Source: Planctomycetota bacterium (GTDB lineage: Bacteria; Planctomycetota; Phycisphaerae; Phycisphaerales; UBA1924). From it: 64,000 nucleotides of DNA. The DNA lies in assembly GCA_039819165.1 (NCBI GenBank), contig JBCBSM010000001.1:1488001-1552000 (forward strand), read 5' to 3'. Shown here piece after piece: positions 1-64,000 of this stretch. Each line of letters begins with the position of its first letter. Position 1 is the first letter of the stretch. A model generated the notes under the pieces. That model ran no database searches, was not told the DNA's origin, and worked only from the letters and a program-made list of their open reading frames with translations. Made by a program: the position numbers and the translations under genes.

Positions 1-517
1 CGCCGTCGTCGACCTCGATGGCCGCCAGCCAGATGCACACCCGCGCGGGCAGCCGGGCCCCGCGGGGCGCATCGAGGTCTTCGAAGCCATCGAGGAGCAC
101 GTGCTCGATGCCACCCGCGGCCAGTTCCATCGTGCCGCCCGCGGCCGACTCCCGCCAGCGCAGCTCGCCCGCCTCGGCGTCGTATCGGAGTTCGGCCGAG
201 ATGTCCGCCGGCGCGACGGGCAGCCCCCGCGCCGGCGCCACGGGCCAGACGGCACGACCCGAAAGGGCCAGCGTGTCGCCCCGCGGCGTGGCGGAACTCG
301 TGGCCGATCCAGCGACCATCTCCACGCGATCGAGGATGCGATCGATGGCGGCGAGCCGGGCGCCCTCGATCGCTAGCCGCTCGCGACGCTGGCCGAGCCC
401 GTAGCTGAACGCCAGGATGCTGCCCGACAGCAGCGCAAGCAGCCCGATCGCGACGATGACCTCGAGCAGGGTCAGGCCCCGCCCGGACCGCCGCCGCGTC
501 GCGCACGCCCCGCTCAC
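1..517 (-). CDS. GspJ-like pseudopilin, 3' part missing (runs off left edge)
   Basis: The GTG start at 517 overlaps the stop of the gene upstream (GTGA, 514-517), so the two are translationally coupled. The product begins with a short basic leader, then a prepilin cleavage site G|LTLLE (Gly at about residue 14) and a hydrophobic stretch VIVAIGLLALLSGSILAF, as in type III/IV signal peptides. As the last gene of the F-G-H-I-J order it fits the minor pseudopilin GspJ, which caps the type II secretion pseudopilus. About 172 residues are visible and the C-terminus lies outside the window. The later part shows no recognisable motif, so the GspJ name rests on position and leader. Confidence 0.7.
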   Translation of the reverse strand, partial: MSGACATRRRSGRGLTLLEVIVAIGLLALLSGSILAFSYGLGQRRERLAIEGARLAAIDRILDRVEMVAGSATSSATPRGDTLALSGRAVWPVAPARGLPVAPADISAELRYDAEAGELRWRESAAGGTMELAAGGIEHVLLDGFEDLDAPRGARLPARVCIWLAAIEVDDG

Positions 518-1026
518 GGGGCACCCCCGCCGAATCCGCCCGGCTCGTCGGCGTCGAGCGGGCTGGGATCGATCAGCTGGCGGAGCGTGGCGAGCGGGGC
601 GACCTCGGCATCGGAGCCGATCGGCACGCGGAACACTCGGACGGTCGCCAGCGAGAGGTCGCGCCAGCGGGAGGCCTCGAGATCGACCTCGCACTCCCAC
701 CGCCAGCCGGTCGGCTCGCCCTGCGCGTCGAGCACGTCCAGCGGCAGCAGCCACTCGTCGACCGGGCCGCTCAGGCTCCGCTCCGTCGCCGCGCCACCCT
801 CGAGCAAGGCGAGCGCGGATCGCGCGATGCCCTCGGCGGCGGCGCGGCGCTCGGACTCGATGACCAGCCGCGTGCCGAAGCCGACCTGCGTGAGGATCGC
901 CAGCCCGCCGAGCACGAAGATGCTCAGGGCGACCATCAGGTCGAGCAATGCGAAGCACCGCCGGCGTGGGGGTCGACCGTCCGTAGTCGTCCGGATGCCG
1001 CGGCTCCGCCGCTGCTGGGCGATCAT
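514..1026 (-). CDS. GspI-like minor pseudopilin with atypical cleavage site
   Basis: 170 residues. After a basic leader of about 24 residues comes RRRC|FALLD and the hydrophobic helix LMVALSIFVLGGLAIL, which is prepilin architecture. Pseudopilins normally have Gly before the cleaved bond and Glu at mature position 5; here these are Cys and Asp. It lies 19 bp after gspH and overlaps gspJ by 4 bp, so operon position supports GspI, a minor pseudopilin of the tip complex. The unusual junction could slow processing, or the local prepilin peptidase may tolerate it. The rest of the protein has no further motif that I recognise. Confidence 0.7.
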   Translation of the reverse strand: MIAQQRRSRGIRTTTDGRPPRRRCFALLDLMVALSIFVLGGLAILTQVGFGTRLVIESERRAAAEGIARSALALLEGGAATERSLSGPVDEWLLPLDVLDAQGEPTGWRWECEVDLEASRWRDLSLATVRVFRVPIGSDAEVAPLATLRQLIDPSPLDADEPGGFGGGAP

Positions 1027-1045
1027 GGTGCCCCCCTGGGACGAT

Positions 1046-1768
1046 TCAGCCGGGCTCGTCGCCCCCGGCCGATGCGGCGGCCGTCGGCGCCGGCGCTGTG
1101 CCGGCCTTGGTCTCGTCCGCTGCGTCGGGCTCGATCGGGTCCGCCAGCGCGAGCGACAGCCCGACCTCGCCCGAGAGCGCCCGCACCGTGAGCCGCACGC
1201 GGCGGGCGTCGGGCAGCTCGATCGCGGCCGTCGTGACCGGCACGGCGGTCCCGTCGCTCAGGAACCATGCAACCAGCACGGGCCCCGTGGGCACGCCGCG
1301 TTCGTCGACCGGGCTGGCGACCCGCGGGACGGACTCCTGCTCGGGCTTGGGCGCCGTCACCAGCTCACGGCGCTCCACGAGGTCAACCTCGCCCACGAAG
1401 TCGAACAGCTCGGACGGATCCACGAGGCTGGTGCCCTCGGGCAGCACGCGATCCTCGGCCACGCGGGGCCAGGTCGCGGGAAGGTTGGAATCCGCCTCGG
1501 GGTCCTCTTCGGAATCGGGCATGCGGACCGCGGCGAGTTCGAGCCGCTCGTCCTCCGCCGGGATCAGCACGATGGCCACCGGGCCGCCCAGCCGCTGCGC
1601 CTCTCGGCGGGCGATGGACGGAAAAAGCTCCAGCTCTCGTTCGGCCGCCGACGTCCGGGCCTGCTCGGACCGCGCCAGCGTCGCGGGCACCACAAGCGAA
1701 CCCAGCAGCACGACGAGCGCGAGCGTCACCAACGTCTCGATAAGCGTGAACCCCGCGCGAACGTGCAT
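1046..1768 (-). CDS. GspH-like pseudopilin
   Basis: 240 residues from the ATG at 1768, which gives a compact leader MHVRAG|FTLIE with a canonical Gly/Glu prepilin site followed by TLVTLALVVLLGSLVVPA. An upstream in-frame start at 1801 would add 11 residues and is less likely. GspH-type proteins are minor pseudopilins of the type II secretion pseudopilus. This one is longer than usual, with a Pro/Ala/Thr-rich C-terminus after about residue 210. It sits between gspG (163 bp upstream) and gspI (19 bp downstream) on the same strand. Confidence 0.75.
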   Translation of the reverse strand: MHVRAGFTLIETLVTLALVVLLGSLVVPATLARSEQARTSAAERELELFPSIARREAQRLGGPVAIVLIPAEDERLELAAVRMPDSEEDPEADSNLPATWPRVAEDRVLPEGTSLVDPSELFDFVGEVDLVERRELVTAPKPEQESVPRVASPVDERGVPTGPVLVAWFLSDGTAVPVTTAAIELPDARRVRLTVRALSGEVGLSLALADPIEPDAADETKAGTAPAPTAAASAGGDEPG

Positions 1769-1931
1769 CGTGCAGCAACCCCCAGCCAAGCGGCTCGGCA
1801 AACGAACCGGTGCGGCGAAGCACGCCGCGTTGTCCTCGCACCGCGACCGCCACCCGCGGCCGCCCTCATTAGATCACCCATGCCGAGCGGCCGGGTGCAT
1901 TGCGCTCGTCAACCGTCTTCAGGCGACGACC

Positions 1932-2456
1932 TCAGCCGCCCGACGGTGGCGGGGCCAGGCCGCCTCCGCTACCAAGGCCCCCCTCGTCCTCTTCCCAGGC
2001 GTAGATATCGTCGTCGGTATCCGGCTCGCCATCCGGCCCGTTGCTCGAAAGGTCGTAGTAACCCTCGCGGCGCTCGCCCTCCTCGGCGTACTCCCACGGG
2101 TTGCCCCAGGGGTCATTGGGCATCGCCTGGCCGAGCGATTCGGACCATGCGTCCTCCTGCTCGGGGTCGACGGTCTCGCTGCTCCACAGCACGGCGAGGC
2201 CCTCGTCGTCGGTGGGCCAGCGCTGGTAGCGGCGGTTGAAGTCCAGCAGCGCGTCCTTGAGCGTGTTGACGTCGATCTGGGCCTTCTTGAGGTTGGCCTC
2301 GTCGCGGCGGCTGAGCACCGCGAAGCCGACCAAGCCGCTGAGCAGCACGATGATCGCCAGCACGATCATGATCTCGACCAGCGAGAAGGCGTGCCGCTTC
2401 CACGCGCGGCGACGCGCTCCCGTGCTCCGCCCTCCGTTGCGCAGCGTCGTGTGCAT
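1932..2456 (-). CDS. gspG: GspG, major type II secretion pseudopilin
   Basis: 174 residues from the ATG at 2456; a start at 2486 would add 10. The prepilin site is RHA|FSLVE, with Ala rather than Gly at -1 and Glu5 kept, followed by IMIVLAIIVLLSGLVGFAVL. Family hallmarks follow: an N-terminal helix with K/D-rich pairs, PTDDEG, NDPWGNPWEY and an Asp-rich segment (SSNGPDGEPDTDDDI) where GspG proteins bind calcium. GspG polymerises into the pseudopilus that pushes folded substrates through the outer membrane. The C-terminus carries an extra Gly/Pro tail. A 164-bp gap separates it from gspF, so it may also have its own promoter. Confidence 0.88.
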   Translation of the reverse strand: MHTTLRNGGRSTGARRRAWKRHAFSLVEIMIVLAIIVLLSGLVGFAVLSRRDEANLKKAQIDVNTLKDALLDFNRRYQRWPTDDEGLAVLWSSETVDPEQEDAWSESLGQAMPNDPWGNPWEYAEEGERREGYYDLSSNGPDGEPDTDDDIYAWEEDEGGLGSGGGLAPPPSGG

Positions 2457-2620
2457 CGTGTCGTTGCCCCCATCCAGGGCCGCCACCCGCGGCCCCGCGC
2501 TCCTGCCCCGCCCCGGCGGCCGAGCGGCCCCGGTCGCGGGGAAGACTTAGTCTACGCTAGCATGGCTCCCGGCGTAACGGCCGGATCGCCCGCTTTGCGA
2601 GCGTCCGCCGCCCACGCAAC
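2457..2620. other. Gap between gspF and gspG with a small inverted repeat
   Basis: 164 bp without a convincing gene. It contains a perfect 5-bp inverted repeat AGACT-T-AGTCT at 2543-2553. On the minus strand this includes TAGACT, a possible -10 element for gspG. No T-run follows it, so a terminator is unlikely. Confidence 0.3.
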
Positions 2621-3811
2621 TCACGCCACCCCGCTGAGTTGCAGCATCGGCAGGATGAGCCCCACGGCCACAAAGGCGACCACCAGGGCCAGCACGATCA
2701 GCATGGCCGGCCCCACCAGCGAGACGGCGGCCGTCAGCAGCCGATCGACCCGCTGCTCGATGGTGTCGGCGACGGTCTCCAGCACCGTCGGCAGGTTGTT
2801 GGCGCTCTCACCCACCGCGATCATCTCCACGACCTCCGGGTCGAACAGCCCGCTGCTGGCCAGCGGCTCGGCCAGGGGCTCGCCCGCCCGGACCGCTTCG
2901 GCCGCCCGGGCCACCGCCTCGGCCAGCAGCACGTTGCCGGCCGCGTCCTCCGCGATGCGCATCGCGGCCAGCACCGGCACGCCGTTGGCCAGCATCGTGC
3001 CAAAAGTCCGGCAGAACCGCGCGACCGCGATCGAGCGGACCAGCGGGCCCACCACCGGGGCCCGCGTGCGGGCGACGGCGACGGAGCGGGACACGTCGGG
3101 CCGCTTCGACACCCGCCAGCCCGCGACCACCAGCACCGCGAGCACCAACGCGGTGATCGGCCCCCGGGCTGTCACGGCGTCGCTGATGGCAAAGAGGATC
3201 ACCGTCGGCTTGGGCAGCGGGTCGACCTCGGCCAGCACGCCCTCGAACATGGGCAGGAACACGCCGAAGATCAGGCTCAGCACCGAGAGCCCGACGAGCA
3301 CCAGGATGGCCGGGTAGGCCAGCGCGCCGATGAGCTTGGCCCGCAGCTCGGCCTGCGCCTTGACCATCGCCGCCAGCCGGACCAGCACCGGCTCGAGGCT
3401 GCCGCCCTTCTCTCCCGCGCGGACCATTGCGACGTGGACGTCCGGAAACACGCCGTCGGCGGCCGCCATGGCGTCGCCCAGCTCCTCGCCGCGCGAGACC
3501 GCCTCGGCCAGACCCCGGAAGATCTCGGCCTTTCGCGGCTTGGACTTGCTGCGGCCCAGCAGGCTCAGGGCCCGCAACAGCGGCACGCCCGCGCGGAGCA
3601 GGTCGGCGATCTGCTGGTACGCGGTCGCCATCTGCCGCTGCGAGAGACCCCGCCGCCGGAGCAGCGCCCGGCCTCGCTCCTCGGCGACCTCGACGGGCAC
3701 GAGCGATCGCTCGGCCAGCTCGCCCAGGATGGCGGCCTCGCTCGCCCCCGCCAGGCGGCCGGCGACCGCCTGGCCATTCGCGTCGACTGCCTGGTAGCGG
3801 AAGGTCGGCAC
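2621..3811 (-). CDS. gspF: GspF, type II secretion inner-membrane platform protein
   Basis: 396 residues, normal for GspF/PilC. It has the N-terminal FRYQAVDANG start typical of the family, two homologous T2SSF domains (about 65-190 and 265-390, each with MVRAGEKGG or MIAVGESANN-type loops) and three membrane helices (about 165-190, 210-235 and 365-390). GspF is the platform that couples the secretion ATPase to pseudopilus assembly. The start is GTG at 3811, preceded at 6 nt by a TATCCT hexamer and no Shine-Dalgarno, so the operon may be transcribed leaderless. The gspE ATPase and gspD secretin are not in this window. Confidence 0.9.
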   Translation of the reverse strand: MPTFRYQAVDANGQAVAGRLAGASEAAILGELAERSLVPVEVAEERGRALLRRRGLSQRQMATAYQQIADLLRAGVPLLRALSLLGRSKSKPRKAEIFRGLAEAVSRGEELGDAMAAADGVFPDVHVAMVRAGEKGGSLEPVLVRLAAMVKAQAELRAKLIGALAYPAILVLVGLSVLSLIFGVFLPMFEGVLAEVDPLPKPTVILFAISDAVTARGPITALVLAVLVVAGWRVSKRPDVSRSVAVARTRAPVVGPLVRSIAVARFCRTFGTMLANGVPVLAAMRIAEDAAGNVLLAEAVARAAEAVRAGEPLAEPLASSGLFDPEVVEMIAVGESANNLPTVLETVADTIEQRVDRLLTAAVSLVGPAMLIVLALVVAFVAVGLILPMLQLSGVA

Positions 3812-3817
3812 GGCAGG

Positions 3818-3823
3818 AGGATA
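3818..3823 (-). promoter_or_regulatory. Putative -10 box for leaderless gspF
   Basis: On the minus strand TATCCT lies 6 nt before the GTG start of gspF. That spacing would put the transcription start at the start codon. No ribosome binding site is present. Confidence 0.4.
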
Positions 3824-3890
3824 TTCGCCGGCCGACCCGACGCCGATCGATCTATGCCGACCGACGCCACCCCGACCGAGGCAACCCCAA

Positions 3891-4502
3891 TCAGCCGCCC
3901 GCGAGCAGGCGATCGATCTCGAAGGTCACCACGTCGGATGTCGGCTCGACGGCGCTATCGAAGCGGGCGACGACCCGGCCCTCCTGGTCGATCAGGTACT
4001 TGGTGAAGTTCCAGCGGGGCTCGCCCTCGGCCTCGGCCAGCCTGGCGAACAGCGGGTGGGCCGCTTCCCCCACGACGTCGGACTTGGCCGCCACGACGTA
4101 GGTCGCGCCCATCTCTTCGCAGAAGTCGGCCGCCCCGGCGCTATCCAGCGGCTCCTGGTTGAAGCTCGCCGACGGCACGGCGAGCACGACGAGCCCCCGG
4201 TCGCGGTACTCGGCGTGCAGGGCCTCCATCTCCCGTAGCTGGGGCGTGTAGCCGCATCGGCTGGCGGTGTTGACCACCAGCACGGGGCGTCCGGCGTAGT
4301 CGTCCATCGACGCCGGCGTGCCGTCGGCCAGCGTGATGGCGATGCCGCGGACCGTCGCGTCGCCGGCGTCGGCCGGCGCAGCGGCCGCGGTCTCGGCGCC
4401 GTCGGTCGCGTCGGAGTCATCGCTCGAGCAGGCGGCCAGCAGCAGGGCGGCGGGCAGCACGAGCAGCACGAGGAGCACGGCGGGTTGTACGGTGGTCTGC
4501 AT
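3891..4502 (-). CDS. Glutathione-peroxidase-family lipoprotein
   Basis: 203 residues. The ATG at 4502 follows a strong ribosome site (GGAGGA). The first 25 residues form a lipoprotein signal (LLLAAC, Cys25), then an Asp/Ala-rich linker, then a GPx domain from about residue 50. The peroxidatic residue is Cys83 (SRCGYT), a Cys rather than selenocysteine enzyme; Gln116 (FNQEP) and Trp164-Asn165 (WNF) complete the catalytic set. The resolving Cys of the classical FPCNQF motif is replaced (VPSASF). It probably reduces peroxides at the cell envelope using a thiol donor that cannot be read from the sequence. It is divergent from the pterin synthase gene. Confidence 0.85.
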   Translation of the reverse strand: MQTTVQPAVLLVLLVLPAALLLAACSSDDSDATDGAETAAAAPADAGDATVRGIAITLADGTPASMDDYAGRPVLVVNTASRCGYTPQLREMEALHAEYRDRGLVVLAVPSASFNQEPLDSAGAADFCEEMGATYVVAAKSDVVGEAAHPLFARLAEAEGEPRWNFTKYLIDQEGRVVARFDSAVEPTSDVVTFEIDRLLAGG

Positions 4503-4553
4503 CGGTTTCCTCCAATGGGCGGCACGGGGCGGACGGACGTCGCGGGGGCATCG

Positions 4554-4559
4554 TATAAG
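4554..4559 (+). promoter_or_regulatory. Putative -10 box for leaderless PTPS gene
   Basis: TATAAG, 7 nt before the ATG at 4567, with no Shine-Dalgarno. It overlaps the palindrome TAAGCTTA (4556-4563), which could also bind a regulator. Confidence 0.45.
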
Positions 4560-4566
4560 CTTAATC

Positions 4567-5403
4567 ATGCCTGCTAGTGGCACCATCAGACTCACGCGGA
4601 CCACGCGGTTCTGCATCAACGACCCGGCCTTCGGGGATGCGGCCGACCAGCTCCGGAGCGACCCCAACGGCTTCGCCGCCAAGCCCAGCATGCGGGGCCT
4701 GGGCCGCTATTACAGCGTCGATGTCACCGCCGAGGGCGCGCCCGACCCGCAGACGGGCTACCTGATCGACATCAAGGGCATCGATAACGCCGTCCGCCGC
4801 GCTGTCGTGCCGCTGCTGGAGGACGCCTGCCGGCAACGACCCGCCGACGAGCCGGCCACGCTGATGCCCGGGCTCGTCGACGCCCTCGCGGCTGCCCTGC
4901 CCGTCGGCCTGCACGAACTGCGATTCAACCCCACGCCGTACTACTCGATCGCCATGACCACCACCCAGCCCGCCGTCGTCACCCTCCGCCAGCGCTTCGA
5001 CTTCGCCGCCGCCCACCGGCTGCACGTCGACGGCCTCAGCGACGCCGAGAACGAACAGATGTTCGGCAAGTGCAACAACCCCAGCGGCCACGGGCACAAC
5101 TACCAGGTTGAGCCCGCCGTCGAGGTGCCCGTGCCGTCGGGTGGCGCGATGGCCCTCACGCTGGCCGACCTGGAGCGGGTGACCCAGTCGGTCGTGGTCG
5201 ATCGCTTCGACCACACCAACCTCAACATCGATCCGCCCGACTTCGGGCCCGCGGGCGTCAACCCCACCGTCGAGCACATCGCCCGCGTGTGCTACGAGCT
5301 GCTCGACGCCGCCCTCCGCGAGCGGCACCCCGAAGCGCGCCTCGCGAGCGTGACGGTGTGGGAGACGGATCGGACCAGCTGCACCTACCCGGCCGGCGGC
5401 TAG
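4567..5403 (+). CDS. Two-domain 6-pyruvoyl-tetrahydropterin synthase / QueD-like protein
   Basis: 278 residues. The C-terminal half (about 140-278) is a complete PTPS/QueD domain: FDFAAAHRL (zinc His), FGKCNN (catalytic Cys), GHGHNY (two zinc His), DRFDHTNLN and a late VWET (Glu). The N-terminal half (about 5-125) resembles a second copy, with RYYSVDVTAEG...QTGYLIDIK, but GHGHNY has become GLGRYY, so it cannot bind zinc in the same way. PTPS-fold enzymes make 6-carboxy-tetrahydropterin for queuosine or tetrahydropterins. Here the second domain is probably catalytic and the first structural; which product is made cannot be told. The start is the ATG 7 nt after a TATAAG box. Confidence 0.85.
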   Translation: MPASGTIRLTRTTRFCINDPAFGDAADQLRSDPNGFAAKPSMRGLGRYYSVDVTAEGAPDPQTGYLIDIKGIDNAVRRAVVPLLEDACRQRPADEPATLMPGLVDALAAALPVGLHELRFNPTPYYSIAMTTTQPAVVTLRQRFDFAAAHRLHVDGLSDAENEQMFGKCNNPSGHGHNYQVEPAVEVPVPSGGAMALTLADLERVTQSVVVDRFDHTNLNIDPPDFGPAGVNPTVEHIARVCYELLDAALRERHPEARLASVTVWETDRTSCTYPAGG

Positions 5404-5406
5404 TCA

Positions 5407-6020
5407 TCACGTGTGCCGCCGGCGCCCGGCCGCGAACAGGCCGGCCAGCACGAACAGACAGACCGGCGCCGGAACGACGCGGATGACCGCCGCGCCCTCC
5501 TCGAAATCGCCGAGGCGGGACTCGCCAACGAGCGACAAGAAGATGGGATACGCGTCGAATCGCGAGGTATCGGTGCGCAGCGCGACGTCGATGGGTACCG
5601 GCACATCGATTGAGGCCGTGTATGTCGCCCGCCAGAATGCGATGGGATTCGCCGGATCGGCGTAGATCTCACCGAGGCCATTGATCTGGAATGCGACGAT
5701 GCCCTCAATACCCACATCCGTAGCACGCCGGGCGTCGACGGCCGCAGCACGAACGGCGGCAGCAGCATCGGCTGGCCCAGTCCATTGGCACCCTCCGACG
5801 ACAGCAGGGAGGTCTCGACTGCAGCCAGCGCCCAGTCGTCCGCCGGGAAGTAGCCCTGCAGCGTGACGGTCGTCGACTCGCCCGGCTGCAGCACTGGGTC
5901 GTCGACGGCGATCGTGATGCCCGACGGCACGGGTTGCGCGTGCGCCGGGGCGCACGCAATGGCGGCGCAGCAACATCCGGCCCGGACAACGCGGGCGAGC
6001 GCAACATCGATCTGGGACAC
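5407..6020 (-). pseudogene. Frameshifted copy of the tandem PEP-CTERM-like family
   Basis: Translation from the GTG at 6020 (GGAGG 7 nt upstream) gives a signal peptide ending AHAQP and then family sequence as far as LPPFVLRPSTPGVL. From about 5718-5725 the homology continues in another frame (DVGIEGIVAFQINGLGEIYADPANPIAFW) to the tail VPAPVCLFVLAGLFAAGRRRHT, ending at 5407. Loss of one base near CTACGG (minus strand) explains the break. The parallel genes at 6215, 6802 and 7368 are intact. Either this copy is a young pseudogene or the assembly has a one-base error here. It converges on the PTPS gene with 3 bp between stops. Confidence 0.75.
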
Positions 6021-6214
6021 GGGCTTCCTCCGGGATGCGGAACGCAATCGGTCGCACGGGGGACGTGGAGGAAGCTTCGACGTGAAGCACGTGCGCTTGG
6101 ACCTTATCGTGGCACGCCGCCGATCGTAAAAAAAACGGGGGCTAGATCACAAAGCCGCGTGGCGTCGTACCAGTGATTCGGGTACAACATCGGCTCCAAC
6201 GGGAGGAGCAGCAC
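6021..6214. promoter_or_regulatory. Divergent regulatory region of the PEP-CTERM-like cluster
   Basis: 194 bp between the frameshifted copy and the forward array. It contains an A8 run at about 6127-6134 and the palindrome GCACGTGC at 6087-6094. On the minus strand TTTACG, 16 nt and GATAAG form a plausible promoter for the reverse copy. On the plus strand TACAAC (about 6183-6188) could serve the array. These assignments are tentative. Confidence 0.35.
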
Positions 6215-6805
6215 ATGCAACGCGCGTCAACAGCAACAGCAATAGTCGCGGCCGTAGGCCTCGCCAGCGCCGTGTCGGCCCAGGAGCTCATCTTCGATCT
6301 CAGCGACATACCCGCCGGCGGGCTGCTGTTCGGCGACACCGCCACCATCCGACTGTCGGCCGGGTTCGACCCGTCGGACTATGCCGTGGCGGGCGTCCGG
6401 ACCGACTTCATCAGCAGCGTGGGCAGCGAGGGCTTCAGCAACCCCAGGCTGGTCGCGCCGATGGACGGCCCGGGCACGAGCGCCGGGGTGCTCAGCGCCA
6501 CGGGCGTGGACACGATCATCTCTGGTCAGCTCAACTTTCCCACGGCCGGCATCTACGCCGATCCAACCAACCCCATCGCGTTCTGGGAGATCGACTACAC
6601 GGTCGACACGTTCGACGTGTTCGAGGTAGACCTGCGGACCGCCACCTCGCGGTTCGACGTCTACTTCGCCAGGGATTCGGCGATAAGCGAGCCCCAAGTG
6701 GCCGACCTCACCGAGGCCTCCGGCTCGTTCCTGGTGAACGTGCCCGCGCCCGGCACGCTGGGCCTGCTGGCGCTGGGCGGCCTCGCACTGCGGAGGCGGC
6801 GATGA
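6215..6805 (+). CDS. Secreted PEP-CTERM-like protein, array copy 1
   Basis: 196 residues with a GGGAGGAG ribosome site 7 nt before the ATG. Residues 1-23 are a signal peptide ending VSAQ. The body has the family signatures ELIFDLSDIPAGGLLFGDTA, IYADPTNPIAFW and TSRFDVYF. The end is VPAPG, a hydrophobic helix and RRRR, as in PEP-CTERM sorting tails that exosortase-type enzymes process, although the motif here is VPAP rather than VPEP. The function is unknown; an envelope or matrix protein is my inference. It overlaps copy 2 by ATGA (6802-6805). Confidence 0.8.
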   Translation: MQRASTATAIVAAVGLASAVSAQELIFDLSDIPAGGLLFGDTATIRLSAGFDPSDYAVAGVRTDFISSVGSEGFSNPRLVAPMDGPGTSAGVLSATGVDTIISGQLNFPTAGIYADPTNPIAFWEIDYTVDTFDVFEVDLRTATSRFDVYFARDSAISEPQVADLTEASGSFLVNVPAPGTLGLLALGGLALRRRR

Positions 6806-7371
6806 TCCGGGCCGCGATTGCGGTCGCGCTCGCGTGCGCCCACAGCACGAGTGGGCAGGCGATCGTCTTCGACCTGAGCGACGTGCCCGCAGGCGGGCTG
6901 CTCTTCGGCGAGACCGCGACCATTCGCGCCTACGCCAGCTTCCCGCCCGACCTCTATGCCGTCGCGGGCATCGAGACCGCGCTGCTGACCTCCGAGGGCA
7001 GCGAGGGGCTCGGCGGCTTCTCGATCCTGCCGCCCTTCGACGCCGGCCCGGCCCCGATCGTGACCGACGACGGGATCGAGGGCATCCTGGCGGGCCAGAT
7101 CAACTTCCCTGCCGCGGGCATCTTCGCCGACCCGACCAACCCCGTCGCCGTCTTCGAGTTCGGCTACTCCGTCACCCGGACCGACGAGTTCGACCTCGAG
7201 CTCTTCACGCGAACGGATCGCTTCGACGCCTATGTCGACCGCGGCAGCACCGACACGATCGACCTGCTCGGCAATCTGACCGAGGCATCAGCAATCATCC
7301 CGATCAACGTGCCCGCGCCGGGCGTGCTCGCGGTGCTGGGCTTGCTTTCACTAGGTAGGAGACACCGATGA
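6802..7371 (+). CDS. Secreted PEP-CTERM-like protein, array copy 2
   Basis: 189 residues, coupled by 4-bp overlaps to copies 1 and 3. It has a short signal peptide (about 18 residues, STSGQ), then IVFDLSDVPAGGLLFGETA, TDDGIEGILAGQINFPAAG, FADPTNPVAVFEF and TDRFDAYVDR, and a tail INVPAPGVLAVLGLLSLGRRHR. It is the most divergent of the three intact copies and the closest to the frameshifted reverse copy, which shares the DGIEG and SEG segments. No enzymatic motif is visible. The function is unknown. Confidence 0.8.
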   Translation: MIRAAIAVALACAHSTSGQAIVFDLSDVPAGGLLFGETATIRAYASFPPDLYAVAGIETALLTSEGSEGLGGFSILPPFDAGPAPIVTDDGIEGILAGQINFPAAGIFADPTNPVAVFEFGYSVTRTDEFDLELFTRTDRFDAYVDRGSTDTIDLLGNLTEASAIIPINVPAPGVLAVLGLLSLGRRHR

Positions 7372-7951
7372 TCCGCATGACAACGACGATGACCGCAACC
7401 GCGCTGCTCGCGCTCGCCGGCACGGCGAGCGCCCAGGAGCTCATCTTCGATCTCAGCGACATACCCGCCGGCGGCCTGCTGTTCGGCGAGACCGCGACGA
7501 TCCGGCTGCTGGCGGGGTTCGAGCCCACGGACTTTGCATTCGCGGGCGTGAGGACGGACTTCGTGACGAGCGTTGGAAGCGAAGGCTTCGGCGACCCCAG
7601 GCTCATCGCACCGCTGGATGGCCCGGGCACGGAGGAAGGCGTCCTATCCGCCACCGGCGTCGATGACATCGTGGCCGGGCAGATCAGCGGTCTTGGCGGA
7701 ATCTACGCCGATACCTCCAACCCCATCGCGTTCTGGGAGGTGGACTACACGGTCGACACGTTCGATGTCTTCGAGGTGCAGCTGAGCACCGATACGTCGC
7801 GATTCGACGTGTACATCGACATGTCGTCCGCGGCGAGCGAGTCCCGCCTGGCCGATCTCACCGAGGCCTCCGGCTCGTTCCTGGTGAACGTGCCCGCACC
7901 GGGCACCCTGGCGATGCTCGGGCTCGGCGCCGTTGTGATGCGACGGCGACG

Positions 7952-7955
<4 letters not shown>
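7368..7955 (+). CDS. Secreted PEP-CTERM-like protein, array copy 3
   Basis: 195 residues with a signal peptide ending TASAQ. Several stretches are nearly identical at DNA level to copy 1: ELIFDLSDIPAGGLLFGETA near the N-terminus, PIAFWEVDYTVDTFDVFEV in the middle and LTEASGSFLVNVPAPGTL before the terminal RRRR. Weaker similarity between these blocks suggests partial gene conversion. Its stop overlaps the MoxR gene stop on the other strand (CTAA). The function is unknown. Confidence 0.8.
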
Positions 7956-9007
<1,052 letters not shown>

Positions 9008-9015
9008 GCGGGGCG

Positions 9016-9021
9016 ATGGTA
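9016..9021 (-). promoter_or_regulatory. Putative -10 box for leaderless moxR
   Basis: On the minus strand TACCAT lies 8 nt before the ATG at 9007, within the last codons and 23-bp gap of the upstream gene. No ribosome site is present. Confidence 0.35.
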
Positions 9022-9030
9022 CCCGTGCCG

Positions 9031-10425
9031 TCAGGGCGTGCCGGCCGGCTGCGTCGCGTCGGCGGGGGTGGCCCGCATGTCGGCCCAGGTCATCGGCCGC
9101 GTCTTTGCGAGGCCGCGCGTGGCGTTGAGCACCGGGTCGACCAGGCCGGCGGGCAGCCCCCGCACGATGGCGACGCGGTCGTCCTTGCGGGAGATCGTGG
9201 TCGTGTCGCCCTCGCCGCCCATCTGCGCCGTGGCCCAGCCCGCGGCATCCTCGAGCGCCCGGGGCCGCCGCTCGTCGGCCTCGAACCGCCGGCCGTCGGC
9301 GTAGCGGTACTCGTCGGCGAACTGCTGTGCGTCCTCGTTGCTGTCCCAGACCGTCAGCCACGCCAGCGCAAGGCGACCGTCCTGGTGCTCGAAGACCGCG
9401 AAGCGGTCGCCGTCCCAGCCCTCGGCCGCCCGGATCGCGTCGGGCGAGCCGCCTAGCAGCACGCGGATCTGGAACTCGCCGAGCGTGTTGGTGCCCAGGT
9501 TGATCCAGCCGAACTCGCCCAGGCCGAAATCGGGCAGCTCGATGGCCGTGGGCACATCGCGTTGCTCACCCAGGTACTTCTCGATGTGCATCACCTGCTC
9601 GGTGGACAGCGGCGGATCGGCGAAGGCCGCGTCGACCGCCTCCATGCCGCCCCGCTGCGCCATGGTCGCGATCAGGCGATAGCCGTTCGAGTACGGGAAG
9701 ATGAGCGACTCCCGGAGGATCGGCGGCATGGCCGCGGCCTCGGGGCCGACCATGCCGGTGGCGCCCATCAACGCCGCCATCGCGGCGGGATCCTGCTCGA
9801 GCACCGCCTCCAGGTCGCCGGTCATGGCGGCGGTGCCGATGAGCGTGGCGTCGCCCTCGATGAGCGCCGCCAGCGCCAGCCGCAGATCGTCGTTGTCCAT
9901 GCTGGTGCCCAGCAGCTCGTCGAGGCCGTGGGTCTGGTCCTGGAGCGCGTGCGTGAACTCGTGCGTCAGGATGTTGGCCATCATGGGCTCCATGATGCCC
10001 GCGACGCCGTCCGCGCCGCCCATCATGCCGCCGAGCATGTCCCCCAGGAACTGCTCGAGGTCATCTGGAATCACGATCCGCTGGCCGTGCGGGTCGTAGA
10101 AGCCACCCGCCTGCGAGACGACCAGTTCGAGCATGTCGCCCAGCACGTCCGAATCCCGCGGCACGAGGTCGAAGGCCTTGTACGAGCGATCGATGCGGAT
10201 CCGCCACGCCTCGGGATACTGGCGGTCGACCATCTCGAGCAGCTCGGCCCCGATGCTCTCGCGGCTGATGAACTCCACCGGCACGTCGCGCGTGAAACCG
10301 AGGCCGCGCATCTGCGGCGCCCGATCGCGGGCCTCTTCGGTCCACCGCTGCAGGTCGTCCTGCGCGGCCGCGGGCATAGCCGCGCAACCGATCGGGATCG
10401 CGGCAAGAGCAAGCATCGTGCGCAT
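9031..10425 (-). CDS. Secreted putative zinc metallopeptidase (HEFTH)
   Basis: 464 residues. A signal peptide of about 21 residues (AMPAAAQ) is followed by a mature domain with LTHEFTHALQDQ (about residues 155-166), an HExxH zinc site, and EGDATL about 25 residues later, whose Glu can be the third zinc ligand (gluzincin arrangement). A Met/Gly-rich loop (LGGMMGGADG) precedes the active site. I do not recognise a precise family; the second half (about 250-464) has no known motif. A secreted or periplasmic peptidase is the best reading. A ribosome site (AAAGGA) precedes the ATG. Confidence 0.7.
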   Translation of the reverse strand: MRTMLALAAIPIGCAAMPAAAQDDLQRWTEEARDRAPQMRGLGFTRDVPVEFISRESIGAELLEMVDRQYPEAWRIRIDRSYKAFDLVPRDSDVLGDMLELVVSQAGGFYDPHGQRIVIPDDLEQFLGDMLGGMMGGADGVAGIMEPMMANILTHEFTHALQDQTHGLDELLGTSMDNDDLRLALAALIEGDATLIGTAAMTGDLEAVLEQDPAAMAALMGATGMVGPEAAAMPPILRESLIFPYSNGYRLIATMAQRGGMEAVDAAFADPPLSTEQVMHIEKYLGEQRDVPTAIELPDFGLGEFGWINLGTNTLGEFQIRVLLGGSPDAIRAAEGWDGDRFAVFEHQDGRLALAWLTVWDSNEDAQQFADEYRYADGRRFEADERRPRALEDAAGWATAQMGGEGDTTTISRKDDRVAIVRGLPAGLVDPVLNATRGLAKTRPMTWADMRATPADATQPAGTP

Positions 10426-10440
10426 GATGGCGGTCCTTTC

Positions 10441-11628
10441 TCAGGCCCCGGTATACAGCTCGCGCAGCACCGAGATGCCGCGATCGATCGTGGATTCGCT
10501 GGCCGCGAAGCTCAGCCGGAAGTGCGTGTCGCGGTCCGAGAAGAAATCGCCGGGGATCACCAGCAGGCTCCGCTCGATCGCTCGCTCGACGAAGGCGGTC
10601 CCGGTCATGCCCTCGGGCACCCTCGGGAACAGGTAGAACGCGCCGCCCGGGGAGCGGACCTCGGTCCACCGGCTGATTTCGTCGACCAGCCGATCCCGCC
10701 GCTGGCGGTATTGCTCGACGATCGGCGCCATGTCGACGCCCATGGCCGCGATGCAGCCGTGCTGCGCGATCGACGGCGCGCACACGTAGGTGTACTGCTG
10801 GAACTTGGCGATCTGCTGGACGATCTCGGCCGGGCCCGCGGCGTAGCCCATCCGCCAGCCCGTGACGCCATAGGTCTTTCCAAACCCGCGGATGATGAGC
10901 ACGTCGTTCTCGGCATCCTCGAACCGCGCGGGGGAGGCGCACCGACCGCGATGCCGTCCATCCGCGTCGGGGCGGACCGTCCGGTCGGCCTGCGCGTCCG
11001 CGAACGTGAACTCGTCGTAGATCTCGTCGCTGATCAGCAGCACGTTCCGCCGCCGGCAGAGGTCGAGCAGCTCGCGGCACTCGTCCTTGCTGCCCACCAC
11101 GCCGCACGGATTCGACGGCGCGTTGTAGAGCACCAGCTTGGTCCGCTCGGTGATCAGCGGCTCGACGCGCTCGGCCGTCATGCGGAAGTCGGGGTAGGTG
11201 TCGCAGCGGACGGCCCTGCCGCCGCACATCGTCGCGGCGTGGGGGTACATCACGAAGTAGGGATCGGGGATGATGGCCTCGTCGCCCGGCCCGAGCAGCG
11301 CCAGGAAGGCCAGGAAGAGTGCGCCGGACGTCCCGCTGGTAATCAGCAGTTCGGCGTCGCCCGCGAAGGACCAGCCCAGGTCCACCGCGAGCCACTCGAG
11401 GATGGCCTCGCGCAGCTCGGGTACGCCCGTCGTCGGGGTATATCCGTTCTGGTCGTGCTCGATGGCCTCGATCGCGGCCCGCTTGATGGGCTCGGGCACC
11501 GGGAAGTCGGGCTGGCCGATCGAGAGGTTGATCGGATCGTCGAGCTGCGCCCCGAGCTGGAAGATGCGACGGATGCCCGAGGCATCGACGCTGCGGGCGC
11601 GGTCCGAGATCAGCCGGGCGACATCCAT
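10441..11628 (-). CDS. Class I/II PLP-dependent aminotransferase
   Basis: 395 residues, normal size for fold-type I aminotransferases. Visible motifs are NLSIGQPDFPVPEP near the N-terminus, YTPTTGVPELREAI, NAPSNPCG (substrate carboxylate and PLP contact), ISDEIYDEF (Asp/Tyr PLP contacts) and RGFGKTYGVTGWRMG with the Schiff-base Lys. It transfers an amino group between an amino acid and a 2-oxo acid; the substrate cannot be read, aspartate or an aromatic amino acid being possible. Between the PLP Asp and the catalytic Lys there is an Arg-rich loop (RHRGRCASPARFEDAE). It is 15 bp upstream of the peptidase gene on the same strand. Confidence 0.9.
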   Translation of the reverse strand: MDVARLISDRARSVDASGIRRIFQLGAQLDDPINLSIGQPDFPVPEPIKRAAIEAIEHDQNGYTPTTGVPELREAILEWLAVDLGWSFAGDAELLITSGTSGALFLAFLALLGPGDEAIIPDPYFVMYPHAATMCGGRAVRCDTYPDFRMTAERVEPLITERTKLVLYNAPSNPCGVVGSKDECRELLDLCRRRNVLLISDEIYDEFTFADAQADRTVRPDADGRHRGRCASPARFEDAENDVLIIRGFGKTYGVTGWRMGYAAGPAEIVQQIAKFQQYTYVCAPSIAQHGCIAAMGVDMAPIVEQYRQRRDRLVDEISRWTEVRSPGGAFYLFPRVPEGMTGTAFVERAIERSLLVIPGDFFSDRDTHFRLSFAASESTIDRGISVLRELYTGA

Positions 11629-11677
11629 GCCCGATCCTTAGCGCTCTCGCAGGGTCGATCGCGGCCGAAGAGGGGGA

Positions 11678-11830
11678 TCAGGTGCGGACCTTGGGCAGCC
11701 CGAGGGCGTGCTTGTCGTCCTTGGTCATCTTCTTCTGGGCCAGCAGCCTGGCCACCCGCTCGGCCCGGGTCAGCACGGACCGCTTCTGGACCAGGGCGCC
11801 GCCGGTGCGGAGGGAACTGTGGAGGCTCAT
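11678..11830 (-). CDS. Small basic protein of PVC bacteria
   Basis: 50 residues starting MSLHSSLRTGG, then VLTRAERVARL and a C-terminal GLPKVRT. This matches my memory of a short conserved basic protein in Planctomycetes, Verrucomicrobia and Chlamydiae, thought to be ribosome- or RNA-associated but not assigned an enzyme function. The ATG at 11830 has AGGAG 9 nt upstream; a longer reading from 11947 would add 39 unrelated residues and is rejected. It stands between the SPOR-like gene and the aminotransferase on the same strand. Confidence 0.7.
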   Translation of the reverse strand: MSLHSSLRTGGALVQKRSVLTRAERVARLLAQKKMTKDDKHALGLPKVRT

Positions 11831-11952
11831 GGGCTCGCTCCTGCTCGAAAAGCCGCGCTGCGGCAAGGGCCGTGATGGTAGCATGGATGCCGCCTGGGGG
11901 CCAGAACGCGGGCGTCTGCCGGGCCCTTCTGGGGGTCCGCAGCACACGGCCG

Positions 11953-12972
11953 CTAGGGGCGGTACCGGGCCCAGAACGGGTCGCGGAGGTCGTAGGAGCC
12001 GCCCGCTTCATCGGGGGCGGCCGCCAGCAGCCGCCGGACCCGCTGCTCGTGCTCGTTGCGTTCTTGGAGCGTCGAGCGGAAGCGCTCGCCCGGGACCCCA
12101 AGCGAGCTGTACAGCCCGAAGCGGCCCCGGCCCTCGTCGATCGCCATCGCGGGCACGCCGCTGCGGGCCAGGTGCTCGGCCAGCCCCACCGCCCGCTCGC
12201 GGGCCATGCCCGAGGCGAGCTTCAGGTAGTTGTGGTCCGGCTTGCGGACGTCGACCAGCACCGAGGGCGCCGACGCCCGCGAACCGTCCGCCGGGTCCGA
12301 TCCGGCGGCCGGGGGCTCGATCCGGGTGCGCTCCGCGGCCCGCGGGGGCTCCGCGGACCGGGTTGGATCCACGGGTATCGCACCGCCGCGGGTCGGATCG
12401 GCGATGGTCCCGCTCGCGGACTCGGGTGTTCGTTCGGCCCCCGGAGCCCCTTCGTCGACCTGGAGCGGATCGAGCAGCGGCTGCGGCGTGGCGCCGGCGG
12501 TGTCCAGGCGGGCGAATCTCTGCTCGGCGTGGTCCTTGCCGAGTTGGTAGGCCAGCGTCCACACCCCGATGACCAGGATGGCCAGCACCGTGACGCCGAC
12601 GTAGACGCTCACCAGCGGGATCTGCACGGCCCGCTTGGGATGCAGCGAGGACCAGTCGGCCTGCTCGCCGGCCGTCGCGCTCGTGTTGGTGCGGTCTCGC
12701 GGCCGGGGGGCCGCCGGCTTGCGCCTGGGCGCCGCGCGCTTGGGCCTGGGCCTGGTGGGCGGGGCCGCCTTGCTCGCGGCGGCGTCGCCCGCTCCGGACG
12801 CCTCTCCCCGACCGCTCGACGGCGGTCCGCCGGGCGTCGGCGTCGAGCGGCCCGGGCCCGAGGCCGGCGGCCCGGATGCGGGCGATCCGGATGCGGGCGA
12901 TCCGGATGCCGGCTCGCGGCCGTGATCGGAGGCCTGGAGCAATTCGAAGAGGGGTGGGCGGCGGCTCGCCAT
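11953..12972 (-). CDS. Single-pass membrane protein with SPOR-like C-terminal domain
   Basis: 339 residues from the ATG at 12972. The N-terminal 115 residues are a Pro/Ala/Ser- and Arg/Lys-rich cytoplasmic region containing GSPAS repeats. One membrane helix follows (about 125-150, VSVYVGVTVLAILVIGVW), then a Pro-rich linker, and from about residue 240 an alpha/beta domain (VLVDVRKPDHNYLKLAS...RFGLYSSLGV) resembling SPOR domains, which bind denuded peptidoglycan at division sites. The SPOR call is tentative. The gene is divergent from nuoI with 160 bp between starts; TAGACT lies 7 nt before the ATG. Confidence 0.6.
   Translation of the reverse strand: MASRRPPLFELLQASDHGREPASGSPASGSPASGPPASGPGRSTPTPGGPPSSGRGEASGAGDAAASKAAPPTRPRPKRAAPRRKPAAPRPRDRTNTSATAGEQADWSSLHPKRAVQIPLVSVYVGVTVLAILVIGVWTLAYQLGKDHAEQRFARLDTAGATPQPLLDPLQVDEGAPGAERTPESASGTIADPTRGGAIPVDPTRSAEPPRAAERTRIEPPAAGSDPADGSRASAPSVLVDVRKPDHNYLKLASGMARERAVGLAEHLARSGVPAMAIDEGRGRFGLYSSLGVPGERFRSTLQERNEHEQRVRRLLAAAPDEAGGSYDLRDPFWARYRP
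12875..12913. repeat. 15-bp tandem repeat inside the SPOR-like gene
   Basis: Two perfect copies of GATGCGGGCGATCCG (12875-12889 and 12890-12904) and a partial third. Read on the minus strand they encode 5-residue GSPAS units in the disordered N-terminal region. Confidence 0.8.
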
Positions 12973-12979
12973 GGCTACC

Positions 12980-12985
12980 AGTCTA
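12980..12985 (-). promoter_or_regulatory. Putative -10 box for leaderless SPOR-like gene
   Basis: On the minus strand TAGACT lies 7 nt before the ATG at 12972. No ribosome site is visible. Confidence 0.4.
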
Positions 12986-13117
12986 TCTCGGCTTTTCGGG
13001 GCATCGGCCATTCGGTACGGGCCGTCGGGGCCCCCGGTGGCATGCCGACCTCCCCTTCGGCCGGCGGACCTCCCAGCGGAATGTGGCCCCCACGGTGGGC
13101 TCAATCGGCCTTCCCGC

Positions 13118-13123
13118 TATCAT
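13118..13123 (+). promoter_or_regulatory. Putative -10 box for nuoI
   Basis: TATCAT lies 9 nt before the ATG at 13133. The leader would be only a few nucleotides, and there is no Shine-Dalgarno. Confidence 0.35.
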
Positions 13124-13132
13124 CGGACCCAA

Positions 13133-13696
13133 ATGGCCATCCGCGACGAGGACATCATCCGGCTCTCGCCGCCGCCCGTCTCCGACGCGGAGCGGCTGTA
13201 CCTCCGCGAGGTGGTCACGGGCTTCGGCACGACGGTGCGGCACCTGATCACCAGCTTCGGCCAGGGCAAGGTCTTCCCCGGCAAGAACACCAGCCGGGCC
13301 ATGCAGTACCCCGAGGAGCGGCGGGAGCACCTGCCCGTGGAGGAGGGCGGCCAGAACGCCAGCAACTTCCGCGGCGTGCACCGCCTGAATCGCGACGAGG
13401 AAGGCCGCGTCAAGTGCGTGGCCTGCATGATGTGCCCAACGATCTGCCCGGCCAACTGCATCCACATCGTGGCCGAAGAGAGCCCGTGGGACGACCGCGA
13501 GAAGTACCCCAAGAAGTTCGAGATCGACGAACTGAGGTGCATCTTCTGCGGAATGTGCGAGGAGGCCTGCCCGGTGGACGCCATCGAGCTGACCACCGAG
13601 TACGACATCGTCGGCGAGAGCCGCCAGCAGATGATCTTCGACAAGGAGCGGCTGCTGCACGTCTACGACGTGACGATCGGCAAGAAGCCGATGTGA
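13133..13696 (+). CDS. nuoI: NuoI-type 2x[4Fe-4S] ferredoxin subunit
   Basis: 187 residues. Two cluster motifs are clear: CVACMMCPTICPANC (about 98-112) and CIFCGMCEEACPVDA (about 137-151), each CxxCxxCxxxC followed by P, with the spacing of complex I subunit NuoI. GFGTTVRHLITSFGQGK near the N-terminus matches the amphipathic region that holds NuoI on the membrane arm. It would pass electrons through clusters N6a and N6b toward quinone. No other nuo gene is within the window, so either the operon is scattered or this serves another oxidoreductase. It is divergent from the SPOR-like gene. Confidence 0.85.
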   Translation: MAIRDEDIIRLSPPPVSDAERLYLREVVTGFGTTVRHLITSFGQGKVFPGKNTSRAMQYPEERREHLPVEEGGQNASNFRGVHRLNRDEEGRVKCVACMMCPTICPANCIHIVAEESPWDDREKYPKKFEIDELRCIFCGMCEEACPVDAIELTTEYDIVGESRQQMIFDKERLLHVYDVTIGKKPM

Positions 13697-13969
13697 TCCG
13701 GCCCTCCGGAGCGCAAGATGCTGCCAGCGCAGGCCTTGCGCGTCTTGATTGAGAATCAAATATCACAATATGTCAATCTGGGTTGATTTCGGCCCATTTC
13801 ATGCAGGCCGAGGCGAGCCCGGCGTACAGAATTTCTCGTCCAGACTGCCAAAAAGCGCTGGATTTCCTCGCCAAGATCCCGCTATGCTTCACACTGAGGA
13901 GACGGCGGATTCGCTCCACTCGTGTGGCGATGCGCCAAGAGATGTAGACACGAGCGAGGAGATGAGGAG
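13697..13969. promoter_or_regulatory. AT-rich spacer with inverted repeats before a PEP-CTERM-like gene
   Basis: 273 bp with clearly lower GC than its surroundings. It contains a 7-bp inverted repeat GCGCAAG...CTTGCGC (13711-13717 and 13735-13741) and a perfect TTGATT-GAG-AATCAA palindrome (13745-13759). TTGATT followed after 17 nt by AATATG (13768) could also be a promoter, in which case the palindrome would overlap its -35 element. No coding region is supported. Confidence 0.45.
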
Positions 13970-14620
13970 ATGACTCGCTTTTTGGTTCCTGCCATGGCCC
14001 TGGCGGCATCAGCTGGCGCCGCACAGGCCCAGGTCATCCTGACCTTCGGTTTCACCGACGTGAACGGCTCGTTCTCGACCGCGGACATGACGTTCAGCGG
14101 CGATTCGGTTGGCCTCACGTCCGGCGACGTCACGCGTGTTGCCGCTCCGGCCGCGACGGCTCTGTACGAGCCGGGATTCGTGGGTGGCACCGCCGACTTC
14201 AGCCTGGATATCGACGTCATGCTGAGTTCGGCCACCACGGCCGACGGCAACGGCTCGTTCACCATCACGGATGCCGACGGCGACACGATCACCGGCGACA
14301 TCGATGGCGAGTTCACCACGCCCGGCTTCGGCGTCGTGTTCTTCAACGGCCTGCTCTCGAACGTGTCGGTGAATGACCTCGGCGCGGTCGACGGCCAGTT
14401 CGACGGCCCCTCGGGCGGCGCGTTCGCCTCGGACCTGCCCGGCGAGGCGCCCTACGACGGCGCCCTAGTGCAGTTGTTCATCGGCGACACCCCCGGCTTC
14501 TTCGACACCGACTTCACGGGCATCTCGACGCAGGTCGACGGCATCATCGTGCCGGCGCCGGCCTCGGTCGCCCTGATCGGCCTCGGTGCCGCCGGCCTGC
14601 TCGGCCGCCGTCGCCGCTAG
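13970..14620 (+). CDS. Secreted PEP-CTERM-like protein
   Basis: 216 residues. The ATG is preceded by GAGGAG. The signal peptide ends AAQAQ (about residue 20). The mature part is acidic, Gly/Ser/Thr-rich and beta-prone (TDADGDTITGDIDGEF), and the tail is VPAPASVALIGLGAAGLLGRRRR, a PEP-CTERM-like sorting signal with VPAP. It is not obviously related to the 6-8 kb array apart from the tail. The function is unknown; an exported surface or matrix protein is inferred. A strong terminator follows. Confidence 0.8.
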   Translation: MTRFLVPAMALAASAGAAQAQVILTFGFTDVNGSFSTADMTFSGDSVGLTSGDVTRVAAPAATALYEPGFVGGTADFSLDIDVMLSSATTADGNGSFTITDADGDTITGDIDGEFTTPGFGVVFFNGLLSNVSVNDLGAVDGQFDGPSGGAFASDLPGEAPYDGALVQLFIGDTPGFFDTDFTGISTQVDGIIVPAPASVALIGLGAAGLLGRRRR

Positions 14621-14660
14621 ATCTCCTCGGGCACAGACGCCCGGTCCGCCGAATCCTCAG

Positions 14661-14684
14661 CACCCCCGCTCCAGGGGGTGTTTT
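14661..14684 (+). terminator. Rho-independent terminator
   Basis: Perfect 7-bp stem CACCCCC/GGGGGTG (14661-14667 and 14674-14680) with a 6-nt loop, followed by TTTT. It lies 40 bp after the PEP-CTERM-like gene and before the convergent pyrF. Confidence 0.85.
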
Positions 14685-14721
14685 GCTGCGCGCACGCGGC
14701 GCGACGTCTCGAGCCTCCGCG

Positions 14722-15591
14722 CTAGGTGGAGTTCGAGGCTCGCGCGCTGATCGCGGCGGCGAGCGATTCGTTCATCCCGGCCGCCGCCCGCGCGACCGCG
14801 TCCGTCCACGCCTCGCCGGGAGCGGTGTCTGGATAGATGATCGATCGGCTCGCCGTTGGCAGCAGCCTCGGGTCGGGTCCGGGCGCCGCAAATCGGAGCG
14901 CGTCGGCGATCGACCCGCCCTGCGCACCGACGCCCGGCAGCAGGAAGATCTGCTCGGGCATTCGGCCGCGGAGGGTCTCGGCTTCCTGTGCCTGCGTCGC
15001 CCCCACCACCGCGTGGACGCCGCCGCGGGTGTGGCCAAGCTCCGCAACGAGTTCGGCGACGTGACCGGCCACGGTCCCACCGTCCCGCAGCGGGGCGGCC
15101 TGGATCGCCGCCGAATCGGGGTTGCTCGTCCGCACGAGCACGAACACCGAGAGCCCCGCGTCGAGGTAGGGCACGATGGCCGCCATGCCCAGGTAGGGCT
15201 GCACGGTGATGGCGTGCGCCCCAAGGCTCGAGGCGGCCTCGGCGTAGTGGCGAGCCGACACGTCGATGTCGCCCCGCTTGGCGTCGAGCAGGACGGCCAG
15301 CCCGGCGTCGTGGGCGTGAGCGACGCATCGCTCGAGGACGGCCACGCCCCGCGAGCCGAACCGCTCGAAGCAGGCCGACTGCGGCTTGATGGCGGCGGCG
15401 TGCGGAGCCACGGCCTCGACCACGCCGCGGCAGAAGGCCTCGATGGCCTCGGTCCCGGATGTGTCGGCGACCGCTGCCGGCAGCCGATCGGGCACGGGAT
15501 CCAGCCCGACGCACAGGGGCGCTCCGCACCGCCGTACCGCGGCGTGCAGGACGGCTTCGAATCCACCGGCGGCGCTATCGTCTTCGTGCAT
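14722..15591 (-). CDS. pyrF: Orotidine 5'-phosphate decarboxylase (long type)
   Basis: 289 residues, the size of the type-2 (mycobacterial-type) enzyme. Motifs: LCVGLDPVPDRLP near the N-terminus, IKPQSACFERFG, the catalytic VLLDAKRGDID (Lys/Asp network, about residues 103-113), TVQPYLG, VRTSNP and PGVGAQGG near the phosphate site. It converts OMP to UMP in pyrimidine synthesis; pyrC of the same pathway lies 5 kb away. The ATG at 15591 was chosen because it starts just before the domain, although its ribosome site is weak. Confidence 0.92.
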   Translation of the reverse strand: MHEDDSAAGGFEAVLHAAVRRCGAPLCVGLDPVPDRLPAAVADTSGTEAIEAFCRGVVEAVAPHAAAIKPQSACFERFGSRGVAVLERCVAHAHDAGLAVLLDAKRGDIDVSARHYAEAASSLGAHAITVQPYLGMAAIVPYLDAGLSVFVLVRTSNPDSAAIQAAPLRDGGTVAGHVAELVAELGHTRGGVHAVVGATQAQEAETLRGRMPEQIFLLPGVGAQGGSIADALRFAAPGPDPRLLPTASRSIIYPDTAPGEAWTDAVARAAAGMNESLAAAISARASNST

Positions 15592-15642
15592 CCAGCTGCG
15601 ACGATAGCGCGCACGGCCGAGCGGATGCACCGCCAAAGACGC

Positions 15643-16002
15643 ATGCCTAGTTCCCCCGACAGCGAGCCCCACCCCCGCGCGCTCGATCTCGATCGCCGCC
15701 GCGGGCTGAGCGTGACGTGGGCGGACGGCGGGACCGCGTTCTTCCCCATCGCCTACCTGCGGCGGATGTCGCCGTCGGCCGACATGAAGCAGCTCCGCGA
15801 GGACATGCGGACCAACCCCCTCACGGTGCTGCCGGCCGAGCGGGGCAGCGCGGACGGCTCGGGCGATCTCACCGCGACGGAGGCATCCCTCGTGGGCAAC
15901 TACGCGCTGCGGATCACATTCTCGGACGGGCACCGCACGGGCATCTACAGCTGGGACTACCTCCGCTCGATCGAGCCCGACGCCGATCGGGACGCCACGT
16001 GA
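15643..16002 (+). CDS. DUF971 / GBBH-like N-terminal domain protein
   Basis: 119 residues. RRGLSVTWADGGTAFFPIAYLR and a C-terminal RITFSDGHRTGIYSWDYLRS are the two characteristic halves of the small domain also found at the N-terminus of gamma-butyrobetaine hydroxylase, where it binds zinc or mediates contacts. Stand-alone versions are common next to Fe-S assembly genes; the biochemical role is not established. Its TGA overlaps the recG GTG start (15999-16002), indicating coupling. A start at 15625 would add 6 residues. Confidence 0.75.
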   Translation: MPSSPDSEPHPRALDLDRRRGLSVTWADGGTAFFPIAYLRRMSPSADMKQLREDMRTNPLTVLPAERGSADGSGDLTATEASLVGNYALRITFSDGHRTGIYSWDYLRSIEPDADRDAT

Positions 16003-18182
16003 CGCAGGCCTCCCGAGAGGCCGGCGCCGCGGGAGACGCCGCCGAGATCGGTCTGGCGTCGCCGCTAGTGGCGATTCCCCGCGTGGGACCGCGACGGGCG
16101 CAGCAACTGGCCGCGCTCGGGCTGACCAACGTGGGCAAGCTCGTGGCCCACCTGCCCAGCCGGCACGAGTGGCGGGAGGCCGAGGCGCCCATCACCGAGA
16201 TCCAGCCCGGCGGCATCGCGTCGGCCGTGGGCGAGGTGACGGCAACGCGGATCGCCGGGCGGTACCCGCGGCAGCGGCTCGAGGCCAAGCTCACCGACGG
16301 CACCGGCGCGATCGCCCTCGTGTGGTTCAACGGAGCCTACCTCAAGCGGACCATCCAGCCGGGCGTGAGGCTCCGCGTGCAGGGCCGGGTGGCGGAGTTC
16401 GATCATCGTCCGCAGATGGCCAATCCGGCCTTCACCGTCCTTCCGGAGGCCGAGGAGGCCGACGCGCCGGCGCCAACGCCCGGGGAGCGCCGGCTCTGGC
16501 CGGTGTATCCGGCGGGCGAGGGGCTGAAGCCCGACGCGATCGCCGAGATCATCGCCGCGGCGCTGCCGCACGCGCTGCCGCTGATCGACGACCACCTGCC
16601 CGAGGCGTTCCGAAAGGACCGCGGCCTGCCGACGCTCGCCGACGCCTACCGCATGCAGCACGCACCGGCGGACGAAGACGAGGTCGCGGCGTCTCGCCGG
16701 CGGCTGGCGTACGACGACCTGCTGCTGCTGCAGCTGGGCGTGCAGCTGCGCCGCGGGCAGCTCCGGCGGTCGGGGCGGGCCCCGGCATTGCGGGCCGACG
16801 ACGAGGTGCGGCGGCGGATCCTGCAGCGGCTGCCCCACGAGCTGACGGCCGGCCAGCGCCACGCCGCGGGAGAGATCGCCGACGATCTGTCGCAGAGCAC
16901 GCCGTGCAACCGGCTCGTGCAGGGCGACGTCGGCTCGGGCAAGACGCTGGTGGCGGCCTACGCGATGCTGCTTGCGGTCGCCTCGGGGCACCAGGCCGCG
17001 CTCATGGCGCCCACGGAAGTGCTGGCCGAGCAGCACGCCCAGTCGCTGCGTGCGATGCTGCAGAGGGCCGACGTCCGCCTGGCGCTGCTTACCGGCACGG
17101 TGCCCGAGCCCGAGCGGGCCTCGATGCTCGCGGCGCTGGAGGCCGGCGAGATCGATCTGGTGGTCGGCACGCACGCGCTGCTCACCGACCGTGTCCGATT
17201 CCGAAGCCTCGCGGTGGCGATCATCGACGAGCAGCACCGCTTCGGCGTCGAGCAGCGTGCGGCGCTGCGGGCCAAGGCGGGCGACGAGTCCGCGCCGCAC
17301 ACGCTGGTCATGACGGCCACGCCCATCCCGCGCACGGTCGCGGTCACGCTGCTGGGCGACCTGGACGTGTCGACCATCGACGACCTGCCCGCGGGCCGCA
17401 AGCCGGTGCGCACCGAGCACGTGCCCTACGCGGCGCGCAGCTCGGCCTACGCGCGCGTGCGGGCGTGCGTCGACCGGGGCGAGCGGGCGTTCGTGGTCGC
17501 GCCGGCCATCGGCGGCGAGGACGCGCAGCTCGCGCTCGTGCCCGCCGGCGCCGACGATGGTGCAAACCGCGGCGGGCTCGTCGGCGTTGCCGACCTGGCC
17601 GAAGAGCTCGGAAGCGGTCCCCTGAACGGGGTACGGCTGGGCGTGCTGCACGGGAAGATCCCGACGCGCGCCCGCGACGCGATCATGGAGCGCTTTCGTA
17701 TCGGCGAGATCCAGGTGCTGGTCGCGACGACCATCATCGAGGTGGGCGTCGACGTGCCCGAGGCCTCGTGCATCGTGATCGAGCAAGCCGATCGCTTCGG
17801 CCTCGCGCAGCTGCACCAGCTGCGGGGCCGCGTGGGCCGGGGCGGCCAGGACGCCGAGTGCATGCTGCTGGCCGACCCCGCGACCGAGGACGGCACGGGC
17901 CGGATTTCGGCCATGTGCCGCACGAACAGCGGCTTCGAGCTGGCCGACGCCGACTTTGCGCTCCGCGGTCCGGGCGAGCTCTTCGGCTCCCGGCAGTCGG
18001 GCGCACTGCCGTTCAAGGTGGCCGACCTGGTGCGGGACGCCGACCTGCTGGAGCTTGCCCGCCGCGACGCCGTGGCGTGGATCGAGCGCTCGCCCACCCT
18101 TTCGAGGGGTGAGGACGCGGTGCTCAGGCGGCGGGTGATGCGGACCGTCGGCGACTGGCTCGGGCTTGCCGACGTTGGCTGA
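15999..18182 (+). CDS. recG: ATP-dependent DNA helicase RecG
   Basis: 727 residues from a GTG that overlaps the upstream stop. The N-terminal wedge/OB domain includes LPSRHEWREAE and ALVWFNGAYLK. Helicase motifs follow: GDVGSGKTLVA (Walker A, about residue 310), MAPTEVLAEQH, IIDEQHRFGV (the RecG DEQH box), MTATPIPRT, then TTIIEVGVDVPEA and QLRGRVGRG of the second RecA domain. A C-terminal TRG-like region contains FGSRQSG. RecG remodels stalled forks and Holliday junctions. All motifs are intact. Confidence 0.97.
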   Translation: MTQASREAGAAGDAAEIGLASPLVAIPRVGPRRAQQLAALGLTNVGKLVAHLPSRHEWREAEAPITEIQPGGIASAVGEVTATRIAGRYPRQRLEAKLTDGTGAIALVWFNGAYLKRTIQPGVRLRVQGRVAEFDHRPQMANPAFTVLPEAEEADAPAPTPGERRLWPVYPAGEGLKPDAIAEIIAAALPHALPLIDDHLPEAFRKDRGLPTLADAYRMQHAPADEDEVAASRRRLAYDDLLLLQLGVQLRRGQLRRSGRAPALRADDEVRRRILQRLPHELTAGQRHAAGEIADDLSQSTPCNRLVQGDVGSGKTLVAAYAMLLAVASGHQAALMAPTEVLAEQHAQSLRAMLQRADVRLALLTGTVPEPERASMLAALEAGEIDLVVGTHALLTDRVRFRSLAVAIIDEQHRFGVEQRAALRAKAGDESAPHTLVMTATPIPRTVAVTLLGDLDVSTIDDLPAGRKPVRTEHVPYAARSSAYARVRACVDRGERAFVVAPAIGGEDAQLALVPAGADDGANRGGLVGVADLAEELGSGPLNGVRLGVLHGKIPTRARDAIMERFRIGEIQVLVATTIIEVGVDVPEASCIVIEQADRFGLAQLHQLRGRVGRGGQDAECMLLADPATEDGTGRISAMCRTNSGFELADADFALRGPGELFGSRQSGALPFKVADLVRDADLLELARRDAVAWIERSPTLSRGEDAVLRRRVMRTVGDWLGLADVG

Positions 18183-18188
18183 CAACTC

Positions 18189-18194
18189 CATAAT
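18189..18194 (+). promoter_or_regulatory. Putative -10 box for leaderless HTH gene
   Basis: CATAAT (five of six to TATAAT) lies 6 nt before the GTG at 18201. The 18-bp gap after recG has no ribosome site. Confidence 0.4.
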
Positions 18195-18200
18195 CCCGGC

Positions 18201-18752
18201 GTGGAGCGAGAGAGCCTCCGAGATCGGCTCGAGGTCGCGATCGGCGAACGCACGAATCGCCGCATCGCCGACCTGACCAACACCAGTCCGGAGACGGTCC
18301 GCCGGTACCTGGCCGGGCATGCGCCAAGCGTGGACTTCATTGCGCGGCTGTGCGGCGTGCTCGGGCTCAACGTGGATTGGCTTCTGACGGGCCGCGGGCC
18401 GATGCGGGTTGCCGAGATGGGTCCCGACGCCCTCCGCCGCGCGAATCCCACCGATCTATTGACGCGGGTGGCATCGGCCATCGAGCAGCTCGACGATCGC
18501 GTAGATCGGCTGGAACGCTACGCCCAGGGCCTCGAGGTCATGCTGCGCACCGGCCCGAAGCAGCCGCGGCGCGCCGAGACGGCTGCGGCGGCGACCGCGA
18601 CGAGCGTGGAGGCCAAGCCGATCAGCGATGCGGCCGTGAAGGGCCAGAGCGGAGCGCAGGACCATGGGCAGCAAGCCGTTGGCGGAGCACGAGCGCGAGC
18701 CGAGTGGATCGCCGATGCTCTCCCCCAACGACCACGTCCGGATGCTGGTTGA
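18201..18752 (+). CDS. CI-repressor-type helix-turn-helix protein
   Basis: 183 residues. The first 65 form a helix-turn-helix: RIADLTNTSPETVRRYLAGHAPSVDFIARLCGVLGLNVDWLLTGRG, like the DNA-binding domain of phage CI-type repressors. A predicted coiled segment (VASAIEQLDDRVDRLERYAQ, about 92-111) may allow dimerisation, and the C-terminal 65 residues are low-complexity. No protease domain is present. It starts with GTG 18 bp after recG. The overlap of its end with the next gene (89 bp) suggests the two act together. The target is unknown, and there are no phage genes nearby. Confidence 0.65.
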   Translation: MERESLRDRLEVAIGERTNRRIADLTNTSPETVRRYLAGHAPSVDFIARLCGVLGLNVDWLLTGRGPMRVAEMGPDALRRANPTDLLTRVASAIEQLDDRVDRLERYAQGLEVMLRTGPKQPRRAETAAAATATSVEAKPISDAAVKGQSGAQDHGQQAVGGARARAEWIADALPQRPRPDAG

Positions 18753-19077
18753 GCTGCTGAGGCCGGCGGGCTCCGAGCTCGCGCGGCGTTGGCTCGCGTG
18801 CCTGCTCATCGCGCCCGAGCGGGAGCGGGCCGGCATCGTCGAGGCCATCGAGCAGCGCATGGCCGCCACCTACGGCGCCGCCGCCGAACCGGGCGCTCCA
18901 GAGGACGCCGCCGGTGACGAGGCACGCGAGATGCACGTCGCCCATCCGCCCCAGCAGAAGGACGGCTACGTCGAGCAGGTCATCACGACGTATACCGTGG
19001 AACCCAAGGACGAGGACGATTCGCAGAAGCCGCAGGCGGACGGCGAAGACCAACGTCCCGCGACCGACGCCGGCTAG
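18664..19077 (+). CDS. Hypothetical acidic protein next to HTH gene
   Basis: 137 residues, not recognised. A helical part (about 18-70, MLSPNDHVRMLVELLRPAGS...RRWLACLLIAPERERAGIVEAIEQRM) precedes an acidic, Gln/Glu/Asp-rich tail. The ATG at 18664 has AGGA just upstream; a start at 18715 would shorten the overlap with the HTH gene from 89 to 38 bp. Its stop and that of elbB share the palindrome CTAG (19074-19077). It may be a partner of the HTH protein; no function can be assigned. Confidence 0.55.
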   Translation: MGSKPLAEHEREPSGSPMLSPNDHVRMLVELLRPAGSELARRWLACLLIAPERERAGIVEAIEQRMAATYGAAAEPGAPEDAAGDEAREMHVAHPPQQKDGYVEQVITTYTVEPKDEDDSQKPQADGEDQRPATDAG

Positions 19078-19754
19078 CCGCCCGAGCTGCGCGCGGGCTC
19101 GCGGACCATCGCGAGCACGCGGTCGACCATCCTATCGATGCCCTCGAAGACGTCAGGCACGCTCGCGTCGTACATGTACGCGGGCGTGGAGACGATCGAG
19201 TTGGCCTCATCGACGACGATGTCCCGCACGTCGCAGTCCCGGTGCGTGGCGCCCATGCCCTCGAGACCCTTCGCGGTGCCGGCGTCGTCGCCGATGGTCA
19301 GCGTGGGGTGCAGCGACTGGCCGAACACCCGCGCCGCCAGGGCGGGCGAGATGCACGCGAAGCCCAGCGGGCGGCCGGCGTCCTGGGCCTCGGTGAGCAC
19401 CCGGGCGGTCTCGGGATCGGCCTGGCAGGTGGCGCCGTTGACGGCGAAGTCGCAGAGGTTCTTGGCGGCGCCGAAGCCCCCGGGCAGCACGATGGCGTCG
19501 AAGTCGCCGCCCTTCACTTCGTTGAGCGGCGTGATCCTGCCCCGCGCGATGCGGGCGGCCTCTCGCAAGACGCGGCGGGTCTGCCCGGTCTCCTCGCCCG
19601 TCAGGTGGTCGATCTCGTCGAGTTCGATGTCCGGGGCGAGGCAGGCGACCTCGGCTCCGCGCTTCTCGAGGGCGTGCAGCACCGCGACCGACTCGTGGAT
19701 CTCCGCGCCGTCGTAGACGCCGCAGCCGCTCAGGATGACGCCGACCTTGGGCAT
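19074..19754 (-). CDS. elbB: ElbB-type DJ-1/PfpI-superfamily glyoxalase
   Basis: 226 residues. It begins VGVILSGCGVYDGAEIHE, then HLTGEETGQTRRVL, EAARIARG, VLPGGFGAAKNL, GFACISPALAARVFG and VDEANSIVSTPAYM, closely following E. coli ElbB along its length. The nucleophile-elbow Cys is in GFACIS (CIA in E. coli). ElbB shows glyoxalase activity in vitro and was linked to isoprenoid biosynthesis; its role here is unproven. A strong GGAGGAGG site precedes the ATG. It is 32 bp downstream of map on the same strand. Confidence 0.92.
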   Translation of the reverse strand: MPKVGVILSGCGVYDGAEIHESVAVLHALEKRGAEVACLAPDIELDEIDHLTGEETGQTRRVLREAARIARGRITPLNEVKGGDFDAIVLPGGFGAAKNLCDFAVNGATCQADPETARVLTEAQDAGRPLGFACISPALAARVFGQSLHPTLTIGDDAGTAKGLEGMGATHRDCDVRDIVVDEANSIVSTPAYMYDASVPDVFEGIDRMVDRVLAMVREPARSSGG

Positions 19755-19786
19755 TTCGTGCCTCCTCCGGTGTGCACCGATCGGCG

Positions 19787-20635
19787 CTACGTGGTGATGA
19801 CGTCCGGCAGCTTCTCGAGGTCCGCGGTGAGCACCCGTGGCCCCTCCTCGGTGATGAGCACGTCGTGCTCGTGGTGCACGCTCTGCGAGCCGTCGGCGAC
19901 CATCAGCGGCCAGCCGTTGCCCCGCTGGACGATCCTCGAGGAACCCACCGCGATCATGGGCTCGACCGCCAGCAGCATGCCGGGCTCGAGCTTTGCGTAG
20001 GCGTCGGGCCATTCGATCCTGGGCACCGCCGGCACGCAATTCGAGACGAAGGGCGGCGCGTGCAGCGATCGGCCGTAGCCGTGCCCGCCCAGCCCGCGGA
20101 TCATGTGGAAGCCGCACTCCTGCTCGGCGTAGCCCTGCACCGCGCGGGCCCAGTCGATCAGCGGCGCACCGGGCTGGAGCGCCGCCACGCCCCTCTTGAG
20201 GCACTCGATCGAGCAATCCATGAGGCGGCGGGTGGTCTCGTCGGGCTCGCCGAAGGAATAGGTCCACGCGGCATCGCCGATCCAGCCGGCCTTGGTCACG
20301 CCGATGTCGACCTTGAGCACGTCGCCGGGCTGCATCGGCTCCTGGTGGGCGCCGGGGTGGCCGTGGACGACGTTGTCGTTGACGCTGAGGCACGCATGGG
20401 CCGGGAACGGCGGGTGGCGGCCCGCGCGGTAGTGCAGGAAGCAGCTCTTGCAGCCCAGCTTCGCCAGCGTGTCGGCGACGAAGCGGTCGATCTCGGCCAG
20501 CGTCTGGCCCTCGCGCAGGAAGCCCGCGACCGCCTCGTGCGTGCGGACGACGCAGCGTGCCGCCTCGGCCGCGTGCTCGATGTCCCGCTCGGAAGGGCGG
20601 GCCTTGCCGCCCCGGCGGCGTGCCGTGGATCGCAT
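19787..20635 (-). CDS. map: Methionine aminopeptidase, type I
   Basis: 282 residues. Metal ligands and active-site residues are in place: HGHPG (substrate His), KVDIGV (Asp), IGDAAWTY (Asp), [10 protein letters not shown] (metal His), VEPMI (Glu) and HHEHDVLIT (Glu). The enzyme removes the initiator Met from nascent proteins. It carries about 30 extra basic residues at the N-terminus compared with the E. coli form, without the zinc-finger cysteines of eukaryotic types. The ATG at 20635 has AGAGG upstream; TACACT about 40 nt further upstream is a candidate -10 box. It is divergent from pyrC over 67 bp. Confidence 0.93.
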
Positions 20636-20702
20636 ATGCTGCCTCTCGGGCGGGGCGTGCGGCCCGCGGAGCAGTGTAGCGAGACCCACCGGGAGTCGGC
20701 CG

Positions 20703-22046
20703 ATGGCGCGGCGGATCCGCATCGACAACGCGATGTGCGTGCTGCCCGAGGGAGTCCGGCGGGCGTCGGTGCTCGTTGAGGGCGAACGGATCGCGGACAT
20801 CGATCCCGCGGCCTCGGCCGCGGCCGACGAGGTGATCGACGCCTCGGGCCTGCACCTGCTGCCGGGCGTCATCGACGACCAGGTGCACTTCCGCGAGCCG
20901 GGGCTGACCCACAAGGAGGACCTGCACTCGGCGAGCCTGGCCTGCGCCAAGGGCGGCATCACGACCTTCCTGGAGATGCCCAACACCGTGCCGCACGCGA
21001 TCGACCAGGCCGGCATCGATCGCAAGCTCGAACTCGCGGCGGCCAGGAGCGTGGTGGACTACGGGTTCTACATCGGAGCAACGCCAGACAACGTGGAGGC
21101 GTTGCGCGCCGCCGAGCGGGTGCCGGGCATCAAGATCTTCATCGGCAGCAGCACGGGCGACCTGCTGGTGGACGAGCAGGACGCGCTCGAGCGGATCTTC
21201 GCCGAGACGACGCTGCCCATCTGCGCGCACTGCGAGAACGAGGCGACCGTGCGGGCCAACGCAGAGCGCCTGGGCGGCGGGTCGAGCGTGCACGACCACT
21301 CGCGAATCCGCGACCACGCCGCGGCGTTGATCGCTACGAAGCGGGCGACCGACCTGGCCATCCGCCACAAGCACCGCTTCCACGTGCTGCACGTGACGAC
21401 GGCGGCCGAGCTGCCGATCATCGCCGACCACCACGGCCTGATTACGGGCGAGGCGTGCGTGCACCACCTGTGGTTCAGCGTGGACGACTACGACCGGCTG
21501 GGCACGCGGATCCAGATGAACCCGTCGATCAAGACCCGCGAGGACGTCGAGGGTCTCTGGCAGGGGCTACGCGATGGGGCGCTGCGGGTCGTCGCGACCG
21601 ACCACGCGCCGCACACGCTCGACGAGAAGGCGCAGCCGTACCCCAAGAGCCCGAGCGGACTTCCCGCGGTCGAGAACAGCCTGGCGTTGATGCTCACCGC
21701 GATGCATGCGGGGCGGTGCACGCTCGAGCAAGTCGTGCACTGGATGTGCGAGGCGCCGGCCCTGGTCTGGGACATCGTCGACAAGGGACGCATCCGGCCG
21801 GGGTGCCTGGCCGACCTCATCCTCGTGGACCTAGACGAGCGGCACGTGGTGCGGGACGCCGAGCAGATCGCCAAGTGCCGCTGGAGCCCGTGGGACGGCG
21901 AGGAGTTAAGGGGGCGGGTCGTCCGGACGATGGTGCGGGGGTCGACGGTGTTCGAGTGCGGGCGGTTCGACGCCGAACACCGGGGCCGCCCCGCGGAGTA
22001 CGACCACGACCGGGGCGGGTACTGGGCGCAGTCCGATATCGGCTGA
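20703..22046 (+). CDS. pyrC: Dihydroorotase, class I
   Basis: 447 residues, the size of class I (PyrC/allantoinase-like) amidohydrolases. Motifs: [16 protein letters not shown] (metal His pair), [19 protein letters not shown] with the Lys that becomes carbamylated, AHCEN and HVLHVTTA (metal His), and ATDHAPHT (metal Asp). It closes carbamoyl-aspartate to dihydroorotate in pyrimidine synthesis. The start is the ATG 11 nt after CGGGAG. It sits 20 bp before gpmA on the same strand. Confidence 0.92.
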
Positions 22047-22066
22047 GCCCCGGGAGGAGGCGTTCG

Positions 22067-22831
22067 TTGGGCCACACACTCGTCCTCATCCGCCACGGGC
22101 AGAGCACCTGGAACGCCGAGAACCGCTTCACCGGCTGGAAGGACGTCGACCTGAGCGAGCGGGGCGCGGCCGAGGCCGCCCGCGCCGCCGGGTTGCTGCG
22201 GGCCGAGGGCCTGGACTTCGACATCGCCTTCACGAGCCTGCTTAGGCGTGCCATCCGCACGCTGTGGATCGTGCTGGACGAGATGGATCGCATGTGGCTG
22301 CCCGTCGAGCGGAGCTGGCGGCTCAACGAGCGGCACTACGGCGCGCTCCAGGGCCTCAATAAGGCCGAGACCGCCGAGAAGCACGGCGAGGACCAGGTCC
22401 ACGTCTGGCGGCGGAGCTACGACACCAGGCCGCCCGCCCTGGAACCCAGCGACGACCGCTGGCCCGGCCATGACCGCCGGTACGCCGACCTCGAGCCCGC
22501 GCAGATCCCGCTGGCCGAGTGCCTCAAGGACACCGTCGAGCGGGTGGTGCCCTACTGGGAGCAATTCGTCGCGCCGCGGATCCTGGCGGGGCAGCGGGTG
22601 CTGATTTCGGCCCATGGCAACAGCCTGCGGGCGCTCGTGAAGCACCTCGACGGCGTCTCGGACGACGAGATCGTCGGCATGAACATCCCCACGGGCGTGC
22701 CGCTGGTGTACGAACTGGGCGACGACCTGACGCCTCGATCGAGCCGCTACCTGGGCGACGCGGACGCCGTGGCCGCCGCGCAGGCGGAGGTGGCGGCCCA
22801 GGGTGTCGCGCGGAGCGGGGCGGGCCGCTAG
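22067..22831 (+). CDS. gpmA: 2,3-bisphosphoglycerate-dependent phosphoglycerate mutase
   Basis: 254 residues. The start is a TTG, chosen because GGGAGGAGG lies 6 nt before it and the protein then begins [21 protein letters not shown], with the catalytic His of [16 protein letters not shown] (Glu, proton donor) and [15 protein letters not shown] (second His) complete the dPGM active site. It interconverts 3- and 2-phosphoglycerate in glycolysis. The length matches GpmA. It probably shares a transcript with pyrC. Confidence 0.93.
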
Positions 22832-22975
22832 GCGTTATGGGGCGTCGCCCGCGTTGCGCACGCGGCGCAGACCCTCGCCTGCTCGCGCCGACGTCCCTCC
22901 GCGGTGGCTCGGCGAGGTGCGGCAAACGGATGCTCATGGATGGTGCTGGCCCCCGGTTGGGGCGGAGGATGTCCG

Positions 22976-23452
22976 ATGCTCGCAGGCAAGGTCCGTCGCG
23001 CGTTCACCCTCGTGGAGATCCTGATCGTGGTGGTGATCCTCGGGGTGCTGGCCGCCATCGTTGCGCCGCAGGCCGCCAACGCCATGGACGACGTCAAGCA
23101 GACCGCCTTCGTGGGCGAGATGCGGACGCTCGTGGACGCCGCCTCCGTCTTCCGGGCCCGCGAGGGCTACTGGATCGGCGACGGGGGTTCGGGCCAGATC
23201 CCCGCGGGATTCGAGGACTACGTCGACGAGGCCGACTTCGAGGCCGGCACGCCCATCGGCGGCGTCTGGGACACCGAAGCGAGGCCCGACTACGACGTGA
23301 CCCTCGCCATCGGCGTGCACTTCATTGGGGGGGACGCCCCGACCGTGGAGTACATGGAGCAGGTCGACGCGATCGCCGACGACGGCGACCTCGCCACGGG
23401 CGCGTTCCAGGAGTTCTCGTCCGACCGGTTCTACTTCATCGTCGAGTTCTAG
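22976..23452 (+). CDS. Stand-alone prepilin-like protein
   Basis: 158 residues with a GGAGG ribosome site 10 nt before the ATG. The leader MLAGKVRRA|FTLVE has Ala at -1, followed by ILIVVVILGVLAAIVAPQA, a pseudopilin helix; the start of the mature protein resembles GspG (PQAANAMDDVKQTAFVGEMRTLVDA). The C-terminal domain is acidic with no known motif. It could be a type IV pilin, a pseudopilin or a planctomycete-specific surface protein that uses the same export route. It is not in an operon with other gsp genes. Confidence 0.7.
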   Translation: MLAGKVRRAFTLVEILIVVVILGVLAAIVAPQAANAMDDVKQTAFVGEMRTLVDAASVFRAREGYWIGDGGSGQIPAGFEDYVDEADFEAGTPIGGVWDTEARPDYDVTLAIGVHFIGGDAPTVEYMEQVDAIADDGDLATGAFQEFSSDRFYFIVEF

Positions 23453-23470
23453 CCGGCCCCAGCCGGCCGA

Positions 23471-23986
23471 TCAGCCGCCACCACCCGAGCCACCCGGACT
23501 CGGCGCGGCGCCGGGATCCTCCGCGGGCGGAGGCGTCGCCGATGCGGGATCGGTGGGTGCGGGCTCAGCGATTGCAGGATCGGCCGGCGGGGGCTGCGTG
23601 CCGGCCTCGGCGGCGGCCTTCTCCTCGGCCGTCATGATCTCCTCGTCCGAGTCATCGCCCGAGACCTTGAGGAAGGGGATCGTGCTATCGATGTTCTTGA
23701 GCGTCTTGCGGAGCGAGGCGAGGTGCGTGTCGATGCTCGCCAGAGAGGCGTTGGTCGTCTTGAGGGTCTCGAGCTTGGTGTCGAGCTCGGCCAGCGTCGA
23801 GTTGGTCCGCTCCAGGGCCGACAAGCCCTGGTTGGCGGTGTCGAGCTGGGCCTTGATGTCGTCCATCGACGCGTTGATCCGCGTCAGTTCGTCGCGGATC
23901 TCCCACGCAATGCACCCCGAGCCGGGCAGCATCACCCCCGCCAGCAGCATCGCGGCCATCGCTCGGCCCGACCTCGTTGCGATCAT
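23471..23986 (-). CDS. Coiled-coil lipoprotein with Pro/Ala-rich tail
   Basis: 171 residues. The signal peptide ends at a lipobox-like LPGSGC (Cys25). Residues 30-100 are helical with heptad-like repeats (TRINASMDDIKAQLD...LAELDTKLETLKTTNASLASIDTHLASL), a likely coiled coil, and the last 45 residues are Pro/Ala/Gly-rich. The arrangement recalls small outer-membrane lipoproteins that tether or space the envelope, but I cannot name a family. Its start overlaps the stop of the DUF2007 gene (ATGA, 23983-23986). Confidence 0.65.
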   Translation of the reverse strand: MIATRSGRAMAAMLLAGVMLPGSGCIAWEIRDELTRINASMDDIKAQLDTANQGLSALERTNSTLAELDTKLETLKTTNASLASIDTHLASLRKTLKNIDSTIPFLKVSGDDSDEEIMTAEEKAAAEAGTQPPPADPAIAEPAPTDPASATPPPAEDPGAAPSPGGSGGGG

Positions 23987-24255
23987 CCTTCGTCTCCCTC
24001 GTCTGCGCTGCCCGCGTCGTCGCCGACCATGTCCGCGATGAGCAGCCGGGCGCGCTCGGCGTCCGCCGCCGCCACCAGCAGGCGGACATACCCGGGCGAC
24101 TCCGCCCGAAATCCCGCGCTCGCGCCGCCGACCATCTCGCAGCGGATGCCCGCCTCGCGGAGCGTGTTTACGGCGAAGCTAGCCTGGATCTCGGTGCGAA
24201 AGTCGGCTAATGCGACCGGCTCGGGGTGTTCCGGATCGGATTGATCGGTGCTCAT
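23983..24255 (-). CDS. DUF2007-type small protein
   Basis: 90 residues. VALADFRTEIQASFAVNTLREAGIRCEMVGG and YVRLLVAAADAERARLLI match the small ferredoxin-like DUF2007 domain (a putative signal-transducing fold, often fused to zinc ribbons or proteases). No catalytic residue is known. It is coupled by a 4-bp overlap to the coiled-coil lipoprotein and is divergent from the RsbU-like gene. Confidence 0.7.
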   Translation of the reverse strand: MSTDQSDPEHPEPVALADFRTEIQASFAVNTLREAGIRCEMVGGASAGFRAESPGYVRLLVAAADAERARLLIADMVGDDAGSADEGDEG

Positions 24256-24271
24256 GAGTGCTACGGGCCTC

Positions 24272-24295
24272 TCTCGCGGCGTGTCTCGCGGCGTG
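24272..24295. repeat. Perfect 12-bp direct repeat
   Basis: Two adjacent copies of TCTCGCGGCGTG in the divergent spacer between the DUF2007 and RsbU-like genes. This may be slippage or a regulatory repeat. Confidence 0.6.
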
Positions 24296-24448
24296 ATCCA
24301 GCTGGCGGCCTCCATCGAGGCGCCGTCGCGGGGCGGACGGTAGCTCGTGGGGCGTCGGCGGGAACAATCGGCCGGGGTGCGGACATCTCCTGTCATCCGG
24401 GATCGCGTGCGGCCGCGATGGGCCCTCGGGGCGGAGGCGACACTGGTC

Positions 24449-25909
24449 ATGTGGCGATGGCTTCGGAATCCGTTCGGCAGGCGGCCCACCCGGCGGACGC
24501 TGCTGATTTCCGCGCTCATCGTGCAGGCCGTCGTGCTCGCCGTGGGCTGGTTCGGGACCTTCCGCATCGTGCAGCGGTCCTTCGCGGGCGTGATCAAGCA
24601 GACGATCCTGGACCAGAATCGCGACTTCGCGACGCGGATTGCCTCTTTGCTGCCCGAGACGATGGGCCACATCGAGTACGGCGGCGAGGACTGGGAGAAG
24701 CTCCAGCGGGTCATCGAGGACGGCACGCTCGCCAACCTCCCCGAGGGCGGCTTTGCCTGCCTCATCGAGCCGAACGGCCAGCTCCTGTGCCACCCGGAGA
24801 TCCGCGAGAACCCCGGCCTACGCAACTTCAGCTTCGAGCGCAAGCGGCTCATTGCAGGCCTCGATCACGGAGCGCAGAGCCAGGCGATCACCGCTGCGGG
24901 CGATATGGACGAGCCGGCGGCGGGCATCGTCGAGTTCCTGGCCGGCGACTTCCACTACGTCGCGACCCAGCCGATCAACGAGACCGGGCTGCGGCTGCTG
25001 GTGCACCAGCCGGTGGACGAGGTCGTGCGCACCAGCCGCGAGGCGACCCGCTGGATCTGGCTGATCGCCGCCCCCGCCGCCGTCGGCGTGCTGTCGATCA
25101 CGGGGCTTGGGCTGGTCTCGCTGCTCCGCCGCTACGAGGGCACGCAGGAGCGGCTCAATCGGCAGCTGCACGACAATCTGCTCGTCGCCCGGCGGATCCA
25201 GGAGGCCACGCTGCCGGCGACGCTGCCGAAGATCGACGGCTTCGACTTCGCCGGCCGGAGCACTCCCGCGGAGGAGACCGGCGGCGACACCTTCGACGTG
25301 TTTGCACTGCCGGACCGGGACGGCTCGCCGCGCGTCGCGATGCTGCTGGCCGACGCGACGGGGCACGGCATCGGGCCGGCGCTGGCCGTTACGCAGCTGC
25401 AGGCGATGTGCCGCGTGGCCTGGCCGCACGAGGGCGGCCCGCTGGCGATCGCCGGCATCCTGCACGAGAACCTGCGGGACCGGCTGCCCGACGGGCGATT
25501 CGTCACCGGCTGGTTCGGCGAGCTCGATGCCCAGCGGGGCTCGATCACGATGGTGAGCGCCGCGCAGGATCCCCAGCTGGTCTACCGCCGCGCGACGGGC
25601 GCCATCGAGCGGCTGCCGACCGACACCTTCCCGCTCGGTCTGGTCGATGCGCTAGACGCCGACGGGGAGCGGTGCGTGGCGCTCGAGCCCGGCGACGTGC
25701 TGCTGCTGGTGTCCGATGGCATCTCCGAGGCGGCCAACGAGCGCGGCGAGATGTTCGGCATCGAGCGGTTGTCGCAGGTGCTGGCCGATACCAGCGAGCG
25801 CGATGCGGCCGCGATCGTCGACGCCGTCGACGCCGCGGTCCGCCGCTTCACGAATGATGCCCCGGCCGACGACGACCGGACGATCCTGGTCATCCGCCGG
25901 TCCCGCTGA
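24449..25909 (+). CDS. Membrane-bound RsbU-type PP2C serine phosphatase
   Basis: 486 residues from the ATG at 24449. One membrane helix (about 18-40) is followed by a sensor-like extracytoplasmic region (about 40-195), a second helix (about 196-220), a short helical linker (QLHDNLLVARRIQEATLP) and a SpoIIE/PP2C domain from about 235 (GDTFDVFALPDRD, LLADATGHGIGPAL, LVSDGISEAANERGEMFG, DDRTILV). The Asp residues of the PP2C metal site are present. Such proteins dephosphorylate anti-sigma antagonists in partner-switching pathways; none is encoded nearby. The 3' end overlaps atoE by 20 bp. Confidence 0.85.
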   Translation: MWRWLRNPFGRRPTRRTLLISALIVQAVVLAVGWFGTFRIVQRSFAGVIKQTILDQNRDFATRIASLLPETMGHIEYGGEDWEKLQRVIEDGTLANLPEGGFACLIEPNGQLLCHPEIRENPGLRNFSFERKRLIAGLDHGAQSQAITAAGDMDEPAAGIVEFLAGDFHYVATQPINETGLRLLVHQPVDEVVRTSREATRWIWLIAAPAAVGVLSITGLGLVSLLRRYEGTQERLNRQLHDNLLVARRIQEATLPATLPKIDGFDFAGRSTPAEETGGDTFDVFALPDRDGSPRVAMLLADATGHGIGPALAVTQLQAMCRVAWPHEGGPLAIAGILHENLRDRLPDGRFVTGWFGELDAQRGSITMVSAAQDPQLVYRRATGAIERLPTDTFPLGLVDALDADGERCVALEPGDVLLLVSDGISEAANERGEMFGIERLSQVLADTSERDAAAIVDAVDAAVRRFTNDAPADDDRTILVIRRSR

Positions 25910-27308
25910 GGACGCCGGCGACCACGAGGCAGCCGCCGATCCACGCCGCCGCCGCAAGCATCACCAGCGCGGTATAGCCCACCACGTCGCGGGCCGACGC
26001 GCCGGTGATCGTCAGCAGCGGCAGCGCCCAGAAGGGCTGGAGCATGTTGGTGAGCTGGTCGCCGTAGGCCACCGCGAGCACGAGCAGCGCGGGGTCGGCG
26101 TCGGCCGCCGCCCCGGCCTCGAGCACGATGGGCCCCTGGATGGCCCACTGGCCGCCGCCCGAGGGCACGAAGAGGTTGAGCACCGCCGCCGACGCGAACG
26201 TGAACAGCGGCATGGTCTGCGGCGTGGACAGGCCGGCGAGCCCGCCCGCGATGCCCGCGGCCAGGCCGCTCGCGGCCATCATGCCCATGATGCCGCCGTA
26301 GAGCGGGAACTGCAGGATGATGCCCACGCACGCCGCGGCCCCGCGTTCGGCGGCGGCGACGTAGGACCGCAGCGAGCCGTGCGCCACCAGCCCGATGGCG
26401 AGCATGGCGGCGTTGACCTCGTTGAGCCCGGGCCGCAGCCAGCCGCGGCTGCCGCCGTACCGCACCAGCACGACGACCAGCAGCGCCGCGAGGATGCACG
26501 GCACGATGGGCGAACGCTCGACGAATCCGACGAAGCCCGTGGCGGCTGGCGCCGCGGACTGCGGCGCCGCAACGGGCGGGGCCGCCGGCGTGACGCGCGC
26601 GGTCGCGGGCGTGAGCGCCGCGAGCACCAGCGGCGCGAGCAACACCACGCCCCCGCTGGCGACGAGATTGATCGGCGAGAGCACCGTGCGGGTCAGCGCC
26701 AGGCCCCCACCGGCGAGCCGCTCGAACTCGGCCGCCGGCATGATCGACGAGGCCGCCTGGGCCGTGGTCATCGAGAAGGGCGCCGTGCCCGACAGCCCGC
26801 CGTGCCAGGTGAGCAGGCCCAGGTAGCCCGCCGCGGCGAGCAGCGGCAGGGGCACGCCGACGCCCCGTTCGCGCATGGCCGCGTGCATGCGGGAGGCGAG
26901 GATCGCGCCGGCCATCAGCGACAGCCCCCAGTTCACCAGCCCGAGCGTGGCGGCCGTCGTCGCGACCAGCCAGACCGCCCGCCGAGGCGTCGCGGGCCAC
27001 CGCGTGATGGCGTCGAGCCCGCGGGATACCGGGCCGCTGGCGGCGAGCGCGTAGCCCGTCACCAGGATGAGGCACATCTGCATGCCGAACTTCAGGAACC
27101 GCCAGAGCCCGGTGCTCTCGTCCGACCAGGCGTCCACCAGGGCCGCCGCCCGCGCGCCGAGGCCGTGGTCCGCCGGCAGGCCCGCGAAGCTGCCGAAGGC
27201 CAGCGCGATGCCGCCGGTCAGGACCGTCAGCCCGATCGCGATGGCAAACGGATCGGGCACGATCGCCTGGAAGACCCGCGAGACGCGCTGGCCGAGCGCC
27301 GCGATCAC
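25890..27308 (-). CDS. AtoE-family short-chain fatty acid transporter
   Basis: 472 residues and about 11-13 membrane helices. Features of the family: PDPFAIAIGLTVLTGG near the N-terminus, LVNWGLSLMAGAILA, TWHGGLSGTAPF, FPLYGGIMGMM, LFVPSGGGQWAIQGP and YGDQLTNMLQPFWALP, the conserved C-terminal substrate region. AtoE-type carriers take up short-chain fatty acids such as acetoacetate or butyrate. Its ATG directly abuts the stop of the aminotransferase upstream on the same strand, so they are co-transcribed. Confidence 0.9.
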   Translation of the reverse strand: MIAALGQRVSRVFQAIVPDPFAIAIGLTVLTGGIALAFGSFAGLPADHGLGARAAALVDAWSDESTGLWRFLKFGMQMCLILVTGYALAASGPVSRGLDAITRWPATPRRAVWLVATTAATLGLVNWGLSLMAGAILASRMHAAMRERGVGVPLPLLAAAGYLGLLTWHGGLSGTAPFSMTTAQAASSIMPAAEFERLAGGGLALTRTVLSPINLVASGGVVLLAPLVLAALTPATARVTPAAPPVAAPQSAAPAATGFVGFVERSPIVPCILAALLVVVLVRYGGSRGWLRPGLNEVNAAMLAIGLVAHGSLRSYVAAAERGAAACVGIILQFPLYGGIMGMMAASGLAAGIAGGLAGLSTPQTMPLFTFASAAVLNLFVPSGGGQWAIQGPIVLEAGAAADADPALLVLAVAYGDQLTNMLQPFWALPLLTITGASARDVVGYTALVMLAAAAWIGGCLVVAGVLSGTGG

Positions 27309-28481
27309 CTAGAGCCTCCCGAGCCGCTCGGCACCGGCTTCGATGGTCGCCCGCGTCTTGCAGAACGCGAAGCGGGCGAATGGGCGGCCCAACCTGCGAT
27401 CGACGTAGAACGAACTCGGCGGGATGGCCGCGACGCCGATCTCTTCCACGAGGTAGCGGCAGAACTCGACGTCGCCGTCCACACCGAGCCGCTCGGAGAC
27501 AGCCGTGTGGTCGACCATCACAAAGTAGCCCGAAGGCGCCCCGAATACGCGCAGCCCCGCGTCCAGGAGCGCCTCGGACAGCAGGTCCCGCATCGCGCGG
27601 AAGTGCGTCCGCAGCTCGGCCGTGAAGCCCAGGTGCTCGCGGAGCGCCAGCGCCGACGCGACCTGCGCGGGCGTGTTGGCGGCGTAGCTGAGGAACTGGT
27701 GGCCCGCCCGCACCGCCCGGGTCAGCTCGGGCGGCGCCACGGCCCAGCCCACCTTCCAGCCCGTGACGTTGAACAGCTTGCCGATGCTGCCGAACGTGAT
27801 CGTCCGCTCGGCCATGCCGGGCAGGCCCGCGAGCCGCACGTGCTCGTCGGGTCCATCGAGCACGAGGTGGTCGTAGACCTCGTCGGTGATGGCGACGACG
27901 TCGTGCTCCATGCAGAGATCGGCGATGAGCGCGAGCTCGGTCCGTGTGAACACCTTGCCGGTCGGGTTGTGCGGCGTGTTGAGCAGGATGGCCCGGGGCC
28001 CGGTCGCGAAGGCCTCGCGGAGCCGGCCCTCGTCGAACACGAAGACGCCCTCGTCGTCGGGCGCGAGCGGCACGGGCATGACCTTCGCGCCCGCCATGTG
28101 CAGCGTGGCCAGGTAGCTGTCGTAGAACGGCTCGAAGAGCACGACGCCGTCGCCGGGGTCGATCATCCCGAGCACCGTGGCGGCGATGGCCTCGGTGCAG
28201 CCGCAGGTCACCGTGACGCCGGCATCTGGGTCGATCGCCGGGCCCCCGAAGAGCGCCGCCCAGTCCGCGATCGCGCGGCGGAGCTCCGGCACGCCATGCG
28301 TCGGCGCGTACTGGTTGCGGTTGCCGGCGGCGGCGCGGCCCATGGCCTCGAGCACCGGTGCTGGACCGTCGAAATCCGGGAAGCCCTGCGAGAGATTGAC
28401 GGCATCGTGCCGGGCGGCGAGCGCAGCCATATCAGCGAAGACGGTGGAGCCGAAGGGCCTCAGGCGTTCCGCGACGGGCAT
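27309..28481 (-). CDS. Class I aminotransferase (YbdL / kynurenine-transaminase-like)
   Basis: 390 residues. NLSQGFPDFDGPAPVLEA, NQYAPTHGVPELRRAI, CGCTEAIAATVLG, FEPFYDSY, NTPHNPTGKVF, ITDEVYDHLV and the Lys motif GSIGKLFNVTGWKVGW are closest to the YbdL/KAT branch, which transaminates methionine, glutamine or aromatic amino acids. The substrate is undetermined. It is divergent from prxQ with only 30 bp between start codons; TACGCT sits 7 nt before its ATG, which leaves no room for a leader or Shine-Dalgarno. Confidence 0.9.
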   Translation of the reverse strand: MPVAERLRPFGSTVFADMAALAARHDAVNLSQGFPDFDGPAPVLEAMGRAAAGNRNQYAPTHGVPELRRAIADWAALFGGPAIDPDAGVTVTCGCTEAIAATVLGMIDPGDGVVLFEPFYDSYLATLHMAGAKVMPVPLAPDDEGVFVFDEGRLREAFATGPRAILLNTPHNPTGKVFTRTELALIADLCMEHDVVAITDEVYDHLVLDGPDEHVRLAGLPGMAERTITFGSIGKLFNVTGWKVGWAVAPPELTRAVRAGHQFLSYAANTPAQVASALALREHLGFTAELRTHFRAMRDLLSEALLDAGLRVFGAPSGYFVMVDHTAVSERLGVDGDVEFCRYLVEEIGVAAIPPSSFYVDRRLGRPFARFAFCKTRATIEAGAERLGRL

Positions 28482-28488
28482 AGCGCAC

Positions 28489-28494
28489 AGCGTA
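28489..28494 (-). promoter_or_regulatory. Putative -10 box for leaderless aminotransferase gene
   Basis: On the minus strand TACGCT lies 7 nt before the ATG at 28481, inside a 30-bp divergent gap. Confidence 0.5.
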
Positions 28495-28500
28495 CCGCGC

Positions 28501-28506
28501 TAGAGT
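28501..28506 (+). promoter_or_regulatory. Putative -10 box for leaderless prxQ
   Basis: TAGAGT lies 5 nt before the GTG at 28512. The same 30-bp gap holds the opposing TACGCT box, so each -35 region must overlap the other gene. Confidence 0.5.
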
Positions 28507-28511
28507 CGCCC

Positions 28512-29009
28512 GTGCTGAAGGCCGGCGATGCGATCCCCGATGTCGAGATTCCGGCGACGCCCGGGCTGTGCGACGACGCCACGCCGCTGGCCGTGCTCGC
28601 GAGCCGCGCCCCGCTGCTGCTGTACAGCTATCCCGCCGATGGCACGCCCATGTGCACCCGGCAGGCCTGCATGATGCGCGACGGGGTCGCGGAGCACGCC
28701 GAGGCGCTGGCGTCGACGGGCCTCCGCGTCGCCGGCATCAGCCCCCAGGGCCGCGCCAGCCACGATCGCTTCGCCGGCCGGCACGATCTGGGCTTCCCGA
28801 TCATCGCCGACGAGGACAAGTCCATCCTCCGCGCCCTGGGGATGCTCGGGCCGCTCGGCATCCCCCGGCGGGTGACCTACTTGCTGGGAACGAGCGGCAC
28901 CATCGTCGATGCCACGCGGGCCGACCTGCTGCTGGGCCGCCACAAGGCGTTCCTGTCGCGGGCGCTCGCACGGCTCGAGGGGCGTGGCGAACCGGCGGCC
29001 GGGCGATGA
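28512..29009 (+). CDS. PrxQ/BCP-type peroxiredoxin
   Basis: 165 residues from a GTG. The active-site segment DGTPMCTRQACMMRD holds the peroxidatic Cys48 and a second Cys53 five residues on, the arrangement of PrxQ (BCP) enzymes. FPIIADEDKSILRALGM and the late RVTYLLGTSGTIVDA are also typical. It reduces hydroperoxides and is recycled by thioredoxin. Its TGA overlaps the ATG of the next small gene (29006-29009). Confidence 0.88.
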   Translation: MLKAGDAIPDVEIPATPGLCDDATPLAVLASRAPLLLYSYPADGTPMCTRQACMMRDGVAEHAEALASTGLRVAGISPQGRASHDRFAGRHDLGFPIIADEDKSILRALGMLGPLGIPRRVTYLLGTSGTIVDATRADLLLGRHKAFLSRALARLEGRGEPAAGR

Positions 29010-29209
29010 GATTCCTCGACGCCGTGCTGCTTCTGCTCGGCGTGTCCTCTCCGGAGCATGTCCGCCGCCGATTCAAGAAGAACGGCCGGGAGCGCGAGAC
29101 GGTGGTCGTGTCGCTCGACGATGCCCCATCGAACTCGGGCGACACGCCGGCGCATGAGTCTCGCGCAACGCCGGCCAATGACGACGGACGACCCGCGACG
29201 CCCTCCTAG
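29006..29209 (+). CDS. Small hypothetical protein coupled to PrxQ
   Basis: 67 residues: a hydrophobic start (MRFLDAVLLLLGVSSPEH), a basic stretch RRRFKKNGRERETVVV and a polar low-complexity tail. It overlaps prxQ by ATGA. No family is recognised. The short hydrophobic segment may associate with the membrane but is too short for a confident helix. Its stop codon lies inside the putative -10 box of surE. Confidence 0.5.
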   Translation: MRFLDAVLLLLGVSSPEHVRRRFKKNGRERETVVVSLDDAPSNSGDTPAHESRATPANDDGRPATPS

Positions 29210-29212
29210 GCT
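29207..29212 (+). promoter_or_regulatory. Putative -10 box for leaderless surE
   Basis: TAGGCT lies 6 nt before the ATG at 29219. An identical hexamer at identical spacing precedes the gene at 30226. Confidence 0.5.
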
Positions 29213-29218
29213 GCATCC

Positions 29219-30193
29219 ATGCGAGTGCTGCTGACCAACGACGACGGCGTCCGGGCCCCGGGCATCGTCGCCCTCTACGACGCCCTCATGGACACCATCC
29301 CGGGGTTCGAGGGCGCCCTCGGCGGTCCGCTCAGGATTGCCGGCACGCCCATCGACGAGGCCTACGCCGTTGCGCCCGCCACGGTGCAGAGCGCCACGAG
29401 CCACGGCGTGACCTTCCACGAGCCGCTCATGGTCGAACCCGCCCGCGTCCGCGAGCGGATGGTCGGCACCGCCATCGACGGCCGCCCCGCGGACTGCGTC
29501 AAGCTGGCCCTCAGCGAGATCTGGCCGCGCCGCTTCGGCGCCGGCGAGCGCCCCGACCTGGTCATCTCGGGCATGAATGCCGGCGCCAACGCGGGCATCA
29601 ACGTCATCTACAGCGGCACGGTGGCGGCCGCCATCGAGGGCGCATTCCTGGGCATCCCCTCCATCGCCGTCAGCCTGCACCTGGGCCGGGGCTCGACGCG
29701 CTTCGACATCGGCGCGATCCACGCGCGCCGGGCGATCGAGACGCTGCTCGCCGGCGGCCTGCCCGATCCGCACACCGTGCTCAATGTCAACGTGCCCCGC
29801 TGCGAGGAGCCCGTCGAGGACACGCCCGAGGCTCGCGCCGCGGCCGAGCAGCAGCGAACCAGCGCGGGACTGCCGACCAACTTCGACCAGTCCGACACCC
29901 GCGTGACGACCGCGCCGCCGCCCCCGCCGCCCGCCAGCGCGGACGAGGCGATGCCGATCGTGGTCTGCCCCATGAACACGCACGGCCACGTCGACCGCTT
30001 CGAGGGCCGCGTCAGCCCGGGAGGCCGCGCCTACTTCTGGGCCGCCGCCGGCGGCATGGACTTCCAGGCCACCGAGCAGGGCACCGACGTGGACTGGCTC
30101 TTCAAGCGCGCGGTGACGGTGACGCCGCTGCGGTACGACCTGACGGATCGCGCAGCGATGGAGGGGTGGAAGCAACGGACACAAGTCCAGTAG
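29219..30193 (+). CDS. surE: 5'/3'-nucleotidase SurE
   Basis: 324 residues. It opens MRVLLTNDDGVRAPG, with the metal-binding Asp pair 8-9, and contains AVAPATVQSATSHGVTF, DGRPADCVKLAL, DLVISGMNAGANAG (metal Asn), YSGTVAAAIEGAFLGIPSIAVSL and LNVNVP. SurE dephosphorylates nucleoside monophosphates and is a survival protein. It is longer than the usual 250 residues because of two insertions: about 20 residues near 27-45 and an acidic/Pro-rich loop near 200-245. No Shine-Dalgarno is present. Confidence 0.94.
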   Translation: MRVLLTNDDGVRAPGIVALYDALMDTIPGFEGALGGPLRIAGTPIDEAYAVAPATVQSATSHGVTFHEPLMVEPARVRERMVGTAIDGRPADCVKLALSEIWPRRFGAGERPDLVISGMNAGANAGINVIYSGTVAAAIEGAFLGIPSIAVSLHLGRGSTRFDIGAIHARRAIETLLAGGLPDPHTVLNVNVPRCEEPVEDTPEARAAAEQQRTSAGLPTNFDQSDTRVTTAPPPPPPASADEAMPIVVCPMNTHGHVDRFEGRVSPGGRAYFWAAAGGMDFQATEQGTDVDWLFKRAVTVTPLRYDLTDRAAMEGWKQRTQVQ

Positions 30194-30213
30194 GCACGCG
30201 GCCTCTCCACGAG

Positions 30214-30219
30214 TAGGCT
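30214..30219 (+). promoter_or_regulatory. Putative -10 box for leaderless zinc-ribbon gene
   Basis: TAGGCT, 6 nt before the ATG at 30226, as upstream of surE. Confidence 0.5.
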
Positions 30220-30225
30220 CGCCCC

Positions 30226-30513
30226 ATGGACACCCGATACCTCGGCCTCGCGCTGGCGCTCGGCTCCGGCTTTGGCCTAATGCTGGGCTCGGTCCTCGGC
30301 GTGCTCATCGGCGACGTCGGCTTCTGGATTGCCATGGGCATCTCGATGGGGGCCGGCATCGGCCTGGCCATCGGGGCCGGACTCGCCGCCCAGGGTCCAT
30401 CCCGTGCGACGGATTCCTGCCCCCGCTGCGGCTACTCGCTGCAGGGGCTACAGGAACCGACCTGTCCCGAGTGTGGCACGGCGTGCCCCGACGCCGGTTC
30501 GAGCAACTCGTAA
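30226..30513 (+). CDS. Small membrane protein with C-terminal zinc ribbon
   Basis: 95 residues. Two Gly-rich membrane helices (about 5-28 and 32-55) are followed by CPRCGYSLQGLQEPTCPECG, a CxxC-CxxC zinc ribbon. The ribbon form CPRCGY-L-GL-E--CPECG recurs in planctomycete membrane proteins. The ribbon would lie in the cytoplasm, perhaps for protein or RNA contact. No function is known. It is convergent with the beta-lactamase-like gene, 33 bp apart. Confidence 0.7.
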   Translation: MDTRYLGLALALGSGFGLMLGSVLGVLIGDVGFWIAMGISMGAGIGLAIGAGLAAQGPSRATDSCPRCGYSLQGLQEPTCPECGTACPDAGSSNS

Positions 30514-30546
30514 GGGGGCTGCGCCGTACGAAGATCGCACGGGACA

Positions 30547-32061
30547 TCAGCCGCCAAGCAACCTTGTCAGTGTTGCCGCGTCCTCGTCGCTCAGCCGCAG
30601 CAGCACGGGCCAGAAGCCGCGGGCCGGATCGTCGACGATCAGCGTCGGGCCCGGCTGGCGGTTGTAGTCGGGCTGCACGCGGAGCTCGAGCCAGTCGTCG
30701 TCGATCACCAGGCGATCGCCCGAGGCTTCGTACGGCCGGGTGCCCAGGCCCAGGCTCGTCGCGTTGACGGCGTTGTCGAGGTCCATCTCCGCGATGCTCA
30801 CCAGCGACGCCGCGGCCCGCCTCGCCGTGACCTCGCTCATGCGGAGCACCAGCGCGACGCCCCGATCGCCCTCGGCGGTCAGCACGATCTCGTCATCGGC
30901 TCGCTTGATGTCGAACGACGGCTCGGACACCGTGCCGTGGTCGTGCCGATTGAAGGCCACGCCCTCCCTATGGATCTCGACGTCCACGCGGGACGGCGCG
31001 ATGCCCAGCAGCTCGGCCTCGAGCGCGTCGGCCAGGCCCCGCGGATCGCCGTCGGTGTTGGTGAGCACCGCGATGGTGGCGCCGCGATCCGGATAGCGCC
31101 GCCACTCGGCCAGGAACCCCCGCGTCGAGCCGCCGTGCGATCGTTTCGGCGTGCCGTCGGGCGCATCGAGGCCGATCCAGCCCAGCGCCATGGGCACGGG
31201 CCCCTCGATGGCGACCAGGTCCATCCGCTCGATGGACTCGGGTCGCAGCAGCGCCCCTTCCCGGCCGTCACGCGACGCGAGCAGTGCCGTGTGCAGCCGG
31301 GCGAGGTCGCCCGCGGAGGTCAGCACGCCGCCGGCTCCGCGGAGGCCCCAGCCCCAGCCGTCGTCGAGCAGGCCCCGCCGGATGCGCCGTCCCTGGGGCA
31401 TCACTTGTCGCACCGAGAAGCGATCGCCGTCCAGTGGGCCGTCCACGCCGCGCCCATCAAGGAAGCCGCTGGCGGTCATCCCGGCGGGCTCGAACACGCC
31501 CTCGCGGACGACGGCCTCGAAGCCCTGGCCCGTTGCGACCTCGATGGCCGCGGCCAGCAGCACGTAGCCCGCGTTGCTGTACGCCCAGCGTTCGCCCGGC
31601 GGGGACTGCCGCGGAGCCGCGAGCGCGAGGCGGACGGCCTCGTCGCGATCGTCGAGGTCGAGCCGCTGCAGCGCCCGGCGATCGTCGAGTCCGGCCGTGT
31701 GCGTCAGCAGATGGCGGATCGTGATCGCATCGCCGTCCTCGCCCGCGAGATCTCCGAAGAGGTCCCGCATCGTCGTCTCGAGCGTCAGCTGGCCGCGCTC
31801 GACGAGTTGCAGGACGGCGATCGCGGTGATCGGCTTGCTGACCGAGCCGATGTCGAACAGCGTGTCCGCGTCGATGGGGTCGAGGCTCTCGGGGTCCTGC
31901 AGGCCGAAGCCCTCGGCCAGCACGACCTCACCGCGATCGACCACCAGCACCGCGCCCCAGAAGGAGCCCAGCCGCTCGCGTTCAACGACGACGCGGTAGT
32001 CGGCGCTCGGCTGAGCAGCAACGGCGGTGGACGCGATTAGCACGATGAGCATGCGGAGCAT
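30547..32061 (-). CDS. Secreted serine beta-lactamase-like hydrolase
   Basis: 504 residues. A signal peptide (1-16, AVAAQ) is followed by a class C beta-lactamase/esterase fold with Ser73-Val-Ser-Lys76 (SxxK nucleophile), Tyr161-Ser-Asn163 (YxN) and a late HGGSTRGF that replaces KTG. After about residue 370 there is an additional domain of about 130 residues. Such proteins include esterases, D-amino-acid peptidases and PBP4-like enzymes; antibiotic hydrolysis cannot be inferred. The ATG has GGGAGGA upstream, and TAGACA about 12 nt before the start may be the -10 box. Confidence 0.85.
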   Translation of the reverse strand: MLRMLIVLIASTAVAAQPSADYRVVVERERLGSFWGAVLVVDRGEVVLAEGFGLQDPESLDPIDADTLFDIGSVSKPITAIAVLQLVERGQLTLETTMRDLFGDLAGEDGDAITIRHLLTHTAGLDDRRALQRLDLDDRDEAVRLALAAPRQSPPGERWAYSNAGYVLLAAAIEVATGQGFEAVVREGVFEPAGMTASGFLDGRGVDGPLDGDRFSVRQVMPQGRRIRRGLLDDGWGWGLRGAGGVLTSAGDLARLHTALLASRDGREGALLRPESIERMDLVAIEGPVPMALGWIGLDAPDGTPKRSHGGSTRGFLAEWRRYPDRGATIAVLTNTDGDPRGLADALEAELLGIAPSRVDVEIHREGVAFNRHDHGTVSEPSFDIKRADDEIVLTAEGDRGVALVLRMSEVTARRAAASLVSIAEMDLDNAVNATSLGLGTRPYEASGDRLVIDDDWLELRVQPDYNRQPGPTLIVDDPARGFWPVLLRLSDEDAATLTRLLGG

Positions 32062-32076
32062 GCGATCCTCCCGTGT

Positions 32077-33030
32077 CTAGTCCCGGTGCGCTCTGTGGCA
32101 CTCGATGCAGGACTGCGCAACCCGCTCGAGCTGTGCCGCAAGCCGCGCAGGCGTCGCGCGATCGAGCAGCATCTGCTCGAGGACCGAGGCGGCCTCGGCG
32201 CTCTCGACCATCATCGTCGCGAACGTGGCGCCGCGTGAATCGTCGTCCTCCGCGGAGACCCGCAGCGCATCCGCCAGGCGGCCGGCATCGGCTGCGGGCA
32301 CGAGGTCCGGATGCTCGGGCGGTGTCCGCCAGCCGGCCGCCTCGATCGTCCTCAGGTGCGCCAGGGCGTGATCGGCCTCGACCATGGCCGCCACGAGGCC
32401 CTCCGGCCGGAGGACCGAGGGGAACTCGCCATCGATCGCATCCAGGGCGGCGGGCGGGATCATGCTCGCGTCGGCCGCGCATGCGTAGAGCCCGGCGTAG
32501 TGCTCACTCGTGCCGCTCACCCGCATGCGGGCGAGCATGGCGTCGGCGTCGTCCATCCCGAGCGCGACCGCGATGACCGCCGCCGCCGCCGCGCTGCGGT
32601 GCTTGCCGTGGTGGCAATGGACGTACACCGGGCCGGCCCGCAGCGCGTCCCGGGCCGCCCGGGCCAGCTCGACGCAACGCTCCGGCGGGATGCCGTCGTA
32701 GCCGATGGGCAGGTGCACGTACCGCAGGCCGCGTGCCGCGGCGGCGTCGGCCTCGGGCGGCGCGGCGTCGACGCTGATGACCGTCCGCACGCCGAGGCTC
32801 CGCAGCGTGTCCAGGCCAGCGGGACGTCCGCCCTCGCGGTGCGGGGCCGACCCCGAGAGCAGGCCCGCGGCGAAGGCCACCACGTTGTCCAGGCCGGGCA
32901 TCGCGACCGGGATGGCGTGCGTCGGCTGAGGTAGTTGGGGGCCGGCGACCGCACCGCTCGCGGATGGCGATCGCCACGCCGACCAGCCGCAGGCCGACGC
33001 GAGCACGAAGCCACACAAGATCATCGCCAT
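32077..33030 (-). CDS. Exported tyrosine-phosphatase domain fused to a cytochrome c'-like domain
   Basis: 317 residues from the ATG at 33030; in-frame starts at 33042 and 33024 are equally possible. Residues 1-17 are a hydrophobic export signal, possibly a lipoprotein one (Cys14). Residues 65-200 form a phosphatase domain: VRTVISVDAAPPE, a candidate general acid Asp112, and the signature HCHHGKHRS (Cys139-X5-Arg145). Residues 205-317 are mostly helical and end QSCIECHRAH, a CxxCH heme c site (Cys308, Cys311, His312) near the C-terminus, as in four-helix cytochromes c'. The heme attachment implies a periplasmic location. The gene lies 47 bp after the MscS gene. Substrate and role are unknown. 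Confidence 0.75.
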   Translation of the reverse strand: MAMILCGFVLASACGWSAWRSPSASGAVAGPQLPQPTHAIPVAMPGLDNVVAFAAGLLSGSAPHREGGRPAGLDTLRSLGVRTVISVDAAPPEADAAAARGLRYVHLPIGYDGIPPERCVELARAARDALRAGPVYVHCHHGKHRSAAAAAVIAVALGMDDADAMLARMRVSGTSEHYAGLYACAADASMIPPAALDAIDGEFPSVLRPEGLVAAMVEADHALAHLRTIEAAGWRTPPEHPDLVPAADAGRLADALRVSAEDDDSRGATFATMMVESAEAASVLEQMLLDRATPARLAAQLERVAQSCIECHRAHRD

Positions 33031-33076
33031 CGCGCACCGCACGCCGGCATCCAACCGGCGAGGGCGGCGCGGGTTG

Positions 33077-34957
33077 CTACTTGGTGGCCGCGGCGGCGGC
33101 ATTGTCGCTGCGATCGTTCGTGGCATTGCCTGTGACCACGACCTCCAGCGGACCGGGCAGATGCAGATCCCGCTGCGGGAAGGGGATGCTGACGCCCTCC
33201 TTGTCGAAGGCCTGCTTCACGGACTGCATCAGGTCCCAGTATACGTCCCAGTAGTCGCTGGTTCGGCACCACGGACGGCAGACGATGTTGACCGAGTTGT
33301 CGCCGAGGGAATTCACCCGGATCGTCGGGGCGGGGTCGTCGAGCACCTTGGGGTGGGCCTCGACCTCGCGGGACAGGATGTCGCGGGCCTTGTCGATGTC
33401 GTTGGTGTAGGCGATGCCGAAGGTGAGGTCGACGCGGCGGGTGGGCAGCCCCGTGACGTTCGTGATGACGTTGCCCCAGACCTGGTTGTTGGGCACGTAG
33501 TTGATCTGGTTGTCGAAGGTCAGGATGGTGGTGGTGAACAGCGTGACCCGCTGCACCTTGCCCGTCACGCCGCCGGCATCCACGACGTCGCCGACGTCGA
33601 ACGGCCGGAGGAAGAGGATCAGGATGCCGCTGGCGAAGTTGCTCAGCGTGCCCTGGAGCGCCAGGCCGATGACCAGGCCGGCGGCGCCGATGGCGGCGAT
33701 GAGCGGCCCGATGTCGACGCCCGCGTTGTCCAGCGCCACCACGAGCCCGACCAGCAGAATCAACCGCCGCGTGCCCGCGACCAGGAACTGCCGCAGCAGC
33801 TGGCTGCTCCGCTTGGAGCGGACGAGCGCGGCGCTGATGGCCTTGGCCGCGAGCCGGGCGACGACCCAGAAGATGCCGAGCGTGAAGATGAAGCCGAGCA
33901 CGCTCAGGCCGAAGGCGATGCCGCCCGTCTCGCTGGTCAGCCAGTTGGAGAACATGGTGCGGACCTGCTGGACCAGCACTACCGGATCCCAGATGTTGAG
34001 CCGCTGGCCCGTCGCGTTGGCGATGTACTTCTTGGCCGCCGACGCGTCGCCGCCGCGCTGCTCGAAGGTCTTGACCACCACGCGGATGCGATCGACGATC
34101 GCGTCGATGACCGCCTGCTGCTCGCCGCTCCGCTCGGCCAGCGCCGCCCGCACCTCGGCGCTCTGGGCGCGGCTGCTGGCGGCTATGTCCAGGCGGATCC
34201 GAACGCGGACCTGCTGCTGCAGCAGGCCGAGCCACGCCTCGATCCGCTCCTCGATCTGCGTCGCCCGCAGCGGCTGCAGTTCGAGTTGCAGTTCCGAGAT
34301 CGATACCGTCCAGGGCTCGGCACGCTGGTGCACCGGCGGGTCGGCCTGCACCGCGCTCACCAGCGCGTCGACGCGGTCCGACAGCGCCTCCTCCTCGGGC
34401 TTGGCCTCGGGCTCTTCGGCCCGGGCGGGCGGCTTGCCGGCGACCTCGATCGCCGCCACGCCGCCGACGTACGCCAGGTCCTGGGCGACATCGATGCCGC
34501 GATCCCGCAGGGCCTCGAGCGTCAGCCGCGCCCGCACCGCCACCTCGTTGCGGAGCCGCTCGAGGGTGGCCAGCAACTCCCGCGTGGCGTCGTCGATGGG
34601 CGTGCCCGCGGCCTCGCCCCGCCGCGCCTGGACGTTGGCCTCCACCAGCGACTCGCCGATGACGCGGAGCATCTCCACGCTCCGCTCGCCGTGGGCCTGC
34701 AACTCGTCGAGCGGCAGCACGACCAGCCGCTGGCGGTACTCGCTAACCGGCGTGCGGATGAACGCGGCCGCGTCCCCGCCCGTCGGATCGAAGCGCTGGA
34801 TGGCATCCTCGGGCGATGGCGCGTCCGCCTGTGGCGACGCTCCGGCTTGCTCGGCTGCATCGCCGCCGTTCTGGGACATGGCGAGCGTCGACGGCGACGC
34901 CGCCAGCAGCGCCACTACGACCAACCCCACGACGCAAGCCAGCTCGCGCATCCGCAC
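33077..34957 (-). CDS. MscS-family mechanosensitive channel with large N-terminal domain
   Basis: 626 residues. A signal peptide (1-26) is followed by a long, mostly helical periplasmic region (about 30-335) with an Ala/Glu-rich segment. Membrane helices at about 345-370 and 395-415 precede the pore helix GLVIGLALQGTLSNFASGILILF, then the beta domain (RPFDVGDVVDAGGVTGKVQ, VPNNQVWGNVITN) and the alpha/beta C-terminal domain. Such channels release solutes during osmotic downshock. The gene is divergent from the S9 peptidase over 168 bp and precedes the phosphatase-cytochrome gene. Confidence 0.93.
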   Translation of the reverse strand: MRMRELACVVGLVVVALLAASPSTLAMSQNGGDAAEQAGASPQADAPSPEDAIQRFDPTGGDAAAFIRTPVSEYRQRLVVLPLDELQAHGERSVEMLRVIGESLVEANVQARRGEAAGTPIDDATRELLATLERLRNEVAVRARLTLEALRDRGIDVAQDLAYVGGVAAIEVAGKPPARAEEPEAKPEEEALSDRVDALVSAVQADPPVHQRAEPWTVSISELQLELQPLRATQIEERIEAWLGLLQQQVRVRIRLDIAASSRAQSAEVRAALAERSGEQQAVIDAIVDRIRVVVKTFEQRGGDASAAKKYIANATGQRLNIWDPVVLVQQVRTMFSNWLTSETGGIAFGLSVLGFIFTLGIFWVVARLAAKAISAALVRSKRSSQLLRQFLVAGTRRLILLVGLVVALDNAGVDIGPLIAAIGAAGLVIGLALQGTLSNFASGILILFLRPFDVGDVVDAGGVTGKVQRVTLFTTTILTFDNQINYVPNNQVWGNVITNVTGLPTRRVDLTFGIAYTNDIDKARDILSREVEAHPKVLDDPAPTIRVNSLGDNSVNIVCRPWCRTSDYWDVYWDLMQSVKQAFDKEGVSIPFPQRDLHLPGPLEVVVTGNATNDRSDNAAAAATK

Positions 34958-35125
34958 CCTCCCTTGCCCCGCCGTGCCCGCGGACGCTCCCCGCCGCCAG
35001 CGGCAGGCAGCCTAGGGCGAACGCGGGCCCGATCCCGTGCCGCCCGGACCACCTCGCGGCTCTACCATCCCGACCAGGCCCGCCGCGTCACGCCGTCGTG
35101 CGGAACTCTCAGGAAGGACGTGCCG
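34958..35125. promoter_or_regulatory. Divergent spacer between MscS and S9A peptidase genes
   Basis: 168 bp, very GC-rich. The only visible signals are a good AGGAAGGA ribosome site before 35126 and a weak TACCAT at about 35079. No gene is supported here. Confidence 0.3.
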
Positions 35126-37474
35126 ATGAAAGCCCTCGCTGCCGCGTTTTCGGTGTCGCTCTCGCTCGCGCTGCTGGCCGGATGCACCCGATCGTCGCCC
35201 GACCGCGCGTCTCATCAGGGCCCGCTCGAAGCCGCCGCCATGGGCGGCCGCGCCCTGGAACGCTGGGAGGCGGGCTACCGCGTCCAGCTCCAACCCTGGC
35301 ACGTGCTGGCCTACCCCGACGCCGAGCGCACCGACGTCGTCAACACGCTCCACGGCGTCGAGGTTGCCGACCCCTACCGCTGGATGGAGGACCCCGACGA
35401 CCCCCGGCTGGGCGCGTGGATCACCGAACAGAACGAGCTGTTCGAGGACGTGATGCGGCACGCCGACCAGCGTGACGATTACAAGGCGCGGCTCACGGAG
35501 ATCTGGGACTATCCCCGCACCGGCACGCCGCTAGAGCGCGGCGGCACCTACTTCTTCAGCTACAACAACGGCCTGCAGAACCAGAGCGAACTCCGCGTCG
35601 CGAGCACGCCCAAGGGCGAGGGCCGCGTGCTGCTCGACCCCAACACCTGGAGCGACGAGGGCACCATTAGCCTCGCCGGGTGGTCGCCCAGCGAGGACGG
35701 CACGATGCTGGCCTACCTCCAGAGCGAGGGCGGCAGCGACTGGCGGACCATCAAGGTCCTCGACGTCGAGACGGACGAGGACCAGGGCGTCTTCATCGAT
35801 AGTGCCAAGTTCACCGGCATCAGCTGGGCCAAGGACGGCAGCGGCTTCTACTACAGCCGCTACCCCGAGCGCCCCACCGGCAGCGCCGAGCTGACCAGCC
35901 TCAACGAGAACCAGAAGGTCTACTTCCACCGCCGCGTGATCGATGAGGACGGCTCCTCCACCTGGACCGACGAGCTGGTCTACGAGGATCCGGCCAACCC
36001 CAACCGCGGCTGGGGCGTCTCGGTCAGCGACGACGGTACCTTCCTGTTCATGACAGCGAGCGAGACCACCGCGCCCCAGAACTTGCTGTACGTGGACGAT
36101 CTCCGCGACGATGCCGGCTTCGTGCCCATCGTCACCGAGTTCCAGGCCCGCTACAGCGTGCTGGGCAACGTCGAGGGTGACATCCAGCCCGTCACGAGCG
36201 ACGACGCCGTCGGCATCGATCCCGTGATGGTGATCGAACAGCGGCTGCTCGTCTACACGACCGACGACGCGCCACTGGGCCGTGTCATCGCGATCGACCC
36301 GGCCAACCCGGCCCGCGAGAACTGGGTCGAGGTCATCCCCGAGGGCGACGTGGCGCTCTCGGGCGCCAGCCTCGTCGGCGGGCACGTCATCACCCAGGCT
36401 CTCCGCGACGTGCTGCCCGAGATCAACGTGTACACGCCCGAGGGCGAGTTCGTCCGCACCGTCGAGCTGCCGGGCATCGGGTCGGCGGGCGGCTTCGGCG
36501 GCCGCATCCAGGACGAGACCACCTACTACACCTTCTCGAGCTACAACCGTCCGCCCACCCAATACGTCTACCACGTCGCGTCCGGCGAGTCCGAAGTGTT
36601 CCGCGAGAGCGAGATCGAGTTCGACGCCGACCCCTACGTGACCACCCAGGTCTTCTACGAGAGTAAGGACGGCACACGGGTGCCGATGTTCATCACCCAC
36701 CGCGAGGACATCGAACTCGACGGCAGCCACAAGCTGCTGCTCTACGGCTACGGCGGCTTCGGCATCTCGCTGCGGCCCGGCTTCAGCATCACCCGCGCCG
36801 CGTGGCTCGAGAGCGGCGGCATCTACGCCGTACCCAACCTCCGCGGCGGCGGCGAGTACGGCCTGCCCTGGCGCGAGGCCGGCAGCAGGCTCGCCAAGCA
36901 GAACACCTTCGACGACTTCATCGCCGCGGCCGAGTACCTGCACGAGCAGGGCTACACCAGCCCCGAGCGGACGGCCATCATGGGCGGCAGCAACGGCGGG
37001 CTGCTCGTGGGCGCCTGCATGACCCAGCGGCCCGACCTCTTCGGGGCCTGCATCCCCGAGGTGGGCGTGATGGACATGCTCCGCTTCCAGCTCTTCAGCG
37101 CGGGCCGCTTCTGGGTGGCCGACTACGGATCCGCCGACGACGCCGATCAGTTCCCGGTGCTGCTGGGCTACAGCCCCTACCACAACATCCAATACAACGA
37201 GCACTACCCGCCCACGCTCATCACCACCGCCGACCGCGACGACCGCGTGGTGCCCATGCACAGCTTCAAGTTCGCGGCGGCCCTGCAGCACGCCCAGGGC
37301 GGCGCCGATCCGACGCTCATCCGCATCGAGGTCGACGCCGGCCACGGTGCGGGCACGTCCACCGAGAAGTCGATCAACAAGTTCGCCGACCTGTGGTCGT
37401 TCCTGGACATGGTGCTGCTGGCCGAGAACGACGCGAGCGACGGCCCGAGCCTGCTCGATCGGATGCTGCGGTAG
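35126..37474 (+). CDS. Prolyl oligopeptidase (S9A) lipoprotein
   Basis: 782 residues. The leader ends LLAGC (Cys20), a lipobox. The segment VADPYRWMEDPDDPR is the typical start of S9A enzymes. A seven-bladed propeller (about 120-480) gates the alpha/beta hydrolase domain (about 490-770) with catalytic Ser622 (GGSNGG), Asp706 (DRDDRVVP) and His740 (AGHGAG). The family cuts short peptides after proline; the lipoprotein form would work at the outer membrane or in the periplasm on imported peptides. An AGGAAGGA site precedes the ATG. It is convergent with the ABC ATPase gene. Confidence 0.94.
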   Translation: MKALAAAFSVSLSLALLAGCTRSSPDRASHQGPLEAAAMGGRALERWEAGYRVQLQPWHVLAYPDAERTDVVNTLHGVEVADPYRWMEDPDDPRLGAWITEQNELFEDVMRHADQRDDYKARLTEIWDYPRTGTPLERGGTYFFSYNNGLQNQSELRVASTPKGEGRVLLDPNTWSDEGTISLAGWSPSEDGTMLAYLQSEGGSDWRTIKVLDVETDEDQGVFIDSAKFTGISWAKDGSGFYYSRYPERPTGSAELTSLNENQKVYFHRRVIDEDGSSTWTDELVYEDPANPNRGWGVSVSDDGTFLFMTASETTAPQNLLYVDDLRDDAGFVPIVTEFQARYSVLGNVEGDIQPVTSDDAVGIDPVMVIEQRLLVYTTDDAPLGRVIAIDPANPARENWVEVIPEGDVALSGASLVGGHVITQALRDVLPEINVYTPEGEFVRTVELPGIGSAGGFGGRIQDETTYYTFSSYNRPPTQYVYHVASGESEVFRESEIEFDADPYVTTQVFYESKDGTRVPMFITHREDIELDGSHKLLLYGYGGFGISLRPGFSITRAAWLESGGIYAVPNLRGGGEYGLPWREAGSRLAKQNTFDDFIAAAEYLHEQGYTSPERTAIMGGSNGGLLVGACMTQRPDLFGACIPEVGVMDMLRFQLFSAGRFWVADYGSADDADQFPVLLGYSPYHNIQYNEHYPPTLITTADRDDRVVPMHSFKFAAALQHAQGGADPTLIRIEVDAGHGAGTSTEKSINKFADLWSFLDMVLLAENDASDGPSLLDRMLR

Positions 37475-37504
37475 ATCCCGCGGGAACGGAATTCGCCCGG
37501 GACG

Positions 37505-38452
37505 CTACTGCACCAACCCCTTGGTCAGCCGCATGAATGCCGTCTCGAGGTTCACCGCTTCCTCGGTGAACTTCTTGAGGCGGAAGCCGTTGTTGACGAG
37601 GATGTTGGGCACGTCGGCGATGGCGACGGCGCCCTCCTGGTCCAGCGTGAGGTGGATCTCCACGCCGTCGTCGGCGTCGACGAGCTGGACCTTCTTGGCG
37701 CCGGGCAGCTTGGCGAGCACCTCGCCGGCATCGGGCGAGCGTTCGACCACCTGGATGTGCAGGATCTGGCCCACGCGGGCGCGGCTGAGCGCCTCGCGGA
37801 CGGTGCCGGTGAACAGCAGCTTGCCCCGCTCGATGATGCCCACGACGTTGCACAGCTCGGCCAGCTCGTGCAGGATGTGGCTCGAGATCAGGATGGTCTT
37901 GCCCATCCGCTTGAGCTCCTTGAGCAGCTCGCGGATCTCGATGCGGGCGCGGGGATCCAGGCCCGACGCGGGCTCGTCCATCAGCAGCACCTTGGGGTCG
38001 TGCAGCAGCACGCGGGCGACGCTCAGCCGCTGCTGCATGCCCCGGCTGAGCCCGCTGACCTCGGCATTGGCCTTGTAGGTCAGGTCGGTCAGCTCGAGCA
38101 CGTCGCTAACGACCGTCCGCCGCTGCTTGCCGTGGATGTCGTAGGCCGCCGCGAAGAACTCCAGGTACTCGGTGACGACCATGTCCTGGTAGGCGCCCAT
38201 GAAATCGGGCACGTAGCCGATGAGCGGGCGGATGAGCCGATTCTGGTAGCCGATGGTGTGGCCGCAGACCTGCGCCTGCCCGCTGGAGGGCTTGAGCAGC
38301 GTCGCGAGGATCTTGATGGTCGTGGTCTTGCCCGCGCCGTTGGGGCCGATGAAGCCGTAGCAGTCGCCCTCGTCGATGGTGAGGTTGAGGTTGTCGAGCG
38401 CAACCAGCTCGCCGTACCGCTTCGTGAGGTTGATCGTCTCGATGATCGGCAT
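37505..38452 (-). CDS. ABC transporter ATP-binding protein (ABC-2 type)
   Basis: 315 residues. Walker A is GPNGAGKTTTIK, then a Q-loop region, the signature LSRGMQQRLSVARVLL, Walker B VLLMDEPASGLDP and switch His in ISSHIL. The C-terminal extension of about 90 residues (VERSPDAGEVLAKL...AFMRLTKGLVQ) is typical of CcmA/GldA/drug-export ABC-2 ATPases. A matching permease is not adjacent; the gene follows a large membrane protein by 13 bp. It may energise export or assembly with a permease encoded elsewhere. Confidence 0.93.
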   Translation of the reverse strand: MPIIETINLTKRYGELVALDNLNLTIDEGDCYGFIGPNGAGKTTTIKILATLLKPSSGQAQVCGHTIGYQNRLIRPLIGYVPDFMGAYQDMVVTEYLEFFAAAYDIHGKQRRTVVSDVLELTDLTYKANAEVSGLSRGMQQRLSVARVLLHDPKVLLMDEPASGLDPRARIEIRELLKELKRMGKTILISSHILHELAELCNVVGIIERGKLLFTGTVREALSRARVGQILHIQVVERSPDAGEVLAKLPGAKKVQLVDADDGVEIHLTLDQEGAVAIADVPNILVNNGFRLKKFTEEAVNLETAFMRLTKGLVQ

Positions 38453-38465
38453 GCGGCTCCCTCGC

Positions 38466-40964
38466 TCAGCCCCCGGGCCGGGGCGCGGGCGGCGCCGCCG
38501 GCGGGGTCTCGGCTTCGATCGCCGGCGGCCCGGGGGGCAGAGGATACACCCACCGGACGAAGGTGCGGCCCGACAGGTTCGCCTCCCGCCCGTCGACCTC
38601 GATGGGCGTCGGCGTCGGCGCGTCGCCCGACCTCGCGCCGACGTGCCCCAGCACGATGATGCACGGCTGGGTCATCCAGCGGCCCAGATCGAAGCCGTGC
38701 ATCGCCCGCACGGTGGACGCCGTCAGCGAGGATGCGGTCACGCCGCCGCCCGTGCCGCTGGGCGGGCCCGCCTGGCTGAGGAGCGAGGCGATCGCCAGCT
38801 GCTTGCTGATCTCTCCGGCGCTCGTGTTCAGCCCGCCGCCCGACCCGAAGCGCACCGAGCGGTTGGCCTGATCGTCCACGTATCTCGACAGCGTGGCCCG
38901 GGCCCGATCGCGGCCCGTCAGCAGGGTCTCGGCCGAGAGATCCAGCCGCTCGCCCGCGGGCCACGGATCGGGCCGCGAGAACGCCGTCGCGTTGCGGCTG
39001 ATGGGCACATTCGCGCTCACGCCGGGCCGCACGGGCAGCATGCCGGGATTCACGATGATCACGACGTCCTCGAGATCGCCCGGCAGGTCGTGCTCCAGGA
39101 AGCCGACCGCCTCGGACGCCGCCTGTTCCAGGGGCAGTCCATCGGGCCGGGGCGTGGCCCGCAGTTCGCCCGGACCGCCGTCGATCGCCACGGGCGTCGG
39201 CATCGCCCACGCGATGCCACCCGCCCAGTCGACCTGCACCTCCTTCATCGTCGAGCGCACGGGGAAGCGCATCGAGATGGGCTCGTCCAGGCGTGCGATC
39301 GGCCGCACCGGGTAGCCGCGGTTGTCCGGAAAGCTGCCGCCCGTGGTGCTGGGCGTGGGGCTCATCCACGGCGAGACCGAGGCCGCCACCGGCTCGCTCG
39401 CCGACCCGCGGGGCCCGCCGACGCTCACCGTCGCCTCGCCGTACCGCGGGATGATCATGCCCGCCCAGGTCCGCGAGCGCTGCACGGGCTGGCCGTACAC
39501 GTGGTCGAGGATGGTCAGGTGGCTGCCGCGGATCGTCGCCGGGCTCAGCAGGACGGCCCCGCCCCAGGCGATGCCGGTGAACACCGCCGTCGTCGCCACG
39601 AAGCCGACCCAGGCAAGCCGCGAGCGCTTCACCTGCTTGAGCAGCGCGAAGCCGATGGGGCCCGCGACGAACCAGTACACGATGAACACCACGAAGCCCA
39701 GCAGCACGCCCGACGCTGGGCTGCCCGTCTGGGCGATCGAGAAGTCGATCGACTCGTCATAGTGGACCACCACCCGGGGTGGCTGCACCGTGCCGCGGGG
39801 CCGCGACGCCCAGGGCGTCAGGTCGCCCCGCCGTCCGAGCACGCGGTGCCAGAAGGTCTGCGCCGAGGGCGCGCCCACGCGGGCCAGCGCCTCGCTCGCC
39901 ACATCGAGGCCCACCAGCGTCACCGCGCCGATGCCCACCGCGCGACGTACGACGAGGGGCGCTCCGCCGGCGCCGGCCAGCACCGTCGACGCCCGCGCCG
40001 CGTCCTCGACGTCGAACACGTGCGCCGCCATCGTCCGCGGCAGCGCGATCCCCTCTCGGTGGGTGAGCAGCGGCCGCAGCGGCGCCGTGGGATAGTCGGC
40101 GATTCTCTCGGCCGTCACCGCTGGCATCACGTCGGCCAGGGGGTTGTTCAGCTCGCCCGTCAGCCACGTGCCGCCGACCGCGGGCAGCACGACCACGAGG
40201 TGCCCGCCTCGCTGCACCCACCGCCGCAGCGCGTCGGTCCGCTCGGCCCCGAGCGCGATCGGCTCGCCCTGCGTCCAGACGATCGTGCCGAACTGCTCGA
40301 GACCCAACCACTCGTCGGGCATGGCCGCCGGGTCGAGGCGGCTGACCAGCGCGGTCCGCTGGTGCAGCCGCGTGTCGTAGACCTCCTGCGACTGCTCGGT
40401 GTACGCCCCGAGCCCCGCGACCCGCGGGCCGACCACGCCGATCAGCCCGCTCTCGGCCGGCACGACGTTCACCGGCTGGAGCAGCACCTCGCCGACGACC
40501 CGGCCCGCCCGTGGCCGCTCGGTGTCGGCGTCGATCGCCTCGAACACGCGCACCTGTAGGTCGCCGGACTTGCGGAAGTCGAACGGCAGCCGCACGTAGG
40601 TCCACAGCTCCTGCCGCTGCCCGGGGTTCGATGCCAGTCCCCGCTCGTAGAGCGCGGTGTCGCCGTCGGGATCCCGGACGGCCACCCGCACGAGCAGTTC
40701 CCGCTGCCGCACGCCCTGGTCCAGCACCCGCAGCCGCAGCCCCATCCACGAGCCCGGTCGCACGAAGTTGCCGGTACCGAACTCGATGGCCGACACCGCC
40801 ACCTCGCCCTGCGAGACCCCGGCCACGACCGCGGGTTCGCCGCCGTCGGGCGGCGCGTCGTCCTGGGCGAGCGCCGCGGACGCGACGCCCAGCAGTGCGA
40901 GCATCAGCGCCGCGAAGACGCCGCGGCTCAACTCGGCGCGCCGCCTCGCCGATGCACACGGCAT
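38466..40964 (-). CDS. Large exported membrane protein, partner of the ABC ATPase
   Basis: About 832 residues. The start is uncertain: the ATGs at 40979 and 40964 overlap the divergent gene, and the ATG at 40904 or TTG at 40931 would still leave a signal peptide (LALLGVASAALAQ). An extracytoplasmic beta-rich N-terminal part (about 40-190) is followed by a segment resembling a class I glutamine-amidotransferase-like fold (about 190-370, ALRRWVQRGGHLVVVLP) without a recognisable nucleophile. Two membrane helices follow (VLLGFVVFIVYWFVAGPIGF and WVGFVATTAVFTGIAW), then another large extracytoplasmic region with a Pro-rich end. I do not recognise a named family; GldG-like auxiliary proteins of ABC-2 systems are a loose analogy. 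Confidence 0.7.
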   Translation of the reverse strand: MPCASARRRAELSRGVFAALMLALLGVASAALAQDDAPPDGGEPAVVAGVSQGEVAVSAIEFGTGNFVRPGSWMGLRLRVLDQGVRQRELLVRVAVRDPDGDTALYERGLASNPGQRQELWTYVRLPFDFRKSGDLQVRVFEAIDADTERPRAGRVVGEVLLQPVNVVPAESGLIGVVGPRVAGLGAYTEQSQEVYDTRLHQRTALVSRLDPAAMPDEWLGLEQFGTIVWTQGEPIALGAERTDALRRWVQRGGHLVVVLPAVGGTWLTGELNNPLADVMPAVTAERIADYPTAPLRPLLTHREGIALPRTMAAHVFDVEDAARASTVLAGAGGAPLVVRRAVGIGAVTLVGLDVASEALARVGAPSAQTFWHRVLGRRGDLTPWASRPRGTVQPPRVVVHYDESIDFSIAQTGSPASGVLLGFVVFIVYWFVAGPIGFALLKQVKRSRLAWVGFVATTAVFTGIAWGGAVLLSPATIRGSHLTILDHVYGQPVQRSRTWAGMIIPRYGEATVSVGGPRGSASEPVAASVSPWMSPTPSTTGGSFPDNRGYPVRPIARLDEPISMRFPVRSTMKEVQVDWAGGIAWAMPTPVAIDGGPGELRATPRPDGLPLEQAASEAVGFLEHDLPGDLEDVVIIVNPGMLPVRPGVSANVPISRNATAFSRPDPWPAGERLDLSAETLLTGRDRARATLSRYVDDQANRSVRFGSGGGLNTSAGEISKQLAIASLLSQAGPPSGTGGGVTASSLTASTVRAMHGFDLGRWMTQPCIIVLGHVGARSGDAPTPTPIEVDGREANLSGRTFVRWVYPLPPGPPAIEAETPPAAPPAPRPGG

Positions 40965-41280
40965 GCAGCATGCGTCCATCGAGGCCTCGCTGGTGCTTCT
41001 CGTGCTCGCCGCTGCCGGCGTCCTGGCGATCCTGCTCGTCCTGTCGGCGGCCATCCGCGACGGCCGGGACATCATCGCGCTGCACGCCCGGGCCAAGCAG
41101 ATCCTCGACCAGCAGCGGAAGCTCATGATCGCCCGCGGCCTCATCGCCGATCCCGACGAGGAGCCCATCGACGTGGACCCCGTCGACGAGGACGCGACCG
41201 GCGACGCCGCAGCGACCGCCGACGAGTCCGCCGGGGCCATCCCCGAGGCCGGCGAGGACGTACGGCGGCGGGCGGCCTGA
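40963..41280 (+). CDS. Small single-pass membrane protein with acidic tail
   Basis: 105 residues. One membrane helix (about 8-30, LVLLVLAAAGVLAILLVLSA) is followed by a basic helical part (HARAKQILDQQRKLMIARGLIA) and an acidic tail. Its ATG overlaps possible start codons of the divergent membrane protein on the other strand, so one of the two starts is probably downstream. No family is recognised. It is convergent with the M20 peptidase gene, 10 bp between stops. Confidence 0.5.
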   Translation: MQHASIEASLVLLVLAAAGVLAILLVLSAAIRDGRDIIALHARAKQILDQQRKLMIARGLIADPDEEPIDVDPVDEDATGDAAATADESAGAIPEAGEDVRRRAA

Positions 41281-41290
41281 TCCGCCATCC

Positions 41291-42721
41291 TCACGGCCGG
41301 CCACCCCGCAGCAGGTCGATCAGCACCGCGTGGGCCCGCACGCCGAGGCGGTAGCACGGCACCTCGAACTTCTCGTTGGGCGAGTGCACGCGATCGTCTT
41401 CCAGGCCGAAGCCCATGAACACGGTGTCCAGCCCCAGGTGCTCCTTGAGCAGGCCGGCGACCGGGATCGAGCCACCCGTCTTGATCAACGCCGCGTCCGA
41501 GCCCGAGGCGATCTTCAGCGCTTCGGCCGCCCGCCCAAGCCAGGGCGACTCGGGGTCGAGGCTCGCGGGCGGGCCGCCGGCCATCTCGGTCAGCTCCCAC
41601 CGGCAGCCCGGCGGCGTGCGCTCCTCCAGCCACGCGAAGAACTTCGTCGCGATGTCGTGGGGTTCCTGGTCGGCCACCAGCCGGAAGCTGATCTTGGCGC
41701 TCGCGTGCGCCGGGATCACCGTCTTCGCGCCGGCGCCGGTGTAGCCGCCCCACATGCCGTTGATCTCGGCCGTTGGCCGCGCCCACTCTCGCTCCAGGGC
41801 GCTCCAGCCGGCCTCGCCGATGTCGGCAGCCGACTCGAGCCCCACCGAGCGCAGCGCCGCGGCGGCATCGGTGCCGAGCGCTCTCCACCGCGATCGCTCG
41901 TCCTCGGTCGGTTCGATCACGCCGTCGTAGAAGCCCGGGATCGCCACGCGGCGGTCGGCGTCCCACAGCTGCGCCAGCACCTTGGGCAGCTCGTTGAGCG
42001 GGTTGGGCACCCGGCCTCCCCACTGGCCCGAGTGCAGATCCTTGTCCGGCCCGTGCAGCGTGACCTGCGTGTACGCCAGCCCGCGCACGCCGTAGGTGAT
42101 CGCCGGCTTGCCGCGGCCCAGCATTCCCGTGTCGCTGATGAGGCAGAAGTCGCAGCCGCCCAGCTCGGCCTTGTGCTGCTGCAGGAACCGCTCGAGGTTC
42201 TCCGAGCCCGATTCCTCCTCGCCCTCGATCAGCACGGTGTACCGCACGCCGCCCGCGGGCTCACCGCTCAGCTCCTTCCACGCCCGCAGCGCCTCGAGGA
42301 ACGTCGCGACCTGGCCCTTGTCGTCCACCGCGCCGCGGGCCACGACGTGCTCGGCCGGCACCTCGTCGGTCGCGGGCTGGATGACCGGATCGAACGGGCC
42401 GGTGTGCCACAGCTCCAGCGGATCGGGCGGCTGCACGTCGTAGTGCCCGTAGAACAGCACGTGCGGGCCGGCCTCGCCCGCGCCCGCGGGCGTGCGGCCC
42501 AGCACGATCGGGTGGCCGCTGCCCGGCGGATCGCCCGTGGGCACCAGGTCGGCCTCCAGCCCGGCCTCGCGGAGTTGCTCGGCCGCCCACTCCGCCGCCC
42601 GGGCGCATTGCTGCTTGAAGTCCGGATCGGCGCTGATGCTGGGGATCCGCAGCCAATCGCACAGCCGGCGCAGGCCGTGCTGCTCGTCGGACGACAGCCG
42701 TTCGAGGACCCGCTCGATCAT
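41291..42721 (-). CDS. M20-family metallopeptidase (dipeptidase)
   Basis: 476 residues. VLFYGHYDVQPP (metal His and Asp), ARGAVDDKGQ (bridging Asp), IEGEEESGSENL (catalytic Glu plus metal Glu), LISDTG (metal Asp) and a late RVHSPNEKFEV (metal His) form the two-zinc site of M20 dipeptidases; the lid domain spans about 210-380. GPDKDLHSGQWGG is the conserved lid contact. It cleaves dipeptides or acylated amino acids in the cytoplasm. A GGAGGGG site precedes the ATG. Confidence 0.93.
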   Translation of the reverse strand: MIERVLERLSSDEQHGLRRLCDWLRIPSISADPDFKQQCARAAEWAAEQLREAGLEADLVPTGDPPGSGHPIVLGRTPAGAGEAGPHVLFYGHYDVQPPDPLELWHTGPFDPVIQPATDEVPAEHVVARGAVDDKGQVATFLEALRAWKELSGEPAGGVRYTVLIEGEEESGSENLERFLQQHKAELGGCDFCLISDTGMLGRGKPAITYGVRGLAYTQVTLHGPDKDLHSGQWGGRVPNPLNELPKVLAQLWDADRRVAIPGFYDGVIEPTEDERSRWRALGTDAAAALRSVGLESAADIGEAGWSALEREWARPTAEINGMWGGYTGAGAKTVIPAHASAKISFRLVADQEPHDIATKFFAWLEERTPPGCRWELTEMAGGPPASLDPESPWLGRAAEALKIASGSDAALIKTGGSIPVAGLLKEHLGLDTVFMGFGLEDDRVHSPNEKFEVPCYRLGVRAHAVLIDLLRGGRP

Positions 42722-42760
42722 GCACCCCTCCGCACGGACGATGGCGCGAGGTGGAGCGCC

Positions 42761-43276
42761 CTAGCCCCGCTCCCGGTCGGCCGCCTCGAGCATCAACTCG
42801 AGCGGCGGCTGCGGGTTGCGGCCCCGGACGGGCCGGCCGCAGTCCGGGCATTCCACCGACGCCGTGCCGAAGGGAACGTAGACCCAGGTGGGATCGAGCG
42901 TCGCCCCGCCCTCGGGGGTCCAGTAGCAGGGCTCGGCGGGCACCAGGGTGTCCCGGCCCGTCTCGGGGTTCCGCATGGGGAAGGTGGCGCCATCGGGGAT
43001 CCGGAAGTCCACGAACACCGCCCCGGTGTCGCGATCGATGAGCGTCCGCTGGCGGCTCCAGGACTCCAGGGACGCCTGCTCGCCGCGGAAGGACCGCGCC
43101 GCGATGACGGCCGCCGCGATCAGCAAGCCCAGCACCAGCGGCGCCAGCACGATGTTCTTGTTGAATCCGCCGCCGGACCCGCCCTGCGGCGGCGACTGCT
43201 CCGACCGCTGGCGGTCGAAGTCCTCCACGATGCTGCCGAGGCTGTCCTGCTGGCTCTGGGTGTGGGTCTGGGTCAT
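42761..43276 (-). CDS. Hypothetical single-pass membrane protein
   Basis: 171 residues from the ATG at 43276. A Gln/Ser-rich N-terminus (MTQTHTQSQQDSLGS) leads to a membrane helix (about 45-65, VLAPLVLGLLIAAAVIAA) and an outside domain with one CPDCGRPVRG zinc-knuckle-like pair and a Trp/Pro-rich middle. TAGCCT lies 8 nt before the ATG and there is no Shine-Dalgarno. It lies between the M20 peptidase and a prepilin-like gene, all on the minus strand. The function is unknown. Confidence 0.6.
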   Translation of the reverse strand: MTQTHTQSQQDSLGSIVEDFDRQRSEQSPPQGGSGGGFNKNIVLAPLVLGLLIAAAVIAARSFRGEQASLESWSRQRTLIDRDTGAVFVDFRIPDGATFPMRNPETGRDTLVPAEPCYWTPEGGATLDPTWVYVPFGTASVECPDCGRPVRGRNPQPPLELMLEAADRERG

Positions 43277-43284
43277 GGCGATCG

Positions 43285-43290
43285 AGGCTA
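43285..43290 (-). promoter_or_regulatory. Putative -10 box for leaderless membrane-protein gene
   Basis: On the minus strand TAGCCT lies 8 nt before the ATG at 43276. Confidence 0.4.
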
Positions 43291-43326
43291 TCCGTCCCGT
43301 GGCGCCGGCAACTGCGGTGTGCGGCC

Positions 43327-44430
43327 CTAGGGCACGATATACGGATCCGACTCGGACAGGTCGCCCACCTTCTCCGGCCAGGTCTGCAGCGTGTAGTTCC
43401 AGAACGAGCCGGACGACGTGAGCTTGGTGCCCGTCGGGAACCAGTAGTCGGGATTCGTGGCGTCGCCATCGGTCATGAGTTCGACGTGACCGTCGAAGAA
43501 GCCGATGTGGCCCAGCACCTGGGTGGCCGCAATCTTGTTGGGGTCGGTCCGCGTGCCGTGCCGGAAGGCGAAGCGCCGCATGTCCGGGAACTCGCCGGGA
43601 CTCAACGCGTGCAGCCGGCGGCCGGGCTCGCCCGGCGCCACCGTGCGATCGAGTTCTTTGCTCTCCCGCCACCAGGCTCCGACCCCGCCGAACGCGCCGC
43701 CGAACCATCCACCGCCGCCCGAACGCAGCCCCATGTCGTGGTCGAAGTCGGGCCGCGTCCCGCGACTGGCGTACCGATGGCCCTCGAAGACCGCCGCCTT
43801 CTGGAACAAGCTCCCGACGTTGTAGATGTACGGCCTGTAGTTGCCGCGGTCCTGCGCCGTGAACACCCCCGTGCCGCCGTCCGCGCGGCTGCGTGTCGAC
43901 GTCGTGAACTGCGTGCTCATGTTGTACGAGATCATGCGGCCCGTGGAGAAGTAGCGATCATCCGGATTGGGCCAGGGGAGGGCCTGGAAGTCGTTGGCCG
44001 GGCAGATGAACTCCTCGAGCTGCTCGCGATACCAATTGAAGCGGGCCGCCCGCAGCGGCTCGCCCTCGCGGCTGCGTCCCTCGGAGAAGAAGCCGTCGCC
44101 CGGACCGCTCTTGCCGTTCTGGTAGGCCAGCGGGCCCATCCAGTCCCAGGTCTGCATCGCGATGCCGTTGAAGCGGCCAAAGGACGCGTCGAAGCCGCTG
44201 CTATCGGGGCTGCCGACGATCAGGTCCTTGTTGCCGTTGGCGTAGAGCGCGATGCCCTGCGCGATGCCGCGGAGGTTGCTCGACCCCTTGAGCGTGCGGG
44301 CCGCGTTGCGGGCGTCGCCCAGCGCAGGGATCAGGATGCTGATCAGCAGCGCGATGACGGCGATGACGACCAGCAGCTCGATCAGCGTAAAACCAATCCT
44401 GCAACGCCGACGCGGAACGCCGTTGGACAT
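43327..44430 (-). CDS. Prepilin-type N-terminal cleavage protein (planctomycete type)
   Basis: 367 residues with a GGGGAG ribosome site. The leader [31 protein letters not shown] is a canonical prepilin site with Gly and Glu. The body has [19 protein letters not shown], seen in the large planctomycete family of prepilin-like surface proteins, and a late [12 protein letters not shown] close to the H-x-DGHV motif of that family. These proteins are highly multiplied in planctomycetes; their function is unknown, and extracellular fibres or secretion are the usual suggestions. Confidence 0.85.
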
Positions 44431-44577
44431 GTCGAAACTCCCCTTGGCCGAATGACCGCCCCTGGTCCGCCAAAGGCAAGGCTAGCAGCAGCGCACCCCC
44501 GCCACCACGCCGTGTTGGCTATCCCGGGCACCGTCTGGGGCCGTCCCGACGCCGGCGGACCGGACTTTGCGCAGTCT

Positions 44578-45888
44578 TCACACAATCGCGTCCCGCCGCC
44601 CGCCAAACGACAGCAGCACCGTTGCGGCGGCGGCCTCCCCGCTGCGGACGGCGCTCTCCATCGTCGCGGGCCAGCCGGTGGCCGTGGCGTCGCCCGCGAG
44701 GTAGGCACCGTTGTCGGTTCGGCTGCCGGGCACGGGCCGGGCGGGCTGGAATTCGGGCGTCGCCGCGAACGTCGCCCGCCGCTCGAGCACGGCGCGCGCC
44801 CACTCGAGCCGCGCGCCCTTCGCCGCCGGCAGCCGCGCAACGTCCGCGAGCACGCGCTCGACGATGGCGTCCTCGCCCAGGCCCACCCAATCGTCGGCCG
44901 CGCTCGCCACGGCGTGCACCAGGCGCGGGTCGCGGTGCTTGCGGAACAACCAGTGCGTCGCCGCGTCGACCAGCACCGCGTGCGGCACGTCGAGCACCGG
45001 GCGATCGAACCGCAGATGCACGCCCAGGATCGGGCTGAAGGACACGCCCGCGTACGGCTCGCGGCCGCCGATGGTCACGAGGCGATTGGCCGCCACCGCG
45101 TCGAGTGCGCAGACCACCGCGTCGGCAGCCAGCGAGTCGCCGCCGACCAGCCGCACGCCGCCCGGCTCGATGCCCGCGACCCTGGCGCCCAGCCGCACGC
45201 CGCCTCCCGCGGCCTCGAGCAAGCGGTGCAGCGGGGCGTACAGGTCAACGAGCGGGCCGGCGGGCACGCCGATGGACGACGCCCGCGCACCAGCGAGCAG
45301 CGTGCCCTGCACCACGTGCAGGGCGCACTCGGTGCTCACGCGGTGCGGCTCGAGGTTGCAGGCGCTGACGATCAGCGGGGTCCAGAACCGCGCAATCGAC
45401 CGGGGCGTTTGCCGCTGCTCCGCGAGCCACGCGCCGAAGGGGAGCGTCGCGAGCGACGCCCGATCGACCCGCCGCGCCGCGAGCACCGCCCGCGCGATGC
45501 ACCGCTTGTCGGCTCGCGACAGGAAGCGGGCCCGCAGGAACGACCACGCGAACTCGCCAGGCGTCGGCAGCGGCAGGGGACGCAGCACCGACCGCCGCCC
45601 GCTCGGCTCGATCCACGTCTGCCGCGGCGTCCACTCGAGCTGGTCGGCCGTGCCCAGCCGCCGCAGGAAGGCGACGTACCGCACGCAGGCGCCCATGGCC
45701 ACGTGCTGGCAGTTGTCCAGGACCTCGCCGCTGCGCTGGTCCTCGAACGAGCCCGCACGGCCGCCGAGCACGCGGCGGGCCTCGAGCAGCGTGACCCGCA
45801 CGCCGGCGTCGGCGAGCATCATCGCCGCCGCCATGCCCGCGATGCCACCGCCGGCAACGATGGCCGTCGGCGAGGCCGCCTCGCTCAC
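44578..45888 (-). CDS. hpnE: HpnE, squalene-producing FAD-dependent desaturase
   Basis: 436 residues from a GTG that overlaps the hpnD stop (GTGA, 45885-45888). The N-terminus AIVAGGGIAGMAAAMMLADAG is a Rossmann FAD-binding site, followed by LLEARRVLGGRAGSF and a late YLAGDATATGWPATMESAVRSG typical of carotenoid-desaturase-like enzymes. HpnE reduces hydroxysqualene to squalene, the last step of the HpnCDE route from farnesyl diphosphate. Order hpnC-hpnD-hpnE on one strand supports the assignment. Squalene would feed hopanoids or sterols; the cyclase is not in this window. Confidence 0.92.
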   Translation of the reverse strand: MSEAASPTAIVAGGGIAGMAAAMMLADAGVRVTLLEARRVLGGRAGSFEDQRSGEVLDNCQHVAMGACVRYVAFLRRLGTADQLEWTPRQTWIEPSGRRSVLRPLPLPTPGEFAWSFLRARFLSRADKRCIARAVLAARRVDRASLATLPFGAWLAEQRQTPRSIARFWTPLIVSACNLEPHRVSTECALHVVQGTLLAGARASSIGVPAGPLVDLYAPLHRLLEAAGGGVRLGARVAGIEPGGVRLVGGDSLAADAVVCALDAVAANRLVTIGGREPYAGVSFSPILGVHLRFDRPVLDVPHAVLVDAATHWLFRKHRDPRLVHAVASAADDWVGLGEDAIVERVLADVARLPAAKGARLEWARAVLERRATFAATPEFQPARPVPGSRTDNGAYLAGDATATGWPATMESAVRSGEAAAATVLLSFGGRRDAIV

Positions 45889-46748
45889 GCGTGGGCGCCG
45901 GCCGGCAGCACCCGCCGCGCCAGCGCACCGATCGCCACGCGGAGCTTCGAGGCCGCCGTCAGCCGCGGCGGACGCTGCCGCCGCAGCCGACCCAGGATCG
46001 CGCCGTACGCGCTGGTCATCGCCCAGGTCGCGGCACGCGCGTCCCGGCGGATCAGCCCGTCCAGCGGCGCGGACTCGGCCAGCATCGCCTCCGCCGCGGC
46101 CGCGAGATCCGCCCGCGCCGCCCGCACGCCGTCGGCGGAGGTCGGGTCGATCCCCAGCCGCGCGAGCCGCTCGCGGGGCAGGTAGCGGCGGCCTGCCGCG
46201 AGATCCGATTCCAGGTCGCGGGCGATGTTGATCAGCTGGAACCCCCGGCCGCGGAGCGCCGCCAGTTCGAGCGCCGCATCCCGCGAAACGCCGGGCCGGA
46301 GCCCCCAGATGGCGGTGCAGCACCGGCCAACGTTGCCCGCGACGCGATCGCAGTAGGCCATCAGCTGCCCGTCGGTATCCAGGTCGACGAGGCCGACATC
46401 CTGGCGGACGCCAGCGATCAGCCCCAGCAGCCACGCCGGCTCGATCTGGTGTTCGCGCACCGCCTCGGCGACGGCGGGCCAGAGCGAGCGATCGGGCGGC
46501 GTGCCCGCGAGCGTGCCGCGGGTATCGAACTCGAAGGCATCGAGCACCGCGCGGCGATCGTCGGCCGGGGCGTCCGCGTCCGCGGCGTCGTCCGCCAGCC
46601 GCATCCACGCGTAGATCGCCGTCATGGCCGGCCGGCACCGCGCAGGCGTCAGCCGTATGCCGATGGCGAAGCTCGTGCCCGATCCGGCCGTCACGCGGCG
46701 GCAGACCGCGTAAGACTCGGCCAGCGAGGGGCTGGGCTCGGACCGCAT
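45885..46748 (-). CDS. hpnD: HpnD, presqualene diphosphate synthase
   Basis: 287 residues. The ATG at 46748 has GAGG 5 nt upstream and follows hpnC by 17 bp. Trans-isoprenyl diphosphate synthase motifs are present: YAWMRLADDAADAD (first Asp-rich motif) and INIARDLESDLAAGRRYLP (second), plus AGNVGRCC. HpnD joins two farnesyl diphosphates into presqualene diphosphate. A reading from further upstream would run through hpnC and is not supported. Confidence 0.92.
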   Translation of the reverse strand: MRSEPSPSLAESYAVCRRVTAGSGTSFAIGIRLTPARCRPAMTAIYAWMRLADDAADADAPADDRRAVLDAFEFDTRGTLAGTPPDRSLWPAVAEAVREHQIEPAWLLGLIAGVRQDVGLVDLDTDGQLMAYCDRVAGNVGRCCTAIWGLRPGVSRDAALELAALRGRGFQLINIARDLESDLAAGRRYLPRERLARLGIDPTSADGVRAARADLAAAAEAMLAESAPLDGLIRRDARAATWAMTSAYGAILGRLRRQRPPRLTAASKLRVAIGALARRVLPAGAHA

Positions 46749-46765
46749 CGTCGCCTCGATGCCGC

Positions 46766-47782
46766 TCAGCTCGGTCGCCGGTACCGCCACGGAAGGCAAT
46801 ATAGGGATGCGATCGGACCCGCCACGAGTAGCAGCTTCCGCCATGCGGGAAGAACGGGCCGCTGCCACAGCGTCGCGCAGCCCCGCCGCTCGACCTCCCG
46901 CAGCGTCTCGCGGCCACCCTGCGCCATCGCGCCGATCAGCAGCCCGAGCCGGCCGCCTACCCGCGACGGCAGCCCCTCGCCGGCGTCGTACAACTCGTGC
47001 GTCCGCGTGACCAGCGGCCGCACCGCCCGGATGTACCGCACCCGCAGATCGTGATCGTTCTGTCGCTCGATGCCGGCGTGCAGGTCGGCCTCGGCCAGCC
47101 CGATGTCCTCCAGCGGCAGATACACGCGATCGCGCTCCAGCAGATCCCGCCGGACGTCCTGGATGTGGTTCGTGATCTGCAGGGCCGTGCAGATCGCGTC
47201 GCTCTGCCGCCAGGCGTCCTTGCTCGCGGCGTCCTCCTCGGGCGACCGCAGGCCCGCGAGCATGAGCACCAGCCGCCCCACCGGGTTGGCGCTCTTGGTG
47301 CAGTAGCCCAGCAGCTGGTTCCACGTCCGGTAGCGTGCGACCCGCTGGTCCATCTCGAAGGCCTCGATCAGGTCCTCGAAGGGCTCCAGCGGCAGACGGT
47401 GCCGCTCGATCGTCGGGGCCAGGGCGGCCAGCACGGGGTGCCGCTGCTCATCGCCGGCCGTGGCCCGGAGTTCCTCTCGGAACCACCCAAGCAGGGCCGC
47501 CGCCCTCGACCGCACGTCGGCGGCCGTGGCGTCGGCGGGCAGCGACGGATCCCGCTCGTCCCCGAGGTCGTCGGCCCAGCGACAGAAGGCGTACACGGCC
47601 GCGAAGTCCTCGACCAGGTCTTCCGGCAGCAGCCGGCTGAGCACCACGAAGTTCTCGGTGCTCGCCCGGGCGAAGCCGACCGCGTACGACCGCGCCTCGC
47701 CCTGGGACACCACCCCACAACGCTCCGGGCCGAAGTCGGCCAGCAGGCGGATCGGCGGCACGTCTGGGGAAAGGATGGCCAT
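46766..47782 (-). CDS. hpnC: HpnC, hydroxysqualene synthase
   Basis: 338 residues from the ATG at 47782; a GTG at 47815, with TAGGCC 8 nt before it, is an alternative start adding 11 residues. Motifs: ENFVVLSRLLPEDL, YAFCRWADDLGDE (first Asp-rich motif), ALQITNHIQDVRRDLLERDRVYLP (second) and YCTKSANPVGRL. HpnC converts presqualene diphosphate to hydroxysqualene. The first gene of the hpnCDE operon, it is divergent from ispH, which makes the isoprenoid precursors. Confidence 0.92.
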   Translation of the reverse strand: MAILSPDVPPIRLLADFGPERCGVVSQGEARSYAVGFARASTENFVVLSRLLPEDLVEDFAAVYAFCRWADDLGDERDPSLPADATAADVRSRAAALLGWFREELRATAGDEQRHPVLAALAPTIERHRLPLEPFEDLIEAFEMDQRVARYRTWNQLLGYCTKSANPVGRLVLMLAGLRSPEEDAASKDAWRQSDAICTALQITNHIQDVRRDLLERDRVYLPLEDIGLAEADLHAGIERQNDHDLRVRYIRAVRPLVTRTHELYDAGEGLPSRVGGRLGLLIGAMAQGGRETLREVERRGCATLWQRPVLPAWRKLLLVAGPIASLYCLPWRYRRPS

Positions 47783-47867
47783 CGATGCTGGTGAACGAGC
47801 TTGCGGCGGCGGCACATCGGACGGGCCTACCGCCCAATAGCGCGAACCCGGATGCCACCCCGCCCAC

Positions 47868-47873
47868 TACAAT
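47868..47873 (+). promoter_or_regulatory. Putative -10 box for ispH
   Basis: TACAAT (five of six to TATAAT), 21 nt before the GTG start, with a GGAG site in between. No clear -35 element is seen. Confidence 0.4.
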
Positions 47874-47894
47874 AAGCGGAGCCGGAGACGCCGC

Positions 47895-48956
47895 GTGAAG
47901 ATCGTGCTTCCAAATCCCAGGGGCTTCTGCGCGGGCGTCCGCATGGCCATCGATGTCGTCGACCAGGTGCTCGACCTCTGCCCCGACGAGCCCGTCTACG
48001 TCTACCACGACATCGTCCACAACAAGCACGTCGTCGGCCGCTTCCGCGAGCGGGGCGTGGTCTTCGTCGAGGAGGTCGACCTCGTGCCCGCGGGCGCCAT
48101 CGTGGTCTTCAGCGCCCACGGCGTGAGCCCGCTGGTGCGGCAGCGAGCCGAGGCCCGCGGCCTGCGGGTCATCGACGCTACCTGCCCGCTGGTCACCAAG
48201 GTGCACAACGAGGCCATCCGCTACGCCAGGCTCGGCTTCCAGATCCTCCTCGTCGGCCACGCCGACCACCAGGAGGTCATCGGCACGCGGGGCGAGGCCC
48301 CCGACGCGACGCAGGTCGTCGAGTCGCCCGCGGACATCCCGGGCCTCACGATCCGCGACCCCGAGAAGCTCGTGTACCTGACCCAGACCACGCTGAGCAC
48401 CGATGACGCCGGCGTGATCATCGAGGCGCTCAAGGAGGCGTTCCCGGGCATCAAGGCGCCCCCGAGCGAGGACATCTGCTACGCCACCACCAACCGCCAG
48501 CACGCGGTACGGCAGCTCGCGCCGCGATGCGACCTCACCCTCGTCGTCGGCTCGCGGAACAGCTCCAACAGCAAGAGGCTGACCGAGATCAGCGGCAACG
48601 CCGGCACGCCGGGCCACCTCATCGACGACGCCGGCGAGATCGACTGGGACTGGTTCCCCTCGCCCGGCTGCACCGTGCTGCTCAGCGCCGGCGCCAGCGC
48701 TCCGGAGGACCTCGTCGCCGGCGTCTGCCGCGCCCTGCTCGACCGCTTCGGCGGCACCATCGAGCAATGGGACGTCTCGGATGAGGACGTCTATTTCGCC
48801 CAGCCCCTGGGACTCAAGCGGATGATGCGGGACCATGGCATCGATCCCAAGAGCCGCACCCTCCGCGTGACGGCGCCCACGATCACCGAGGACGCCTACG
48901 GCGCGGTCGCGCTCACCATCAGCGCCGGCTCGGGCCGCACGGCCGAATCCGCCTAG
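47895..48956 (+). CDS. ispH: 4-hydroxy-3-methylbut-2-enyl diphosphate reductase
   Basis: 353 residues from a GTG. Fe-S ligands are Cys12 (PRGFCAGV), Cys in DATCPLV and Cys in DICYATTNRQ; YHDIVHNKHVV, FSAHGVSP, LVVGSRNSSNSKRL and SAGASAPEDLV line the substrate site. IspH makes IPP and DMAPP, the end of the MEP pathway. Complete length and motifs indicate an active enzyme. Placement opposite hpnCDE couples precursor supply and squalene synthesis, though the two are on separate transcripts. Confidence 0.96.
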   Translation: MKIVLPNPRGFCAGVRMAIDVVDQVLDLCPDEPVYVYHDIVHNKHVVGRFRERGVVFVEEVDLVPAGAIVVFSAHGVSPLVRQRAEARGLRVIDATCPLVTKVHNEAIRYARLGFQILLVGHADHQEVIGTRGEAPDATQVVESPADIPGLTIRDPEKLVYLTQTTLSTDDAGVIIEALKEAFPGIKAPPSEDICYATTNRQHAVRQLAPRCDLTLVVGSRNSSNSKRLTEISGNAGTPGHLIDDAGEIDWDWFPSPGCTVLLSAGASAPEDLVAGVCRALLDRFGGTIEQWDVSDEDVYFAQPLGLKRMMRDHGIDPKSRTLRVTAPTITEDAYGAVALTISAGSGRTAESA

Positions 48957-48970
48957 CGGCGTTCCCGCCG

Positions 48971-50404
48971 CTAGCAGCCCGCGTCGAACGCGTTCTGGAA
49001 GGCGAGGAAGTCGAACAGCGTCAGCGAACCGTCGCCATCGAAGTCGGCCGCGGGATCGCCGGCGTCGAAGAGGTTCTGGAACATCAGGAAGTCGAAGAGC
49101 GTCAGCTCGCCGTCACCGTCGAGATCGGGCAGGCAGCCGCCGGCGGCCGACCGGAACGCCCGGACGTCCGTGCCCACCCCGGCGATCACCAGCGTGCCAT
49201 CGGGGCCGATCGCCGGCCCGCCGATGTTGACGTTCGTCACCGGCACGCTCCACAGCTCGGCCAGTTCGGCATCGAACGCGAACGCCCGGCCGGTCGCGAA
49301 CTCGCCATTGACGGCGAACACCCGCCCGTCGCGGTCGGCCGCCATCCGCACGCCCGTGCCCCCGCCGGCCAGCGGCACCGATGTGTCCAGCACGCTGCCG
49401 TCTCCGGGGTCGAGCCGCACGATCGCGTAGTCGCGGTCGACGGCGTACACGCTGCCATCGGGTCCAACGGTGAACTCGCTGCTCGTGGTCCAGCCGGCCT
49501 CGATGGACCACTCGACGGAGATGTCCGGCCCGTTGTCCGAGAGCGCGTAGAAGAAGTCGACCGCCGGGTTGTTCTGCACCCGCTGCACGTAGATCGTGCC
49601 ATCCGGGCCGATCATGGGCGTGGTCTGGATGGTGAAACCGGGCATGAGCTCGCTGGCCAGCTCGAAGGCGCCCGACGCCAGGTCGAAGCGCTTCACAACG
49701 TGGCCACCCGGCGCCGCATCGATCACGTAGGCCTTGCCGCCAAAGAGCGCCGCGCCGCACGTGCCGCTGACCGAGCAGGATCGATCCGCCGACCACACGA
49801 GGTCGCCGGTCTCGGCATCGAATCGCTTGATGGTTCGGAAGTCGGCGGCGATCAGGTCGCCATCATCGGCGAAGACCGCGCCGTCGTAGAAGCCGATGGC
49901 CGTCTCTTCTGTCGACATCCAGAGCGTGTCGCCCGTCTCGGCGTCCAGGCACCAGACGATCGCCGACACGCTCGAGCCGTTGCCCGCCCGCGTCGCGAAG
50001 ACGCGGCCGTCCCGCACGCCGAGCAGCGCCGTCGTCCAGTCGCCGGGCTCGGCGGGGATCTCGCGGAACCACAGCTCGTCGCCGGTGTCCAGGTCCATCG
50101 CGACCACGGGCGATTCATCGCTCGCCGGCTCGGGCGGGAAGCCCGTCTGGCGGACCAGGAACACCCGCCGCCCCTCGATCACCGGCTGCCACGAGATGAT
50201 CGAGCGACGTCCGCCGTCCCACAGCACGTCGGGGGACGCCGGCCCCGCCTCGGTCGTCTGGCCGTTTCGCTGGGCGTTGCCCCCCGAGTTCGACCACTGG
50301 CCCAGACACGGGCCGCACGCGGCGGCGAGCACGCCCGCGGCGAGGGTGATCGACCGAGCACAACGGCGACGAACGAGCCCATCGACGGATCCGGCCGGCA
50401 TCAT
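48971..50404 (-). CDS. Secreted PQQ-like beta-propeller with GC-type dockerin tail
   Basis: 477 residues. The signal peptide ends about residue 35 (CGPCLGQ). The body has repeated blades with GDELWF, GDTLWM, GDLVWS, GPDGTIY and GPDGSVY, that is PQQ-enzyme-like propeller repeats without a dehydrogenase active site. Two EF-hand-like dockerin repeats close the protein (DLDGDGELTLFDFLMFQN and DFDGDGSLTLFDFLAFQN), ending DAGC. Calcium-loaded dockerins dock proteins to a surface scaffold; the matching cohesin is not here. GGAGGAG lies before the ATG. Role: surface or matrix protein, ligand unknown. Confidence 0.85.
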   Translation of the reverse strand: MMPAGSVDGLVRRRCARSITLAAGVLAAACGPCLGQWSNSGGNAQRNGQTTEAGPASPDVLWDGGRRSIISWQPVIEGRRVFLVRQTGFPPEPASDESPVVAMDLDTGDELWFREIPAEPGDWTTALLGVRDGRVFATRAGNGSSVSAIVWCLDAETGDTLWMSTEETAIGFYDGAVFADDGDLIAADFRTIKRFDAETGDLVWSADRSCSVSGTCGAALFGGKAYVIDAAPGGHVVKRFDLASGAFELASELMPGFTIQTTPMIGPDGTIYVQRVQNNPAVDFFYALSDNGPDISVEWSIEAGWTTSSEFTVGPDGSVYAVDRDYAIVRLDPGDGSVLDTSVPLAGGGTGVRMAADRDGRVFAVNGEFATGRAFAFDAELAELWSVPVTNVNIGGPAIGPDGTLVIAGVGTDVRAFRSAAGGCLPDLDGDGELTLFDFLMFQNLFDAGDPAADFDGDGSLTLFDFLAFQNAFDAGC

Positions 50405-50517
50405 CTTCTCCTCCTCGCATCCTGGCCCCGGCCCGTTGCCACCGGCGGCGGCGTGGGCCCGCCTTGGGTACGCCCGTGCAGGTGTGGCGTTGCCTTCGGG
50501 GCGATCTGTGATCTTTT

Positions 50518-50543
50518 TATCCTATCATCCGGATGAATGGATA
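50518..50543. promoter_or_regulatory. 26-bp near-perfect palindrome, candidate operator of metH
   Basis: TATCCTATCATCCGGATGAATGGATA reads the same on both strands except at one symmetric TA/AT pair; its core TCATCCGGATGA (50525-50536) is a perfect 12-bp palindrome. It ends where TAGAAT (50542-50547), a good -10 box, begins, and covers the space where RNA polymerase would bind. It is 31 nt before the metH start and 114 nt before the start of the divergent dockerin gene. Confidence 0.6.
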
Positions 50544-50573
50544 GAATGCAACCGCTCGGACGATGGAGAACCC

Positions 50574-52466
50574 ATGACCAATGGTGACCTGCACGGCGGC
50601 CGACTCGCGCAAGCCCTTGCCTCAAGAGTGCTTGTGCTGGATGGAGCCATGGGCACGAGCCTCTACAGCCGCGATCTGACCGTCGAGGGCGACTACTGCG
50701 GCTGCGAGAACTGCACCGACATCCTGGTCGACACCAGGCCCGATATCGTGGAGGAGATCCACCGCGAGTTCCTCGAGGCCGGCGCCGACTGCATCGAGAC
50801 CAACAGCTTCGGCGCCAACACGCTGGTGCTCGGCGAGTTCGACCGCGGCGAGCACGCCCGCACCTACTCCCGAAGGGCCGCCGAGATCGCCCGCGCCGCC
50901 GCCGACCAGTTCTCGACGGGCGACAAGCCCCGCTTCGTGCTGGGCTCGATGGGCCCGGGCACCAAGCTCATCACGCTGGGCAACACCGACTGGCCCACGA
51001 TGCTCGCCAGCTACCGCGAGCAGGCGCTCGGCCTGATCGAGGGCGGCGCGGACGCCTTCCTCATCGAGACCTGCCAGGACATCCTCCAGGTCAAGTGCGC
51101 CATCAACGCCTGCCTGAGCGCACTGCACGAGCACGGCAAGACCGTCGCCGACGTGCCCATCATGGTCTCGGTCACCATCGAGCAGACCGGCACGATGCTC
51201 ATGGGCACGAGCATCGAGGCGGCCGCCCACGCGCTCCGGCGGTACCCCATCCTGAGCCTGGGACTCAACTGCGCCACGGGCCCCACCGAGATGGCCGAGT
51301 ACGTGCACTGGCTGGGCGACCACTGGGATCGGCACGTGTCCGTGGTGCCCAACGCCGGGCTGCCGGTGCTCGTCGAGGGCCGCACCGAGTACCCGCTGCA
51401 GCCCGGGCCGTTCACCGACGCGCTCATGCGCTTCGTCGAGCAGGGCGGCGTGGGACTCATCGGCGGCTGCTGCGGCACGACACCCCAGCACATCCGCGAA
51501 CTCGCGCAGGCGGTGGGCGATCGCGCCCCCGGCGAACGCGAACGCAAGCCCATGCCCGCGAGTTGCACCAGCCTCTACGCCCCCACCGAGTACCGACAGG
51601 ACAACTCCTTCCTCATCGTCGGCGAGCGGTGCAACGCCTCGGGCAGCCGCAAGTTCAAGCGGCTGCTGGAAGCCGAGGACTGGGACGGCGTCGTCGCGAT
51701 GGCCAAGCAGCAGGTCCGCGAGGGCAGCCACGTCCTGGACCTCAACGTCGACTACGCCGGCCGCGACAACGCGGGCGACATGCGGCAGATCGTGCAGCGG
51801 CTCGTCCGCCAGCTCGACGTGCCGCTGATGATCGACAGCACGCAGATCGCCACCATCGAGGCCGGCCTGCAATGCGCGGGCGGCGCCTGCATCATCAACA
51901 GCGCCAACTTCGAGGACGGCGAGGACAAGTTCGACGCGATCTGCGGCCTCGCCAGGACCTACGGCGCGGGCCTGGTCATCGGCACCATCGACGAGGATCC
52001 CGAGGCCGCCATGGCCCGCACCGCCGACCGCAAGCTCGCGATCGCGACCCGCGCCATCGAGCGCGCGACGCAAGTGCATGGCCTCGACCAGTCGGACCTG
52101 TTCATCGATCCGCTGGTGCTGCCGATCTCGACCGGCATGGACGATGACCGCCGCAGCGCGCTCGCGCTGGTCGAGGGCGTCACGCGGATCGCCGAGGCCT
52201 TCCCCGACGTGCAGATCACCTGCGGCCTCTCGAACGCCAGCTTCGGCCTCAAGCCCGCCGCCCGGCAGGTGCTCAACAGCGTGCTGCTGGACGAGCTGGT
52301 GCGTGCCGGCCTGACGAGCGCCATCGTGCACGCCAGCAAGATCCTGCCGCTGGCCAAGATCGAGGACGGCCACAAGCGCGTGGCGCTGCACCTGATCTAC
52401 GATCGGCGCGATGCGAGCGCCGGCGGCACCGGCCTGCCCGACCCCGAGGATGCGGCCGTTGCCTGA
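50574..52466 (+). CDS. Methionine synthase N-terminal half (homocysteine and folate domains)
   Basis: 630 residues. Homocysteine-binding domain (1-320): VLDGAMGTSLYSRDL, ADCIETNSFGANTLVL, NCATGPTEM and GGCCGTTPQHI, with zinc-binding Cys. Pterin domain (about 345-610): VGERCNASGSRKF, LDLNVDYAG, DSTQIATIEAGL, LFIDPLVLPISTG and SNASFGLKPAARQ. The protein ends where MetH normally continues into the cobalamin domain (YDRRDASAGG). The partner gene starts 17 bp before this stop. Together they make a split, B12-dependent methionine synthase. GGAGA lies before the ATG. Confidence 0.93.
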   Translation: MTNGDLHGGRLAQALASRVLVLDGAMGTSLYSRDLTVEGDYCGCENCTDILVDTRPDIVEEIHREFLEAGADCIETNSFGANTLVLGEFDRGEHARTYSRRAAEIARAAADQFSTGDKPRFVLGSMGPGTKLITLGNTDWPTMLASYREQALGLIEGGADAFLIETCQDILQVKCAINACLSALHEHGKTVADVPIMVSVTIEQTGTMLMGTSIEAAAHALRRYPILSLGLNCATGPTEMAEYVHWLGDHWDRHVSVVPNAGLPVLVEGRTEYPLQPGPFTDALMRFVEQGGVGLIGGCCGTTPQHIRELAQAVGDRAPGERERKPMPASCTSLYAPTEYRQDNSFLIVGERCNASGSRKFKRLLEAEDWDGVVAMAKQQVREGSHVLDLNVDYAGRDNAGDMRQIVQRLVRQLDVPLMIDSTQIATIEAGLQCAGGACIINSANFEDGEDKFDAICGLARTYGAGLVIGTIDEDPEAAMARTADRKLAIATRAIERATQVHGLDQSDLFIDPLVLPISTGMDDDRRSALALVEGVTRIAEAFPDVQITCGLSNASFGLKPAARQVLNSVLLDELVRAGLTSAIVHASKILPLAKIEDGHKRVALHLIYDRRDASAGGTGLPDPEDAAVA

Positions 52467-54216
52467 AGATCCGGATTCCACAAGCCACGACTCGGGCCAC
52501 CGCCCGAGCTACGACGCGGGCTACGACCCGCTCCAGGCCTTCATCGATCTGTTCCAGGACGTCGACGCCGTCGGAGAGTCGGCCGAGACCAAAAAAGACC
52601 TCACGCTCGAGGAACGGCTCCGCGCCCACATCATCGACGGCGAGAAGCAGGACCTGACGGCCTGCCTCGACGAGGCGATGCAGCATTACCCGCCGCTGGC
52701 AATCATCAACGACCACCTGCTCGACGGCATGAAGACCGTCGGCGAGCTCTTCGGCAGCGGGCAGATGCAGCTGCCCTTCGTGCTGCAGTCCGCGGAGGTC
52801 ATGAAGATGGCCGTCGCCCACCTCGAGCCCCACATGGAGCGCAGCGACGGCGACACCAAGGGCTCCATCGTGCTCGCCACCGTCAAGGGCGACGTGCACG
52901 ACATCGGCAAGAACCTCGTCGACATCATCCTCAGCAACAACGGCTACACCGTCCACAACATCGGCATCAAGCAGACGCTCACGCAGATCCTCGACGCCTG
53001 GAAGGAGACCAAGGCCGACGCCATCGGCCTCAGCGGCTTGCTGGTCAAATCCGTCACGGTCATGGAGGAGAACCTCAGGGAGCTCAACGAGCAGGCCATC
53101 GACGTGCCGGTGATCCTGGGCGGCGCCGCCCTCACCCGGCACTACTGCGAGGGCCACCTCCGCGGCGTCTACAACGGCAGCGTGTACTACGGCAAGGACG
53201 CCTTCGAGGGCCTCCGCACGATGGACTTCCTCAAGGACGGTCGAGCCGAACAGCTCGATCGGGAGATCCAGGAACGGCTGGGCAAGCGGACCGAGGCCGA
53301 GCGGGTCGTCGCCGAGGCCCGCGCCAAGCAGGCCGACCAGCAGGACGCCTTTGCCGAGAGCAAGCACTCACAAGCCGCCACCACCGAACGCGTCCGCAGC
53401 GGCGTCTCCGCCGACGTCGAGGTTCCGGTCGCACCGTTCTACGGCTCGCGGGTCATCACGGACGTCCCCCTCGACGACATTTATCCCTATATCAACCCCG
53501 TCGCGCTCTTCCGCGGCCAGTGGCAGTTCAAGAAGGGCGGCCGCAGCAACGACGACTTCGAGGCCTACCTCGACGACGAGGTCCGACCCATCTTCGATCG
53601 CCTCAAGGCCCGCCTCCGCGATGATCGCGTGCTCCGGCCGAAGCTGGTCTACGGCTACTGGCCCGCGCAGAGCGACGGCGACGACCTGATCGTCTTCGAT
53701 CCCAACGACCACGACCGCGAGATCGAACGCTTCCGCTTCCCGAGGCAGGACGGCAAGAAGCGCTTGTGCATCGCCGACTTCTTCCGGGCGACCGACACCG
53801 GCGAGAAGGACGTGCTCGGGCTCAGCTGCGTGACGATGGGCGAGGACGTCAGCCGCCTCGCCAAGAGCCTGTTCGACGCCAACAACTTCAGCGAGTACCT
53901 CTACGTGCACGGCATGGGTGTCGAGACCGCCGAGGCACTCGCCGAGCTGTGGCACAAGCGGATGCGAGCGGAGCTGGGCATCGGCGGCGACGACTCGCCC
54001 CGCATCCCCGAGCTCTTCCGCCAGAAGTACCGCGGCAGCCGCTACAGCCCGGGCTACCCCGCCTGCCCCGACATGAGCGACCAGGAGATCCTCTGGCGCT
54101 TGCTCGAGCCGGAACGCATCGGCTGCGTGCTCACCGAGAACTGGCAGATCGACCCCGAGCAGAGCACCAGCGCCTTCGTGGTGCATCACCCCGAGGCCAA
54201 GTACTTCAACATCTGA
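52450..54216 (+). CDS. Methionine synthase C-terminal half (cobalamin and activation domains)
   Basis: 588 residues. A linker with YDPLQAFIDLFQD matches MetH just after its pterin domain. The B12 cap (about 50-130) is followed by the B12-binding domain with GDVHDIGKNLVDIILSNNGY (the His that ligates cobalt) and DAIGLSGLLVKS. The activation domain from about 340 (YPYINPVALFRGQWQFK, RPKLVYGYWPA, YGSRYSPGYPACPD-like end) binds AdoMet. The start is uncertain: the ATG at 52450 gives a 17-bp overlap, that at 52411 gives 56 bp. It could be translationally coupled, or the split could come from a frameshift in the linker. Confidence 0.88.
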   Translation: MRPLPEDPDSTSHDSGHRPSYDAGYDPLQAFIDLFQDVDAVGESAETKKDLTLEERLRAHIIDGEKQDLTACLDEAMQHYPPLAIINDHLLDGMKTVGELFGSGQMQLPFVLQSAEVMKMAVAHLEPHMERSDGDTKGSIVLATVKGDVHDIGKNLVDIILSNNGYTVHNIGIKQTLTQILDAWKETKADAIGLSGLLVKSVTVMEENLRELNEQAIDVPVILGGAALTRHYCEGHLRGVYNGSVYYGKDAFEGLRTMDFLKDGRAEQLDREIQERLGKRTEAERVVAEARAKQADQQDAFAESKHSQAATTERVRSGVSADVEVPVAPFYGSRVITDVPLDDIYPYINPVALFRGQWQFKKGGRSNDDFEAYLDDEVRPIFDRLKARLRDDRVLRPKLVYGYWPAQSDGDDLIVFDPNDHDREIERFRFPRQDGKKRLCIADFFRATDTGEKDVLGLSCVTMGEDVSRLAKSLFDANNFSEYLYVHGMGVETAEALAELWHKRMRAELGIGGDDSPRIPELFRQKYRGSRYSPGYPACPDMSDQEILWRLLEPERIGCVLTENWQIDPEQSTSAFVVHHPEAKYFNI

Positions 54217-54231
54217 ACGCGACGCGTACCC

Positions 54232-56328
54232 CTACCACGCCGACCCGAACTCGGGTGCATCCGCGTCGTCCAGATCGACGCCCTCGTGCACCTCGACGGG
54301 CACGCCCTCCGGCACCGCCGCCAGGAACGCGCGGCCGTACCCGCTGCGGACGATCCTCGGATCGAGCACCACGACGCGGCCCGTGTCGCTCGCGCTGCGG
54401 ACCAGCCGGCCGAAGCCCTGCTTGAAGCGGATCACCGCCCGCGGCAGCGCATCGACGCGGAAGGGGTCCTCGCCCCGCTCGCGGAGCCGCTCGGCCCGGG
54501 CCTCGGCCACCGGGCGATCGGGCGGATCGAAGGGCAGCCGGGTGATGAGGACGTTCCGCAGCCCCGCGCCCGGCACGTCGACGCCCTGCCAGAAGCTCGC
54601 CGCCCCGAAGAGCGCCGAGGAGGGATCCTCGCGGAAGCGGGCGAGCAGCTCGCCCCGTGGCCCGTCGATCTCCTGGGCGTGCACCGCGATGCCCTGCCGT
54701 CCGAGCGCATCCCGTGTCGCCCGGGCCATCGCCCGCAGCAGCCGGAGGCTCGTGAAGAGCACGAACGCGCCGCCGTGCGTGCCGCCAACGTGCTCGACGA
54801 TCGCCGCCGACAGCCGGGACTCGTAGCCGCGATCGGCCCCGCGGCCGGGCGAGCCCACCCGCGGATCGACGACGAGCCGCACCTGCGATGCGTAATCGAA
54901 CGGCGAGCCGAGTGCCAGCGTCTCGGCCTCCCCGGCGCCGAGCCTGTCCCGTGCGTGCGCGAAGCCGCCGTCCTCGCGCGCCGACGTGGCGATCGTGGCG
55001 CTGGTCAGCACCACCGAGTGCTCCCGCCCGAACAGCTCGCGCTCCAGGATCGGCCCGACCTCGATGGGCGCCGCCGCGAGCGCCACGCGGGGCCGCCCGC
55101 CGCCGGATTGGCCGTGCTCGATCCAGTAGACGCAGCCCGGCACGGATTGGGCGAGCAGCTCCTCGCTCGTCCGCGCGATCTCGTCGGCCCGCAGCACGTA
55201 GCTGTTCAGCTCGTAGCGATCGGCGTCGTAGCGCGCGTCCTCGGACAGCTCGTCCCGCAACAAGCGGAGCCGCTGGGCGAGGTCGGCGAAGGCCGGCGAC
55301 ACGGGATTGGCAATCACGTCCGGCTCGCGGACCCGCGTCGTTGCCGCCGCTCCCCAGCCCGATGCCGGCGTACCAGCCAGCGCCGCGAGCGAGCCGAACA
55401 GCTCGCGGGCCGCCGCCTCGGCTTCCTCGACCGCCTCGATCGCGCGATGCACCGCCCGGTCGTCGGGCAGCTCGAGCCGGGCGAGATAGCCCTTCCGCGT
55501 CCGCGCGTGCAGCAGGATGCCCAGCAGGTGCATCGCCCGCCCCTCGGTCAGCGAGAGGCCGAAGTGGTCGCCCGCGACATCCTCGACGGTGTGGGCCTCG
55601 TCGAGCACGACGTGGTCGACCACGGGCAGGAAGCCCGCGCCCCGCATCCGCAGCGCGCGATCGCTGAAGAACAGCGCGTGGTTGGTCACCAGCAGGTTGG
55701 CGCCCTCCATTGCGCGGCGGGCGTTCTGGTAGAAGCACTGCGCGTTCCGCGGGCACTTGCGGCCCATGCAGTTGCCGCTGTCGCTCTGCACGCGGTCCCA
55801 CACGGCCGGCCGGTCCAGCGCGGGCAGCGTGCTGAGCGTGCCATCCCGGGTCTGGTATGCCCAGTCCTCGATGACGTGCAGCGAACGCCGGCTGGCGGCG
55901 TCGGGCAGCAGGGAGTGCTGCCGCGCGCTGGCCAGCTCCAGACGCCGCACGCTGACGTAGTTGCCCCGGCCCTTGACAAGGCAGGGCCTCAGCGCCGCGG
56001 GGTGCTCGACGCTCCCGGCGAGTTCTTCCTCTAGCGTGCGCTGCAGGAATGGGATGTCGCGTTCGATGAGCTGCTCCTGCAGCGCGATGGTGTGCGTCGA
56101 AACGAGCACCCGCTCGCCCCGGCAGACGGCCCGCACGATCGCCGGCACGAGGTAGGCGAAGCTCTTGCCCACGCCCGTGCCCGCCTCGACCAGCAGGCCG
56201 GCCCGCTCGTCCATCGCGTGCTCGACGGCGGAGGCCATGCCCAGCTGCGGCTCGCGGGGCTCGTAGCCGTCGCCGAGGGCGCGAGCGATCGGGCCGTCGC
56301 GGCCCAGCAATGCCCGCGTGTCAGGCAC
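54232..56328 (-). CDS. dinG: DinG/XPD-family Fe-S DNA helicase
   Basis: 698 residues. The GTG at 56328 overlaps the rsmG stop by 8 bp; the true start could be slightly downstream. Walker A LVEAGTGVGKSFAYLVPA, VSTHTIALQEQL, DEAH box VVLDEAHTVED and VLTSATIA are present. Four cysteines for the 4Fe-4S cluster lie between: PCLVKGRGNY and SGNCMGRKCPRNAQCFYQ. The C-terminal RecA fold has FASFWQGVDVPGAGLRN-type and RFKQGFGRLVRS motifs. DinG unwinds R-loops and damaged forks. All motifs are intact. Confidence 0.93.
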   Translation of the reverse strand: MPDTRALLGRDGPIARALGDGYEPREPQLGMASAVEHAMDERAGLLVEAGTGVGKSFAYLVPAIVRAVCRGERVLVSTHTIALQEQLIERDIPFLQRTLEEELAGSVEHPAALRPCLVKGRGNYVSVRRLELASARQHSLLPDAASRRSLHVIEDWAYQTRDGTLSTLPALDRPAVWDRVQSDSGNCMGRKCPRNAQCFYQNARRAMEGANLLVTNHALFFSDRALRMRGAGFLPVVDHVVLDEAHTVEDVAGDHFGLSLTEGRAMHLLGILLHARTRKGYLARLELPDDRAVHRAIEAVEEAEAAARELFGSLAALAGTPASGWGAAATTRVREPDVIANPVSPAFADLAQRLRLLRDELSEDARYDADRYELNSYVLRADEIARTSEELLAQSVPGCVYWIEHGQSGGGRPRVALAAAPIEVGPILERELFGREHSVVLTSATIATSAREDGGFAHARDRLGAGEAETLALGSPFDYASQVRLVVDPRVGSPGRGADRGYESRLSAAIVEHVGGTHGGAFVLFTSLRLLRAMARATRDALGRQGIAVHAQEIDGPRGELLARFREDPSSALFGAASFWQGVDVPGAGLRNVLITRLPFDPPDRPVAEARAERLRERGEDPFRVDALPRAVIRFKQGFGRLVRSASDTGRVVVLDPRIVRSGYGRAFLAAVPEGVPVEVHEGVDLDDADAPEFGSAW

Positions 56329-57172
56329 CGGAGCGACCAGGTTCGGATCCCAGCGGCCTGCGCTTCGGCTCGCCGTTGGCCCGCGGGTACGCCCCGGGCG
56401 TCGCCCGCAGCTTCTCGAGGACCACGAGCCGGCCCGTCGGCGTGTCGATGGTCCCGGCATGGGCGGCGTGCAGTGCGTGCAGCGCGTGCTTCGCCTGCGC
56501 AAGCTCCTCGTCGGCCCTCTGCCCCTTGATGAACACCGCCAGGCCGCCGGGCTGGACGAAGGGCAGCACCAACTCGGCGGCGGTCGGTAGCGGGCCGAGG
56601 GCCCGGGCGACGGCGGCGGCGTAGGCGTCGCGGTGGGCCGCATCGCGGGCGAGCGCCTCGCAGCGGCCCGCGAGCACCGCGGCACGTTCCACGCCCAACA
56701 CATCCGCTGCGGCGCGCGCAAACGCGGCCTTCTTGGCCGTGGCGTCGAGCAGGGTTACCGCGAGGTCGGGCCGCGCGATAGCCAGGGGGATCCCCGGCAC
56801 CCCACCGCCCGTGCCCACGTCGATCACCCGCGCACCCGCGGGCAGGTCGGCGAGGGGCGCGAGCAGCGTGAGCGCATCGAGCACGTGCTTGTGCCAGGCC
56901 TCGCCCGCGTCGCGGATCGCCGTCAGGTTCATCGCCGTGTTGGCGTGCAGCAGCAGGGCGAGGAATCGGCCCAGGCGTTCGAGGTCATCCACCTCGAAGG
57001 CGATGCCGAGCTCAGCGGCGGCCTCAAGGAAGGCGGGCGGCGGCGCGAGCGGTTCGGCCGGCGCGGCGGCCAGGACCTCGGCGACGAAGGCCTCGGGCGT
57101 TTGCTCGCGGCCGGGCGCGGCGTCGCTAGGGGCTCGGTCGCGTGCGGACGTGGTCGAGGACGGGCGGGGCAT
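56321..57172 (-). CDS. rsmG: 16S rRNA m7G527 methyltransferase RsmG
   Basis: 283 residues. NLTAIRDAGEAWHKHVLDALTLL, VIDVGTGGGVPGIPLAIARPDLAVTLLDATAKKAAF (AdoMet site), GRCEALAR and a late FIKGQRADEEL follow RsmG. The N-terminal 55 residues and the C-terminal 35 residues are extra compared with the E. coli protein, the C-terminus being basic. It methylates G527 of 16S rRNA; loss gives low-level streptomycin resistance in other bacteria. The start overlaps the rodA end by 47 bp. Confidence 0.93.
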   Translation of the reverse strand: MPRPSSTTSARDRAPSDAAPGREQTPEAFVAEVLAAAPAEPLAPPPAFLEAAAELGIAFEVDDLERLGRFLALLLHANTAMNLTAIRDAGEAWHKHVLDALTLLAPLADLPAGARVIDVGTGGGVPGIPLAIARPDLAVTLLDATAKKAAFARAAADVLGVERAAVLAGRCEALARDAAHRDAYAAAVARALGPLPTAAELVLPFVQPGGLAVFIKGQRADEELAQAKHALHALHAAHAGTIDTPTGRLVVLEKLRATPGAYPRANGEPKRRPLGSEPGRSGA

Positions 57173-58379
57173 CTCGATCAGCGTATTCGAAGGACGGGCG
57201 GTAGGGCTGCTGGCTTCGGCGAAGCCCGACGCTGAGCACCAGGCCCGTCATCAGCCAGACCGTCGCCATGCTGCTGCCGCCGTAGCTGAGGAAGGGCAGC
57301 GTGATGCCGATGATCGGCACCAGCCCGATGTTCATGCCCACGTTGATGACCAGCTGCGCGGCGATGAAGGCGGCCAGCCCCACCACCATCAGCCGGCCGA
57401 ACGGCTCCGAGCACGTCGCCGCCACGCCCAGGGCGCCCAGCAGCCAGGCGAGGTAGAGCCCCAGGACGCCCACGGCCCCCCACATGCCGAAGCGGGTGGC
57501 CAGCACGCTGAAGACCATGTCGTTGTGGGCCTCGGGCAGGCGGTTGTAGCGGACGAGCGCTCGGGCGTGGGCATCGGCGTTGCCTCCGAGGCGTCCGGCG
57601 CCGACGAGCTTCTGGGCGGTGAAGCTCTGGTAGTTGATGTCGTCGGCGCCCTCCTTGCTGTCCTGGATCTGGCGGATCAGGCCGACGACGCGTTCCTTCT
57701 GGTGGGGCTTGAGGATGGGATAGCTCGCCGGCGCCGCCAGCAGCGCCACGACGACGATCACCAGCAGGTGCCGCAGCTTGGCGCCCGCGGCGAGCACGAT
57801 GGCGAAGAGCGCCGGCACGAAGAGCGACGCGGTGCCCAGGTCGGGCTGCACCGTGATGAGCGCGATGGGCACGAAGGCCATCAGCCCCGGCACCACCAGT
57901 CCCAGGAATCGGCGGTGGCTCGTGCGGTACCGCAGGTACCAGGCCAGCACGAGCACGAAGGCGATCTTGGTGACCTCCGAGGGCTGGAAGTCCATCGGGC
58001 CCAGGTCGATCCAGCCCCGCGTCCCGTTGCGAGGCGTGACCAGCCACGCCGGCACCGCGGGGATCAGCAGGAACACCAGCAACCCCAGCATGAGCACCGC
58101 CAGCGGCCAGCGGAGAGCGCCGATCCAGCGGTAGTGCGGCACGCAGACGGCGGCGGCGGCGACGAGGCCCACGCCGAAGAAGATAGCCTGGCGGACCGCT
58201 TCGGTCGCGAGGCCGGGCTCGCCGGCGTCCCGCTGCGAGAGGTCGATCGCGTAGATCCCCAGCAGCGAGAGCGCCAGCCCCGCGGCGACCGAGAGCCAGG
58301 CAAAGTTGGCGATGGCCCAGCGCGCCTTCGCGCCGCCGCCCTCGGCCAGCATCAGGCCCTCGAGGCCGCTGCGGATCAT
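57126..58379 (-). CDS. rodA: RodA, peptidoglycan polymerase of the elongasome
   Basis: 417 residues with about 10 membrane helices. SEDS motifs: RGWIDLGPMDFQPSEVTKIAFVL, TVQPDLGTASLF, LPEAHNDMVFSVLATRFGMWG and GITLPFLSYGGSSM. The stop/start overlap with the PBP2 gene (ATGA, 58376-58379) indicates co-translation. RodA makes glycan strands and PBP2 cross-links them during elongation. That both are present shows a normal peptidoglycan system in this planctomycete. A long C-terminal tail after the last helix is polar. Confidence 0.95.
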   Translation of the reverse strand: MIRSGLEGLMLAEGGGAKARWAIANFAWLSVAAGLALSLLGIYAIDLSQRDAGEPGLATEAVRQAIFFGVGLVAAAAVCVPHYRWIGALRWPLAVLMLGLLVFLLIPAVPAWLVTPRNGTRGWIDLGPMDFQPSEVTKIAFVLVLAWYLRYRTSHRRFLGLVVPGLMAFVPIALITVQPDLGTASLFVPALFAIVLAAGAKLRHLLVIVVVALLAAPASYPILKPHQKERVVGLIRQIQDSKEGADDINYQSFTAQKLVGAGRLGGNADAHARALVRYNRLPEAHNDMVFSVLATRFGMWGAVGVLGLYLAWLLGALGVAATCSEPFGRLMVVGLAAFIAAQLVINVGMNIGLVPIIGITLPFLSYGGSSMATVWLMTGLVLSVGLRRSQQPYRPSFEYADRDAPPVLDHVRTRPSP

Positions 58380-60808
58380 CCGTCCCGGCCCAGCTGCGCG
58401 GTGCGGGTGGCGCCGCCGAGGTATCCCTCGGCCTGGAGCGCATGGATGATCTGGTTGGCGACGGGCGCGCTCACCCGGCCGCCGCTGCCGGCGAACTCCA
58501 TGAGCACGGCGATGGCGTAGCGGGGCTCGGCGGCCTCGGGGTCCTCGCCCTCGCCGACGAGCCCGACGAACCACGCGTGGGTGTACTTCTCGGTGACGGG
58601 CTGGGGGTCCTCTTGGCCCGGGACGCTCTTGAGCAGCGTGGCGGGGGCCTGGGCGGTGCCGGTCTTGCCCCAGATCGTGACGCCCGGGGCGTTGAAGTAG
58701 CGGTTGTAGATGCCGTCGATCGAGACGTGGTAGCCCGTGCCGCGGTAGTCGTTGGTCGAGAGCCACAGGCCGCGTAGCGCCTGGCGGACGACCTCGGGCT
58801 CGAGGCCGATGTCATCGCGACGCCCGTCTGCGCCGCGGACGATCGTGGGCTCGATGCGGACGCCCCCGCGGGCGAGCGTGGCGTAGGCGTTGGCCGCGTG
58901 CATCGGCGACCAGACGACGGGCCCCTGGCCGATGCCCATGAGCGCCGCGTCGACGTTGGTCAGGGGCGTGCCGGCCAGCGGACCGACGAGGCCCAGGTTG
59001 CCGGGCACCGCGTCGGGGAGTTGGATGGGCCGGCGTCCGACGCCGAAGGCCCGGTAGCACTCGAAGACGCGATCGACGCCGAGCCGCGCACCGAGCGTGT
59101 TGAAGTAGATGTTGCACGAGACCATGAGCGCCTGGGCCTCGTCGGGGTCCTCGCCCAGGACGCCGGTGTGCGTTTGGAAGGCGTCGGGCCGGTAGATCCA
59201 GCAGCGGAGGATGTCCTGGCGGTTCTCGAGGAAGTGGCCGGTGCAGGGGATGCGCTCGTGCAGCGCGTGCTCGCCGCGGGAGCCCGCCCAGGCGAGGACC
59301 ATGGCCTTGGCGATGGACCCGGGTGGGTAGATGGCCGACACGGCGCGGTTGATGCGGGGGTCGCTGACGCCGATGGCGTCGTCGTCGATCTGGATGCCGC
59401 CCCGGGCGTCGGCGATGGGCATGGTGGGCGTCGAGACCATCGCCAGCACCTCGCCGGTGCGGACATCGAGCACGACGGCGGCGCCGCTGAGCGGCTCGCC
59501 GGTGTCGCGGCGGAACTTCGAGTCGGCGTGCCAGGGCTGGGCGACGGCCAGGCCGACCTCGGGCGACATGGCCGCCGCGATGCGGGCCTGGAGCACCGCA
59601 TCGATGGTGAGCGTCGCGTCGCGGCCGGGCTCGCGCGGGATGAGTCGCTCGTCGCCGGTATCGAGCTGGCGGACGCGGAGGCCGCGGAGGCCGCGGAGCC
59701 GGTGCTCCATGGCCGCCTCGATGCCGGTGTGGCCGACGCGATCGCCCTCCATGTACTGGCCGCGATCGGTGCCCCGGTCGGTCTCGGCCCGGGCGCGCTC
59801 CGCGGGGTTGGCTCCGAGCCAGGCTCTGCGGACGGCGGGGTCTTCCTGGTACACGCCCTCGCGGACCCAGCCCACGAGGTGGCTGGTGACGCCGTCGACG
59901 GTGACGCTCATGGCGCTTTCGTCGTGCAGCGGACCGGGCAGCGTCGACCGGTCGAGATCGACGGTGACGCGATCGAAGGGGTACTCGCGGGCGCGGCTGT
60001 TGCCGACGACGAGCCCGGGCACCGCGGGCACCTCGACGCGGGCGAAGCCGGCGGTGGGCTCGCCGAAGTCGGCGGGGGCATCGCTCACCAGCGGCACCTC
60101 GAGCACGGCTGTTCGCTCGGCCAGGTCCAGCACGTCGAAGCCCGCATCGTCGCCCACGGCGGGGATGACCGTGTGCGGCCTTCGCTCCTCGCGGACCGGG
60201 CGGTCGGCCTGGCGTTCGAGCCGCCGCTCGTGCTCCTGGCTGAGCTCGCGGCCGCGGGCGGTTGCGGCGCGGCGGAGCTCCCTGAGCCGGTTGCTCACAA
60301 AGTTTCGCCTGATGACACCGACGCGATCCAGCGCCTCCTTCCGCCGCTCGTAGATCTCCTCGAGCGGCACGCCCGCGTGGTCGGCGAGGACGGCCAGGCC
60401 CCGCTCGGCGTGATCGGCGAAGAAGGGCTCGTAGGCCTCGGCCAGCTCGCTCCGCTGGGTGCGGCCCAGCTCGGGCCAGGCCTCCGCGTGGGCGCGGCGG
60501 GCGAAGAAGGCCGACCACACGCCCGCCCATTCGCCGCTGAGCACGTCGTAGTCGACGCGGACATCGAAGGCCGGCCGATCCTGTGCGAGCACCCGCCCCG
60601 TGCGATCGAGGATGCGGCCGCGGGTCGTGGGCTCCCACGACAGGCGCACGAGCCGCCGCTCGGCCTCGGCCCGCAGCTGGGCGCCCTCGACCGCCGTCAG
60701 CCGCACGAGCTGGGCGCCGAGCACGGCCGTGCCCAGCAGCATCAGCCCGGCCAGCAGCAGCAGCCGGCCGTGGAACATGCCCAGGCCATCTTTGTCGTAC
60801 ATGCCCAT
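58376..60808 (-). CDS. mrdA: Penicillin-binding protein 2, elongation transpeptidase
   Basis: 810 residues, longer than the usual 630-700 because of a large charged insertion (about 160-230) in the non-catalytic domain. A membrane anchor (about 15-40) is followed by the pedestal (RGRILDRTGRVLAQDRPAF) and the transpeptidase domain with Ser498-Ile-Ala-Lys501 (PPGSIAK), SCN (VSCNIYF) and KTGTA. It partners RodA in wall elongation. The ATG at 60808 (MGM) is one of two within 6 bp, with TACAAC 7 nt upstream and no Shine-Dalgarno. Confidence 0.94.
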   Translation of the reverse strand: MGMYDKDGLGMFHGRLLLLAGLMLLGTAVLGAQLVRLTAVEGAQLRAEAERRLVRLSWEPTTRGRILDRTGRVLAQDRPAFDVRVDYDVLSGEWAGVWSAFFARRAHAEAWPELGRTQRSELAEAYEPFFADHAERGLAVLADHAGVPLEEIYERRKEALDRVGVIRRNFVSNRLRELRRAATARGRELSQEHERRLERQADRPVREERRPHTVIPAVGDDAGFDVLDLAERTAVLEVPLVSDAPADFGEPTAGFARVEVPAVPGLVVGNSRAREYPFDRVTVDLDRSTLPGPLHDESAMSVTVDGVTSHLVGWVREGVYQEDPAVRRAWLGANPAERARAETDRGTDRGQYMEGDRVGHTGIEAAMEHRLRGLRGLRVRQLDTGDERLIPREPGRDATLTIDAVLQARIAAAMSPEVGLAVAQPWHADSKFRRDTGEPLSGAAVVLDVRTGEVLAMVSTPTMPIADARGGIQIDDDAIGVSDPRINRAVSAIYPPGSIAKAMVLAWAGSRGEHALHERIPCTGHFLENRQDILRCWIYRPDAFQTHTGVLGEDPDEAQALMVSCNIYFNTLGARLGVDRVFECYRAFGVGRRPIQLPDAVPGNLGLVGPLAGTPLTNVDAALMGIGQGPVVWSPMHAANAYATLARGGVRIEPTIVRGADGRRDDIGLEPEVVRQALRGLWLSTNDYRGTGYHVSIDGIYNRYFNAPGVTIWGKTGTAQAPATLLKSVPGQEDPQPVTEKYTHAWFVGLVGEGEDPEAAEPRYAIAVLMEFAGSGGRVSAPVANQIIHALQAEGYLGGATRTAQLGRDG

Positions 60809-60815
60809 GGACTGA

Positions 60816-60821
60816 GTTGTA
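60816..60821 (-). promoter_or_regulatory. Putative -10 box for the PBP2-rodA operon
   Basis: On the minus strand TACAAC lies 7 nt before the ATG at 60808. The last base departs from the usual T. Confidence 0.3.
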
Positions 60822-61118
60822 TCGGCTTGGGCCCGCAGAAAACGCAAGGGCGACCGGGACCCGAACGATGCACGGCGCGTATCGTCCGGCGGTTGTGGAC
60901 GCTGCCGTCCGGGCGCGAGAACGGCCGCGACGACGAGTTCGACGAGCCGGCTTGGATATGGGTGAGGATCCGGGGGTGCGAGCGCTCTTCCTCGCCTCGA
61001 GGCTGCTCGAGGAGCGGTCGGGCTGGCTGCGCGAGCCGCTGCAACGCGAGCGAGCGGGCGCGCAACGCCGGCATGGTCACCATCAGCCTGGTGGTCATGC
61101 ACGACAACTAAGAACGCA
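60822..61118. other. Spacer with no supported gene
   Basis: About 300 bp between the PBP2 start and the promoter of the dockerin gene. Short reading frames cross it in both directions but none has a ribosome site, codon bias or recognisable product. It probably holds upstream promoter elements of both genes. Confidence 0.4.
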
Positions 61119-61147
61119 TTGACAGGAGGCGCGGCCGTCATTATATT
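61119..61147 (+). promoter_or_regulatory. Consensus sigma-70-type promoter
   Basis: TTGACA (61119-61124), exactly 17 nt, then TATATT (61142-61147). This is the best promoter in the window. Transcription should start near 61154, giving a leader of about 40 nt that contains AAAGGGG before the ATG at 61195. Confidence 0.85.
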
Positions 61148-61194
61148 GAGGATGCACCACAGAAGTGAAGTACGGTCGGCGAAAGGGGCGCACC

Positions 61195-62949
61195 ATGCAT
61201 CGCAGTGCCAAACACGTTCCTATCGCGGCGGCCGTGCTGCTCGTGGCGGGACTTGCTCGTCCCGTTTCGGCCCAGGGTCCGCTGGAGCAGCCGTTCCCGC
61301 CCGTGTCCAGCGTCGCGGGAGACGGCATAACCGGGTTCCGGGTCAACCTCCTTCGTGATTCGACGAGCGCCGTGGCGAGGGCGGGCGACCTCAACAACGA
61401 CGGCATCGACGATTTCATCATCGGAGCGGCATGGCCGGACAGCAGCTCGCGCTACACCGGAGCGGCCTACGTCGTGTTCGGACGCGCCGACGGGTTCCCG
61501 GGCTTCATAGACCTCATCTACCTCGATGGCACCACGGGCTTCCGACTCGAGCGCGACCCAATGGGTGATCGCGTGGGCAGTTCGGTGGCCCCCGCGGGCG
61601 ACGTCAACGGCGATGGCATCGACGATGTCGTCATCGGTGCATCGAAGCTCGCCAGCCGGTCCCAGGATAGCGGTGCGTACGTCGTGTTTGGCCGCAACGG
61701 CGGCTTCCCGGCGGTCGTCGATCTCGGCGACCTCGGCGGAACGGCCGGCTTCCGCCTCGAGGACATCCCGAGCTCGAGCCGCCAGAGCAACGAGGCCGGC
61801 AGGTCGGTGGCGTCGGCCGACGTCAACGGAGACGGCCTCAACGACATCATCGTTGGGGCTCCCAAGGCCAGCATCGGCACCCGGCTCGAGGCCGGCATCA
61901 CCTACGTGGTGTTCGGCCGCAACGGTGGCTTCCCGGCGGTGCTCAACGCCGGCGACCTCGATGGCGCCTTCGGATATCGAATCAACGGCGTCGCGAGCGA
62001 CGACCTCAGCGGCACGAGCATCGCCGGCGCGGACGACGTCAACGGCGACGGCATCGACGACATCATCATCGGTGCGAAGGACGCGCGCGCGGGCCGCGGC
62101 GAGGCGTACGTCGTGTTCGGTCGCCGTGGCACGCACCCGGCGGAGGTCGAGCTGTCGGATCTCGATGGCACCGACGGGTTCCGCCTCACGACCGGATCCC
62201 ACTCGGTCGCCCTGACCGAGGTCGGTGTCGCGGTGGCATCCACCGACGTCAACGGCGACGGCCTGGACGACGTCGTCGTCGGTGCCCCGGGTGCGGGACC
62301 CATCGGCAGCTACTACGGCCAATACAACGCGGGCCAGACCTTCGTGGTGTTCGGTCGCGACTATGGCTTCCCGGCGACGGTCACGCTGAACGAACTCCAT
62401 GGTTCCACGGGATTCCGGATCGATGGCGACCAGCCGATTGATGACTCGGGGCGTTCGGTGGGCCCGGCGGGCGACATCAACGGCGACGGCCTCGATGACC
62501 TGATCATCGGAGCGGAGCACCGAGGATCGGTGCACATCGGGTATGGCTACTACGATCGCGGCGAAGGAGCGGCGTACGTCGTATTCGGCCGCAAGGGTGG
62601 CTTCCCGGCGGTCGTGGAACTCAGCCAGGTGGACGGCGAGAGCTCCATTCGAATCGACGGCACCGGCTGCTGTCTTGCTCGCTCGGTGTCGGGCGCGGGC
62701 GACGTGAACGCCGACGGCTCGGACGACGTCGTGATCAGCAACTACGGGCGCAGCTTCGTCGTCTATGGCCGGCTGGCCGCGTGTCGCGCCGACCTGGACG
62801 GGGACGGCGAGCTGACCCTGTTCGACTTCCTCGTCTTCCAGAACCTGTTCGACGCCGGCGATCCGCTCGCGGACTTCGACGACGACGGCGAGCTGACGAT
62901 TTTCGACTTCTTGGCCTTCCAGAATGCGTTCGCCGCGGGCTGTTCGTAG
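61195..62949 (+). CDS. FG-GAP (integrin-alpha-like) beta-propeller with GC-type dockerin tail
   Basis: 584 residues. The signal peptide ends PVSAQ (about residue 27). Seven repeats carry the FG-GAP calcium motif, for example GDLNNDGIDDFIIGAAW, GDVNGDGIDDVVIGAS, ADVNGDGLNDIIVGAP and GDINGDGLDDLIIGAE, each with YVVFGR. Two EF-hand dockerin repeats end the protein (DLDGDGELTLFDFLVFQN and DFDDDGELTIFDFLAFQN, then AAGCS), nearly the same as in the protein at 48971. It is probably a calcium-stabilised surface adhesin or matrix protein. It has a consensus promoter. Confidence 0.88.
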   Translation: MHRSAKHVPIAAAVLLVAGLARPVSAQGPLEQPFPPVSSVAGDGITGFRVNLLRDSTSAVARAGDLNNDGIDDFIIGAAWPDSSSRYTGAAYVVFGRADGFPGFIDLIYLDGTTGFRLERDPMGDRVGSSVAPAGDVNGDGIDDVVIGASKLASRSQDSGAYVVFGRNGGFPAVVDLGDLGGTAGFRLEDIPSSSRQSNEAGRSVASADVNGDGLNDIIVGAPKASIGTRLEAGITYVVFGRNGGFPAVLNAGDLDGAFGYRINGVASDDLSGTSIAGADDVNGDGIDDIIIGAKDARAGRGEAYVVFGRRGTHPAEVELSDLDGTDGFRLTTGSHSVALTEVGVAVASTDVNGDGLDDVVVGAPGAGPIGSYYGQYNAGQTFVVFGRDYGFPATVTLNELHGSTGFRIDGDQPIDDSGRSVGPAGDINGDGLDDLIIGAEHRGSVHIGYGYYDRGEGAAYVVFGRKGGFPAVVELSQVDGESSIRIDGTGCCLARSVSGAGDVNADGSDDVVISNYGRSFVVYGRLAACRADLDGDGELTLFDFLVFQNLFDAGDPLADFDDDGELTIFDFLAFQNAFAAGCS

Positions 62950-63062
62950 GACTGACGGCGATCTTCCTCGGCGCTCGATGCCCCCGGTCGCGGGCGGCTC
63001 ACCGCTAGCATGATGCCATCAACGGTTCAAGGGCGATCAGGCCGCGAACCGACCGAGGTGGC

Positions 63063-63863
63063 ATGGCACGCATCTCCGCATCGATAGCGCACGCGGTTGG
63101 CCGGGCGTCGCCGGGCGATCGCGGGGCACGCACCGACGCGAGCGGCGATCGCATCCAGGGCCTCGCTCCGATCGGGGTCGTGTGGCCGCCGCTGGCCGCG
63201 CTGGCGGCGTTGCTCGGTGTCGTGCTGGGACTGGCGATCGCGGGCTGGCCCGCGCACTGGAGCGGGGGCATCGCCGTCGAGGGCGGTCCCATCGAGGGCG
63301 CGCAGCTGTGGGTGTGGATGCTGGCGTTGCTGCTGCTCACCCGGGGCATGGCGCGGGGGCTGCGTGGCGAGGTTGCGGGCTGGACGGGCCGCGACGCCTG
63401 GCACCTCGGCTGGCTGATGGTGCTCAGCGGGCTGGCGGTGCTCCGCGAGTTCGACGCCCACGTCGTGCTCAACCCCGAGGTGCTGGGCGATTGGGGCGTG
63501 CGGTACCGCCTCGACTGGTGGCTGGCGGCGGACAGCCCGGTGCTGCCGCGGATCGCCTGGGCCATCGCCGGCGCGCTCGGCGTGGCGGCCGTCGTGGTGC
63601 CGCCCGTGGTCTTCCGGGCGCGCGTGTTCGCGCTGCTGCGTCGGCTGGACCTCGCGTCGATCCTGATGGCGGCCGGCGTGGCGCTCGTCGTGGCGGGCTA
63701 CCTGTCCGACGACGTGCTGGGCCGCGACCAGTTCGTGCCCACGGCCTACATGCAGATGATCGAGGAGGGGGCCGAGCTCGTCGGCGTCGCCTTCGTGCTC
63801 TGCGCCATGCGGGTGGTCGCGGCGCGGCCGCTGGCGGTGCGGGAGGGTCGAGCGGCGGCGTAA
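63063..63863 (+). CDS. Multi-pass membrane protein, unknown
   Basis: 266 residues with about six membrane helices (approximately 38-62, 80-98, 118-130, 160-185, 197-215 and 232-250). A conserved-looking RDAWHLGWLMVLSGLAVLREFDAH and an acidic-plus-Met stretch MQMIEEGAELVGVAF, similar to ends of small integral membrane proteins, are visible. I do not recognise a named family. GAGGTGG precedes the ATG. It ends 44 bp before the convergent partial gene at the right edge. Confidence 0.6.
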   Translation: MARISASIAHAVGRASPGDRGARTDASGDRIQGLAPIGVVWPPLAALAALLGVVLGLAIAGWPAHWSGGIAVEGGPIEGAQLWVWMLALLLLTRGMARGLRGEVAGWTGRDAWHLGWLMVLSGLAVLREFDAHVVLNPEVLGDWGVRYRLDWWLAADSPVLPRIAWAIAGALGVAAVVVPPVVFRARVFALLRRLDLASILMAAGVALVVAGYLSDDVLGRDQFVPTAYMQMIEEGAELVGVAFVLCAMRVVAARPLAVREGRAAA

Positions 63864-63907
63864 GGCCGGCGACCGCGATCTCGCCGTCCCGCTCTATGCG
63901 GCCGCGG

Positions 63908-64000
63908 CTACTTCTGCCGCTCGAGCTCGGCGTAGGCGTTGTGGCTGTGGATGCTCTCGTAGTTCTCGCTGGAGATCGCGAACCAGGTCACGCGGTCCTC
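63908..64000 (-). CDS. C-terminal fragment of an unrecognised gene (runs off right edge)
   Basis: Thirty residues are visible on the minus strand, ending with TAG at 63910-63908: the end reads NYESIHSHNAYAELERQK. The reading frame is open to the window edge. No family can be assigned from so short a tail. Confidence 0.5.
   Translation of the reverse strand, partial: EDRVTWFAISSENYESIHSHNAYAELERQK

Follow-up and report, generated by a model that had tools for sequence, protein, structure and literature searches.

The locus and its protein

In the window, by which we mean the whole 64,000-nucleotide stretch of DNA that was analysed, one open reading frame on the reverse strand (32077..33042) encodes a single protein that joins an export signal, a cysteine-phosphatase-like domain and a cytochrome c-type domain. 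The frame runs from a GTG start at 33042 and specifies 321 amino acids, an alternative ATG start at 33030 giving 317. All residue numbers below are counted from the GTG, whereas the preliminary description counted from the ATG; its Cys139 and Arg145 are thus our Cys143 and Arg149, within the motif HCHHGKHRS at 142-150, and its heme motif at 308-312 is our CIECH at 312-316. Allowing for this shift, the fusion frame (317 aa from ATG 33030), the motif positions and their order all agree with that description. Shuffling the protein's own residues (n = 20,000) produced CxxCH by chance in 0.5% and HCX5R[ST] in 0.25% of cases, and beyond these frequencies it is conservation among relatives that decides that the motif pair is real.

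The protein begins with a brief hydrophobic segment up to a lipobox-like Cys18 (VRCAMAMILCGFVLASA|C), which we read as a probable lipoprotein signal peptide (lipobox ASA|C18; 32989..33042, reverse strand). A loose pattern scan, run with no control, found a lipobox in the window protein and in 46 of 80 relatives; the 34 others include three members with a glutathione peroxidase fused in front (L063, L072, L080) and one whose frame is open at the contig end (L076). The earlier reading of the hydrophobic N-terminus as an export signal is retained on sequence grounds, with its type revised to a lipoprotein signal ending at Cys18, and the protein is probably both exported and lipid-anchored.

On the same strand, an MscS gene lies upstream, ending at 33077, 34 bases before the GTG. 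Downstream, a gene for a beta-lactamase-fold serine hydrolase (30547-32061) starts 15 bases past the stop of the fusion gene.

Distribution and joint conservation of the two halves

A search of 61 genomes, the window's own included, gave matches in 27, of which 25 (again counting its own) had E<=6.9e-32. Six other genomes of the window's genus yielded no match to the fusion gene in that 61-genome search, which indicates that the gene is dispensable there, and a profile search added a weak match (E 1.9e-5) in one of these congeners (G005) and a second match in the window's own genome. A pattern scan of 84,980 species genomes returned 506 relatives. Among the best 80 of the 506, which were kept, 74 have titles that we assign by eye to planctomycete groups, 3 are titled 'uncultured bacterium' and 3 name other groups; the last three are taken for mislabelled MAGs. 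In 392 Planctomycetota genomes there were 199 with a match; 136 rows (135 genomes, own included) had E<=6.1e-39 and 131 of these rows extended to at least position 272 of 282, such that by our own count of the listing about one third of these genomes carry a near full-length copy. The two scans support the planctomycete family for which a search had been proposed.

From these searches 147 frames were taken as matches, some representing one gene fetched twice, and 145 of them carry [HT]CxxGxxR. The remaining two (L026, L028) are DUF442-like sequences with a short loop and no CX5R, and were excluded from the family. Removal of core-identical entries left 130 rows: 24 from the relatives search, 69 from the genome_contigs set, 36 from the phylum search (drawn from 40 regions chosen by hand) and the window protein. 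Both motifs are present in 123 of the 130 (CxxCH in 122 within the aligned columns, plus the misaligned L155), so that CxxCH and the phosphatase Cys and Arg are indeed kept together in orthologues, as the preliminary description required of a genuine fusion. Four of the seven rows lacking CxxCH are cut by contig ends (L018, L122, L156, L157). The other three (L159, L160, L161) are phosphatase-only, with no cytochrome domain in the same frame, and their loops read HCHAGRHR, HCKNGKHR and HCHHGKHR, respectively.

Distances within the two halves are strongly correlated over 122 rows (Mantel r 0.83; 999 shuffles gave no value above 0.25), so the halves have apparently been passed on together. The predicted structure (see below) has a pTM of 0.83, which points to a fixed arrangement of the domains relative to each other. 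We regard the architecture of phosphatase plus cytochrome as firm so far as sequence and prediction go. Our literature search, which took in few subscription journals, found no description of a phosphatase-cytochrome fusion, and as far as such searches go the architecture is undescribed.

A search of 72,556 plasmid records gave two matches; each comes from a named isolate and has HCHHGKHR and CxxCH. The Aquisphaera giovannonii record is annotated as 'dual specificity protein phosphatase' and that of Planctomyces sp. SH-PL62 as 'hypothetical protein', and consequently the cytochrome half has been missed in those two records. On the SH-PL62 plasmid (L170:5942-8870), cytochrome c oxidase genes about 2 kb off and a DUF3365 gene lie near the family gene.

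The phosphatase domain

Residues 48-205 (32428..32901, reverse strand) make up a predicted CX5R phosphatase-fold domain of the TpbA/DSP-like kind, an assignment drawn from Pfam, a PDB match and a model with fold searches. The window protein scores 26.4 bits against Pfam Y_phosphatase3, above the cut-off of 22.2, and lies below the Pfam cut-offs for PTP-SAK, Tc-R-P and BLH_phosphatase. At E<=0.01, 71 of 80 members match PTP-SAK, 66 Tc-R-P and 26 PTP-NADK, families for which the window protein is below cut-off and whose settings, judged from Pfam names and descriptions, are different. In a PDB search TpbA was matched at E 2.2e-6 with the window protein and at E 8.6e-11 with the family profile. 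An AlphaFold2 model of residues 41-321 (mean pLDDT 95.9, pTM 0.83) returned TpbA first in Foldseek (E 1.4e-5), and near the top of a VIA-align comparison stood DUSP23/VHZ (Z 16.9, 2.6 Å over 143 residues) and TpbA (Z 16.1, 3.2 Å over 155). The model and the fold searches thus both give the PTP fold of CX5R cysteine phosphatases.

TpbA (PA3885), a periplasmic dual-specificity phosphatase of Pseudomonas aeruginosa, is the nearest solved structure both by sequence and by Foldseek. Like the fusion family it is exported and has a CX5R loop (HCKHGNNR); unlike the family it comes from a different phylum, lacks a heme domain and has Asp105 as general acid, where Asp or Asn is found here.

The P-loop of the window protein, H142-C143-H-H-G-K-H-R149 (32596..32619, reverse strand), has the H-C-X5-R form throughout the family, with Cys143, the Gly and Arg149 in 130 of 130 rows and His142 in 129. 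These rows were selected by [HT]CxxGxxR, and since only L026 and L028 among the 147 frames lack the pattern, the selection that leaves CxxGxxR in all 130 rows cost no family frame; the genome_contigs loci were found with patterns of which one holds HCHHG, so their P-loop conservation is biased, while CxxCH was in no search pattern. Besides the His-rich loop itself, Tyr115 (130/130) and Asp92 (128/130) are near-invariant.

Loop length distinguishes the family from its sulfur-handling relatives. CX5R is shared with TpbA and 25xa, whereas the DUF442 structure 3gxg aligns as HC-LANY-R with a one-residue gap, giving CX4R. The DUF442/Blh sulfurtransferase domain, which comes with no cytochrome, is similar in having a PTP fold and cysteine chemistry; in Blh it is fused to a sulfur dioxygenase, the PTP-fold domain being a proven sulfurtransferase (PMC5823870). 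A review lists CX4R/T and CX5R as active rhodanese-type loops and assigns the HCX5R form to the phosphatase Cdc25 (PMC10135228), and on that basis a CX5R loop length favours phosphate chemistry. Membership of a sulfurtransferase family (weak matches to TIGR01244 and NF040641; PF04273) was considered and kept only as a rival, the loop being CX5R.

The general acid is more variable. The window protein has Asp116 at the position of TpbA D105, and across 122 full-length rows this position holds Asp in 51, Asn in 47 and Ser in 12; position 119 is acidic in 70, and 28 have no acid at either. In TpbA itself the D105A exchange reportedly costs 53% of catalytic efficiency (PMC4409338), so the fusion protein could still be a phosphatase despite its variable acid. 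Asp116 occurs in 12 of the 18 rows without Pro245-Asp246, a pair in the cytochrome half, versus 39 of the 104 rows with it; these counts are suggestive of the cytochrome His-Pro-Asp loop standing in for the acid, but are confounded by descent, and we make no such claim. Judged from sequence and model, the CX5R domain most likely acts as a phosphatase.

The cytochrome domain and its heme

Residues 208-321 (32080..32421, reverse strand) are predicted to form a four-helix bundle of the class II cytochrome c type, as indicated by models, profile searches and fold searches. In the numbering of the trimmed model the helices span 175-195, 209-226, 228-253 and 258-279, with CxxCH at 272-276 and therefore in the last of them. 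The check that had been proposed asked for four bundled helices, the last of them bearing CxxCH; this is the arrangement that the AlphaFold2 model (mean pLDDT 95.9) and the alignment display, as in class II cytochromes c. The putative heme attachment motif itself, C312-I-E-C315-H316 (32095..32109, reverse strand), is present in 123 of 130 rows and is followed four residues on, in the same helix, by an Arg.

Against Pfam Cytochrom_C_2 the window protein reaches 18.8 bits (cut-off 26.5) and one relative (L003) 29.0 bits; 72 of 80 members match at E<=0.01, and the Aquisphaera member has no match at that threshold. The family profile finds cytochrome c' in the PDB at E 8.6e-5. A further profile search also gave class II cytochromes; its top four rows (designed PPR repeats), none with a stretch passing the limit, were disregarded. 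When the bundle was modelled alone (pLDDT 91.7), VIA-align placed it on the Kuenenia Kusta0087/Kusta0088 complex (Z 13.6, 2.4 Å over 102 residues), Shewanella violacea c' (Z 13.0, 2.0 Å over 101) and b562/cb562 (Z 12.2-12.9), Z values that helical bundles can reach through their common arrangement; Foldseek with this C-terminal model gave no match at E<=0.001 (best E 0.23). Because the Z values are unspecific and Foldseek alone is weak, the class II assignment is based on fold, motif and profile together.

Met220 (32383..32385, reverse strand), in the first bundle helix, is invariant in all 122 full-length rows and is our proposed distal heme ligand, its position being inferred from aligned ranges. 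On the assumption of no gap after the first aligned residues, Met220 (model residue 13) corresponds to chain A residue 32 in the Kusta0087/0088 entries (the C32 that their titles list, beside C101, as mutated, provided that C32 lies on this chain), to residue 7 of b562, which we take to be the heme ligand Met7, and to residue 16 of Shewanella frigidimarina c', presumably the distal position. Two alignments speak against this placement: in Shewanella violacea c' the VIA-align range sets Met220 at residue 17, not 16, and a profile alignment with cb562 (16-116 on chain 7-106) puts b562 Met7 about one helix turn past Met220. Since Met220 is both invariant and close to the distal-ligand position, the heme is better read as six-coordinate, His/Met-ligated and devoted to electron transfer, in the manner of c556 or b562, than as a gas-binding c'. 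Of the cytochrome c'-like domain originally suggested, the class II character stands, and the c' type, with its five-coordinate heme and no strong distal ligand, is judged unlikely because of Met220.

Class II cytochromes c, including cytochrome c', c556, Kusta0087/0088 of Kuenenia and heme-wired b562, share with this domain the four-helix bundle, the C-terminal CxxCH, a similar length and, on or close to the distal site, a residue from helix 1. They differ in being stand-alone proteins or cytochrome-cytochrome pairs, whereas here the bundle is fused to a phosphatase and mostly has a Trp...His-Pro-Asp loop between helices 1 and 2, with Trp238 in 109 and Pro245-Asp246 in 104 of 122 rows (lost in 18). 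Attachment of c-type heme appears possible in the host, as contig 2 of its genome carries cytochrome c maturation genes, one ResB-like and one CcsA-like, no more than 3 kb apart, the ResB-like match being weak (E 1.3e-4) and over its cut-off with its neighbours.

Gene neighbourhood

The MscS gene and the downstream hydrolase of the window have no relative in 104 loci of the family (93 distinct places, with a mean length of about 11 kb; tblastn E<=1e-4). Among the six congeners, identity to this MscS is 37-41% in the best matches, over the C-terminal part, and a relative of the hydrolase more than 50% identical occurs in just one (G001, 56%); from these weak matches, the block of MscS, fusion gene and hydrolase looks particular to the window's genome.

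No conserved operon or widely recurring neighbour was found among 81 loci compared and 105 loci grouped. The largest neighbour groups beside the family comprise 16, 14, 11 and 8 of the 105 loci, with no fixed place next to the gene; the group of 14 consists of ABC ATPases, and those of 16 and 11 look like wrong-frame translations. Genes were called for this grouping with a home-made GC3 rule, which failed to pick up the family gene at 16 of 105 loci, and weak links could escape it. By eye, and with the neighbour groups partly identified, no sulfur or arsenic genes were seen to recur beside the family gene. Without a shared neighbourhood there is no pointer to a substrate or partner. Six of the 81 loci (L055, L059, L095, L100, L120, L121) have, some 2-4 kb upstream and in opposite orientation, a pump that we take for a heavy-metal RND type.

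Possible function

Cysteine-dependent phosphatases can be switched by oxidation, and to our knowledge no cysteine phosphatase bears its own covalent heme. From the features above we infer heme attachment, His/Met ligation, phosphatase activity and a coupling between the domains, and heme gating of the phosphatase would be the simplest use for such a pair. Under this hypothesis the protein would be a periplasmic, probably lipid-anchored enzyme, in which a TpbA-like cysteine phosphatase is combined with a class II cytochrome c domain bearing a single covalent heme, with His316 and probably Met220 as axial ligands. Phosphate would be removed from a periplasmic or envelope substrate through Cys143 and Arg149, and the heme, oxidised or reduced by a periplasmic electron-transfer chain, would tune that activity, whether by holding the exposed catalytic cysteine in its reduced form or through a shape change conveyed by the helix 1-2 loop (Trp238, His244-Pro-Asp246). 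We give this reading, a TpbA-like phosphatase whose activity follows the redox state of its class II heme, a probability of a little under one half. Such a pair in one chain, found across planctomycetes, would offer a direct way to ask whether respiratory electron flow is coupled to dephosphorylation in the envelope, and a handle on the role of periplasmic phosphorylation in these bacteria.

We entertain tentatively a more intimate arrangement, in which electrons would pass directly between the heme and the P-loop cysteine, or a substrate bound on it, making the protein a heme-wired cysteine enzyme. If true, this would place a tyrosine-phosphatase fold within a periplasmic electron-transfer chain, whether as a redox-gated phosphatase or as a new oxidoreductase.

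It is unlikely, in our estimation, that the CX5R domain is instead a thiol oxidoreductase and no phosphatase at all. In that case Cys143 would form an intermediate with an oxidised form of sulfur, with arsenate or a similar oxyanion, or with the oxidised thiol of a partner, and the heme would deliver or withdraw the electrons. The variable general-acid position beside a nearly invariant Tyr115, Asp92 and His-rich loop would suit such chemistry, as would the glutathione peroxidase fused in front in one genus, the sulfurtransferase activity proven for a PTP-fold DUF442 domain (PMC5823870) and the report that Cdc25 proteins with HCX5R catalyse phosphatase as well as arsenate reductase reactions (PMC10135228). 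Yet the loop is of the phosphatase type rather than the CX4R of 3gxg, the partial loss reported for TpbA D105A (PMC4409338) implies that a missing acid is not fatal, and the neighbourhoods, read by eye with their groups partly identified, hold no recurring sulfur or arsenic genes.

A mere tether, in which an ordinary periplasmic phosphatase (e.g. for phosphate scavenging) and an electron carrier share one anchor with no mutual influence, would accommodate the three phosphatase-only relatives and a gene context that is not widely shared, but is distinctly unlikely given that 123 of 130 rows retain the pair, that its halves co-vary and that the helix 1-2 loop persists in most members, though it is lost in 18 of 122. 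More doubtful again is a pseudo-phosphatase whose P-loop binds a phosphorylated or anionic ligand without turnover, the protein serving as a redox or ligand sensor: the unconserved general acid, the heavily histidine-substituted P-loop and the drifted loop of one exchanger-fused member that keeps its CxxCH (described below) are consistent with it, whereas Cys143 and Arg149, present in all 145 family frames, would be needless in a binding-only domain.

That the C-terminal CxxCH binds a metal or forms a disulfide, on a bundle of helices lacking heme, as the window protein's sub-threshold Cytochrom_C_2 score, the Foldseek result for the C-terminal model and the unmatched Aquisphaera member might suggest, is very improbable in view of the last-helix CxxCH with its Arg, the Cytochrom_C_2 matches of 72 of 80 members, the class II cytochromes in the profile searches and the invariant first-helix Met. 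Least credible is a partnership with the adjoining same-strand MscS channel, a link floated in the preliminary description that we abandon, as MscS relatives are absent from the 104 loci (93 distinct places) and reach only 37-41% identity in the six congeners.

Further fusions and contrasting forms

In four genomes of one genus (G039, G043, G047, G055) a glutathione peroxidase, each with its active-site cysteine (CGYT), is fused in front of the family protein, which fits thiol or redox control. These fusions are exported and in frame (L006:883-2370, L004:670-2376, L007:1501-3033, L009:838-2373), and a fifth genome of that genus (G059, L010) is without one. In G032 (L026), by contrast to the CX5R family, one frame holds a rhodanese-like domain (read by eye) and, after it, a DUF442-like one whose loop is short (HCSSGGR).

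Transporters are also found joined to the family protein. In G058 (L022:3415-5772) a Na-dependent nucleoside transporter carries it as a C-terminal extension. In G318 (L147:979-2886) it is fused to a Na/Ca exchanger, and there the P-loop has drifted to TCETGRDR with CxxCH retained; Pfam sees only the exchanger in this protein, the remainder being found by the family profile.
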